Shown here in pieces: positions 1 to 64,000 of a stretch of 64,000 nucleotides of DNA. A program made the translations under genes and the position numbers. Numbering within the stretch: the first letter of the stretch is position 1; each line of letters begins with the position of its first letter. This DNA is from Owenia fusiformis (taxonomy: Eukaryota; Annelida; Polychaeta; Sabellida; Oweniidae), in the NCBI GenBank assembly GCA_903813345.2, contig CAIIXF020000003.1, positions 11,112,931-11,176,930 of the forward strand. The letters are read 5' to 3'. Below the pieces are notes generated by a model. It saw only the letters and a list, made by a program, of their open reading frames with translations, had not been told where the DNA came from and made no database searches.

Positions 1-1787
1 CATTGTACTATAGTTTATGATATGTAAATAATATTTTCTGTTCAAGATAGAAATATGAAGGCTTGGAGTTCTAGTAAATGTAAAGCTTGGGTCAGGACCA
101 GATTTACTGTTACACAAATAAAACATGACTTTCTGGTCTAGTCAGCGAATTCACAACTAACAGACAAGTTACTGTTATTGAAAAGTATCAGAAAATGCAG
201 AAATGCATAGAAGTAATGCATTTAATGCATGAATATGACAGGGAAATGTAAAAAAACAACCGATTTTGTAAGCAAATATAAGACATATGCTACATGCTGA
301 TTGAGATTTAGTGCAATGTTTTATTGAATTTTGTGATTTTCAACACATTCAGCTGTTGCTATAATATTGATTTCTGTGTATGCCTGAAGACATGTTGTAT
401 TAGCAGTGTTGTAAGTGAATACCTTCCAACATGAATATTTAAAATCAGTGATCAATCAATATATTACTTATTTGATTAGTATACTTCATTGTACATAGGT
501 GGAATGATGATCAGTTTCCGTGCATTGTTTTTGTCTACAAGATGATTTTTGAGTTACTTGTATATTTGTGGTACATGTATATAAATTGTAAGGATGACAC
601 AGAAATGTAAAACATTGCACTTTATCTTATCCAAATAAGTGGCAAACAGAAGTGCATGGTCAAAGTTAATACATTGGATATCATCTAACACAGCTTATGA
701 AATTAAATAATTTAACATGGCATTATTTATTCAAACGAGTGTTCATTAGAAAGCTTAGACCATGCACTAAATGGAGTAACACTGAACTTGTAAAGCGTAA
801 AGTCTGTCATTATTAAGACAGCATTAAGTTAAGTAACACTAAGATATGCACCGAAGAACACCAAATGGTGCACAGAAAAAAGTATAAAAGGGCAAACAAG
901 AAAACAAAAGTAAATAAAAAATAAAAAAATAAGTAAAACCAAAAAAGCTATGAACACGAGGGAACATATAATGAGTACCTTGTTCAAAACTTTGACCGCT
1001 TATCTAAATGTCTTTGCATTTCATAAGTAAACATTTGCTAGTCATGGGAAAGATTGGATTTGATTCAACTTGAAAAGGCAAATTTAAATCATCTGCCAAA
1101 TTAAAGCAGATACCAGATTAGTTAGGAAATGTAACAGTACAGTATATGGCCAATACGTAATATTTAACTCAATATGTTCCCCTGTGTGCATATGCAAACA
1201 AAAATACATAAGTTAAAGTTTGGGCGGGATTGCATAAGACTGTTGCAATCCAAGGGTCCAAACTCCACAATGTTGTAAGCTACGGATCGATATGTTTCTC
1301 GACAAAGTTACTTATCGATGGAAACGATTATGAACTGAACATGTTAAGCGATACCTATTATGACATTTTGAATCTCTGGATGGATTATTTGTCATATGTG
1401 GCATTGTTAGATGTCAATACTCCTTCATGGAGCTTACATTGTTTATGTAAAAGTAACACACTTTCAGATTTTTTCCAAAAGTTACAAATACAGTATATTC
1501 TTTGACACTTCAAGATTTTCTCAAAGTAGAGCCTAATTTTTTTCCTTTTTTTGATCGAAAGTATGTTGGTATGTTGTATATTTCCTTACTCTTGCTGTGT
1601 CCAATTCCACTATTTTGTGTTCCACAGAGTAGAGGGGCTCGATGCTATTGGACAATTGAAATTGTTTACTCTTGGTTAAAATCTGAACGTGATCAATTGT
1701 TTTTATTTTGTGATATGATTTCTGTTATCACATATTGTTTTATTTTAATGGATCCAATTCAGTCTGCTATGAATTATCAGTTGTGAT
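1..1787. other. AT-rich stretch, no gene recognised
   Basis: No open frame here shows a recognisable domain or splice-bounded exon structure on either strand. The longest open frames (about 90 codons, near 1230-1790) look like chance frames in AT-rich DNA. It may be intergenic or the far end of a gene outside the window. Confidence 0.5.
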
Positions 1788-2366
1788 TAGGGCTGCCATC
1801 GAACTCAAATGTCAGTGTCGACAGTCGAACTCTGCTGTCGAAAATATTGTCGACAATCGAACTTTCCAGGGAGAAAAAATCATCGGGAAAAAAAGAAAAA
1901 TTATTTCTGTGTTGTTGGTTCGTTTTTTCCAAATCTATCGGGGAAAAGCTTCATATAACTTATATTCATATTGGTATGTAATTGCCTAATATTGTTACTA
2001 AATGCCAAGTTAATAGAATATTATAGACGAAAATGGGACAAATACCTGCAATGTTTCGACCGGGATTTATTTCGACTGCTCGGGCGAAATCTCGTACAAC
2101 GTCTCGCAAGAGAGAAGAGAAGTCATGAAGGGAACTTCCGGGTGAATTTATTTTTTGAAAATGAAATGAATGTGAACAATATTTCCGCAGAATACGCGCA
2201 CATAACACGTTGAAATGTGTATTGAAATGTATTGGGGCCATTTGGATATTTTCAAGTAAGTATTGATATCGTTTGCTGTCGACATGACGGGAATTTTTGT
2301 CGACTTCGTTGTCGAACTTGCATTTTGACTGACAAGTCGACGTTCCGACTAATGATGGCAGCCCTA
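1788..2366. mobile_element. hAT-type MITE with 8-bp target duplication
   Basis: The element starts TAGGGCTGCCATC and ends with the inverted counterpart GATGGCAGCCCTA. It is flanked on both sides by the 8-bp direct repeat GTTGTGAT (1780-1787 and 2367-2374). Short inverted ends plus an 8-bp duplication are diagnostic of hAT-superfamily transposition. The GTCGA-rich inner sequence repeats near both ends. No transposase frame is visible, so it is a 579-bp non-autonomous copy. Confidence 0.85.
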
Positions 2367-3710
2367 GTTGTGATGTATTTGAGTGTAAATCTGTTCATTT
2401 TATTTCAATTTTGACAAATTGCTAGTTGTGGTTCTAATGAGGTTTGGAATTGTTACTTTCAATATTTATAAGTTATAACTTTTAACACAAATACTTCCAA
2501 ATCTCTTAATACTATCTCTGGCATATTACATGTAAGCATACTTTTCACAAATCATGGGATGTTTATGTTGTTCCTGACACTGAAATTGACAGTAATTGTA
2601 TAGCTTTTGTACAATTGAGTACAATGTCATCACATTAATGACAGTTGCATTTTGCAATGACATTCATCACCTTTTATAACTAAGCACATAAGGGACCAGC
2701 TCAATATATTGTTGTATATTTGTATGTTCACAAACAGAATTACATTTGCATGAGGGGGATGGATTTGGGACTCATTTGAAAAAACAATATATTTTTTGTT
2801 GCATTTTCATGATATGAAACCTGGAGGTCAATCTGAATTACTTAATTGTATATACATATATATATATTGACCTGGTCCCTTACATATATGAAGACTGGCA
2901 GATAATTTAGGGCATAAAGTTACTTATACATGTTTGACATTTAAAGTCCAAGAATATATCTTATGCACTGGTATTCATATTGGTTAGGAATTTTCTTGAA
3001 ATAGGCCCTGCACATCTTAATGAAAATAGAACTTGGTTTCTAATATGTTTTTCCTCACAGTAAAGATTCAGGAGTTTATTTAGAAATAAGTAACGTCTCT
3101 CAAAGCATTGCCAAAGTTCAACAAGATTGATAATGTTGTTTATTTTAAATTTTATGAAGTACCCTTCTTACAAATTATTTTTTGTAGAACAAGTGTTACT
3201 TAGATTGTTATGTTTAATACCAAATATTGTTTTAGTTGCTAGACGTAAACAATGTATGGAAAATAAAATTTTAAAGCATCTGAAAAGCAAATAACAGTGT
3301 CTTTGTGAATATTTTGTATTAGATAAGGAGTGTATAACAGGTATTCACTGGATAAATGGCACATCAACCTTATTTAATCAGCCTAGATAATAATATTATA
3401 TAGTTTAACAAATAAGGCATTAACATGCAAAATTTCACTACCTGCCATTTGTTACAGATGCCTTGTCATTGTTACAGATGCCGACCACCTAACTCTGAGC
3501 ATCAACCGCCATCCACAAAAGAGTTGAAGACTCAAACAATATGTCACCATGTATGGTAGTTGCATAACAAAATTTAACATGTTTACTGTCTTTTACTGTG
3601 TCTATTGGATCAAGGGAATATCTTAAATGAGCTGATCATTTGTTTATAAATTCATTAAAGGGCCAATAGATGTAAGTCTCATCCTAAATGCACACACACA
3701 CACCCACGCC
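2367..3710. other. Gene-free stretch
   Basis: AT-rich sequence with no splice-bounded open frame, recognisable domain or clear repeat; only simple TA and CA runs occur (around 2851-2867 and 3691-3702). Confidence 0.4.
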
Positions 3711-3811
3711 TAGACAACTCATCCCCTATACAATTCATCCCCTGGACAACTCATCCCCTGGTCAACTCATCCCCTGGCAACCCATCCCCTGGACAAATCA
3801 TCCCCTGGACG
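3711..3811. repeat. 16-bp minisatellite, about 6 copies
   Basis: Six imperfect copies of the unit TGGACAACTCATCCCC lie head to tail, with small substitutions (TATACAATTC, TGGTCAACTC, TGGCAACCC). It lies outside any gene I can see. Confidence 0.85.
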
Positions 3812-4209
3812 ATTGCAATAGCTCACCATGTGGGCTAATAATTACACAAAAGAATGTTTTTGTCTAAGTGTATTGATTCTGCAAGTAACATACCCACGTT
3901 AAGAATCAATAAAATACTTTCAGATCATTCAGGATGACAATTATAGCTATTAGCCCTTTAATTGATATGCCCAATTAAAACTAGATAACAGCAGTCATTA
4001 AATCTTTTTTCAGTAATAACAAAAATTGTAAAACACACATAAAAATGACCACCAATTTCAGGCTTTGTATAAAAAAATGCATGCAAAAAATGGAAACCCT
4101 TACACCATTTTCCTCATATCTTTTTCACTTTAAGAACTCCCTGGTATTTTACACACTTGTACATCATTCAATTTCATATCAGCTTACTTTATTTCATGAC
4201 CATCAGATT

Positions 4210-5082
4210 CACAGGCTGGTATCGAAAGATTTGTCCGCTGTGACGGAGCATGCTATTTTTCATAAAAACACTGAGAATGCTTCACGATTTATTTTTTAAC
4301 TCATATGTTTCGTTATATCAAAGATAATTACTTACTCCATGCAATGGATATATCATTTGCGTGTAACCTTCACTTCTGTTTGAAGTCCAATAACGCTAGG
4401 AGTAAAATCTATTGAAAACGGCGCCAGAGTATCAAACTCTAAAATGTACCATTTGAAAATGGCGCCGGAATATCATACTTCAAAATGTACCATTTCTTGT
4501 TTAACTTTTTAATGGCATGATATAGTGACACAATAATTTAAACATATATTTTAAGCATAACTCTGAATGTATTAATGAGATATTAATGCATTGGGTCTTT
4601 TTAATTTTTTTAATAAAAAATAATATTAATATTTTTTGTCCGCTGTGACGGAGCATTTTCACAGTTCACATTTGCAACTGCTCCGTCACAGCAGACAAAA
4701 AAAATAAACATTATTTTTTATAAAAGAATTAAAAAGACCAAATACATCAACATCTCATTTATATCTTCATAGTTATGCTGAAACCATGTGTAAATATTAT
4801 CGTGTCACTATATCGTGCCATTAGAAAGTTAAACAAGAAATGGTACATTTTGAAGTATGATATTCCGGCGCCATTTTCAATAGCTTTTCTTCCCATCGTA
4901 ATTGAACTTCAAACAGAAGTGAAAGTTACCCGCAAATGATATATCCATTGCATGGAGTAAGTAATTTTGTATGGTATAACGAAACATATGAGTTAAAAAA
5001 TAAATCGTGAAGTATTCTTAGTGTTTTTACGAAAAATAGCATGTTCCGTCACAGCGGACAAATATTTCGATACCAGCCTGTG
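4210..5082. mobile_element. Foldback element FB1 (CAC...GTG, 5-bp TSD)
   Basis: An 873-bp near-palindrome. The left arm begins CACAGGCTGGTATCGAAA, and the right arm ends with its complement TTTCGATACCAGCCTGTG. The arms run about 400 bp each to a centre near 4,650-4,690, where a second GTCCGCTGTGACGGAGC inverted pair occurs. The 5-bp direct repeat AGATT flanks it (4205-4209 and 5083-5087), supporting transposition as a unit. There is no credible coding frame. Confidence 0.85.
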
Positions 5083-5216
5083 AGATTAATAGTCACAATG
5101 TCACAGCACTTTAAAGAACATGCCTGGTGGCCACTATTGCGCTGACGCTGTGTTTGAAGGGTTAACATTTTTAAGTTTTAAAAGATCTTTAAAACTTTGT
5201 TAACGCTTACTTAGAT

Positions 5217-5369
5217 CACCAGCGGATCTAGACGGGGGCGTGGGGGGCGAACGTCCCCCTAAAAAGTCAAAAAATGTGTGTTTTGCCTCATCGCTTTTTA
5301 CAAAATTTGACTTTTCACTCAGTTATTATCACACGCCCCCCCTTACACAAAATCCTGGATCCGCCCCTG
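5217..5369. mobile_element. Short MITE, CACTGGCGGATCC-type ends
   Basis: The inverted ends CACCAGCGGATC and GATCCGCCCCTG enclose a GC-rich/AT-rich 153-bp core. The flanking direct repeat TAGAT (5212-5216 and 5370-5374) is 5 bp. It is a sister of the copy at 14180-14333. Confidence 0.7.
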
Positions 5370-5660
5370 TAGATGTACAGTATTAATGCACTCATAGTAT
5401 TGAAATTCGTCTAGTCATCAAAGATAGATACATGTAGAATAGAGTCATAAAAAATAAAAACAGAATTGTTTGTCAAAATAGCGCGAGATTAGTTGGGGAT
5501 TTGCCAAATGGAATTCTGTTTCATTTTATTTAATGACAGCATGAGTAACAATGATTTTAGTCTCCGGGCCAGGGGTTGTAAATTCAGCGCAACACATGAC
5601 AGTAATTGTTTTCTTAACTGTGGTGTTGGATGATGATTCACTTTCTGGTTCCAAATTGAA

Positions 5661-5839
5661 TGATGGCGGATCCAGAAGATAAGAAGGAAGGGAGCCACAT
5701 TTCAAATTAGGAAAAGCATGACAAATTTTTTTGGTTCCCCTAAACCAAAAATGGGCCCATTTTTTAATAATTTAGCCTAAAAAAGCTCCCCGTCAAAGGG
5801 GGAGGGGGCAGGCCCCATGCCCCCCTGGATTCGCCAGTG
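5661..5839. mobile_element. Diverged CACTGGCGGATCC-type MITE
   Basis: The right end GGATTCGCCAGTG and the left end GATGGCGGATCCAG are inverted relatives of the neighbouring MITE. They enclose a region ending in a C-rich run at 5806-5826. No clear target duplication was found, so the left border is uncertain. Confidence 0.45.
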
Positions 5840-6220
5840 AGTAGTACACCCATAAAGACAAGGTTGTAATGCAACCTAAATGTGACAATATAGTGACATC
5901 TTTTAGATGACTTTCTTGAATTTCCAAGCAACTATAATAAACGATTTTAGTGTAGATTGCTTGAACAAGCTCGATTGCACCAGTTTGATGAAGGATAAAA
6001 TAGCAAAGATAAACAGTATTGTAATTCTGGCTATTGTATTAATAGACAATGTTAGATCTACATTTATTAGACATACATGTAGGTCTACGAGTGCATAATG
6101 CATCTACAGTTCAGCATAGTTGGTCCATTGAATAATCTTAATATTCTAAAATTTGAACCCTCCAAAGACTGTATCATGCCCCACATACATGGGTACGAGG
6201 TTTTTTATTCAAAGCCCATT

Positions 6221-6311
6221 TTTCAGACATGACAAAGAATGAAATGAACCAAAAATAGTCTAAAATTGAAACAATTTCTTGCTTACTTGCTCACAAGATC
6301 TGATTCTCTCT
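6221..6311. mobile_element. Partial TTAA-target MITE (right end)
   Basis: The sequence matches the right part of the MITE split in the PIGN intron (left half ending near 27884, right half at 32352-32369). It shares the GACATGACAA-GAATGA stretch and the terminal AGATCTGATTCTCTCT followed by TTAA (6312-6315). The left end is missing. Confidence 0.6.
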
Positions 6312-6315
6312 TTAA

Positions 6316-6745
6316 TTATCCCATCGAACGAAGTTCGGAGGGATATAGGGAACGCCTCCGTCCGTCCGTCCGTCTGTCCGTCCGTCCGTCCGGGCAATAA
6401 CTCAAATACCGTTGGCCCGATTTTGTTCATATTTTGTACACATATACCCTATGGGGGTAGAAGTTCTGCTCGAAAGCCGATTTTCAAAATGGCCACTCAT
6501 TTCAAAATGGCGGCCATTTTAGTGCCGATTTTACAGTAATTTAGGTGTAATATGTAAAACTGTAATAGCAATATGTTTTAAATGTAAAAAAATTATAAAG
6601 GACATTAATAATGCTACAAATGTAGATATTAAAGAAGCACATGGCAGCCATCTTGAAAAATGGCGGCCTTTACTCGTCATTTTACGATTTTTGCTATAAC
6701 TCAAAAAATAATGGAGCGATTTTGTTCATTGAGTTATAAATAAGA
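6316..6745 (+). mobile_element. Dispersed ~430-bp repeat with CCGT tetranucleotide run
   Basis: It begins TTATCCCATCGAACGAAG, followed by a short palindrome (GAACGAAGTTC), a run of CCGT units (6357-6391), and a long body containing AAAATGGCCGCC-like motifs. A second copy in the opposite orientation lies at 51160-51537, alignable along its length. A more diverged relative begins near 15525. It abuts the partial MITE at 6221-6311 directly. No open frame is conserved; the superfamily is unknown. Confidence 0.7.
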
Positions 6746-6774
6746 CAAACATGTCACATTAAATAAATCAACAA

Positions 6775-6780
6775 TTTATT
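6775..6780 (-). terminator. Candidate polyadenylation signal for WWOX
   Basis: AATAAA on the minus strand lies about 325 nt past the WWOX stop codon at 7105. It sits just outside the dispersed repeat that ends near 6745. The assignment rests only on the hexamer and its position. Confidence 0.35.
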
Positions 6781-7104
6781 ACTATAATTACATGATTATC
6801 TTTTTAACAACAGCACTGTACTCTCAGTAATCTTTTGTGCTTCATTCACATTTTCATGATTCATCCATGTATAGGAGCTACAAAATTCCATTAGTTTTAA
6901 ATTAGCAAAAAAGTATGAGTATGAATAGCAAAGATCTTCAGCAGTTGCAAGATATAGTCAAATGGAACTGAACTAGCAAAAATTAATGGTAGCATCATTT
7001 CACAAATGCTTAAAATCAGTAAAAATGTCAAAATCACAAAACATGATATAATGACCCGCACTATACAATACAATACAATATAATGTAATAAAAATGTTTA
7101 AAAA

Positions 7105-10100
7105 TCAGGAACTTTCCACAGGAAAAGTCCTTTCAGCTTTATCTATCATTGTTGCACTAATATCCCAAAGCTTTTTTGCCAATTTCTCATTTCTTGATTG
7201 TTCACTAGAAATACATTGACAGCAATTATTCCAGTACATGCCGCCTACCCCCTCCAGGTCTTTGCTGACTGCACAGAACACAGTGGTGCTGGCCCCCTGC
7301 TCCTGGAACACAAAGGAATATATGGCATAACAATAGTGTTCAGTTCCAATTCTGTTCAAACTGTAATATTTCAAGAAAGAGAAAAAGGAGAGCTCCGTTC
7401 TTTGGCATAATACGGTACAACTGGCTAGAAACCTGTTTGTCTATGCCAAATTACCTTTGCCATATTCCGCTTTATTGAGAATTGCAATAAGTAACAATGA
7501 TAAGTAACTGTGTGAGTATACCTGTTGCACAGAAATTACTTCATGCACTGCTTATTACATGTATGGAGCATTTATCTGGGCTCTAGAGAATTCTGGTAAT
7601 GGGGCCCTTTGTAAAAACTAAAAAGTGTACAGTGCGTCCCATAAAAAACGCAACAAAAAAGACATTGTAAAATCACAAAACCAATGATGATAACATCAAT
7701 TTGATTTAGTTTACCAGGAAGCCATATGTCTCCTCTTTCCAATGGTATGTCAATTATTCATATAAGACCATAGACCACTGAATAATCATTCCTTTTGTAC
7801 AACGTGCCAAAATCTGCTCTGGGCCAAGTTTTAGACATTACAACAGTTAACAAAGAGTCACCAATGAGGTTGCTGCTCTCTGCCAGAACCCCAGATGATT
7901 CAAAAAGGTGTGCGACATGAACACACAGGCCAGTCTCAGTGTGTAGAGAAATAGTGGTCATGTGAAAGGGCATGGAATGTAATCTTTCATAAGATTACAG
8001 ACAACGACTGTTTATGCCACTTTTTCCATATGTTCGTTAAACTGAACCAACAAGGATACTGATGAACAGTTAAAGTTAATTTTTCTTTTCATTTTTTCTT
8101 TTTCCTCAGTAAATCTAAATCAGAAACTTGTGTTAGGTACATCTTGTGACAAAAATTTAATCCCCAGTACCAATTACATAATGATTTACCTGATTGCACA
8201 ATAAGGATCTGTTGAAAGATATTTCATAACTTGGCACAAAGGCCTTTTCACCCATGTACGAAAAAACAATGATTTTTCAGTGGTCCATGATTGGATATGA
8301 ACAAATGACATATCATCGGAAAGGGGAGACACATGGCTTCATGATAAACAAAATGAAATTGATGTACTCATCACTGGTTTTCTGATTTTACAATGTTTTT
8401 CTTTGTTGCGTTTTTTTGGGGACGTACTGTATTTAGGAGAGAAATATATTTTCTCATATAAAGAAAGGACTTACTGTACTTTTAGTGAATGGTCTAAGTA
8501 TAGTGAAAAGGAGTCGCCACATCCACCACTGTCTGGAGATTCTGGTGTTTATACAATTACCAGGATGGACTACATTAGACGTTACATTACTCGAACACAG
8601 TCTTCTCTGTAATTCATTACTGAAGAGCACATTGCAGAGTTTACTGTCATTATAAGCCCGCATTGAGCTGTATCTACTAATGTCTGGAGAGAGTACAGCT
8701 TCAGATAGCACATCATCTATTGTGGAAAACCTGCAATGAAATTATAAATATGAATCAATTAGCAACAATCAATATGACAAATGAAAGAATTATTCACATA
8801 TTATTTTAGTCATTTTAATATCGCTATAAGAAGGAAAATTCTGATGCACAAATAGCCTACAATGTAAAATTTGCAATCTAGGCTACTCATCGGTTCCTAT
8901 AATATGCATATACTGTACATGTAAGTTAGGCATATAGTAGAATATCTCAAGATTTCTGCAAAATCACACATATCTTCTATCCAATATTATTGATTTGAAT
9001 CACTTAAGCCATATCCTTGTAGATCTCAAATTAACACACTAATTACTGCCTTTTGAATTTTCAATTTCTGTATTTGCAGTCTAAAATATATTTAATTCGA
9101 TATATTTTGGTATACCCTTGCAACATTTCATTACTGTATTAGTAATAGCCATTACTTTGGGTTGAAATGAAAACTTAGGTGTACACCTTAAAATCAATTT
9201 TTAGGCAACCACTTACAAAAGATGAACAGATAGAAATCTTTAAAACTACTAAATAATAATCAAAAAATGTCATTTATAATTGAGTTGATCTTTGGACAGA
9301 TGATGTAGTGATGAAAGGCTAATAGCAATATCCTAAGTAAACGAGTGATAATAATTCTTAGATGTTTTTTTTTAATTCAAAAGCTGGACAATTGCATACC
9401 TGTGGGACTCTGATGACAAAACCACCACTCTGGCAGGGTTTGATTTTATGAGTAACTGAGTAAATAGTTGAGTAAGGTAGAAATGTCCAAGGTGATTTAC
9501 TTGGAATGTTGTCTCGTAACCATCTTCTGTTAGAGAATGTGCTACACCAAATACCCCTGCATTGAGGATGAGAACATGAAGGGGCCTGCAAGAGAAATAA
9601 TTTAAAACATAATCAAAATATTCAAGAAATAAAGGATATTTTGGATTAAGGCATAGTTGTCCCGGTTCTTTGAGGGAAGTTTTGTGTAATAGGGAACTTG
9701 TATATAGATAGTTAAACAGATGACAGTAGAGGTTTACCTTCAGCTAGAATATCATTACTTTATAATGGAGAAAACTTTTTATCGAAGTTACTTTATTTCC
9801 TAATTTATTCAATGTCCAATTTGAATTACTGTACATCTCCAATGGCATGCAACTTGTTGACATGCAGATTGTTATTCAACATCATGGATGTGATCCTTTT
9901 AAATCATAAATCAAGAATTTAACATTGTGTCAGTTGGGATTAGCCCAGAAATGAATGTATAGTAAAACCTGTCTAATCCGAACACCCATGGGACCAGCCA
10001 AAAGCGTTCAAATTGGCAGGTGTTCAAATTTCGAGGATTTTGTTGGTCAGGGGGGGGGGGGATTTTCATTGTTCAGTGCACTATATTGAACACTTAATAG

Positions 10101-13100
10101 TAAGTCAGAAAACAATACATGTTGTTGATGAGTTTATTCTACAATAGGCCTATAGCCTATATGCTATGCTTCATTTATATTTTGAACAATTTCATCATTT
10201 TAGTAAAAATGACTCTTATATTTTGGCAAAAACTTTGTAATACACTGTAAAAGTATATGATAGTCTCGTACGAAATCTTATGCTTATCAAATGGCTTATC
10301 CCATATTATGGTTATATAGCACTGCTTTACTTTTGCTTGAAAAAGTCCGTCATTGTTGTTTGTTTCTTGGCACTTTTAGCATTAGCAATATTTGAGTAGA
10401 TATCCTCTTCAACGAAAAATAATTTTTCATGAGTGTTCATTCGAGATGATGTATAATCCTTCAAAATATCAAGGGCATTCAGGATGTCAGATATATGCGA
10501 ATATTACGAAGTTAAATATTTTCTCCTTCTCGTGATATAATCGTGTCTGCAAATGGCGTCTGTGTTGTCTTTGTGATTATAAAACATTTACTGATTGAAT
10601 CTTAGCTATCATAACAGACCCATGGGATATAAAACAGTTAAGACCTGTTCATAATCCAAATCAAAAACATCCAGTTAATTTACAATAAGGATAAACCAAT
10701 TATCTCCCAGACTCTCACCTTTCTCTTAATCCAAATCAAAAACATCCAGGTAATTTCCAATAATGATAAATCAATTATCTTCTTGATTCACACCTTTCTT
10801 TTAATCCAAAAATAAAACATTCAGTTCTTTTCTAATAGGATAAACCAATTAACTCCTGTATTCACACCTTTCCAAAACATCCTGTTTTTCCACAAATTAG
10901 GTCACTGAGACTAAAGAAGTTAATTAGGACAATTTGTTCTTTGATTACATTTGTATATAACAACTATAACATTGACTCAATATGTGGCTTTAATTGAAAT
11001 GTCCAGACATTTGATTTCTGATAAAAATGTTCAGATTAGACAGGTCACTTTTTCAAATCTGGTTGTTCACTGTTCAAATTAGGAGGTGTTCAGATTTCAA
11101 GTTTTTTTTAACATGGGAGTCAATGGGAGGAAAAAATGGGACCGAAAAAAAGTGTTCAAATTGGAAGGTGTTCGGATTAGTCAGGTGTTCAGATATACAG
11201 GTTCTACTGTAAATCAAATTGATTTCATTTAGCAGGTTGTAAGTTTCAATTCAGTCAAACATTCAAAAACATTTGCACAGTTTACAGCAGGCCCATAACA
11301 AGGTTTTGCCAAGTTGGTTCACTTTCAAAAAATTCTAGGGAGGGATTCACATTTGACAACTTGAAGAATGGTGAAAAACTGGATGATTTTTAAAGAATCT
11401 TTGGCTCGAACCCTGGCTATGGGCCTAAACAGTATGAAGTCACTAAATTGTGGCTTTGTATGGGCCCTGTACATACCAGCCCCTCTCAATATACGTCTTG
11501 GCACACTGCTGGACAGATCTCAGGGAAGTAAGATCAAGGTTGATGTACTGTACTTTAGCCTGGGGTCTTTCCCTGTTGATCTTTTCTATACATTCGTTTG
11601 CAGACTTGAAGTTCCTACAAGCCATTACTACATGGGCACCATGGAAAGCTAAGGCCTTGACAGTTTCAAACCCTGCAAAACAAACAACACTAGAATAAGG
11701 CATTAACCATGAATATAATATGTAACCACCTGGTCTGTTTATCAGTCGAGGTGGACATTTTCTACAAGAAATTAAAATGGCTGTTTTAACGGAAAATAAC
11801 AAATCATCTGGAGATTTCCAAATGAACATAAACAAATGGTCGCATTTCCAGGTATGAATGTTTTTCATATTTCAACTTATTTATTTTCATTTGTTATTGT
11901 TTCATTTCAAATTGAAAATAAATAAGATGAAATTTGAAAAACGTTCAGCAATGCAGCCATTTGTTAACATTCATTCGGAGACCGCCATTTTAGTTTCTCA
12001 TAGAAAATTTCCACTCAATGCAATAAAAAGAATTCAAACATGACCGTGCTCTATTCGAATTTCTCAACCAATCAGAATGCAGCATAGCCAATATAGAACG
12101 TTCTCTAATTCTCCATAGATGCACGACCATGCTCTATTCAATCTGCAATTTGCATTGTTTTGAGTGACGTCACATCTCAGCTGCACATCTGGGGCTCTGT
12201 CCGGGGATTGTTTCTTTATTCTTCCTTCATGCCCGTTCCACAGACACGGCTTTTACTAATTTTTATGTTTGAATCGGAATAAATAATGATAGGCCATTCA
12301 ATATGGTGAAATTCAGCACTCGTTGGACAGAATGTTAGTACAAATGCACTCACCTTCGGTTCGTGCTTTGTACAACATTCTGTCCAACTCGTGCTGAATT
12401 TCACCATATTGAATGGCCTATCATTATTTATTCCTTAAGTCTTGAGCAGCACAGAGGCACCTGAAACTTTCCATAGTTTCACAGGCAAAGGCCACTGATT
12501 TTAGGAACATTTGGAGATATAAAGTAAGCGGCTATTCAGGTAAAATTCAGGTAGGTATAATTTATGAAGGGATTTGAGTACACGATGTGACAGAGAGCAT
12601 TTGGGTAGTTTATGTGTCAGATAAATAAAACATAAATCAACTTGTCTTTATTCATTACTTCCAAGATAGATGCCCATCTGAAGTCATCAATTCACCTGTT
12701 ATTCAATAAATAAACAATAAAATACAATATATATAACATTGGCAAATCCAAAAGCAAGTATTTCATAGACATCATCTTTTAATATCTCTCCTCCAAATAT
12801 TCCATAGTATCTCATACTTGAGTGGGTTTGGGGTAGATATCACTCGGGAATATACATCGTATCTGAGGAGCGGGCAGGATATATTGTATATGTCCCGCTT
12901 CAGGCCAAATGCGGGCAGATATAATATATCCATCCCGCTCCCGGGAATTTTCCAAAAGTTTAAAAAAGTTTAAATATCAAAAGTTTTAATTTTTTAATTT
13001 TAAAATTAAATTTTTTTAAGTTTAAATGTTACAATTTCATTGTATTGAACAAAAAGAATATTACGAAAATGTTAAATATAAATATCTTGTCATTTGAAAA

Positions 13101-16100
13101 AGGTGGAAAAGGTTATATCTACCCTAAACCCACTCAAGTATGAGATACACCAGTTATGCACGGTCGGTTTGGATACATGGAATATCCCTTGGAATATACA
13201 ATACATCTTCCCTCGGTCCCTCGGGAAGATATATTGTATATCCCTCGGGATATTCCCTGTATCCAAATCCTCCCAGTGCATAACCCCTATGTATGTGACA
13301 TTTATTAACATGACATGAGGAAATGTAATGATGGATAATATTAAAAAATGTTCTCTTTCCACAATAGAATTAAGAAATAGCACATCCAATATTTTACTTA
13401 ATTCTATCAAAAGCAGTGAATGCAATATGACTTTTTAATTTTGTTGAATCTTTCTAATTGCATGGGCTTTCAAGAGAAAGCTGAGTGTCAGGACAAAAGG
13501 TAAAGATCTTAGCATAGATGAGTAATGGAGGATGATATATTTATTAAGATGAATATGTTAATCAAGATATCAATATATACTTTTCCTTTATATGAAAAAA
13601 ATTCTACAAAGAAGACTCGGCCACCATTTTATATTGAAAAACACTGTTTTTTGTTGTTGTTTTTTATAGTATAAACTTTATTGAGGTAAAGTCAATACAT
13701 TTTCGGCCACCAATCGGCCACCAATTATAGGTTGGCCATCACTTACGTGTAAAAAATTGAGTATAATATTTGACTGTGCATCGAAGGGTATCCCAGGGAC
13801 CAGAGGGGTTGGTGCCAAGTAGCCTATTAATATTTCTGCTGAAAGTATATTTGAGATCTGAAATGTATGTAACATGTAGAAACTGACATACCTATTCCCG
13901 AATTAGCTCCAGTCACAAGAATGTATTTTCCACTAAGATCTCGACCTGAAAATAAAATTCATTCTACCAACAGACAAATTTTTGTAGGGGAATGCATATT
14001 CTACATGTTGAGCTTGCTATCTAAATCACAGGCAAAGTTTGAAAACAATTTTAATCATCCAAATAAGTGGTGGGATAACTACATGTATTATTTTCATAAC
14101 ATAAAAAGTCAAGATCTGACATATCAGATAAGCATCAAACATCTGTGATGTCACATGTTTATATTATGATGTCACTTAGCATTGGCGAATCCAGGAGTTA
14201 ACAAGGGGGGGGGCAAGATTTCAATATCTACAAAATATTTTCCTTGCTCGAAGGAAATTTTTGGGTCCAATAATTTTTTGGGGCCCTTAAAAAATTTTCT
14301 AGGCCCACCCAAGGGGCCCTGGATCTGCCAGTGCTTAGCATATAGAGCTTCTCTAAATGTTATAAATGTCTGAACAATATTGTTCGACTATAATATTTTG
14401 AAGAAAATAGTATTCATGAGCTTAAATAAGGTTGTTCCTACTTTTGTTTTAATTGAAATTTTACTTTTAAAATGAGTAATTATAGTAACTTTGTAAGTAC
14501 AGTATTACATTTAATATTCATTGCACTCTTGATGTGTCAATTTATTACTTGTTTTCCAAAGTATTTTCCCATTTTTTCAGTACAAAATATCGAATCTAAG
14601 GATGTCTGCTTTGTTGTGTAATGAGACCCTTGGCCATTAATCCATGCCAATCCCTTTGCCCATTAATTCCTGCCAATCCCTTTTCCCATTAATCCCTGCC
14701 AATCCCCTTTCCCATTTATCCCTATCAATCCCCTTGCCTATTAATCCCTGCCAATCCCCTTCACTCACCAGCTTGAATAATGAATAATCAACTACTCCAA
14801 ATATTAAATATTCCATTTTCATACCTTGTAAAACAGCAATGGCCTTAGTGCTTGCATCATATTTCTGTATGATCTCCCCATTATATGGCTTGTCCTCTTG
14901 GGCAAATGCTAGCCTTGGGTCAGTGAATGTTGTCTTCTCATTAATGTGACTGAAATGTATAATGACTCATATATGTTTCCTTTTTAAGTCAATTATCACA
15001 TGAACATTTTTTATAACATTGACACTAAAATATTTTTAGGAGAATCTGAAATGATCTGTACTTTAAAATGTTAAAAACTAATCTTCATGACTTTTTAAAA
15101 AGCCAGCAAAAGCCTTTTATGTGATTTGTTTACTAAATTACAATTTTCCTAGTCATTGTACTTTTTAACCATAAAAGTGGAGCGTTTTTGGATATAAAAT
15201 ATATTTCATGTTTTCTCATGCAATTCGCCTGCACTAAACAGAAGGTTCCACTGACTCATTGTAATCTGAAAATCCCAAGAGATTTCTCAAAGATGAACTA
15301 GAAAATGGCAACTCCACAGAGTAACAAATCCCAATGAACAAATTCATAGGCATTCGTCTTTTTATGTCACAATATAATATTTAGAATCTACTCTGAGCTT
15401 GATTTGCAGATAATAAAAGACAGAGATATCAGAATTTACACCACATTTGGGTGACCATTTAGGAGTATCAAAATTATAAAAACAATACAATATTTATGAT
15501 CTAACATATTATCTCCCATTTATTATACCAACGAACGAAGTTCGGTAGGTATATAGTGAAGTCCTCTGTCTGTCAGTCAATCCATTCCATCTGTTCGGAT
15601 AACTCGAATACTAGTAGACAGATTTTCTTCACATTCGATGGAAAGATTGAGGTTGAGCAAAAAAATGTCAAAGTGTCCGCTGCTTTAAAAACTGCAGGAA
15701 CTTACTCAAAATACACAATACAGGCATGATAGCTCAACATTGAAACTTCACTCAGCATTTAGAATAACACACGATCATTGGTGACTCAACATTAAAGATT
15801 TCACTCTCAACTGAGATTTCGTACTTACTCAACATAGAACACAACTCCACTTGAGTCAACTTTCCTCTCCCAGCCATAAGGCAACTCTGCAAAATAATGT
15901 TGAATGTGTCAATTGGAAAAAGCAATCAGCTTTGACTAGAAAATGGTAGCTTCACTATGTAGCAAATCCTAAGAATAAAATAGTCTCCAATTAATTACTG
16001 TAATTCCATATTTGACGATAGAATGTTTTTAGAGAAAAAGTATAATGATTCATTATGTTCTAATCTAGTATATAATTTATATACAGGGTGTTTCATATGT

Positions 16101-19100
16101 ATACACCCCCCTCTAACTCATACATGTAGCATTGCCACCCTATCATGCTATATACCATTCTGTTTATTGTGAAAAGTTACATAAGATTGCAAGGTTTCGG
16201 AATCAAGGGGTGTCCCTGAAAAATATACAATGTTGTATCAAAGTATGTGGGTACGGGTTATTGAGAGAGTAATTTCTGGTCATTTTGAGAGCAATTTAGA
16301 GGACAAAAATGATAGGGTGGTATCAAAATCGAGAATTCGTTCGAGCCAAAGCTGGCTAAGGGAATGCTACAAGTAATAATATTGCTCAATTATATCAGAC
16401 ACTAATATTCTTTTGATCGAAGCATACCAAATTTTGAAGCACCGCCATATTCTTTTTGACTCTGCTAATGATTACACAATAACATGTCGTCACAGAACAA
16501 TGAAACGGAGATTCATCTTTACATGTACATGAACACATGTTACACTGGGAGGTCAACCCCTTTCTTATTGAGATATTCCATATGAAACAGGTTAAACAAT
16601 TAGAATTTTTGTGTCTCTGAATCTTAATGAACTAAGAAAAGGGGTAATGCAGAGTCACAAAAAGAATTCAATCCCTCCAAGACATCTACAATTTGAAAAT
16701 GTGACCCTCCATAGGGATATCATTATGTTGATATATGAACTAGCAAAAACAAATGTCTTCTGGCAAATAAAATATGTCATCATATCATCGCTACAAAACT
16801 GTCGATTCCTAAGCGAAATACTTATTACTTACTTTATCTATTTCTGGGATGAAATCATATTTCAAAATGAAAACCTACATACACTACATACTGGCCAAAT
16901 ATTAAGTTAAATTTGATGGATATAAAGGTGGCAAAATCAATGCCGAAATGATATTCTTGCTCCCTACTTAGTAGTATTACCTCCTGCCACTTTCTTCTTT
17001 TTGCCTGACACTGGATGAGTCCACTGAGTTCCCTGTGTATTGTGACTGCAAAAAAGGCATCAACACATGAGTAACAGTTTGGTCTTCAGCAGTTGGACAC
17101 TAACTGGAGTTAGCATCATTCAAGATGGTGGACAAATATTCTTGATGTCTTAAACCTGATTTCAGCTAAATCAATTAAACTCTAATAATGCAAAGTAATA
17201 AAAGATTGGTAGTTAGTGATTTGCTGAACTGACCTCAACATTAGTCCTCAACAAGTCCCCATGTTAGGTTTGAATATATGATTTTTATCACTCAATTACT
17301 ATTTGTCATGACTTAAAAAGTTATTTTAGAGATGTATGAAAAAAATTTCTCAAATATTCAAAGGATTGGTATCGATATGGCCTACTGAATTGAACACATG
17401 TTTGCCTTAAACCAGTCATAAAAAAATTCTGAAAAGTTTTGAATGGTAATAATCTAATTTTAAAAATATATTTTCTCTATTGTATTAGAAATCACATCAG
17501 ACACTTCTTTTGTTCTTATCGGAATGAAATAAAACATCTAACCTAACCTCGGGAACATTTTTCTTTTTCATCAAGAGGGATTCCATCACTTTCAAGATGG
17601 TGGTTGGATTTAAAAGGGGATTCCCCAAATCCCTGTTTGACTGGCCCGGAAGTACCAATAAATGAAGGAATTTGACCGTTGAAATAAGTTAAATATTACA
17701 CACAAATATTGTGATCAAAAACAAAAATTTCATTGTTCTGCCGATAAACCCAGATAATAGTGGATTCAACTACACGAAAAGAATGCTAAAATACCAAGGA
17801 ATCTATTGAAGTAGGTATATGTAAGAGGCGTAGAAAATTCTCCCATGTTGCAAAAGATTGACACGTTCTCAGGACTATAGTTCTGGCACGGGATAAATTC
17901 TCTATATAAACTAATGATAGACGAGGGAGGGGTGACTTTCTCCCAATGTAAAAAATAAAAACTCAAAACTGAAGGATTTGTGTAAAAAACCTAGTGACCT
18001 GGTAACCGGGTGACCGGGTACTTAACGTTCCTAGCAGGGTTAGGAATTTTTTTATTCATAACGTTGGATCTGGACGATATATGTACGTTATTTTCGACGT
18101 CACGTTTTGAGGTTATTTCATATCGTAAGAAAGTTTTGACAACGTTAACTTTTAACGTTTAAATAACGTCGATAATGAACCGATTTAGTGAGAACATATT
18201 GACATCTTTGTACCGTTTCCTTAACTCACAAATATTTTGAAGCCATTTCCACTATGTTGAAATTCAACCATCCATCGACGTTTTGCTGAATATTTAAATA
18301 ACGTCAGATCAATACGGTCCATGAACGCCATTATTGAAGTCACGTTTTGAGGTTATTTCAAATCGAAAAAACGTTTCGACAACGTTAAATTTTAACGTGT
18401 TTGTTATGTTTTCCACACCTCTAACGAACTTTACGGACACGTAACAACAACATTCTTTTTATACCATCAATAGATTTCTCATGTTAATGTTGTCTCGATG
18501 TATAAAGAACGAAAATGCGCAACGTCTTCTAGGAACTTATATGCTACTTATGAGCAACGTGACATGGACGTCACTGTTTGCTGGATCGATTATTTTAAAA
18601 AGTGCTCTTAGAAAGTAACGGAAAAGGGCCAAAGTAACGCTTTTTGAAAATGCCTACCTAAATTTCACCAACGCTCGATGGAGGAAAACTAAGAGTACAA
18701 GAAAGTTAAGGAAATCGGCCAAAGTAACGCTTTTTAAAAACACCAGGCTAAAATGTTCGACACTTGAAGGAATAAAGTTAAAAGTAACGTTTTACTGGCA
18801 AAGTACTGTGTTTTTAGAATGCCTACATAAAAAATCACCCATTATTCGAGGAGAAAAGTTAAAGTCCACGAAAGTAACGTTTTATCGGCAAAGTACTGTG
18901 TTTTGAAAATGCCTACCTAAAAATCATCCATTCTTCGAGGAGAAAAGTTAAAGTCCAATAAAGTAACGTTTTTAAGGCAAAGTACTGTGTTTTGAAAATG
19001 CCTGCATAAAAAGCCATCCATTCTTCGTGGAGTATGGTTAAAGTTGAATAAAGTAACGTTTTACTGACAAAGTACTGTGTTTTGAAAAGACTACACAAAA

Positions 19101-20045
19101 ATTCATCCATTCTTCGTGGAGAAAAGTTAAAGTCCAATAAAGTAACGTTTTTAAGGCAAAGTACTGTGTTTTGAAAATGCCTGCATAAAAAGCCATCCAT
19201 TCTTCGTGGAGTATGGTTAAAGTTGAATAAAGTAACGTTTTACTGACAAAGTACCGTGTTTTGAAAATACCTAATATAAAATCATCCATTCTTCTTGGAG
19301 ATCGCGCAATTAAGTTACGTTTTTAAGGCAAAGTAACGTTAAGAATGCGTACATAAGAAGCATCCAATCTTATTAGAGAAAACTTAAAGTCTATTAAGGT
19401 AACGTTCTAAAGGCAAAGTAACGTGTTTTAGAAATGGCTACATAAAAAATCATCCATTGACAATGAACGAACGTTTTAAAGGCAAAGTAACGTGTTTTAA
19501 AATGCCTGCATAAAACATAATCTATTCTTCGTATAGATAATGATTATATCACCAGGTTTCAACAGCCAAGGTAGCCAACGTTCCTTAATTACTTTTCATA
19601 ATAACAAAACGAAATAAACAGTACTTTTAAAATGTCAATATTTTCTGTCCCTATATCTTGACACTGTTGTTCGTATAGGGTAAAAATATCGAACACCAGT
19701 GCAGTGCACTCGGTAGGCTAAGTCTGTCAAGTCAATTCGCTACTTTATATCGGGGGAAATGTGGAACTTTGAAAGTTGGTAACCCTGCTAGGAACGTTAG
19801 GTACCCGGTCGACCGGTTTTTTACACAAACCCAAAACTGAAAGTTTTACTCAAAATATAGATCTATTTTCTTTCAATTGACTCTGCTTTCCTGGCCAGGA
19901 TACTGTTTCCCACACAAATAGTAGATGCACTGATGATATCTTACTTTGCATAGTAAACTTTTCCTTCAAGAGTCACTCGTTCTTCCCAACCAGCAGGCAT
20001 TTCATCCTCACTGTCACTATCCATGATTGAACCTTGAGCCGCCAT
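7105..20045 (-). CDS. WWOX: WW domain-containing oxidoreductase, complete, 9 exons
   Basis: Coding exons on the minus strand are 19945..20045, 16981..17045, 15829..15886, 14825..14949, 13892..13945, 11477..11672, 9400..9585, 8475..8730 and 7105..7302. All have GT/AG borders. They sum to 1,239 nt, giving 412 residues and a stop (human is 414). The start ATG at 20045 gives [15 protein letters not shown], like vertebrate WWOX. WW1 (about residues 16-47) has W20, Y31-Y32, W42 and P45. A basic GKKKKV follows at 48-53. WW2 (57-88) has W61 and Y73, with F83 where the second Trp normally sits. The short-chain dehydrogenase domain shows TGANSGIG (128-135), NAG, and SSESHR with Tyr288 and Lys292 in YNDSK. 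In known animals it is an adaptor binding PPxY proteins and a putative NAD(P)-dependent oxidoreductase acting as a tumour suppressor. Its introns hold many transposon relics. Confidence 0.97.
7630..8429. mobile_element. Tc1/mariner-type element with ~200-bp inverted ends
   Basis: The left end CAGTGCGTCCCATAAAAAAC and the right end GTTTTTTTGGGGACGTACTG are inverted, and the similarity continues about 200 bp inward. TA flanks both sides (7628-7629 and 8430-8431), as in Tc1/mariner elements. It lies in the last WWOX intron. The inner 400 bp shows no recognisable transposase, so it is probably non-autonomous. Confidence 0.75.
9960..11209. mobile_element. pogo/Tigger-like non-autonomous element
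   Basis: The right end reads, on the minus strand, CAGTAGAACCTGTATATCTG; the left end is TAGTAAAACCTGTCTAATCC. These are the inverted ends of the pogo/Tigger type, with TA on both flanks. Repeated motifs related to GTTCAAATTGGAAGGTGTTC occur within 150 bp of each end. No DDE transposase frame is visible in the 1.25 kb. It lies in the WWOX intron between the exons at 11477 and 9585. Confidence 0.75.
12276..12434. mobile_element. Small foldback MITE
   Basis: Arms of about 70 bp are inverted copies of each other: GGAATAAATAATGATAGGCC on the left and its complement ending TATCATTATTTATTCC on the right. A ~25-bp loop separates them. It is predicted to form a stable hairpin; no target duplication was identified. 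Confidence 0.75.
12807..13148. mobile_element. Foldback repeat with 34-bp ends
   Basis: The 34-bp stretch at 12808-12841 and its inverted partner at 13114-13147 differ at about one position (ACTTGAGTGGG and CCCACTCAAGT). The interior contains GGGAATATACATC motifs resembling the adjacent palindrome at 13154-13283. No target duplication was found. Confidence 0.6.
13154..13283. repeat. 130-bp palindrome next to the foldback repeat
   Basis: Inverted arms run from TTATGCAC to GTGCATAA, including TTTGGATACATGGAATATCC and its complement. The centre is near 13,215. It is probably a MITE or the remnant of one. Confidence 0.65.
14180..14333. mobile_element. Short MITE, CACTGGCGGATCC-type ends
   Basis: Inverted ends CATTGGCGAATCCAGG and GGATCTGCCAGTG, with a G-run and C-run core, 154 bp in all. 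It is flanked by the perfect 5-bp repeat CTTAG (14175-14179 and 14334-14338). It lies in the WWOX intron between the exons at 14825 and 13945. Confidence 0.75.
14634..14764. repeat. ~26-bp minisatellite, 5 copies
   Basis: Five imperfect copies of CCATTAATCCCTGCCAATCC plus CTTTC or CTTGC lie 60 bp from the WWOX exon at 14825. Unlike the PIGN and RBCK1 arrays, the unit is not related to the neighbouring exon. Confidence 0.8.
15525..15700 (+). mobile_element. Diverged copy of the GAACGAAGTTCGG repeat
   Basis: The stretch TACCAACGAACGAAGTTCGG, followed by a degenerate CTGT/CAGT run and ATAACTCGAATAC, matches the start of the repeat at 6316. The right end is unclear. Confidence 0.45.
17974..19831. 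mobile_element. Mutator-like (MULE-type) element with 10-bp TSD
   Basis: Inverted ends of about 55 bp: the left begins GGATTTGTGTAAAAAACC and continues through ACCGGGTAC-TTAACGTTCC; the right end is its complement. The direct repeat CAAAACTGAA flanks it (17964-17973 and 19832-19841). A 10-bp duplication with long inverted ends fits Mutator-like elements best. The interior has no transposase frame; its second half is a ~90-bp tandem array. It lies in WWOX intron 1. Confidence 0.7.
18590..19530. repeat. ~90-bp tandem repeats inside the MULE-type element
   Basis: About nine imperfect copies of a unit containing AAAGTAACGTTTT, GGCAAAGTACTGTGTTTTG and ATCCATTCTTCG. Open frames on the minus strand across this stretch are a by-product of the repeat and are not genes. 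Confidence 0.75.
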
Positions 20046-21032
20046 TTTAAAGTATTCCCCGATGACGTCATAACTTTATAGGCAATTCCCGGCTTCTTTG
20101 GCTTTGAAAAGCGTGAATTGACTACCTTCCCTGTCCTATGTTTGTTAATGTTTTGAGATTATGACCGCTTCACTCTTGGGTACTCGATTTGAACATTTTT
20201 CAGCATATTTAAAGGATGGCAGTCATTTTTATCATTCAACAGCGCGAACAAAATACACTCCAAAAACTAGCGTTCGTAAATATAGTGTATCCAATTTATC
20301 TTGTTGCTGTAAAATTTCTTGAGGTCATAAAGCATACAATATCTGGAATATTTCATATTATATACGAACATATGCGTTATCCCATTCGATGTAAGTCTTA
20401 ATTAGATACTATATACCGTATTTAAATGTATAAAGAAGCAGTAAGTAAGACGAAAACGGTATTTGATTTTTTGAAAAAATTCTAGAGGGTGATAATTGAG
20501 AGACTAAATTTTACTCTACCTTTTTCATGGCCACAGAGAACTATTTACAAATGTTCACATCATTTTCAATATATATTTTGATGAATGGATCAAAGGATCT
20601 GCTCCAAAAATCCAGTTCCAGGTTCGTTCAAAGTCTCCTAACAAGACAATGCAGGAAACTCCTCGAGTCGAGGTCTCTAAGTTAAAAAGTTGCCTGACCC
20701 TGTCTTACATCTGTTGATTATCCCTGTTTATTATAGCTGATTTAAGAGCATGGCACTGAACGAACCTATAATTGTTATTTTTTTAGTTTTTGGTTGGGTA
20801 ATATGTTTATGACGTTTACTTCCTGCGAAAGCTATTTGGATTTTGATATAAATCTAACATGGGTCTCGAAGTGAGTAATATGACGTCACAAATGATGCAA
20901 AGAATTTTTAAACCAATCTGTGAAGTCTATATTAATTGTTTGTTTAGTTGTTGATGTGGAATTTGTATCTAAAATGACAAATAGGAACTTAAAAATTTGA
21001 AGTGGATATTCACGTGTTAGGCTTCAAACCTA

Positions 21033-21429
21033 CAGCCCATTTCATTGTTTTATTTCGTCAGTAAAACCTAAAAAATAAGTACTGTTATCAAAAGATCATT
21101 ATGCAATAATATATGGAAAAATATATTCCTATTGTACATAAATGACATTTGTATATCTTTGATTGCTTCTAGTTTGGCTAATAAAGTATGTGGCCTCTTA
21201 TGTTTTGATGCTTCTCTGCCATAGTATTTTCAAAAAAGATTAACATGGCTGAAATTCTTTAAATTACAAGAGGGCATAGGCTTATTGCACAAAAAACTAA
21301 ATAATCTGAAATATACAAATGTCATTCATGTACAATATGAATATACTTTTACATATATTATTGCACAATGGTCTCCTGATTTCTTATTTTTGGGGTTCTA
21401 CTGACGAAATAAAATAGTGAAATGGGCTG
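21033..21429. mobile_element. Mariner-type MITE
   Basis: The left arm CAGCCCATTTCATTG...TTCGTCAGTA and the right arm TACTGACGAAAT...GAAATGGGCTG are inverted copies about 140 bp long. TA lies on each side. The inner ~110 bp is unique and non-coding. Confidence 0.7.
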
Positions 21430-21528
21430 TAACTCATCAGAAAATTAAATTTTACAAATTATTATCCAGTTTCGGGGATGAAGGTGTTAGTTAATGAAAA
21501 GACAATAAAATTTTGAATGAACCTAATC

Positions 21529-22453
21529 CACCCTTGGTATACGCAGCTAATGAAAATTGACCGGTACGGGTCAAAAAGCTGGACCGGTACGGGTTAACGG
21601 TTTTATTTGAATTTAAAACAGCCATAACTTGCTCTATATCGACTTCCTCGTGTCTAATTTGAAATATATGATGCCTCCCGATGCTTTTAAGTACCCCAAC
21701 TTTTTACAGATTTTTAAACGGACCAAAACTCTCTAAATGCGCATTTATGCTCTTTTCTCTCGAGAACGACTGTCTCATTTTCACGATAACTTTTATTTAG
21801 TACTTCTAACATATAAGATCTATTTTCCCCATCAAGGTATGATGTAAATGACATGCTATTTACATCTTGTGAATTTCAATGACATGCGTTTGATTTTATA
21901 AAAAATGCCAAACTTTGTGACAAAGAATTTCATCCTGCTTGCAGCGAGAAGACGGACCGGTTCGGGGCAATAGCATGAACATAATTTAGGAATCTTTATA
22001 CATGTGTGTTATTGCCCCGAACCGGTCCGTCTTCTCGCTGCAAGCAGGAGGAAATTCTTTGTCACAAAGTTTGGCATTTTTTATAAAATCAAACGCGCGT
22101 CATTGAAACTCACAAGATGTAAATAGCATGTCATTTACATCATACCTTGATGGGGAAAAACAGATCTTATATGTTAGAAGTACTAAATAAAAGTTATCGT
22201 GAAAATGAGACAGTCGTTCTCGAGAGAAAAGAGCATAAATGCGCATTTAGAGAGTTTTGGTCCGTTTAAAAATCTGTAAAAAATTGGGGTACTTAAAAGC
22301 ATCGGGAGGCATCATATATTTCAAATTAGACACGAGGAAGTCGATATTGAGCAAGTTATGGCTGTTTTAAATTCAAATAAAACCGTTAACCCGTACCGGT
22401 CCAGCTTTTGACCCGTACCGGTCAATTTTCGTTAGCTGCGTATACCAAGGGTG
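21529..22453. mobile_element. Foldback element FB2 (CAC...GTG, 5-bp TSD)
   Basis: A 925-bp palindrome with arms of about 430 bp that match almost perfectly, and a ~40-bp loop near 21,985. Termini are CACCCTTGGTATACGCAG and CTGCGTATACCAAGGGTG. The 5-bp repeat TAATC flanks it (21524-21528 and 22454-22458). The arms carry ACCGGTACGGGT and GACGGACCGGTTCGGGGC motifs near the ends and the loop. High arm identity implies a recent insertion or arm-to-arm gene conversion. It is non-coding. Confidence 0.9.
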
Positions 22454-22719
22454 TAATCTGTGTCGTCTAAAGAGTAAAAGTTGAAGAAAGAGATAAAAAT
22501 AAGTTACGCCACAATCGGATTGAAAATAACATTTTCTAGCATTTGTAAAGTCGATGTTGTTCAGTTGTTTGTTTTGAATTTGTTGTGAACTGTTAATGAC
22601 TCCGGAGATGAGACCAAAATGTTACTTTATCCAAATGTTATAGTAAAGAAGTCTAGACTTACTTGTACAGCAGATATTCGTCAGAAATGTAGAGAATTCA
22701 ATTATTCACTCCGTGAAAT

Positions 22720-22746
22720 ATGGTCAACATAGACGACTGGGAAAAG
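22720..22746 (+). CDS. PIGN: Candidate alternative first coding exon of PIGN
   Basis: An ATG in a good context (A at -3, G at +4), preceded closely by an in-frame TGA, opens nine codons (MVNIDDWEK) ending at a GT donor at 22747. Splicing to the acceptor at 22840 is in frame with PIGN and would add 14 residues before the Met encoded at 22855. Human PIGN begins near the 22855 Met, so this exon may instead be 5' untranslated or an upstream start. Confidence 0.4.
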
Positions 22747-22854
22747 GTACCCATTGGCAAGATCTGAGGTGTGTTCAGCGTTTCCTTAAACTGATAAACA
22801 AGAAATTGTTTTACTGATAATTCCATGGTTTACTTTTAGGTGTCGTATCTGACA

Positions 22855-25800
22855 ATGGGAGTTTGGCTTGTAGTAGCAGGTTTGGCTGTTCACATTGTAT
22901 TCTTCTACTCCATCTTTGATATCTACTTCACCTCTCCCCTTGTTCATGGCATGACTCCACACTCCGTTCCATTAAAACCACCTGCTAAACGATTGCTACT
23001 CTTTGTGGCTGATGGCCTGAGAGCAGATAAATTCTTTGAGCTGGAAGAAGATGGTTCAAGTAGAGCACCATTTTTAAGGTATATAGGGATCTACCATTTA
23101 CCAGGAACTCTTATGTATAATTAGTAGGGGGCATCTTTATTCAATCCAACTTAATGGCTCACACAATATATCAATGGCTTAAATTTCAGAATTTTCACAT
23201 GATCTGCACACTTGCACAGCATTCAGACTGATGGAAACTAAGTGAACAAACATGTGATCTGAATAGCAAAATGTTCAAATAAAATATGTAAATGAAAATC
23301 CTTGATGTTTGAATACAGACAATTGTCAAGTACTTGGTGCTGACTCATCAGTTAAATCTATTGCCAAAAATATGTGCCTCTCTCATTGCCATGTGATTGA
23401 TGTTTCCAAAGTTTAGTTGTTTTGTTTGCTAGGACCATAATAGAACAACGAGGGGCATGGGGAGTTTCGCATACCAGAGTGCCAACCGAGTCTAGGCCTG
23501 GACATGTTGCTCTCATTGCTGGTTTCTATGAGGATGTCAGTGCAGTGGCTAAAGGTATATATGTATATGTACATATTGTACATGTATATTGTTAAATAAA
23601 ATGTAGTAAAAAACACTAGCCATCTGGTACATAGTTAGATCGGATAGTAATAAGTCTTTGCTAGTGTCTTACTAATTTGCTCTCACTCTTTGTTCAAGGA
23701 TGGAAAGAAAATCCAGTTGAGTTTGACTCATTGTTCAATGAGAGCAGATACACCTGGTCCTGGGGCAGCCCAGATATCTTACCAATGTTCTCTAAAGGTA
23801 AGCTAACACAGAATTTGCAATATTGCAAGTTACTTGACTAACCTACATCCTGGTTGCTTTATCATGAAAAGAAAGTGGAAAATCGATGAGACAAGAATCT
23901 TGCCTACTTAAAGAGCCCTCTTATTGAATTATACTAGTACTGTATATGATTGGAAGACTTTAAAATGGAAAATCTGATATACAGAGAGGGCACAGTTGGG
24001 TATCTTTTATATACTGCCTTTGCCTTCTCTTGACCAGTGACCTTGAGACATTGGGCATAAGTGATGGGACGATGTTCTATCTGTGAACTGTAATGAGACA
24101 ATCAAACATCCTTTTTTATAGGTCCTAACTTTTTGTCCTAACTGTGGCCTATGGGCCAAGAACTATGTGATATTTTTGATGAATATTTAAAATCTATTAT
24201 CAAAAAAATTTACGTACCACCAGCTAGTTTTATGCATTGACTAAGTGTCAGTGTTTAAAAATGAATGCAATAAATATAAAATTTAGAAAAGGTGTGACAA
24301 GGTGTGTCCGATTCCAGCCAATCCAAACATGTATTTCATATAACTGCAGTGCATTATATAATCAATCAATGCATGCAAGGTCATTCCTTATGTGATTGTC
24401 AAGGTGGCAGCTTGATTCTACAGATTGAAGTTTTGTTGAAAATTTGTTCTTTTACTGATTTCGCATGTTTTAAGTGACAAAATTGGTAGAAAATTTTTAT
24501 AGTATGTGAAAAGAATTAAAGCCCAAGACTCCAAGCATTGTGGAATACTCATTCCTTTCAGGCGCATCCTCCTAAGCAGGTATCCAGAATCCGTACCTCC
24601 TTCTTCCCCCTGCTATAACCAATTTGGAAGCGCACGATTAAACTGAATCACGTGATCTAATTATGCGCAATGACTTATACATGATTTCTGTCGCAGTGTT
24701 GCGACAGCCAATCATATTGCGAGTTCGTAATCGGGGAAATGCTAACTGCTTATAGCAGGGTGTAAAAAGAAAGAAGAAATTCTGGATTTTGAAGCCCTGT
24801 GATCGGAGGATGTTCAGGCGTTGTTTCCTTAAATTAACTCTCGATGCTGCGGATCTCATGCAAAATTTGAAAAGCAACACCTTCAATGAATGCTCATTCC
24901 ACATTCCAATGAATCCAGGGCTTAAATCCTTAAATAAAAAAATAAAATAAAAATAGTAAAAAGGGCTGAGTACATGTTGGTGGAATTACTGCAAAGTATT
25001 ACTGTACACAACCTATAATATCAATTTAAAGCAGCATTCTTAAAAATGTATCTCTGTGGACAAAGACTTTGCCTTTGCATGGGATATGCTATATAGGTCA
25101 ATATTTTCAATATTTCAAATTAATTTGATACTCTGCCTCATATGCTTTTCTCCCAACCTATAAGTTTCTTTGTACTTTAGGTGCATCTGGTGACCATGTG
25201 TTTATAGATATGTATCCCTCTGAAAGTGAAGACTTTGCTGGAAGTGACACCTCAAAGCTTGATACTTGGGTGTTTGACAGAGTCAAGGTACTGCTGGTAT
25301 AAAACCAACATATTCATTAAATTGTATTTGATATATATTTTTGCTAGAATCCAAGTTTTTTAATTATTGTTTATGTAAATGTAGTACAATTTGGATCAAA
25401 AACACTGTGACAAAAAATTTCAGTCCTCCCTCAAATGTTAGCCTATGGAATCACCCACTTGTTCATCTGTCCATCTGTCTGTTTGCCTATTATGTGACTG
25501 CCAGAAGTGGTGACATATTGTTTTAGTCTCCAACTTTTTTGTGGGTGGTGTTTGGCAATTGGTTGGCATTTGCTGTTTGATGGTCTGTTACAAATTCTTA
25601 CAACTTCCAATAAATTAACAAGTACTTTTAGACTGACTTCTAATCTTTACTGCCATCGATGTAAGTTACAACACATCTCTGCCAATATATGTTACCATTG
25701 CAACATATTGAAGGTAAAAAGGTCTTTTTTCAACTTGCTTCAAGTTGACCAAATCAACCAACCTAGTAACTTATTAATAACTTGTATGTTACTTTTACAG

Positions 25801-28800
25801 GATTTTCTCTCAGAAGGACGTAAGAATGTCACTCTTGGTAACATGCTTCACCAGGACAAGTTGGTGTTCTTTCTACATCTGCTAGGCATAGATACAAATG
25901 GCCACTCACACAAGCCTTATTCAAAGTGAGTTGATTCTTACAGTTTTAAGCCTGGTGATATCTGTCACAAGCTTGTGAATATATGTATTTGGCTGGTCAA
26001 GTGTACACCTCCCGCATCCCAGGATGGATGGATCTCAAATTCAACAAGTTGGCCAGGGGCAAAAATTCTTTTTCCCTGCAAAAGGCCCTTCTTGTACTAT
26101 TATCCACTTTTTGCATATTATTGCCCAGTTTTTACAGAAATTAAGGCCACTCAGATCTGGCATCACATACTATGTGGGGAGATATTGTCTCTCCTTCTGC
26201 TTGACTTAATATATTCCTGTCTGTCAGTTTTAACCAAAATTCTAAAATCCCTGTTTAGCACAACTATACTTCTCAGACAATTTTAATATTTTAATTTACT
26301 AATGAAAGATGAACTTGCTACAAATTATAAAACTGATCTTTCTAGGGAATATTTAGATAATATTCGGATAGTGGATTCTGGAATCCGAGAACTCACCTCC
26401 CTTATTGAAGAGTTCTATGAGCATGATGGAAGAACTGCATACATCATGTCAGCAGACCATGGCATGACAGACTGGGGTAAATGCACTTAATATTAAAGTA
26501 ATGCTCTGAAACTTTTTTCAACCAACTGAAAATTGTCAGTGAAAAATTGGAGATGCGACATTTTAGAAAATGAGAACTGGAAATGCCACTCTACTGCTAA
26601 AATATATGTCTTTCAATTTATAATTTTTGACACTACATGTATCTGATTTGGGATTGTATTAATTGTAGGTTCCCATGGCGCCAGTCACCCATCTGAAACC
26701 TTGACACCCCTTGTAGCTTGGGGGGCAGGGGTAAGAGGGCCAAATATGGGGGAAGATATTCAAGAGAAACAAGCATTCCGTGATACTTTCTCTCAAGGTA
26801 GGCATTACATTTTTAAACTAACATGGAATGGACTGTATACAATTTTGGTTTGGTTCAGATATTCGAAGTGTCAATATTATACATATTGGTTGGTCCAATT
26901 TTATCCTTTAAATATGCACACTAGTGTCTGTTTAAAATCATTTGAAATCTATAGCTCATTAAAAAATATTGCACATCTACAAATCTCTGATTTTGTAATC
27001 TAAAAAGATATTTTCAAGAAATTCCAATATCCAAGATTTGGTTCCATTTTTCTCATTTTAAACTACCGGTATCTTGTTCAAATATTATTCAAGGAAAATG
27101 CAACCAACTTGTGAACAGAAGGTTCCTTAATCTAACTTCATTTTTCCAGATTGGGACTTATCACATATATCAAGGAAGGACGTAGAGCAGGCAGATATTA
27201 CATCTTTGATGGCTGCCCTTATAGGCACGTCATTCCCTGTCAATTCTGTGGTATGTAGTCATAGTAACAAAGCACTCATTATGAAATTAAGAGCTTTGCT
27301 AGAAAAACCCAAAAAATGCTTATAGTTTATTTATTTTCCACCATTTTCTCTCAATTAAACCTTTTATTTTTGTCAAGTCGATTTTGTGACTGTTACTTTT
27401 TTTTTTGTAAAATAGTAATAACTCCAGGACTAATTTTAAAATGACTGAAAATTCTATACACCTATTGACATGTTATGGTGGTTTTAGGTAATGTCTTGTA
27501 AAATTGTAAACCTTTTCATTGATTTGGTCATTGTGGCATTGGTTAAAGGCAGAATCAGATCTATAGGGGTGACAAAGTTACAAGCAACATGTACACTTGA
27601 CCTACCAATAATCGATTCCTTACAATCTCAAAGACAATATCTCACAAAAGATTCATCATATGTTATAAATTGGTAAAGTTATTATAGATTCAAAGTGCAA
27701 AAATGGGTGAAAATAATAAGAATGGTAACCATTCTTATAGAAAATAATACATGATGGTAAAAATCTTAGTTTTCCTTGAATAAAGTTTGCACTTTTGTGA
27801 TTTTTAGAAAATAGACATGACAAGGAATGACATGAACCAGAAATATTCTAAAATTGAAATAATGTTTTTGTTTACCTGCCACTATAGTGCTGTCCCTAGG
27901 TCTGATTTCGTTACTCGGCTCGGAAAAAAGGTTTGTGGGTATCATTTTGTTCCAGACACTCTCTAGAATAAATTCATCTTGGGTGGAGTAAATATGTGTG
28001 GTAAACGAATTTGCTATGGGCAGTTAAAGAGGCGCCATCTATTCATTTTCAAACAGGGGGTAGGGGTATAAAATAATTTTTTAACACATTTTAATAGTAA
28101 AATGACATTGAAATACTAATAAAATCTTATCAAAAACATTATTTACAATCAGTACGAATTTTCTTGTGTGGCTTAGGGTGAAAATAAGGGCATATCTTGA
28201 AATTCACTACAGGGGTGCCACCTATTTTTGTACTTCTACCACATGTAATAACTTATTTTAGATTCGTTAAGGTACGAAATGTACTGAAAAAATTCATTCT
28301 GAAGGACCTATATATGTTCATACCACATACTTAAAATTAGATCAATAGCTTATGTACCGGCGGAGAAAAAAATTATTGAAATTTAAAATTATGTTATCAT
28401 GCAGGATAGGGGTGACCATATCTCACATTATTTACTTCCAAAATATGGAGCATATGTATCTCAAATGTGCTCAAAATGTTGTATGTACTCTTGCTATGTC
28501 ATAATATTACTAATAAGAAGTAGAAAAATGATTGTACATTTTAGAAATTATTAATTCTCATTTTGGCTTCTGACATCCCAGGGGTGACCATATCTCACCT
28601 TTATAACTTCCAAAATATGGAGCATATGTATCTCAAATGTGGTCAAAATGGTGTATGTACTCTTGCTTCGTCATAATATATGTAATAAGAAGTAAGAAAA
28701 TGATTGTACATTTAAAAAAATATTAATTCTCATTTTGGCTTCTGACGTCCCAGGGGTGACCATATGTCACCTTAATAACTTCCAAAATATTGAGCATATG

Positions 28801-31800
28801 TATCTCAAATGTGCTCAAAATGGTGTATGTACTCTTGCTTTGTCATAATATTAGTAATAAGAAGTAGAAAAATGATTGTACATTTTAGAAATTATTAATT
28901 CTCATTTTGGCTTTTGACGTCCCAGGGGTGACCATATCTCACATTAATAACTTCCAAAATATGGAGCATATGTATCTCAAATGTACTCAAAATGGTGTAT
29001 GTACTCTTGCTTTGTCATAATATTACACTAATAAGATGTAGGAATATGATTATACATTTAAAATTTTTTAATTTTACCTTCTTACGTTCCTTGGTAATCA
29101 TATTGCAACATATAATAATAATAATAACTTCTAAGATATGTAACATATACGCCTCAAATATTCTCAGAAAAGTCTTGTCTTTCATATTACTAATGAAATG
29201 TAGAAAAATGATTGCATTTTTAAAAAAAATTAATTTTAGCCTCTGGTGTCCCACCTTGATAACTCTCATGATATGCAACTTATGCATCTCAAATGTGTGC
29301 TCAAAATGGTATAAATATAGTCTTGTTTTGTCATATTTATTTAGAATCATAAAATCAACAGTTCAGAATCAATGGATTTTGACTGTCTTCTCTACAGCTA
29401 CATATAATTCAGGGCAAATAATATCTGCTTTCAAATATTTGCATCTGCTCCCCAAACACCCCTTACAGGTACAATGGATGAGATTATTCCCTTGCATAAT
29501 TACTTGGACCAAACATCTTTTGTAATCCATACAGGAATCCTTTTAGCCTATCAATAGTGGGAGTACTTTACTCCATTTATGAAGTAATGGCAAATGTTGA
29601 TAAGGTGTTAATATGTTATCCTGTGGCCTGCAATATATGCACCTTGGATCATACACTGAATTTAGGGATTTTGAGTAAGTAAAAAACGGGAAAAGGAGCT
29701 CTTTGTAATGATAAATCTTTCTAGCCACATTCTCTAGTTTTCATGTTTGTCATACAACATACATTGATTGTATTGAAATATTAATTTATGATTGTGATGT
29801 CCCGCACTTCTAGGGTCCCAGAGAAGAGCTTAGCTTTTGGAACACTTGCATTACTCTTGGCATGATAGGCCATACAGTGAATACAATTGTTGAGATGGGG
29901 CAAGAACAATATAGCACATTCGACAAAAGGCAACTTGAAAACCTAACAGTACCATTTGATAGAACCATATCCAGGAACAAAGTTCTTCAGTTTATTAGGC
30001 CTCCAAAACCTCCATTCATAACAGATTATGGAAAACTATAGTTCCTCCATTAAATTAAATTTTGAATGACCATGCCAAAAATTAGATCATTAACATGCTA
30101 AAACCCAACAGTGAAAATATGCAGAACGTGAACATAAATGATTGTGCAAATTAAGTAATATTTCTTCCCCACATATAAAACATAGAAATGGAACAAGGGA
30201 GAAGGTATATCATACTAATTCTCTTGTAAATTTCCTAAGATGTGCCAAGAACAAGAGTGATCTGTTTTCCTTCCAGACATCAAAACTTTATGCTAAAAAA
30301 CTGAAAGTGTCAATTTGGATTGCATACTGAAAGAGGAAATCTTATCAGTATCTACCTTCCCATGATATTATTGCAGAATATGGCCATGGCAAAACTTTAG
30401 CCCTTTCCTTATGCAATCATTGCATGTGATGCCATATCTGCATTCTAATACTGTTCTAAATCATCCGATTTCCGATCTGGATTTCTTCTGATACATGTAC
30501 CATAGAATGAGAAACGTTGCAGTTATAAAGTCATTTGTAATTCTGATATATGACAAAACATGCAAACTAGAGAATGTCAATCGGGATTAGAAGCAACTTA
30601 TCGCCCTTGTAATTTAGCAGTGGGACAGTTTGGTGTATGTTTGGGCATAAATGCGCCTTTAAGGCCTAATTTATCAGGATATTTTCAAAATTTCGGGTCA
30701 GATTTGGGGTTAAGGGGCCAATTTTGGTAAATGAGGCTAGGCTACTCACACTACTGATAGGCTACCAGTATACAAAAGATGTTGCATCCAAGGCATGCAA
30801 AAGACTTATCGTCCATTGTTTGGGGAGAAGATGCAAATATTTGAAAGTAGATCTTATTGTCTCTGGGCTATATGTAGCTGCATCCTTCAGGGGAGACAGT
30901 CAAATCCATAAATTCTGAACTTCTGATTTTATGAATCTCAATAAATATGACAAAACAAGACTATATTTATACCATTTTGGGCACGCATTTGAGATGCATA
31001 TGTTGCATACTGTGAGAGTTATATCAAGGTGAGATATAGTTGCCCCTGGGATGTCAGATTCGGAAGCTAAAATGAAAATTTCAATTCAAAAAAGGTGTAA
31101 TAATTTTTTCTACATCTCATGAATAATATTATGACAAAGCAAGACCATATGCCCCATTTTTGGTATATTTGAGTTGTATATGTTACATAATTTTAGAAGT
31201 TATTGAGGGACGTCAGAAGCTAAAATTAAAATTAACATTTTTTAAATGTATAATCATATTCCTACATCTTATTAGTATAATATTATGACAAAGCAAGAGT
31301 ACATACACCATTTTGAGTACATTTGAGATACATATGCTCCATATTTTGGAAGTTATTAAGGTGAGATATGGTCACCCCTGGGACGTCAGAAGCCAAAATG
31401 AGAATTAGTATTTTTTTAAATGTACAATCATTTTCCTACATCTTATTAGTAATATTATGACGATACAGGATTATATACACCATTTTGAGCACATTTGAGA
31501 TACATATGCTCCATATTTTGGAAATTATTAAGGTGAGATATGGTCACCCCTAGAACGTCAGAAGCTAAAATGAAAATTAATATTTTTAAAAATGTACAAT
31601 CATTTTCTTACATCTTATTAGTAATATTATGACTAGACAAGACTATAAACACCCTGGAACGTCAGAAGCTAAAATGAAAATTAATTTTTTTTAAAATGTA
31701 TCATCATTTTTCTACATATTATTAGTAATATTATGACAAGGCAAGACTATATACACCATTTTGAGCATATTTGAGATACATATGCTCCATATTTTGGAAG

Positions 31801-34800
31801 TTAATAATGTGAGATATGGTCACCCCCTATCCTGAATGATGCCACAATTTTAAATTTCAATAATTTTTTTCTCCGAAGGTATAAAAGCTATTGATCTAAT
31901 TTTAAGTATGTGGTATGAACATATATAGGTCCTTCAGAATGAATTTTTTCAGTTCATTTTGTACCTTAACGAATCTAAAATAAGTTATTACACGTGGTAG
32001 AAGTACGAAAATAGGTGGCGCCCCTGTAGTGAATTTCAAGATATGCCCTTTTTTTCACCCTAATACACACAAGAAAATTCATACTGATTGTAAATAATGT
32101 TTTTGATAAGATTTTATTAGTATTTCAATGTCATTTTACTATTAAAATGTGTTAAAAAATTATTTTATACCCCTACCCCCTGTTTGAAAATGAATAGATG
32201 GCGCCTCTTTAACTGCCCATAGCAAATTCGTTTACCACACATTTTTACTCCACCCAAGATGAATTTATTCTAGAGAGTGTCTGGAACAAAATGATACCCA
32301 CAAACCTTTTTTCCGAGCCGAGTAACGAAATCAGACCTAGGGACAGCACTACTAGATCTGATTCTCTCTTTAATAATCATCAAACTATTTTTGATTGTGT
32401 GATTGGTTTTCATTCTATTTTTAATCCCTCATTTGCAGGGTGTTCTTCCACTTGACTACATCAATGCTTCTGATGAGTTCAAAGCCCATGCAATCTTCAC
32501 CAATACTCAACAGATCCTTGCCCAACTTACTATTAAAATGGCAGAGAAACAAGAAACAACACTATCATGGCTCTTCAGACCATATAAGGCATTACCAGTA
32601 GACAATCAAATCCAATTTGTGAAATCAATTCAGAGGAAAATCCATGGAAAGGAATACAGAGAGGCAATTGAAGACTCTAGGGAATTAATTAAACTTGCCT
32701 TAGATGGACTTGAGTATTACCATGGTTATGATAGACTATTCCTTGGGGCAAGTATAGCTATGGGCTACCTAGGTTGGATAACGTACATATTGACAATCAT
32801 TATACAGGACTATACCAATATTGTTGCAACATCAAAAATTGCCCAATCTCAAGCAACATATCTGAGATCTGAAGAGGGGATTAGAACCATATTTGCAATT
32901 TTAGGTGCCATTGTGGCTTTTTTGCTTTATGTACAATCACTGCCTTGGACTCATTATATATACTGCTTACTTCCAATTATGCTTTGGAATGAAGCTTTAC
33001 TCAAAATCAATGTGATATCTCAAGTGAAAGAATCTATAGAGGGTGTTGGCAATCTCATGATGATTATCTTCAAAGTGTTCGTTGCTGTGGCTGGACTTGA
33101 AATAATTGTGCTCACTTTTTTTTATCGTGAACTTTTAACTCTTGGACTTGTTGCTATGGCAATATGGCCCATTATGACATCACTTAGAAGTAGCAACAAA
33201 ATGGTAGTAGTGTTTTGGAGTGTTTCCTGCTTATCTGTTGCTGTGTTTCCAATGCTTCCAGTGGTTGGCAGGGATACTGATTACCGACTAGTCTCGCTGG
33301 CGGGATGGACAATTCTGGCATTGGGTCTCTATGCATTCAGACAATTGAGTAAAAATGCGTTTTATAGCCCAATCAGATCAAATAAACTACATGTACTATT
33401 TTTTAGTCAGGTGAGTGTGTGCAAGCTGTTTATACATATGTAAAAATGTTTAACCTGTGTACTGTACAGTGTATATAAACAGCCACAAAACAGTAAATTT
33501 TCATAAAAATGTTGAGTATGAATAGGGCGAGTTATCATTAAATGGAAGTAGTGTGTTCAGTCAGTCAGCAGTTTAGTTCCTCGATAATTAACATGGATAT
33601 TTAGAATCTCTTGAATTTGTTCTCTATTTGCAGCTAGTCACTTTAGGTGTGGCGATACTCATCTTGAATTCAACCTCCTCCAGCATTGCAAGCAAACAAG
33701 GCCTTCCATTGCTCAACCAGGGCCTCAGCTGGCTAATTTTAGGTAAACATTGTCAGCTGGCTGATTCTAAGTAAACATTTTACAAGGGCTCCCATTGCTC
33801 AACCAGGGCCTCAGCTGGCTAATTTTAGGTAAACATTGTCAGCTGGCTGATTCTAAGTAAACATTTTACAAGGGCTCCCATTGCTCAACCAGGGTCTCCG
33901 CTGGCTGATTCTAAGTAAACATTTTACAAGGGCTCCCATTGCTCAACCAGGGTCTCCGCTGGCTGATTCTAAGTAAACATTTTACAAGGGCTCCCATTGC
34001 TCAACCAGGGTCTCCGCTGGCTGATTCTAAGTAAACATTTTACAAGGGCTCCCATTGCTCAACCAGGGTCTCCGCTGGCTGATTCTAAGTAAACATTTTA
34101 CAAGGGCTCCCATTGCTCAACCAGGGTCTCCGCTGGCTGATTCTAAGTAAACATTTTACAAGGGCTCCCATTGCTCAACCAGGGTCTCCGCTGGCTGATT
34201 CTAAGTAAACATTTTACAAGGGCTCCCATTGCTCAACCAGGGTCTCCGCTGGCTGATTCTAAGTAAACATTTTACAAGGGCTCCCATTGCTCAACCAGGG
34301 TCTCCGCTGGCTGATTCTAAGTAAACATTTTACAAGGGCTCCCATTGCTCAACCAGGGTCTCCGCTGGCTGATTCTAAGTAAACATTTTACAAGGGCTCC
34401 CATTGCTCAACCAGGGTCTCCGCTGGCTGATTCTAAGTAAACATTTTACAAGGGCTCCCATTGCTCAACCAGGGCCTCAGCTGGCTGATTGTTGGTATGG
34501 AATGTATCATTTCACTTATGTATATCATAGTAGCTAACTCCTTTAGAGTTATTTGGTCAAGAAATGCATGTTTGAAGATCACAAGATAGTGCATGTGGTT
34601 ATCAAACATTACCACAGGATGGGGATTACAACATTTGTTCATGAATCTATCTGAATTCGAAAGCAATTTCAAAATTATTGTTTCTTATAAAAATGTACAT
34701 AACCACTTTCTGTCAAAAACCTAATATTTTACTTGAATTGGTACCCATGTAAATAAAAGGCCTAATAATATAAGATGTATTTTCAGTGTTATCTGTGCTC

Positions 34801-37800
34801 CAGCCTCTATTAGGAAGTACACACATGGTTCCACGGCTACTCAGTCTAGGGGTGTCTCTCAGCGCCCCCTATATCCTACTCAGCATGTCGTATCCTTCAG
34901 TGCAACTTATACAAGTATAATGGTTTGGAAATAAAGTGGGGGAACAATAATGTCATGTGTAAGTGAAAGAGAGTAATTTTGAAGATGGGCACTGTTATTC
35001 TTTGTGATGTTTACATTCTATGCTACTGAAGATTGTTAACCTTGACATACTGTTGACCCCTCATGCTTTTGCTCATCAGGAACATCTTGGTTTAAAATAG
35101 ATGGAGACATTTTGTCTATGATTCAGTTGACAGGTGTATGTCGGCACTCTTGCCAATGTAATGTTTTCCTATGTTTCCTTAACTATGGCAGTCATGAGGC
35201 ACTGTTCTACTTGTCACTCTGCTGTTTGCTGTATGCCTGGCTACTAGTGGAATACAGCAATACATCACATACCATCAAGGTAGGTCATACTCTTCAACAT
35301 ATTTCATTCATGTACATGTATATACATGTACAGTTTATTTTCTCATTTCAATGAATTTATTTAAGCATCCTTGTTGATATAATCAAAACGTATGTAGAAT
35401 TTAGGTTATGTTTTTGAAACCATCTGCATTTTATATAAACTTTGAACTGAAACCTGCATTTTGATACTCTGTTCAATTTCTAGTATAGTCTGGGATGGTG
35501 TGTTGCCATAATATGTAATATGTGCAATTATTGTGTCCATGTATTTTAGGCCAATGAGCTAGACTTTAGCAAGGGCAGCGTGCTTGGAGAACCTACAAGA
35601 AATCTACACACAGCTGATCTCAGAGTGGCATATTTCTTTGTATCCTTAACACTGACATTTATTATTTTCATGATGTTATGTCCATGATCAGAAAGAACTA
35701 CATGTATTTAAAAAATGCTTCCGTATTTGGTAAGTGATATTATATAATATTTTTCAAATCATGGTTAATAAAATAACACCATCCTCCATTTTTCTTAACT
35801 GCTGCAGGTATTTTTCATTTTGACAGCATTTTTTGGAACAGGAAATATAGCCAGCATTAACAGCTTTGACCCAGTGTCCGTATACTGCTTCCTAACCATC
35901 TTTAACCCTTTCATTATGGGAGCACTCATGCTTTGGAAGGTGAGTAACATATCTATGTACTGCTTCCTTCCTTTCCCTATTGAACTGTTACTCCATTTTT
36001 TCCAAGAAAACCTGGTGCAATGTAATTTATTTTATTTTGGAGTAAAACAAAATTGTAATGGTCAAACGGTAGCACTTGAGGCCAAATTGAATTTCAATCA
36101 AAATTAAAGCAAAAACCAAATTAAATACAGGTAGTGCAAAAATAAATATTGTATTTTATATTCTTCAGATACATGTGAAAATCTTTTTGAATCAAATTGG
36201 GTATAGGTACAGAGGGTCTTTATGATAATGACCATCCTTCATCAACCGACAATCCTAGATAGCACATTCACATGTACATTCAGAGCTATACTTACATATC
36301 TAACATTGCATTGTTTCAGATTGTGATTCTATTCATCCTGGTCAGATGTATGTACATTCAGTGCTATACATATCTAAAATTGCATTGTTTCAGATTGTGA
36401 TTCTATTCATCCTGGTCACATATACATTCAGTGCTATACATATCTAACATTGCATTGTTTCAGATTGTGATTCTATTCATCCTGGTCACATATACATTCA
36501 GTGCTATACATATCTAACATTGCATTGTTTCAGATTGTGATTCCATTCAACCGGATCACATATTCAGTGCAATACATATCTAACATTGCATTGTTTCAGA
36601 TTGTGATTCTATTCATCCTGGTCACATATACATTCAGTGCTATACATATCTAACATTGCATTGTTTCAGATTGTGATTCTATTCATCCTGGTCACATGTA
36701 CATTCAGTGCTATACATATCTAACATTGCATTGTTTCAGATTGTGATTCTATTCATCCTGGTCACATGTACATTCAGTGCTATACATATCTAACATTGCA
36801 TTGTTTCAGATTGTGATTCTATTCATCCTGGTCACATATACATTCAGTGCTATACATATCTAACATTGCATTGTTTCAGATTGTGATTCTATTCATCCTG
36901 GTCACATGTATGTACATTCAGTGCTATACATATCTAACATTGCATTGTTTCAGATTGTGATTCTATTCATCCTGGTCACATGTACATTCAGTGCTATACA
37001 TATCTAACATTGCATTGTTTCAGATTGTGATTCTATTCACCCTGGTCACATATACATTCAATGCAATGCATATCTAATATTGCATTGTTTCAGATTGTGA
37101 TTCTATTCATCCTGGTCACATGTACATTCAGTGCTATACATATCTAACATTGCATTGTTTCAGATTGTGATTCTATTCATCCTGGTCACATGTACATTCA
37201 GTGCTATACATATCTAACATTGCATTGTTTCAGATTGTGATTCTATTCATCCTGGTCACATGTACATTCAGTGCTATACATATCTAACATTGCATTGTTT
37301 CAGATTGTGATTCTATTCATCCTGGTCACATGTACATTTAGTGCTATACATATCTAACATTGCATTGTTTCAGATTGTGATTCTATTCATCCTGGTCACA
37401 TGTACATTCAGTGCTATACATATCTAACATTGCATTGTTTCAGATTGTGATTCTATTCATCCTGGTCACATATATGTACATTCAGTGCTATACATATCTA
37501 ACATTGCATTGTTTCAGATTGTGATTCTATTCATCCTGGTCACATATACATTCAGTGCTATATATATCTAAAATTGCATTGTTTCAGATTGTGATTCTAT
37601 GCATCCTGGTCACATATACATTCAGTGCTATACATATCTAACATTGCATTGTTTCAGATTGTGATTCTATTCATCCTGGTCACATGTACATTCAGTGCTA
37701 TATATATCTAACATTGCATTGTTTCAGATTGTGATTCTATTCATCCTGGTCACATGTACATTCAGTGCTATACATATCTAACATTGCATTGTTTCAGATT

Positions 37801-40800
37801 GTGATTCTATGCATCCTGGTCACATATACATTCAGTGCTATACATATCTAACATTGCATTGTTTCAGATTGTGATTCTATTCATCCTGGTCACATATACA
37901 TTCAGTGCTATACATATTTAACATTGCATTGTTTCAGATTGTGATTCTATTCATCCTGGTCATATATTCAGCGCTATATATATCTAACATTGCACTGTTT
38001 CAGATTCTGATTCTATTAAACTGGTCACATATTCAGTGCTATACATATCTAACATTGCATAGTTTCAGATTCTGATTCTATTAAACTGGTCACATATTCA
38101 GTGCAATACATATCTAACATTGTATTGTTTCAGATTCTGATTCTATTAAACTGGTCACATATTCAGTGCAATACATATCTAACATTGCATTGTTTCAGAT
38201 TCTGATTCTATTAAACTGGTCACATATTCAGTGCAATACATATCTAACATTGTATTTTCAGTTTCAGATTGTGATTCTATGCATCCTGGTCACATATACA
38301 TTCAGTGCTATACATATATAACATTGCATTGTTTCAGATTGTGATTCTATTCATCCTGGTCACATTTACATTCAGTGCTATACATATCTAACATTGCATT
38401 GTTTCAGATTGTGATTCTATTCATCCTGGTCACATATACATTCAGTGCTATACATATCTAACATTGCATTGTTTCAGATTGTGATTCTATTCATCCTGGT
38501 CACATATACATTCAGTGCTATACATATCTAACATTGCATTGTTTCAGATTGTGATTCTATTCATCCTTGTCACATGTACATTCAGTGCTATACATATCTA
38601 ACATTGCATTGTTTCAGATTGTGATTCTATTCATCCTGGTCACATATACATTCAGTGCTATACATATCTAACATTGCATTGTTTCAGATTGTGATTCTAT
38701 TCATCCTGGTCAAATGTACATTCAGTGCTATACATATCTAACATTGCATTGTTTCAGATTGTGATTCTATTCATCCTGGTCACATATACATTCAGTGCTA
38801 TACATATCTAACATTGCATTGTTTCAGATTGTGATTCTATTCATCCTGGTCACATATACATTCAGTGCTATACAAATCTAACATTGCATTGTTTCAGAGT
38901 GTGATTCTATTCATCCTGGTCACATGTACATTCAGTGCTATATATATCTAACATTGCATTGTTTCAGATTGTGATTCTATTCATCCTGGTCACATATACA
39001 TTCAATGCAATACATATCTAACATTGCATTGTTTCAGATTGTGATTCTATTCATCCTGGTCACATGTACATTCAGTGCTATATATATCTAATATTGCATT
39101 GTTTCAGATTGTGATTCTATTCATCCTGGTCACATGTACATTCAGTACTATATATATCTAACATTGCATTGTTTCAGATTGTGATTCTATTCATCCTGGT
39201 CACATGTACATTCAGTGCTATACATATCTAACATTGCATTGTTTCAGATTGTGATTCTATTCATCCTGGTCACATATACATTCAATGCAATACATATCTA
39301 ATATTGCATTGTTTCAGATTGTGATTCTATTCATCCTGGTCACATATACATTCAATGCAATACATATCTAATATTGCATTGTTTCAGATTGTGATTCTAT
39401 TCATCCTGGTCACATATACATTCAGTGCTATACATATCTAACATTGCATTGTTTCAGATTGTGATTCTATTCATCCTGGTCAAATGTATGTACATTCAGT
39501 GCTATACATATCTAACATTGCATTGTTTCAGATTGTGATTCTATTCATCCTGGTCACATGTATGTACATTCAGTGCTATACATATCTAACATTGCATTGT
39601 TTCAGATTGTGATTCTATTCATCCTTGTCACATGTACATTCAGTGCTATACATATCTAACATTGCATTGTTTCAGATTGTGATTCTATTCATCCTGGTCA
39701 CATATACATTCAGTGCTATACATATCTAACATTGCATTGTTTCAGATTGTGATTCTATTCATCCTGGTCAAATGTACATTCAGTGCTATACATATCTAAC
39801 ATTGCATTGTTTCAGATTGTGATTCTATTCATCCTGGTCACATATACATTCAATGCAATACATATCTAACATTGCATTGTTTCAGATTGTGATTCTATTC
39901 ATCCTGGTCACATATACATTCAGTGCAATACATATCTAACATTGCATTGTTTCAGATTGTGATTCTATTCATCCTGGTCACATATACATTCAATGCAATA
40001 CATATCTAACATTGCATTGTTTCAGATTGTGATTCTATTCATCCTGGTCACATGTACATTCAGTGCTATATATATCTAATATTGCATTGTTTCAGATTGT
40101 GATTCTATTCATCCTGGTCACATGTACATTCAGTGCTATATATATCTAACATTGCATTGTTTCAGATTGTGATTCTATTCATCCTGGTCACATGTACATT
40201 CAGTGCTATACATATCTAACATTGCATTGTTTCAGATTGTGATTCTATTCATCCTGGTCACATGTATGTACATTCAGTGCTATACATATCTAACATTGCA
40301 TTGTTTCAGATTGTGATTCTATTCATCCTGGTCACATATACATTCAATGCAATACATATCTAATATTGCATTGTTTCAGATTGTGATTCTATTCATCCTG
40401 GTCACATATACATTCAATGCAATACATATCTAATATTGCATTGTTTCAGATTGTGATTCTATTCATCCTGGTCACATATACATTCAATGCAATACATATC
40501 TAATATTGCATTGTTTCAGATTGTGATTCTATTCATCCTGGTCACATATACATTCAATGCAATACATATCTAACATTGCATTGTTTCAGATTGTGATTCT
40601 ATTCATCCTGGTCACATGTATGTACATTCAGTGCTATACATATCTAACATTGCATTGTTTCAGATTGTGATTCTATTCATCCTGGTCACATATACATTCA
40701 ATGCAATACATATCTAATATTGCATTGTTTCAGATTGTGATTCTATTCATCCTGGTCACATGTACATTCAGTGCTATACATATCTAACATTGCATTGTTT

Positions 40801-43504
40801 CAGATTGTGATTCTATTCATCCTGGTCACATATACATTCAATGCAATACATATCTAACATTGCATTGTTTCAGATTGTGATTCTATTCATCCTGGTCACA
40901 TGTACATTCAGTGCTATACATATCTAACATTGCATTGTTTCAGATTGTGATTCTATTCATCCTGGTCACATGTATGTACATTCAGTGCTATACATATCTA
41001 ATATTGCATTGTTTCAGATTGTGATTCTATTCATCCTGGTCACATGTACATTCAGTGCTATACATATCTAACATTGCATTGTTTCAGATTGTGATTCTAT
41101 TCATCCTGGTCACATGTACATTCAGTGCAATACATATCTAACATTGCATTGTTTCAGATTGTGATTCTATTCATCCTGGTCACATGTACATTCAGTGCTA
41201 TATATATCTAATATTGCATTGTTTCAGATTGTGATTCTATTCATCCTGGTCACATGTACATTCAGTGCTATATATATCTAACATTGCATTGTTTCAGATT
41301 GTGATTCTATTCATCCTGGTCACATGTACATTCAGTGCTATACATATCTAATATTGCATTGTTTCAGATTGTGATTCTATTCATCCTGGTCACATGTATG
41401 TACATTCAGTGCTATACATATCTAACATTGCATTGTTTCAGATTGTGATTCTATTCATCCTGGTCACATATACATTCAGCGCTATACATATCTAATATTG
41501 CATTGTTTCAGATTGTGATTCTATTCATCCTGGTCAAATGTACATTCAGTGCTATACATATCTAATATTGCATTGTTTCAGATTGTGATTCTATTCATCC
41601 TGGTCACATGTACATTCAGTGCTATACATATCTAACATTGCATTGTTTCAGATTGTGATTCTATTCATCCTGGTCACATATACATTCAGTGCTATACATA
41701 TCTAACATTGCATTGTTTCAGATTGTGATTCTATTCATCCTGGTCACATGTATGTACATTCAGTGCTATACATATCTAACATTGCATTGTTTCAGATTGT
41801 GATTCTATTCATCCTGGTCACATATACATTCAATGCAATACATATCTAATATTGCATTGTTTCAGATTGTGATTCTATTCATCCTGGTCACATATACATT
41901 CAATGCAATACATATCTAATATTGCATTGTTTCAGATTGTGATTCTATTCATCCTGGTCACATATACATTCAATGCAATACATATCTAATATTGCATTGT
42001 TTCAGATTGTGATTCTATTCATCCTGGTCACATATACATTCAATGCAATACATATCTAACATTGCATTGTTTCAGATTGTGATTCTATTCATCCTGGTCA
42101 CATGTATGTACATTCAGTGCTATACATATCTAACATTGCATTGTTTCAGATTGTGATTCTATTCATCCTGGTCACATATACATTCAATGCAATACATATC
42201 TAACATTGCATTGTTTCAGATTGTGATTCTATTCATCCTGGTCACATGTACATTCAGTGCTATACATATCTAACATTGCATTGTTTCAGATTGTGATTCT
42301 ATTCATCCTGGTCAAATGTACATTCAGTGCTATACATATCTAATATTGCATTGTTTCAGATTGTGATTCTATTCATCCTGGTCACATGTACATTCAGTGC
42401 TATACATATCTAACATTGCATTGTTTCAGATTGTGATTCTATGCATCCTGGTCACATATACATTCAGTGCAATACATATCTAACATTGCATTGTTTCAGA
42501 TTGTGATTCTATTCATCCTGGTCACATGTACATTCAGTGCTATACATATCTAACATTGCATTGTTTCAGATTGTGATTCTATTCATCCTGGTCACATATA
42601 CATTCAATGCAATACATATCTAACATTGCATTGTTTCAGATTGTGATTCTATTCATACTGGTCACATGTACATTCAGTGCAATATATATCTAACATTGCA
42701 TTGTTTCAGATTGTGATTCTATGCATCCTGGTCACATGTACATTCAGTGCTATACATATCTAACATTTCATTGTTTCAGATTGTGATTCTATGCATCCTG
42801 GTCACATATACATTCAGTGCTATACATATCTAACATTGCATTGTTTCAGATTGTGATTCTATTCATACTGGTCACATGTACATTCAGCGCTATACATGTC
42901 ATCCTCAATGTGCCAACCAAGAGCCTATTTATGGTGGTCCTTCTCATGTCAGACTTCATGGCACTGGTAAGATATACAGTAACATTGTCAATTAAGTCAA
43001 CATATGCTTTAGGCTCTTCTTGGTAGCTCCCTTGATACCAGGTATCAATTTTAAAATCAAAATGTCAACACTTTCCAGGGAGAGTGTAACTCATGAGTTG
43101 ATTGATATTCATATTCAATGCTAGATGACATTAAAACAAGACATGGATATTGAAATAAGTAAAGGCCTGAACTGCCGTCATTTGGCCTATTAATGTCATG
43201 GTGACATCCTATTTTAATTAAATACACACTTTACATGTATGTGTGTATCTTTATACATGCACTGTATATCCCCTCTAAATTCTTATCATTGTACACATAG
43301 TTCAACTCGCACATTTTTTACTTTCAGCACTTCTTTTTCCTGGTTCGTGATTCTGGGAGTTGGTTAGAGATTGGCACAAGTATCAGCCATTATGTGATCG
43401 TCATGACAATGATTATATTTCTCATGTTGTTACTTGGAATAGCAAAGGTGTTCACAACATTCCAATTTACATGCACTTCAAGGAGGAAATCTCATTTTCA
43501 ATAA
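22855..43504 (+). CDS. PIGN: GPI ethanolamine phosphate transferase 1, complete, 16 exons
   Basis: It adds ethanolamine phosphate to the first mannose of the GPI anchor precursor in the ER. Exons: 22855..23078, 23433..23554, 23699..23797, 25181..25287, 25801..25925, 26346..26476, 26669..26797, 27150..27250, 32439..33410, 33634..33742, 34787..34886, 35192..35279, 35550..35639, 35808..35939, 42850..42966, 43328..43504. They total 2,823 nt or 940 residues (human 931). Residues 3-25 form the N-terminal membrane anchor. The lumenal alkaline-phosphatase-like domain keeps the metal and active-site residues: Asp53 (VADGLRAD), Thr93 ([10 protein letters not shown]), Asp215 and His219 (GIDTNGHSH), Asp263-His264 ([10 protein letters not shown]) and His276. 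The multi-span C-terminal part keeps [16 protein letters not shown] and ends RRKSHFQ. The junction 34886/35192 uses a weak GTCGTA donor; 34899/35199 is an in-frame alternative two residues longer. Confidence 0.96.
24520..24926. mobile_element. Diverged foldback element in a PIGN intron
   Basis: The left arm AAGCCCAAGACTCC...GTGGAATACTCATTCC pairs with the right arm GGAATGAGCATTC (minus strand)...CCAGGGCTT. An inner pair (GCATCCTCC and GGAGGATGTT) continues the palindrome. TTAA lies at both edges, hinting at a TTAA-target superfamily. Confidence 0.55.
28411..29010. repeat. ~180-bp tandem repeats in the left arm of the foldback element
   Basis: Three to four copies of a unit with GGGGTGACCATATCTCAC, AACTTCCAAAATATGGAGC and TGTATGTACTCTTGCT lie in tandem. 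Mirror copies lie in the right arm (about 31,230-31,830). Confidence 0.8.
29813..30041 (+). pseudogene. Unidentified coding-like segment inside the foldback element
   Basis: An open stretch of about 75 codons ending at 30041 follows an acceptor-like CTTCTAG. It has a protein-like composition (for example [18 protein letters not shown] and FIRPPKPPF). I do not recognise the family. It may be the remnant of a protein once encoded by the transposable element. Mirrored Cys-containing stretches near 29,430-29,520 (minus) and 30,740-30,915 (plus) may belong to the same protein. Confidence 0.3.
32439..33410 (+). CDS. PIGN: Unusually long PIGN exon (972 nt)
   Basis: This single open exon encodes 324 residues, from [14 protein letters not shown] through to LHVLFFSQ. 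It covers the region after the catalytic domain and the first group of the C-terminal membrane spans. The other PIGN exons here are 88-224 nt, and the corresponding human region is cut by several introns. Splice borders are normal (TTTGCAG before, GTGAGT after), so this is a working exon in place, not a retrocopy. Confidence 0.93.
33700..34490 (+). repeat. 58-bp minisatellite made of a PIGN exon end plus 5' splice site, 12 copies
   Basis: The exon at 33634..33742 ends ...CATTGCTCAACCAGGG, CTCAGCTGGCTAATTTTAG, then intronic GTAAACATT. Downstream, twelve tandem copies repeat CCATTGCTCAACCAGGG(T/C)CT, GCTGGCTGATTCTAA and GTAAACATTTTACAAGGGCT. Two extra short pieces (GTAAACATTGTCAGCTGGCT) occur near the start. 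About ten units are almost identical, so amplification is recent. Each copy keeps a plausible donor (CTAA|GTAAAC). The last ends at GATTGTTGGTATGG. Confidence 0.95.
36262..42849 (+). repeat. ~70-bp satellite-like array made of a PIGN 3' splice site plus exon start, ~93 copies
   Basis: The true exon at 42850..42966 begins ATTGTGATTCTATTCATACT and continues GGTCACATGTACATTCAGCG. It is preceded by CTAACATTGCATTGTTTCAG. The same block repeats head to tail through 6.5 kb upstream. Each unit has the CTAAC branch-point-like motif, the TTGTTTCAG acceptor and the first ~47 nt of the exon, then goes straight into the next copy. Variants include CACATATACATTCAATGCAA, a +4 form with CATGTATGTACATT, and shorter units with TTCTGATTCTATTAAACTGG near 37,990-38,260. 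Typical 70-bp units read in the PIGN frame hit TAA after about 17 codons. Only the last copy runs into the full exon. Confidence 0.97.
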
Positions 43505-44588
43505 TGTATTTAGAGAAGTCCCATCGTCAGTGGAACAGAGAGAGAGGGGGGGGAGGCCAAGGCGGAAAGGGAAAGGTTAAGTGCCATGATCATAAAGACA
43601 TTCAACACATTTGGTAAAGCTGATACAATTGATGATTGTGCATATAATTTCAAATTAATCCCAATGCTATGTCATATTGATTACAAAATTGAACATAATC
43701 CATGTGAGCCACTTTATAGTTTCACCCTTAAATGTTTATTTACTCTTAATTTTATGTATTACAGTAAGTTTAATTTAAATTAATCTTTTGCCATCTTTAC
43801 AAGATACAATGTATATGCTAGATGTTTTTAGGAAATCAAATTCAGTGTATGTAAAGCTAAAATACAGTATTGGTAAAGGTTTAATAACTGATCTTGAATG
43901 GATGGGACAGCCAGATGAGTTTTGTAGTACTTGATCAATGATCATGTGAATAGGATACTCATGAACATGTTTCGTTTCCCTGTCTGTCAATTAGCTCTAT
44001 ACTGGTGACAAAATCAAGGTGTTATATTATTCATATAACCTTTGGAGCATTTATTTTAACTTAGTTTTATTCTATCCTCTACAATGAAAATGAAGTGGAA
44101 TATGTATACTGTATGTGCAGTGTCATATATTTTGCATTATTATATCATTGCTAGAATTGATGTAATTTTATTGGTTTATATAATATAAAACCATGTGATC
44201 AAAAGTGCCACAGCATATTTCATATTTCCCTCAAGTTTTGGAATGATAAAGACATATGTTATATAGTGTTAAACAAGATACTGTACAATACAATACAATA
44301 CAATACAATACAATACAATACAATACAATACAGTATAGGCTACTGAATTTTATTAAGTGTGTAAAGGAGAACCTTGATTATGTACATATATTTAATGACT
44401 TTTTTAACAATTGTATTTTCATACCGAAATGTCATTTTGCTTGTATAGATCTTTTATGTGCAGAAATACATATACACCGAAAAGTCAAAAGTATTGCTTG
44501 TGTTTAAAAACAAAAGACAAGAACTTAATGATCAAAGCCCTTCCATGACCTACATGTATTATGTATTACCACCAATGCTAATATGATA
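43505..44588. other. PIGN 3' flank and convergent spacer
   Basis: It follows the PIGN stop codon and should contain its 3' untranslated region. No clear AATAAA in a good position was seen near the stop. The stretch includes a G-run (43541-43555) and the microsatellite at 44283-44333. PIGN and RBCK1 are convergent, with stop codons about 1.7 kb apart. Confidence 0.45.
44283..44333. repeat. (AATAC)n microsatellite
   Basis: About ten uninterrupted copies of the pentanucleotide AATAC. A shorter run of the same unit occurs near 7064-7080. Confidence 0.95.
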
Positions 44589-44929
44589 CCGTAAATACAC
44601 TTATTTTGACGTACTTAATTTGACAGATTTGCTCAATTTCAAATATTTGTGGCTATTTAATTTGAAGGATTCAGGACAGAAGTTTAATTTTTGTCTATGT
44701 TTATGTCATTAGGACAGGTATTTACTAAGATGTTTTCTGTATTTCTTTTGGAATAATGTAGAATTGATGACATGTTGACAGGAAAACGGGCCCCAGAAGT
44801 TTAATTTCTGAACTGCATTGGACAAAATTTCTAGACTGAAATTTGATGGATTTTTATTTTGGCAGATTTTCTAAATCCACCATGCTTTCCGTCAAATTAA
44901 AACGGGAGCCAAATTAAGTGTATCTACAG
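44589..44929. mobile_element. Mariner-type MITE
   Basis: The left end CCGTAAATACACTTATTTTG and the right end CAAATTAAGTGTATCTACAG are imperfect inverted repeats bounded by TA. Further inverted AATTTGACGG-like motifs lie inside. 341 bp, non-coding. Confidence 0.6.
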
Positions 44930-45166
44930 TATGTGACATCACAATTACTAGATGAATAAATAATAGACTCTCGGTCTTTATTCCTTAAGTAAAGTTATAT
45001 TAGTTATGCCTCTGTGACCACAAAATATGGCAAAGTCTTGACAATTGTCAATTTTTTTATTTCCTGCTCCTTAAAGTCTCCGGGTTTTCACCAAATATTG
45101 CCCCAGTTCTACTTTCCAAATAGGAGTTTAATATTTCTATTGCAGCAGTCCTGAATATGTAAAATC

Positions 45167-45172
45167 TTTATT
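45167..45172 (-). terminator. Candidate polyadenylation signal for RBCK1
   Basis: AATAAA on the minus strand, about 73 nt past the RBCK1 stop at 45245, suggests a short 3' untranslated region. Confidence 0.5.
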
Positions 45173-45244
45173 TTTCAAAAGTCAAACAGCCTGAAAGCAA
45201 TCATGGTTTCACTGTCTCTCATGTTATCAATTCACTTGTTGATT

Positions 45245-48200
45245 CTAGTGACAATTATTACAATTAGGATGGCACTGTTGCCCAGCAACCCTGCATCTGC
45301 AGCCTCCACTTATATCTCCTGATCCCTGAAACATTATGGAAATGAACTACATATCCTCGTCATATTATGGAAATGAACTACATATCCTCTTCATATTTGT
45401 CAGTAATAATTAGTTTTTTGTGAGTATGCTTATCCAACTTTTAAAAATTGAAAACAAATTAAAATCCGAACAATAGTACTTAATGAAATAAGAGTACTAC
45501 GATTGCTATGCTAAGTAAAGAATTCTAATTTGACTATTTTACACAACTTACCCTGGCATATTTCTTACACAACTCGCCCCGGTCCCCCCCCCCCTTGGAC
45601 TAGTCACCCAGCACATTTAAGGTTTGACATTCCTATCAGTGATATGAACTACTCTGCAAAATATTAGCTTCGAACTCCAATGGACTTTCAGGAATCTCTA
45701 AAATTGCTCAAAACTTTTGAGCAATTCAGAGGTTCCTGAAAGTCTAACCAGCAAATCTTAGAACCCTGATTCGAAGATACCTAAAAGCCTTACCAATAAA
45801 GCTAGAAGCCTGATATTGCACATACCTAACAACCATATTACCACCTCATGTTGTGTGAACTAACTTTGGATATTGAGCTATACTTTCTGAATTATCAGGA
45901 CACAAAGTGGGCATTCTGTACCAGTGACAGGGGGTTGACTGAAAACAAATCGTGGTGGGGGAGGTCTAAACTTTGATTAATTTCAGTAAAATTGTACCAG
46001 GAGACTTGTACCAACCTGGGTCATGAAAATGTGATTTTGACCCATACTTTCAGATTTTAAGACAATTCCAAAAAGGAGGCCATTGGAGTTCGAAGCTAAT
46101 ATTTTGCAGAATAGCTCACATCACTGATAGGAATGAAACCCCAAATGTACTAAATGATCGGGATCTATGTTCCTATCTATTACACACCACACCAGAATTT
46201 ACCCAATTGCATACTGTATTTTGTGAAACATCTAATATCAGCCTTGATTATGTTTTTTCCTTTTGGTTTATATATGAACAGTTATGAATGAGTGAATTTA
46301 GTCACCCGACATATCTCTGTCTTACACAACTTACCCCTGGTCCACATCTACGGCATTTAGTCACCTAGCATATCTCTGTCTTACACAACTTACCCCTGGT
46401 CCCCATCTACAGCCTTTAGTCACCTAGCATATCTCTGTCTTACACAACTTTCCCCTAGTCCCCATCTAGGGCCTTTAGTTACCCAGCATATCTCTGTCTT
46501 ACACAACTTACCCCTGGTCCCCATCTACGGCCTTTAGTCACCTAGCATATCTCTGTCTTACACAACTTACCCCTGGTCCCCATCTACAGCCTTTAGTCAC
46601 CTAGCATATCTCTGTCTTACACAACTTACCCCTGGTCCACATCTACGGCATTTAGTCACCTAGCATATCTCTGTCTTACACAACTTACCCCTGGTCCCCA
46701 TCTACAGCCTTTAGTCACCTAGCATATCTCTGTCTTACACAACTTTCCCCTAGTCCCCATCTAGGGCCTTTAGTTACCCAGCATATCTCTGTCTTACACA
46801 ACTTACCCCTGGTCCCCATCTACGGCCTTTAGTCACCTAGCATATCTCTGTCTTACACAATTTACCCCTGGTCCCCATCTAGGGCCTTTAGTCACCCAAC
46901 ATATCTCTGTCTTACACAACTTACCCCTGGTCCCCATCTTGGGCCTTTAGTCACCTAGCATATCTCTGTCTTACACAACTTACCCCTGGTCCCCATCTTG
47001 GGCCTTTAGTCACCCAGCATATCTCTGTCTTACACAACTTACCCCTGGTCCCCATCTTGGGCCTTTAGTCACCTAGCATATCTCTGTCTTACACAACTTA
47101 CCCCTGGTCCCCATCTTGGGCCTTTAGTCACCAAGCATATCTCTGTCTTACACAAATTACCCCTGGTCCCCATCTAGGGCCTTTAGTTACCCAGCATATC
47201 TCTGTCTTACACAACTTACCCCTGGTCCCCATCTAGGGCCTTTAGTCACCCAGCATATCTCTGTCTTACACATGGAGCATTTTATCCAGTCACATCCATC
47301 TTTCTTCAGGACTACAATCTTGCAGGAAGGGCAGTACATGGCCTCACCAGATGTTATCATATCCTGGAATATTGAGAAAACATTTACCTATTTACATTTA
47401 CACCATGTGACAACCAGCCATATACCCATTAATTTTGTAAATTCATTCAAAGTAAACTAAATGAGCCAACTGCTGCAAAAGTAATGCCAGTAAGACAAAG
47501 GCTAGCCATACTAACCCTCTAGTTTTACACATACCCAGTATTGCACATTATTTCAATAGACCCACATGGATAAACTGCCCTAAAGTTTCTATAACTCTTG
47601 TTAGTGAATGGTGGCCCTGGTTATTTTTTCGCTTGCCAAACGAGCACAAAGTCAAGTTAAATGTTTTAAAACATATCTGACAATTGGAACTTGTATTTTC
47701 AAATTATTTTTATAAAAATATTGGCCAGAGATATGAAATTTGTTTTGCGGGACTCCAATTTGTGATAAAGAGTTCAGGTGGTAATTTATATAAATATCTC
47801 CATGATGCATCGCTTTTGAAGGAACAAATTTTCATTGGCCCAACAAACGAGTCGATTACTCTGAACGCAACGTCTGGAGATTGCAGAGTCAAAGGTTACG
47901 ATCTGTTAATTTCATTGGTCGATGAGTACATCATAACATATGTATAGCATCAAAATTTCAACAAATTCTGATAAAACTAGCGTGAATCTTGACAAAATGA
48001 CATTTTCTCAGCTTCCGATCTTCCATCAGCCCCCAAGCATAGTTATATGATCCAATCTATTCAATAATCATATATTCGTATTGGAGTATTAAATGAGATG
48101 CACCAAGAAGGGATGCTACCAATTTCTGGTATTTCTATGACATTTGACTTGCAGATTCATTTCTTTTACTTAACAAATTCAATTCCTCCCCAGTCGTTGC

Positions 48201-51200
48201 ACCTTCTTTTAAATTTAAACACCATTTTCTCTTACTGAGCTCTCTTACCTGTAGCATTTTCTGTGTTTGTTGGGCTGCTATGTCATTGGCGGCCCTAATC
48301 CTGATATCCTCCTGGTACTGCCTACAATTTATGCCCTTGTGTATTGCCTTACACGTCAGACAATTTTGATTGCCACACACAGGACAATTGAAGAAATTCA
48401 CATCATCTTCATAGATGCACCATCCTTTGCAATCTGCAGTTTTGCAGTGGAAGCTGTGGGTCTCTTGGCCTTCAGCTGTTGCCAGACTCCTTTGGAGGTG
48501 TCTTTCATAGACTCCTGGAGGCACAAGCTGAAATTATGAAAATATTTAAAGTAATAGCTATTAGTAATCCTTTTGGGCAACCCTGCATCCCTTTTAGACA
48601 CATGAGTCCCTTCTGGACACCCCTACGTCCCTTGTAGGTCCATGAATTCCTTTAGAGTCACAAATCCCTTTTAGATACCAGTGTCCCCTTAAAACTCGTG
48701 AATCCCTTTTAAACACTGTGTCCCTTTCAAAAACACCAACTTTTGGTTTTAGAACCAGATATTACTCCAGCCTTAGATTGAAAAATCTCTATGCATCAAT
48801 GAAATGAATAAAATACCTGTTTTATTTCCCGTTCTTGGAGAACACCATTGCAAGCATAATCGTTGTCTTGAAAGGGACAAGTTATCACAGCATCTTCACT
48901 GACTTCTATCATACCTTCTAGGCACTCTCTGCAAAAACAATAATAATGTCCAATCATTTTATATTTAACTTTATTTCCATACATTATATTATCCTAAATA
49001 AGTTCAGATTTTTTATAATGCGAAGAAAGCGCTCAGTGTAGAGAATTTGTTGGGTGCACTGGTGGACCTAAGGACATATGTACCATATGTAGAGTGCCCT
49101 GGTGGACCTTCTGGCACATATACCAGATGTAGAGTGCACTGGTGGACCTTGCAGCACATGTGTACCAGATGTAGGGTGTCCAGGTGGACCTTGGGGCACA
49201 TGTACCATCTGCCCTGGGTGCACTGGTGGACCTTGTGGCACATGTACCATATGCAGGGTGCCCAGGCAGATCGTAGATATGTAGGGTGCACTGGTGGACC
49301 TAAGGGCACATGCAGCATGTGTAATGACCCGAGGGCGCTCCAGGGGAATAACTAACTAACGAGCATAGTGTAACAAGCCAGATAAAGAAATAGAAAGAAA
49401 ATGTGCTTAATTCAATGCCCCACATGGGAATCGAAACTAAGACCCTTGGATCCGAAGTCTGATGCTCTACCGACTGATCTATAAAGGCTTAAGCCACTAC
49501 AGCTGGACTGTAGTAGCAACTTGGTATCAAGGGTCGTTACATATGCAGGGTACACTGGTGGACCTTGTGGCACATGTACCATATGCAGGGTGCACTGGTG
49601 GACCTTGTGGCACATGTACCATATGCAGGGTGCACTGGTGGACCTTGTGGCACATGTACCATATGCAGGGTACACTGGTGGACCTTGTGGCACATGTACT
49701 ATGCAGGGCTGTCCAACTGTCCCACAATTTGCGTATTTGTCTCGCATTTGCTGGAAAATTTGAAGACACACAAATTTTTTTGGGTGACAGAATATGTCAC
49801 GCAAATACGCATTTTACCTGATTATTGTCGTGCAAAAATATTCCTGTACAAAAACTATTGCCGATACAGCACAAAACTTTTCACGCGGATACTGTATGTT
49901 TCACACATTTTCCTCGAAATATTTCGAACCTACCCCACTCAACCTACCTGCAGAATGTATGAAGGCATTCCCTCAGTACAACTCCTTCCCCCTCTTCTAC
50001 TATATTGTAACATATGAGGCACTCGAAGTCTTCTGTGTTTGTTATTAGGTCCCTCTCATCAGTAGAGAGTAACTGGGTTAGATTCTCTTGCTGTTCACGC
50101 AGCTTTTTCTCTTGTCTTGTTATCTCTGCCTTAAATACAAGAGGAAAATACATAGTTGAAACTTTGCCAAATCTCTCAGGCCTTTAGCCAGCCTTTGCCA
50201 AGGGGATGTTAAGCTTTCAAAAATTCAGACCGCCAGTTGTATCTAAAATGAATCGGGTGGTTTTTCATGCATTTTGCTTGCTTTTCTTCTAAAAACACAT
50301 CAGTACACTATAAAACATTTTATTGAATATAGGATTAAACCATATAATCCCAAAAAATATTTCTCATTTTCAAAGGTAATCTGTGGATGAACACCCAGGT
50401 ATTTTTATTTTTCAAACTTCAGAGAGCTGGGAATCACTGATAATCAATGATTATCAATGATAATCACTGATGTTCAATACAGAACGTCAAATAAGTCCCC
50501 CCTGCTTCAGCTAAAACCTTAATAGATGGGACCTTGTGTGATATATCAATTGGAAGCATCTTCCAATGTTAACTCACCAAGTGAATGAAATGAAGAATTG
50601 ATTTCGGAAGCAAAATGAGAAAATTTAAAAACAAACACACAATTATAACATAAATAATTATATCTCTTGTCATTTAACTGATACAAACTATAAAGAACAA
50701 AGTATATGGTCAGATGGTTTAGAGTCGCTAAAATAGTATTTATTTGGTTTTCAAACTGTCTTTGGGGTAATTTTCCCTCATTTTTGTGAGTGACTCAATG
50801 ACTGAGTGGTCCACAACTCATACAAAATGCTGTAGTGTGTACTTGTATGTCTATGTATGGGTGCACATAAAAGAACACAGGGCTCCTTTGAGGAGGGGTT
50901 TCTGGGTTTATCTTCCAGGCTAGTAATTACGTTAATTAAGACCAAATTGTCATTAGACAGTGTGCCATGCTTATAGTAGTCACATACAAAATATGAACAA
51001 AATTGTATGGGTGCACATAAAAGAACTCAGGGCTCCTTTGAGGAGGGGTTTCTGGGTTTATCTTCCAGGCTAGTAATTACGTTAATTAAGACCAAATTGT
51101 CATTAGACAGTGTGCCATGCTTATAGTAGTCACATACAAAATATGAACAAAATTGCTTCACTACTTTTCGAGTTACAGCGAAAATCGTAAAATAGCAAGT

Positions 51201-54200
51201 AAAGGCCGCCATTTTTCAAGATGGCTGCCATGTGCTTCTTTAAGATCTACATTTCTAGCTATATTCATGTCCTGTATAATTTTTTTACATTTAAAACATA
51301 TTGCTATTACAGTTTTACATATTGGCACTAAAATGGCCGCCAGTTTGGAATGAGAGGCCATTTTGAAAATCGGCTTTCGAACAGATCTTCTACCCCCATA
51401 GGGTATATGTTTACAAAATATGAACAAAATCTGGCCAAATGTATTTGAGTTACGGCCCAGATGGATGGACGGACGGACGGACGGAGGTGTTCCCTATATC
51501 CCAATATCGATGGGATAATAATCATTTAATGGATAAATTCTGAAATTGTGTAAAAACAGGACATATGTTACAGATTTCTTTATATCCATTTTACACAAAA
51601 TATTATATTTGGAGGATAAATAAATAATCATTCTTATTCTTTATTTTTTATTTCATTATAAGCACAAAAGTTCTGACAAAATATAGGAATAATATATAGA
51701 GGGTGACACAAAAAATGCTTCCTACTTTGGTATAACTTTCTCAATAATTAAGGAGTCTTCTTGATTTTTTCTGTAGATAAGGTGTTCAATGGATAAAAGA
51801 TTGTTGAACTTGGATAGCATGAACAATTTTGAGTTTAAAAGATATCACATTTCCATCCAGACATGCTCTCTGTGAAATCATAAAAATAGTTGAAAAATAC
51901 AATTTTCTGAAATTTGGATTTCTGTCCTCGCCATTATTTGAGTCATTTCTTGATCCAAGTACAACAATCTTTTATCCATGGAACACTCTATCTTAACACA
52001 ATTGAAATCAGTAAGATTCCTTAATTATTGTGAAAGTTAAACTAAAATTAGTGGGTGGCATTTTTTGTATTATTCCAATCCTCCAATGATAAACAACTGG
52101 CATTACCATCACTCGTCACAACTTGGTTGCATAATTTAATTAATTTAGAAAAATATTTTTTTTATTCTTGGTTTTAAAGCTTTCAAAACTGCAAAACTTT
52201 AAATAAGGAGGATATAGGGTTAGAAATGCCATATTAGAACCAAAACAAGATGTATTTTATCAAATCACTATTCATTTTGATACAGAAATAATGCAGCTGT
52301 AGTAATGTCTCCTTTTGGGAACATCTACATCCATGAAGTGATGTGCATCCTATTAAATCTCCTCCAGGAGTTCTACTGTATGCCAATAAAAAAAAACAAT
52401 CGGTCAATAGTAAGTGTCAACAATTCAGTTTTTTACAAAATGGTGGCCATTTTGAACTTAAACTCATATCCTTACTTGAACTTTATTTGATGAGATAAGT
52501 CTACATAATAAAGGTACATATCAGTGGCGTAGCCAGGATTTGGTGACCGGGTGTTCTATTTTTATGTTATTCCCCTTCATTAGGGTTTCTCAAATAATGC
52601 AATTTGTACAATTACACTCCCTCCAAAAGTTTGGCAATCCTAACTAACCCATTGGATTATGTATTAAAGCATCTTTAAGTTTGAATTCTCATATGCATAA
52701 TTTGTAAAGAAAAAACTATTTTGGGAGGGGAAATATAATTCATTTCAATACGTTCATTAAAGGCAGAATCTGATCTATAGGGTGTGACAAAATTACAAGC
52801 AGCATGTTTAATTGACCTACCAATCTATTCCTTACAATATCAAATACAATATCTCCCAAAAGATTCACAACATGTTATAAATTGGTGAAGTTATCAATGA
52901 TTCAAAGTGCAAAAATGAGTGAAAATGTTTAAATTCTCCCAAATAATAATAAGAATGGTATTGTAACCATTCTTATAGAAAAATAATACATTTTTGTAAA
53001 AATCTTTAGTTTTCCTGGAATAAAGTATGCACAGTTGTGATTTTTAGAAAATAGACATGACAAGGAATGACATGAGAAAAGTCTGAAAGTAATAGACTTT
53101 ATCAAGAAACCTCTCCCATTGAAATAACACAGGACGTAAAAATGATTTTCAAAAATGACCTTGTAGCTATGTAACTTTAATGTTCACAAAGTAAAATAAA
53201 CAGGCAACGTGCAAAAAAGTCAGACAACTTATAATTAATTTTCTGCATCAAAATTTATTTCAGTGAATCTTTTACTGAATACATATCCTGAAATCTGATT
53301 TGCCTCGAATCCACCATTATTTCGAGTAATTTCTGGAAGACCCTGGAGCATGATTTGTTTCCAAGGAATATAAACTATTTCGCACAATTTATTCTTTAAC
53401 TTAAGTTTCTTCATCTAGGACTAAATAAATCACCTCATGCAATGGCTTATCATTATTTCTCTTCTATGATAACTTTTCACAACGTTAACACGAAGGCTTT
53501 TTAAACTATCCGGGATAGTCGTATTACTGATGAAAATATCTATTATTCAAATAAGTGGGTCTTGGTTGTGCTTTGTTTTAAAAAATTAAAAATATTTCTT
53601 TGGACGTCCCCGGAGCTCAGTGGTAAGTTCCCCAGAGCAAATCAACCGCAATGGATAATAAAAACGTTTTAGTGGATATAAATCATTTATAAATACAAGC
53701 GACTGTTACTTTGTTAAGTTCAGATGGCTTGATAACAAATTAGGCCTTCATTATTTGTAGATTAATACCATATGATTTTTCAATGTTTTTTTTATTATAT
53801 AATTTTTTCCCTAAACATATCATGACATTAACATGAAAATGGAGAGCAAGTAAACTGGAACGATAACAATTTGAATTCTATACAATCTCTTAGATGATTG
53901 GAGTGTATCTGAAAAGACAAAATCAAAATCATTTTTGCAATGATTGATTTTTCTTTGGACAAGTGATGGGTAAATAAATACTGAACAAATGAAAGAATGA
54001 ATAAATTTGAACAAATGCTTGTGTTTATAAATGATATACGCTTTTAAATAATTCATTTCACAACGTTTTTAATTATTTAACACAATTGGTTTCGGGGACT
54101 TGCCAGCCCCAGGGACGTCCCAAGAAATATTTTAAATTTTAATCTAAATTAAACAAAACAGAGATGTACACATTTGAAAGAACATGTGTTTCATCAATAT

Positions 54201-57200
54201 TATGACTATTCAAGATATTTATGCGTCAATGTTGTAAAAATCATTCGGAGTATGGGACGTCTGCACTGTTTTCAATAACTTTCAATAACTTCGTATTGGA
54301 CCAGAACTGGCTAAAAACAAAATTCTTAGGACAGATTTAGCCATTGCCCAAGATGGGTTATTTTTGTTATTTCTAAATGTAAAATCTCATGCTCTAGGGT
54401 CTTCCCAAAATTAAATCTCACCCCTTGCCTAAGGTTGCCAAACGTTTTGAGGGAAGTGTAACTTCACTATGACATGTTTTTAAGAAAATAAGGCTCTCGT
54501 GTTCACTATAACAAAAAATATCAATTCATTTACTGCTCATATATGTAGTTTTCAAATAGCACAGTAATTTAATAATTCTGGTTATATGCATTTTCCGCAA
54601 AATGATATTTTGGGAAATCCTGACCAGGGGTTCGTTCAAACCCACCGAACCCCCGCTGCCTACGGCTATGATATACCGTAACATGTGTAGTGCTACATTA
54701 TGACCCCAAGGTAAATATGTTTAAAGCATATAATCTACATTATGACAACAAAGTGGTTGCAGGCAGATTTGTATTTGGAAACTGAACCTCAAAAAGTCTT
54801 ATTTGCAATAAAATAAATGCCATTTCTTTACACTGACATTTTTATAGTTATACTTGTACATGCGTTGCATATTTATATTATGCTGTATAATACTACATGT
54901 TTATGCACATTTTGTATTTGACTAGAAAAAACATATTTCATATTTTTTAACTTCTACAGGCTTAATTTAATAGGATTTAGTAGCCCATACCTACTGAAGT
55001 CCTATTTACACCACGCAGGAATATATAGTGTACGAGTATCTAGGGAGCAAGATGGATATTTTCTGTATTCATCCAGTTATCACCATAAGGTCTTGGAAAT
55101 ATAGGCTGTTTCCATATTGGTCCTGCTCCACAAATTAAAAATGATTTTTTTATATTGATTTGAAAAAATCTTAATATGAAATTCTTCGATGTTTTTAAAA
55201 AAAATCTAATATTTTAAAAAGATAGAAGATAGAATGAACCAAGAACCTCAATAGGTATGGAATACAACTGATATGTACAGTTGGTCTTGATCAAGGATTT
55301 ATCTCTCAGAAAAATATGTGTTTAACCTTCAGTACCTCGAGAAATACACATATTTTCCCAGGGATAAAACCTGTATTCAAAACCTCCCAGTACATAAAGC
55401 TTATAAACATGTGACCCAGTTTTGACCAATAATAAAATTGCAAAATTGACAGAGATATATTATAACACATGTTCTTATTTTTAGCTGTTAAGCCAGAATT
55501 ATTTTTTCTTATTTTGCTGATGCTGTAAATGCTGTTTTAACAAATGTTCCTGCTGCTTGCTCTGCAGCTCTAGCTGTTGCAGTTGATGTTGCACTGCTTG
55601 TGTATATGCAAATTCTTCATTCTTTTTCCGTATTATGTTCAGTTGTGGCTCAAAATTATCTTCTTCCCCCATAGGGCCAACTTGGTGGGCAGCAAAAAGA
55701 GGCATGGGTCCAGCTGCATTTGCTGCCTGCATTTCCGATCCCAAAAATAGTTCATCCTGTTTTTTTCTGTCTATATTACCATCCCTTGATGGAGCATGGT
55801 GTTCATGTTGAACATTTTGTTGTTTCATTTTCTGTTCTTTCAAATACTTCTCATCTTGGTCAAGGGAAGAATCATCACTGGCTTTGTTTGTTTTAGCTCT
55901 ATTCTCTAAGATGAGGCGCAATTCTTCCTCATCTATATGGATTTCTTGATCATATACCAAGTCATCGACTTTTCCCTTTTGCTGAAAAAGAGGAATAGTT
56001 GTGTAAGTTACTGAAAAACTGTTCATCAAAGGGTAAAGTCGATGACTGGAAACATCTTATGTTCTCTTTGTATGATCAAATTCCCTCTGTTATTCTCTTC
56101 TTCATCTATACTCCCGTGTCTCCGTGTGGCTTACTTGTTCTATGGCATTGAACTTATGATGAGTTATGGGGTAAAGGTAGGGGAGTTAGGCTGCAACGCA
56201 TTGCATGTCTGATGGTGTAATTATATTAGTGCTTTCCTGATAGTGTAGGTACCAGAGAAGATTTCTATATAAAAAAATATTGATAAAATCATAAAGAGGA
56301 ACCCCAGGAGATGGGTACTATAAATAAAAATAATATTGACACAATTAACAGGAGGCCTCCTAATAATCATTTATAGAACATGATTACGTTTGACTGGATA
56401 TGATAATAAAAGAATCAATTTTAATTTACACTCAGTGGCGTACAACACTCAATTCTAATGGAGAATCCAGGACCATTGGAAATTTAAAAGAGTGCAGAAG
56501 GCACAAATCAGAAAAAACAATTACATAATTGTGATCTACTCTTATAAAACTCCTTCAATTTGAGTATAATATAGCCACACTATGAAAAAAATCAGAAAAT
56601 TATTGCGAAATCCAACATTAGGCAACCATTTCGAATTTTATGAATTTTAAAGGCTTGAATCAAAAAAACAATACAATATTTGCAATCTACTCTAAATTGC
56701 CTTTCATATGAGTATAATAAAGGTAATATATCCCTGAGGGTCAGGGTGAAAAAACACTGAAAATATGTGAAATACAGTAGATAGATGTACCAAATTTTAA
56801 ATAATAATATTTCTTACTTTGATTTAAAATGAAAACTTAAAATCTTTGCGAAAAATTGCCACCAATTTTAAATTCTAGTTAGAAAATCATAGCATTGAAT
56901 GAAATGACCACATTGATGTTATGGCATCATCCCTTTTTAACTCCCACGGGTGAGCTATTATTATCGCCCACTTGTCTTGCCGTTTATTTTAAGAAAAGCA
57001 CTCTCATCAGTCTGTTAATTATGAAAAAATTAAATGCACTGTAAAATCTGCATATACGGATAAATATAAATGCACTGAAATGCTAATAAGCTGATTGGTT
57101 GAGACACCCTTGATACATGTATGAGTGAATAACAGTCTATTAGTGAATATAATAATGCATTGGGCAGAAAGCATCACTGGAGTGCACAAACAGCAATTTA

Positions 57201-60200
57201 TTTTTATTTTTAAAGGTTCTGCAATTTTCATCATAGTGTTATGCAAAGTGTATGCTTCAAAGGGTAACTGTTCAGACCTACATGATCTAAAAAAAACTTG
57301 ATTTTAACATTGTCTGTAGCACGCCCGGTGATCGTACAAAATGGATGGAGGGGGGATTAGGCAATTTCTGCAAGAAAACTCAACAAATTTGGAAGATTTA
57401 TTTTTTCAAGAGAAAATTTACAACTAAATTGCCAAATGAATAGGCGCAGTGCATGGCAAAATATGTTAGGTCAACTAGTATTTTTTTTGAACTGACACCC
57501 TTCAAAGATATGAGATCTATTAAAAAAGGCGCATCATCACCAACGTGCAAAAGTCAATGTTTCTGCTATAAATCGGGCAACAATGGTCTACACGACCTGT
57601 AATAAATAGGTATAAGGGACTTTATTATCACAATACTAATGACATTGCTCACTTTTTAAAGTTAGTTTCCATGCGTTATACAAAAGATAATCGAAATAAA
57701 TTAATATTGGATGGAGGGAGGGGGGAGTGGATGGAGGGGGGGGGATTTATATGTCTTTACGATGGAACAAATTCACTAGAACTAGTGTATTTGAAAAAAC
57801 TAAACTCAGTACCCCAGTAAGAAACTGGATATTATATCTCTTGAGAATGAAAAATGGGAAAATTTGGAGTCATAAGAATAAATTCAAGTAGCATGTCTTA
57901 TCATGTCTTACATACGAGGCCCGATCAGAAAGTAAGTAACCAAATGCTCTCATTTTTTCAAACTTTATTCAATCACATTGAAATGTTCACAGATAATGCA
58001 GAAAATATTAGTCTATTATACAAGATCAATGACAATGGGTTAGCGTCAATTCCATTGTTATGGGTGTTGCTATGGTGACGATTGTTTTGGGTAGGTGGGG
58101 CACCCTTTTGTAAGGTGCTTTGGAAGATGATTTGTAGAGTTATTTACATTGTGTATACCTCCAAATGACCTCACATTTTCATGCAAGACTGCATAATTTG
58201 TTTATTATGTATTATTGCAATGGTATCTGCATTCCATTGTTTCATTTATGAGTCATCAACACAAAGAAATCAAGGACATGTATCAAAATGATGGTCGCGA
58301 TTCAGTCTCAGTTTCTATCAAGTAAAATGTGGTTGAAAGGGGATTTTACTGGCATGACGATAATGCTCTACCCCACAGAGCCCACATTACCGAAGATGCA
58401 GTAGACGATGCCTTCACCATGGTCACACAACTACCCCAGGCTCCTTATTCCAAAGACCCGGCCCCATTCGACTAATACCTCTTTCCAAATGCAAAGTGGG
58501 AATACGTTTTGAGAGCAATGAAGGTATCATTAAAGCTTCCAATGGCAGTCTGCATTGTCATTGAATGGTGACCTGCCCCACGTCTTTAAGGACAGGGAGA
58601 AACTCTGCCTTAACTGCATTGACTTTGGTTGCAATTATTTTGAAGGAGTATGGGTTGAAATGTAGTCTTACATGTGAATTTGATATATTTGAAGGTATTA
58701 CAACATGTACAAAAACTCTACAAATAATCTTCAAACACAATATATAAAAGCGTGCCCCGCCTACCCAAAACAATCGTCACCAATTCAACAGCAATAACAA
58801 TGGAATTGATGCTTACCCATTGCTTTTGGTCTTATTTAACGTGATCCCCCCTCCATCCAATCCCCCCCTCCATCCAATATTAATTTTACTTCGATTATTT
58901 TTTGTATAGCGTATGGAAACTAACTTTAAAAAGTGGGCAATGTCATTAGTATTTTAGTATTGCGATAATAACGTCCCTTATACTTATTTATTACAGGTCG
59001 TGTAGACCATTGTTGCCTGATTTATAGCAAAAACAATTCAGTTGTAAATTTTTTCTTGAAAAAATAAATCTTCCAAATTTGTTGAGTTTTCTTGTAGAAA
59101 TCGCCTAATCCCCCCCTCCATCCATTTTGTACGATCACTGGGCGTGTGTAGGCTGAGGAAAAATCTAAATGAAGTAAGTTTTATCACGTAGTGTAGATCT
59201 AAACAGTTTCCTTTTGAAATATGGTTCATTAGTAAATTACATCATATACTATAAGGTTCATTAAATAATGCACTGGACTGTGAGGGAAGACCTTATATAT
59301 TTGGTATCCCAAAAAGTGAATCACTTTTTGACAAGTATTTTCACAAATATGAAAGAGATCGGTTATATATTTTGTAAAAATTGACAAATTCACAAATGCA
59401 TATAAAAAAATCAATATCAGAGCTGCACTATGAGACGTTCATAGTGTTGTGCCTGCTATCAAGTGATAGCATCTGTCAATCAGTTTTAGTCAAAAACAGC
59501 TTGTCTGTGTGTCAGGTTTATTGATTTGTCAGTTTTAAGGTGAAATGATGGGGTGGAAGATGAATCTTAAAGGAATTAATGGCAAGAGTCATGTTAGAGT
59601 TTGTAAATAGAGTAAATAGAACAAAATGCACTATATCAAACATGCATAAAAGGTTGGAATAATTATGTCATGAGATGATATTTGATATTGATGCAAACAT
59701 ACACAAAAGCATTTCTACTTGAACAAGGCACAGACGTGAACAATATCGTACCTAAAACACAGCAGTGTGACAGTGAAGAATTTAGGACAGAAAATCCAAA
59801 ATGGACATTTACCCAGAATGCCCAAAAACTAATCAGTTCTTAACTTTGATACGTAGAAACATCCCTGAAAATTTCAGATGAATCCATCAAATGGTTTGGC
59901 TGGAAACCTGTAGACAAGTCTTGAAAGTGAAGATTTTAGGACGGAAAATCCAAAATGGCCACCTTAAAATTAACCCAGAATGCCCAAAAACTGATCAGTT
60001 GTTAACTTTGATATGTAGAAACATCCCTGTAAATTTCAAATGAATCCGTCAAATGGTTTGGCTGGAAACCTGTAGACAAGTCTTGAAAGTGAAGATTTTA
60101 GGACGGAAAATCCAAAATGGCCACCCAGAATGCCAAAAAACTAGTCAGTTCTTAACTTTGATACGTAGAAACATCCCTGAAAATTTCAGATGAATCCGTC

Positions 60201-63200
60201 AAATGGTTTGGCTGGAAACCTGTAGACAAGTCTTGAAAGTGAAGATTTTAGGATGGAAAATCCAAAATGGCCACCTTAAAATTTACCGAGAATGCCCAAA
60301 AACTAATCAGTTTTTAACTTTGATACGTAGAAACATTCCTGAAAATTTCAGATGAATCCGTCAAATGGTTTGGCTGGAAACCTGTAGACAAGTCTTGAAA
60401 GTGAAGATTTTAGGACGGAAAATCCAAAATGGCCACCTTAAAATTTACCCAGAATGCCCAAAAACTAACCAGTTCTTAACTTTGATACGTAGAAACATTC
60501 CTGAAAATTTCAGATGAATCTGTCAAATGGTTTGGCTGGAAACCTGTAGACAAGCTGAAAAGTGAGACGCCACCAGCCCACCCGCCCGTCAAGCTGACGA
60601 CAATATATCGTACCTTTATTAGGTACGATAAAAACAGCTACTATTCAGGCTGAAAAGAGTGAATTTTCCATTGATATTGGATAGCATGGTATTTTAAAGC
60701 TGTACAGTATTATGAGTTTTAAACATTAAACACCTACCATTTTAGTCTGTTCATCTGATCGCAGCATACTCTCCAGAATTTGTTTCTCCTCACTTGTTGG
60801 ACGGTAGTTTGTAGGAACCTTGTAATCTGTGGGTCTGTCAGTGGAGCACATTTCACATCCTGGCCTCAGTGGTCTATTAAAGTATGTGCACACTTCACAC
60901 ACCCATCCCTCCTGGAGGAAACATAATATAGATTGATTACTGTTTATTTAAAGTTTAAACTACGTACTAAAACACTTGCTAGCGTATTGTACATGCCAAA
61001 ATGTACTCAAATAATAATTGCTAGGAAGTTGAAAGAAATGTTTGATTGGTCATTCAAACTATTACACTATAGGTGTAAATGTGTAGACAATTACAAATGA
61101 TGTCCTAACATTTGACCTACCAAGTTGAATGAAAATGATGTCACATGGACACACATGAAACGATACATTTTTACATTCGATACTACATATCCCTCAATGA
61201 AATGATTGGTTCTAGATGTTTAAGTTAGATGTTCAAGGGTTTATGTTCAAAGAGCATGCAACATTGCTAATTGCTTAATGGTTACCACTGTAATGTGACT
61301 TACCTGATTTGGGTCAACCTCTAGAGAAGGTGGATCAATGCCACCTACTGCACCACCCACAGCACCACCCTCAGCACCACCCACTGCCCCAACGAGAGCA
61401 CCCGCCCCCTGCACAATCTCATGCAACATGTTATCGAGCTTATGTTGTTGACCAGCTAGAACTTGAGGTTTGACAGGAAGACCCCCTTCTGCTCCAGGAG
61501 TACCAGCAACCTTCCTGGGTGCTGCTATGGGAGGTGGAGATATCATTGGGCCTTGAAGTGTCTTACCAGGGTCTGAAAAAATGTTGCTTAAATTTCTAAA
61601 ATATGCAAGGGAAAAAAGTGTAATTGACAATGAAAGAAGAAAAAGAATATATATATGGGCAAGAAAATAAATATGGAATGTGCTATCCCAAATCATTTAA
61701 AAATACAGTGCTCATTTCATGTGGGCTGCCACCTTTTAAGATATCACACAGGAAGTGATGTCATCAACCTCTTAAGTTTACGAACATATAGCATAAGGCA
61801 AGAAGGTATGTAGGAAGCACAAATCCAGCTGAATATTCTTTTTCAATTACATATATATGTCTTTGATGTAATTTTAAAGATAATCTCTTGTTTTAGTATT
61901 TGAATAGAAAATTGTCTAGACATGATTTTCTTATACTGGTGCCTCTTTTCTGTTCTATATGGGCAAGTCTATAAAAGCTAATCTCAATCCTAGAAGATGG
62001 AAGCCTACCTAAAAAATGAACCCGTATTATCAAATGATAAATTTTGACCATATCAAAACATTTCTCTATGTTTTGCTAAATATGGATATTATATAAATAA
62101 ATATTACTAAAGAGAGAAATGGGCTTTTAAGTGATCACTCTTCAATCACATCCTTCCACAAACTGCCCTCCCCTGAAAGAACCATACAACATTGTCTCCC
62201 TCCACAATGGTAAGGATGCATTGCCTCCCACCAGAAAGTATCATACACCATTGTCTCCCTCCCCAATGATAATGATCCATTGCCTCCAACCATTGTCTCC
62301 CTCCCCAATGGAAAGGACAGGATGTACCATACCCATCGTCTCCCTCCCCAATGGAAAGGATCCATCGCCTCCCTCAAGGAAGCACCATACACCATTGTCT
62401 TCCTCCACAATGGAAAAGATCCATTGCCTCCCATCAGAAAGTACCATACACCATTGTCTCCCTCCCCAATGATAATGATCCATTGCCTCCAACCATTGTC
62501 TCCCTCCCCAATGGAAAGGACAGGATGTACCATACCCATTGTCTCCCTCCCCAATGGAAAGGATCCATTGCCTCAAACCATTATCTTCCTCCCCAATGGA
62601 AGGGATCCATTGCCTCCCATCAGAAAGTACCATACACCATTGTCTCCCTCCCCAATGGAAAGGATCCATTGCCTCAAACCATTATCTTCCTCCCCAATGG
62701 AAGGGATCCATTGCCTCCCATCAGAAAGTACCATACACCATTGTCTTCCTCCCGAATGATAATAATCCATTGCCTCCCACTAGAAAGCACCATACACCAT
62801 TGTCTCCCTCCCAAATGGAAAGGATCCATTGCCTCAAACCATTATCTTCCTCCCCAATGGAAGGGATCCATTGCCTCCCATCAGAAAGTACCATACACCA
62901 TTGTCTTCCTCCCGAATGATAATGATCCATTGCCTCCCACTAGGAAGCACCATACACCATTGTCTCCCTCCCCAATAGAAAGGATCCATTGCCTCAAACC
63001 ATTGTCTTCCTCCCCAATGGAAAGGATCCATTGCCTCAAACCATTATCTTCCTCCCCAATGGAAAGGATCCATTGCCTCCCACCAGAAAGTACCATACAC
63101 CATTGTCTTCCTCCCGAATGGAAAGGACAGGAAGTACCATACCCATTGTCTCCCTCCCCAATGGAAAGGATCCATTGCCTCAAACCATTATCTTCCTCCC

Positions 63201-63748
63201 CAATGGAAAGGATCCATTGCCTCAAACCATTATCTTCCTCCCCAATGGAAAGGATCCATTTCCTCCCACCAGAAAGTACCATACACCATTGTCTTCCTCC
63301 CGAATGATAATGATCCATTGCCTCAAACCATTATCTTCCTCCCGAATGATAATGATCCATTGCCTCTAACCCCACCAGGAAGCACAAATTCCTATATATT
63401 CCAAATATATGTAACATCTAAACAAATTCACCTTGATCCTCTTCATCAATGCTTCCAGTTGCAGAAAGCCTTTCATATTGTTTCCTTGCTGCCTCCCACT
63501 TTAAGCCAACAGATTTGGCAGATAACAAATACAGGAAGACTGTGCAATCATCTATTCTAGCACCACATTCAGCAAGTGTCATATGATCTTTAGTAATCTT
63601 TTTGTCTATTATCCATTGCTGTATGGCTGGTGGGAAATCAAAGTCAAGGAATATTTTGTTTTTTAAGTCTTTTATTGTCATTGAAGGTTGAACTTTGATA
63701 GATTTAGGACCCACTGTGGTTTTCTGATCTTCAATGTACACTTTCATC
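45245..63748 (-). CDS. RBCK1: RanBP-type and C3HC4-type zinc finger protein 1 (HOIL-1), 5' end outside window
   Basis: Exons on the minus strand: 63432..63748, 61304..61572, 60737..60911, about 55499..55981, 49948..50129, 48817..48928, 48249..48527, 47220..47363 and 45245..45325. In order they encode a ubiquitin-like domain ([18 protein letters not shown]); a Gly/Pro/Ala-rich linker; an NZF finger (WVCEVC...CEMC); a Gln-rich coiled stretch; RING1 (CLICYN...HTFCRECL); IBR ([11 protein letters not shown]...CKAIH); RING2 with [10 protein letters not shown], whose Cys is the expected ubiquitin-thioester residue; and the Cys-rich tail ending NCNNCH. In vertebrates HOIL-1 joins HOIP and SHARPIN in LUBAC and makes oxyester ubiquitin links; the final His, important in human HOIL-1, is conserved. 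The first exon shown starts at an acceptor, so more lies beyond 64000. The NZF exon is off frame by one base, and the 3' end of the 55499 exon is unresolved. Confidence 0.93.
45612..46147. mobile_element. Foldback element in the last RBCK1 intron
   Basis: The left arm (GACATTCCTATCAGTGAT...TTAGCTTCGAACTCCAATGG) and the right arm (CCATTGGAGTTCGAAGCTAA...ATCACTGATAGGAATG) are inverted copies of about 90 bp. A further inner pair occurs around 45,680-45,740. The edges read ACATTTAAGG and CCCCAAATGT. Confidence 0.7.
46297..47272 (-). repeat. 59-bp minisatellite made of the RBCK1 RING2 exon end plus 5' splice site, 16 copies
   Basis: On the minus strand the exon at 47220..47363 ends TGTAAGACAGAGATATGCTG, GGTGACTAAAGGCCC, TAGATGGGGACCAGGG and then GTAAGTTG. 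This block (51 exonic nt plus 8 intronic nt) repeats 16 more times into the intron. Most copies keep GGG|GTAAGT; two (near 46447 and 46742) have lost the GT. Five-unit blocks recur (46,347-46,590 resembles 46,642-46,850), showing higher-order duplication. Downstream the intron continues to the final exon at 45325. Confidence 0.96.
49040..49705. repeat. 40-bp minisatellite, interrupted by an inserted element
   Basis: Copies of GGTGCACTGGTGGACCTTGT followed by GGCACATGTACCATATGCAG lie at 49040-49319 (about seven, diverged) and 49541-49705 (about four, nearly identical). A 222-bp element separates them. Open frames of about 100 codons on both strands come from the repeat. It lies in an RBCK1 intron and is not related to the flanking exons. 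Confidence 0.9.
49320..49541 (-). mobile_element. tRNA-derived SINE-like element with terminal inverted repeats
   Basis: On the minus strand the centre reads like a tRNA gene: an A-box-like AGATCAGTCGGTAGAGC, an anticodon-arm-like CAGACTTCGGATCCA (Arg-UCG-like loop) and a B-box-like AGTTTCGATTCCC. A T-rich stretch follows. Unlike usual SINEs, both ends carry an inverted repeat (TGTAATGACCC and GGGTCGTTACA). It is inserted in the 40-bp minisatellite. Confidence 0.65.
50854..51153. repeat. Two tandem copies of a 150-bp unit
   Basis: 50854-51003 and 51004-51153 are almost identical (for example AAGAACACAGG against AAGAACTCAGG). Each carries GGCTCCTTTGAGGAGGGG and GTAATTACGTTAATTAAG. The second copy runs into the dispersed repeat that follows. 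Confidence 0.9.
51160..51537 (-). mobile_element. Dispersed repeat with CCGT run, second copy
   Basis: In reverse orientation it matches the repeat at 6316-6745 along its length: the terminal TTATCCCATCGA, the CCGTCCGTCC run (51462-51485), CCCTATGGGGGTAGAAG and the AAAATGGC motifs. Divergence between the copies is moderate, so the insertion is not recent. Confidence 0.75.
51687..52076. mobile_element. Foldback MITE
   Basis: The ends GGAATAATA and TATTATTCC, followed inward by ACAAAAAATGC and GCATTTTTTGT and then CTTAATTATTG motifs, form an inverted repeat of more than 100 bp per arm. It lies in the RBCK1 intron. Confidence 0.65.
52761..53075. mobile_element. TTAA-target MITE, right-truncated copy
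   Basis: It begins AGGCAGAATCTGATCTATAG after TTAA (52757-52760) and follows the PIGN-intron copy (27547-27884) up to GACATGACAAGGAATGACAT. It then diverges, so the right end is missing. Confidence 0.7.
53470..54250. mobile_element. Older, diverged foldback element
   Basis: Inverted arms share AAAATATTTCTTTGGACGTC with AGGGACGTCCCAAGAAATAT, GCTTTGTTTTAAA with its partner, and CACAACGTTAAC with GTCAATGTTGTA. The arms are visibly more diverged than in the other foldback elements. No coding frame or target duplication was identified. Confidence 0.5.
55499..55981 (-). CDS. RBCK1: RBCK1 Gln-rich linker exon with in-frame stop and no clear donor
   Basis: After a good acceptor (CTCTTTTTCAG, then CAAAAGGG) it encodes an acidic then Gln-rich stretch ([15 protein letters not shown]) typical of the coiled region between NZF and RING1. 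The frame runs to a TAA at 55499 after HQQNKKK, and no strong GT donor precedes it. The candidates are weak: GCA|GTGCAA near 55592 and CATTT|GTTAAA near 55543. The next exon (50129 downward) is in phase 0. Either a weak or GC donor is used, or this is an alternative last exon giving a protein without the RBR. Confidence 0.7.
   Translation of the reverse strand, partial: QKGKVDDLVYDQEIHIDEEELRLILENRAKTNKASDDSSLDQDEKYLKEQKMKQQNVQHEHHAPSRDGNIDRKKQDELFLGSEMQAANAAGPMPLFAAHQVGPMGEEDNFEPQLNIIRKKNEEFAYTQAVQHQLQQLELQSKQQEHLLKQHLQHQQNKKK
57320..59146. mobile_element. Foldback element FB3 (CAC...GTG, 5-bp TSD) containing a mariner relic
   Basis: Ends CACGCCCGGTGATCGTAC and GTACGATCACTGGGCGTG are inverted, and the arms continue for several hundred bp with GGATGGAGGGG and its complement. 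The repeat TGTAG flanks it (57315-57319 and 59147-59151). A second, nested inverted pair (about 58033-58099 and 58750-58822) surrounds a broken mariner-family coding stretch. The total is 1,827 bp. Confidence 0.85.
58350..58560 (+). pseudogene. Mariner-family transposase fragment (plain DNA transposon)
   Basis: The plus strand encodes [20 protein letters not shown], then [11 protein letters not shown], a stop, and [14 protein letters not shown]. This matches the C-terminal catalytic half of mariner transposases (the HDNAPxHRA and PYSPDLAPxDYxLFP motifs). The Tc1/mariner-like sequence GAGGCCCGATCAGAAAG near 57916 may be its former left end. The copy is short, with a stop inside the motif, and cannot encode a working transposase. 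Confidence 0.75.
59783..60560. repeat. ~155-160-bp tandem repeat, 5 copies
   Basis: Five head-to-tail copies contain AGGACGGAAAATCCAAAATG, CCCAGAATGCCCAAAAACTA, GATACGTAGAAACATCCCTG and TGGTTTGGCTGGAAACCTGT. The array ends about 175 bp from the NZF exon of RBCK1. It does not resemble that exon. Confidence 0.9.
60737..60911 (-). CDS. RBCK1: RBCK1 NZF zinc-finger exon with a one-base frame break
   Basis: The exon opens in phase 0 after CTCCAG with [15 protein letters not shown], the NZF finger that in HOIL-1 binds linear ubiquitin, and continues to [19 protein letters not shown]. After that the frame meets a stop, while the +1 frame gives [14 protein letters not shown] up to the donor ATG|GTAGGT and joins the next exon in phase. 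The exon is 175 nt where 174 would fit. The extra base maps to the T4 run at 60778-60781 (plus strand). It could be an assembly error, a polymorphism or a real mutation. Confidence 0.75.
62140..63380. repeat. Complex minisatellite in an RBCK1 intron
   Basis: About 1.24 kb is built from mixed modules. These include a 42-bp unit (CCATTGTCTCCCTCCCCAAT, GGAAAGGATCC, ATTGCCTCAAA), a longer unit with AGAAAGTACCATACACC, and units with AATGATAATGATCC or AGGACAGGATGTACC. Module lengths are often multiples of three and lack stops, so frames of 318 codons (plus) and 145 codons (minus) stay open across it. It is not related to the flanking exons. Confidence 0.92.
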
Positions 63749-63796
63749 CTGAAACATAAAACATACCACTCACTTAATGGATGTGGTTGAAATATC

Positions 63797-64000
63797 AATA
63801 CAAGACAATAAATCTTAAAGGCTTTAAAGCATGAAGATGTTGACTTGAATACAAGACAATGAATCTTGAAGGCTTTAAAGCATGAAGATGTTGACTTGAA
63901 TACAAGGCAATGAATCTTGAAGGCTTTAAAGCATGAAGATGTTGACTTGAATACAAGACAATGAATCTTGAAGGCTTTAAAGCATGAAGATGTTGACTTT
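63797..64000. repeat. 51-bp tandem repeat running off the window
   Basis: Four copies of the unit GAATACAAGACAATGAATCT, TGAAGGCTTTAAAGCATGAA, GATGTTGACTT differ at a few positions. The array begins 50 bp upstream of the RBCK1 UBL exon and continues past the window end. Confidence 0.93.

Follow-up and report, generated by a model that had tools for sequence, protein, structure and literature searches.

How is the right acceptor of an exon found when the 5' border of that exon, splice signals included, has been copied 94 times over in the intron before it? The question is raised by PIGN in the annelid Owenia fusiformis, a gene contained in a stretch of 64,000 nucleotides (assembly GCA_903813345.2, contig CAIIXF020000003.1, positions 11,112,931 to 11,176,930 of the forward strand), which is referred to here as the window and in whose numbering coordinates are given. 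A first-pass annotation of the window had reported an array of acceptors inside PIGN and proposed that it acts as a length-dependent brake on the output of the gene. In lancelets, tandem repeats that extend across an intron-exon or exon-intron border have been called "mirages"; most copies carry splice signals, the real copy belongs to the gene, and concerted evolution is described (PMC3087553, PMC3902484). Judged by its sequence, the PIGN array (36268-42849) is a mirage minisatellite, very long and in another phylum than the lancelets, and it is one of several border arrays in the Owenia genome. We argue that it is probably tolerated rather than useful.

Structure of the array and gene model of PIGN

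Positions 36268-42897 form one tandem array with a period of 70, 94.4 copies, 95% matches, and a score of 11455 (TRF). The decoys occupy its acceptor-side part upstream of the real exon (36268..42849, plus strand; TRF and tiling), which ends where the first-pass annotation had placed its end. Each 70-nt unit spans the exon-intron border and comprises 22 nt of the intron end, with CTAAC and TTGTTTCAG, and 48 nt of the exon start; in the typical unit order, the 48 nt of exon start come first, followed by the last 22 intron nucleotides, ATCTAACATTGCATTGTTTCAG. The make-up given in the annotation, acceptor region plus exon start, is thus correct except for the exon part, which had been put at about 47 nt. 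Tiling at the acceptors is gapless: 76 units are 70 nt long and 11 are 74 nt, and the remainder measure 65 nt (three), 66 nt (two), and 63 nt (one), besides a single 6-nt spacing. TTTCAG acceptors number 95, namely the real one at 42850 and 94 decoys, all of which (94/94) have this signal, so that the earlier description as an array of acceptors holds while its count of about 93 does not; the AG is retained in every unit of the tiling. Two AGs stand 6 nt apart at one place only (38262/38268), in an aberrant copy (38199..38267, plus strand; identified by tiling) with exon starts at both positions, which closes a run of shortened units starting at 37938.

The copies had also been described as indistinguishable from the true acceptor. 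Over positions -20 to +3 this is the case for 65 of the 94 decoys, and all 65 occurrences in the 498-Mb assembly of a 31-mer surrounding the acceptor fall inside the PIGN array; overall it is not, given that the array holds 38 distinct unit sequences, the 6-nt one included. The authentic copy is the one at the 3' edge and the other copies are intronic: at 42850, the exon part does not stop at nucleotide 48 but continues to the end of a 117-nt exon, in agreement with the proposal that only the last copy leads into the whole exon.

The identity of the gene is borne out by a 16-exon model that is open for 944 aa, in which no clean GT donor was found at the junction of exons 11 and 12. Among its exons, all on the plus strand, are exon 10 (33634..33742; real donor AG|gtaaac at 33743), exon 14 of this model (35808..35939; donor gtgagt at 35940), exon 15 (42850..42966; 117 nt, phase 0-0, donor gtaaga at 42967), and the last exon, with the stop codon (43328..43504). 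Exons 14 and 15 match Pfam PigN columns 362-407 and 407-445, respectively, and because these join end to end across the junction, 42850 is the real border. A profile search of the 498-Mb assembly with PF04987 gave three matches, all at this gene. The protein is 53% identical to Branchiostoma PIGN and, in a tree of 33 PIGN rows that was given no part in the species assignment, groups beside Lingula, molluscs, and two unnamed rows at an open fork; the large PIGN exon has no relative among solved structures. The species (Annelida, Oweniidae) is confirmed by the neighboring gene WWOX, whose assembled minus-strand exons show 100% identity over 412 aa with a protein of Owenia fusiformis; together with the 53% for Branchiostoma PIGN, this argues against a lancelet origin.

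Two observations on the locus are added here. Two arrays of a 172-nt unit in PIGN intron 8 (28408-29073 and 31207-31757) appear, by eye, to be reverse complements of each other. Furthermore, Owenia PIGN is absent among the best 120 matches of two protein searches in which candidates were capped in number and limited by length, although the adjacent WWOX has an annotated protein that it matches in full. The absence from these 120 matches is a lead, short of proof, that PIGN as annotated is broken or short, and suggests that gene prediction may fail where border arrays break gene models; the published Owenia annotation discarded models with in-frame stops or overlap with repeats (PMC9977687).

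Splice-site strength and the outcome of decoy use

Acceptors were scored with a weight matrix built from the 23 other acceptors of the window and compared by leave-one-out. The real acceptor is weak, with a score of 3.97 that exceeds only two of the 23 other local acceptors, and by the last 12 intron nucleotides alone it is less extreme, exceeding four of 23. With the earlier of two matrices, 92 of the 94 decoys score as high as the real acceptor or higher, so upstream sequence cannot single out 42850; given that the decoys share this sequence, whatever selects 42850 is probably located downstream of it. Acceptor recognition is known to lean on the downstream exon and its donor (exon definition), and the acceptor and donor scores together fit a weak acceptor that would depend on both. 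Two GT sites that are common in the units are weak donors (2.6 and 0.8), whereas the donor of exon 15 scores 8.1. Donors of fair strength do occur within the array, as (A/C/G)ATGTATGT at ten places: these score 7.1-7.4 with the earlier of the two matrices, and CATGTATGT scores 6.7 with the later one, above eight of 23 real donors. NAGNAG tandem acceptors, which lie 3 nt apart, were not found among the acceptors of the array, where the spacing is 63-74 nt and once 6 nt.

The reading frame entered from a decoy runs into a stop in 94 of 94 cases, after 17 codons in 76 decoys, 26 in 11, 23 in three, and 19, 39, 40, and 45, one each, in the last four. For these 76, translation would end at the TAA inside the CTAAC of the following copy; the 70-nt unit thus carries its own stop, as the annotation had predicted in stating that an earlier acceptor would meet TAA after about 17 codons. 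Skipping of exon 15 would keep the frame because the exon is 117 nt long and of phase 0-0. The open frame of 944 aa suggests that enough correct PIGN mRNA is made. Three consensus units showed nothing unusual in predicted RNA structure compared with shuffled sequences (z=-0.12).

Turnover of the array

The 70-mers have a mean likeness of 96.4%, and their arrangement bears the marks of concerted evolution within the array: a block of six unit types occurs twice (shuffled mean 2.7, maximum 6 of 1000), and neighboring copies differ at 2.1 places versus 2.3-2.75 for distant copies, a modest effect. One copy type differs from the first 48 nt of the real exon at two places, both synonymous. Place 29 of the 70-mers holds A in 39, G in 36, and T in one, and A for G would change Cys to Tyr. 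This variation among units is ordinary minisatellite turnover. For selection on the decoy acceptors, the test was negative, the longest invariant run being 12 columns (P=0.38). The acceptor core (-9..+9) holds only one of 21 variants (P=0.015), a scarcity that could mean selection; the region was picked post hoc, and we therefore do not take this value as evidence of function.

Further arrays at exon borders

The window contains two more border arrays, both on the donor side of their exons. The first (33696..34490, plus strand, 58-nt unit; TRF and site count) covers the end of PIGN exon 10 and has 14 gtaaac sites, that is, the real one (33743, in the first copy) and 13 decoys, with AG before the GT in one of the 13 and AA in the other 12. 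The second (46297..47272, minus strand, 59-nt unit; TRF and site count) has 16 donor places, the real one (47219, the first) and 15 copies, two of which have lost the GT; the exon that bears it (47360-47220, minus strand) is presumably RBCK1-like, a name that we take from a human sequence together with a below-cut-off IBR match.

Outside the window, a screen of 25 loci of 10 kb each at fixed positions yielded 32 arrays (27 + 5), two of which are border arrays, and misses are likely because open frames at array edges were read by eye. At locus L015 (4717-5761, minus strand), a 119-nt unit, 99% alike by TRF, covers the end of a C2H2 zinc-finger exon with its donor gtaagt, which is present at nine of nine places. 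At L034 (3356-3597, minus strand; 70 nt x 3.5), an apparent acceptor-side array, whose border was set by eye, belongs to a chitin-binding (CBM_14) exon, and one copy has a changed acceptor. Two other candidates were rejected: at L020 (3422-5065, minus strand), a tandem 285-nt array holds six copies of a whole thrombospondin type 1 (TSP1) exon, an ordinary exon duplication, and the array at L025 is an ordinary coding repeat.

Altogether, there are five border arrays in 314 kb, three in the window and two in 250 kb elsewhere, and 2 per 250 kb, extrapolated to the whole genome, gives a few thousand, with a very wide error. Within the window, 3 of 14 arrays lie at exon borders versus 0.85 expected (P=0.047), a bias that is weak given that few RBCK1 borders were counted and that the array was the reason for picking the window. 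A broader proposal would be that border arrays are common and fast-changing in Owenia and that their length tunes gene output through skipping or decoys, in PIGN as elsewhere. We regard this as unlikely; if it were true, array length would be a heritable dial on many Owenia genes.

Origin of the array and choice of the real acceptor

We consider it probable that the array arose by tandem growth of a minisatellite over the PIGN border and is tolerated, close to neutral. A short unit spanning the intron-exon border would have grown in tandem by repeated local duplication and homogenization, and only the copy at the 3' edge, having kept its connection to the complete exon and the donor beyond, would make a productive exon. 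The spliceosome would mostly pass over the decoys, a weak acceptor needing a downstream exon and donor that are within reach of the last few copies only, and leaks to the nearest decoys would carry a stop and be removed by mRNA decay; the proposed tolerance follows from this dependence of acceptor choice on the downstream exon and donor. Kin arrays elsewhere in the Owenia genome speak for such a history, as do those in lancelets, where RT-PCR suggested normal splicing. Several points count against it. The fair donors in the array could allow some pseudo-exons to form; first-come splicing during transcription would favor the decoys, which are made first; the scarcity of variants in the acceptor core, even if the region was chosen post hoc, could reflect selection; and the real acceptor is less extreme when only its core 12 nt are scored. 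The PIGN intron is thus a good natural test of acceptor choice, setting exon definition against first-come splicing.

The array might instead lower PIGN output through skipping of exon 15, the more so the longer it is, and without any use of decoys. The phase of the exon and its weak acceptor would permit this, and there is a precedent in human ABCA7, where a longer VNTR in intron 18 goes with more skipping of the in-frame, 132-nt exon 19 and with lower expression (PMC5954066). The ABCA7 unit, however, bears a donor and not an acceptor, and we consider this effect in PIGN improbable.

The brake proposed in the first-pass annotation differs in that the decoys themselves would compete with the real acceptor, so that more PIGN transcripts would be lost to decay as the array lengthens, and the dose of the gene would be set in this way. 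It draws on the letter identity of 65 decoys at the site, on the stop that follows all 94, and on the loss of the AG in no unit. Retention of the AG, however, fits recent homogenization without selection, and 200 kb of Owenia DNA from elsewhere already contain, on a single strand, 4.4 AGs per kb that score as well as the real acceptor, a density that the array raises only about threefold. The tests described above do not establish selection on the acceptor core, the 944-aa frame is open, and lancelet arrays are reported as harmless to splicing (PMC3087553, PMC3902484). The brake is unproven and unneeded, and we rate it as quite unlikely.

An error of assembly, with few units in the animal, is very unlikely. 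Long arrays are easily mis-sized, and one lancelet mirage is reported to have been misassembled in a genome draft (PMC3087553); the PIGN array, however, consists of 38 unit types and shortened subfamilies rather than clean duplicates, and the published Owenia PacBio reads, with an N50 of 25.75-30.75 kb (PMC9977687), are longer than the array, an argument that holds if the assembly used (498.3 Mb, 525 contigs) derives from the published one (505.8 Mb). A role of the copies in stepwise (recursive) splicing, or as alternative or poison exons, which their regular acceptors with branch-site-like motifs might suggest, is scarcely credible, given that GT directly follows the AG in none of the 95 acceptors, that fair donor-like sites occur at only ten places in the array rather than a good donor in every copy, and that each decoy reads into a stop.

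Comparison with known systems

Our search of the full-text literature, which covered few subscription papers, found the name "mirage" for lancelets only, no annelid border array among the matches listed, and no paper on minisatellites in Owenia. The lancelet Adh (Adh3) mirage was reportedly described by Canestro in 2002. The PIGN array extends the mirages to an annelid and far exceeds the lancelet cases compared in its number of copies.

Earthworm metallothionein introns contain minisatellites, and the part of that source consulted mentions no repeats at borders (PMC12783039). In human genes within segmental duplications, internal tandem repeats at exon-intron boundaries account for 27 intron modifications (PMC2812944); they resemble the PIGN array as minisatellite growth over a border, but average four units of 30 bp and often create new introns, of which PIGN has no sign. 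The ABCA7 VNTR is likewise long and intronic, with a splice site in the unit and an in-frame exon adjoining, but its unit is 25 bp and donor-bearing, and its effects on skipping and expression have been measured; retention of one repeat unit was unchanged with VNTR length (PMC5954066).

The closest resemblance is to the lancelet mirages. According to PMC3087553, two haplotypes of BflGb6 carry 6 and 3 units of 150-160 bp over the acceptor border, BflGb9 has a donor-side mirage, and RT-PCR suggested undisturbed splicing; PMC3902484 adds similar repeats in PGBD5 and cites the Adh and TnC cases, and allelic and somatic length change is reported (PMC3087553, PMC3902484). The evidence from lancelets thus includes RT-PCR and alleles, whereas the PIGN array is known from the sequence of one assembly, and, unlike BflGb6, it belongs to an annelid and has 94 decoys in units of 70 nt. 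With Adh3, BflGb6, BflGb9, TnC, and PGBD5, it shares a unit that spans the border, decoys with splice signals, and homogenized copies.
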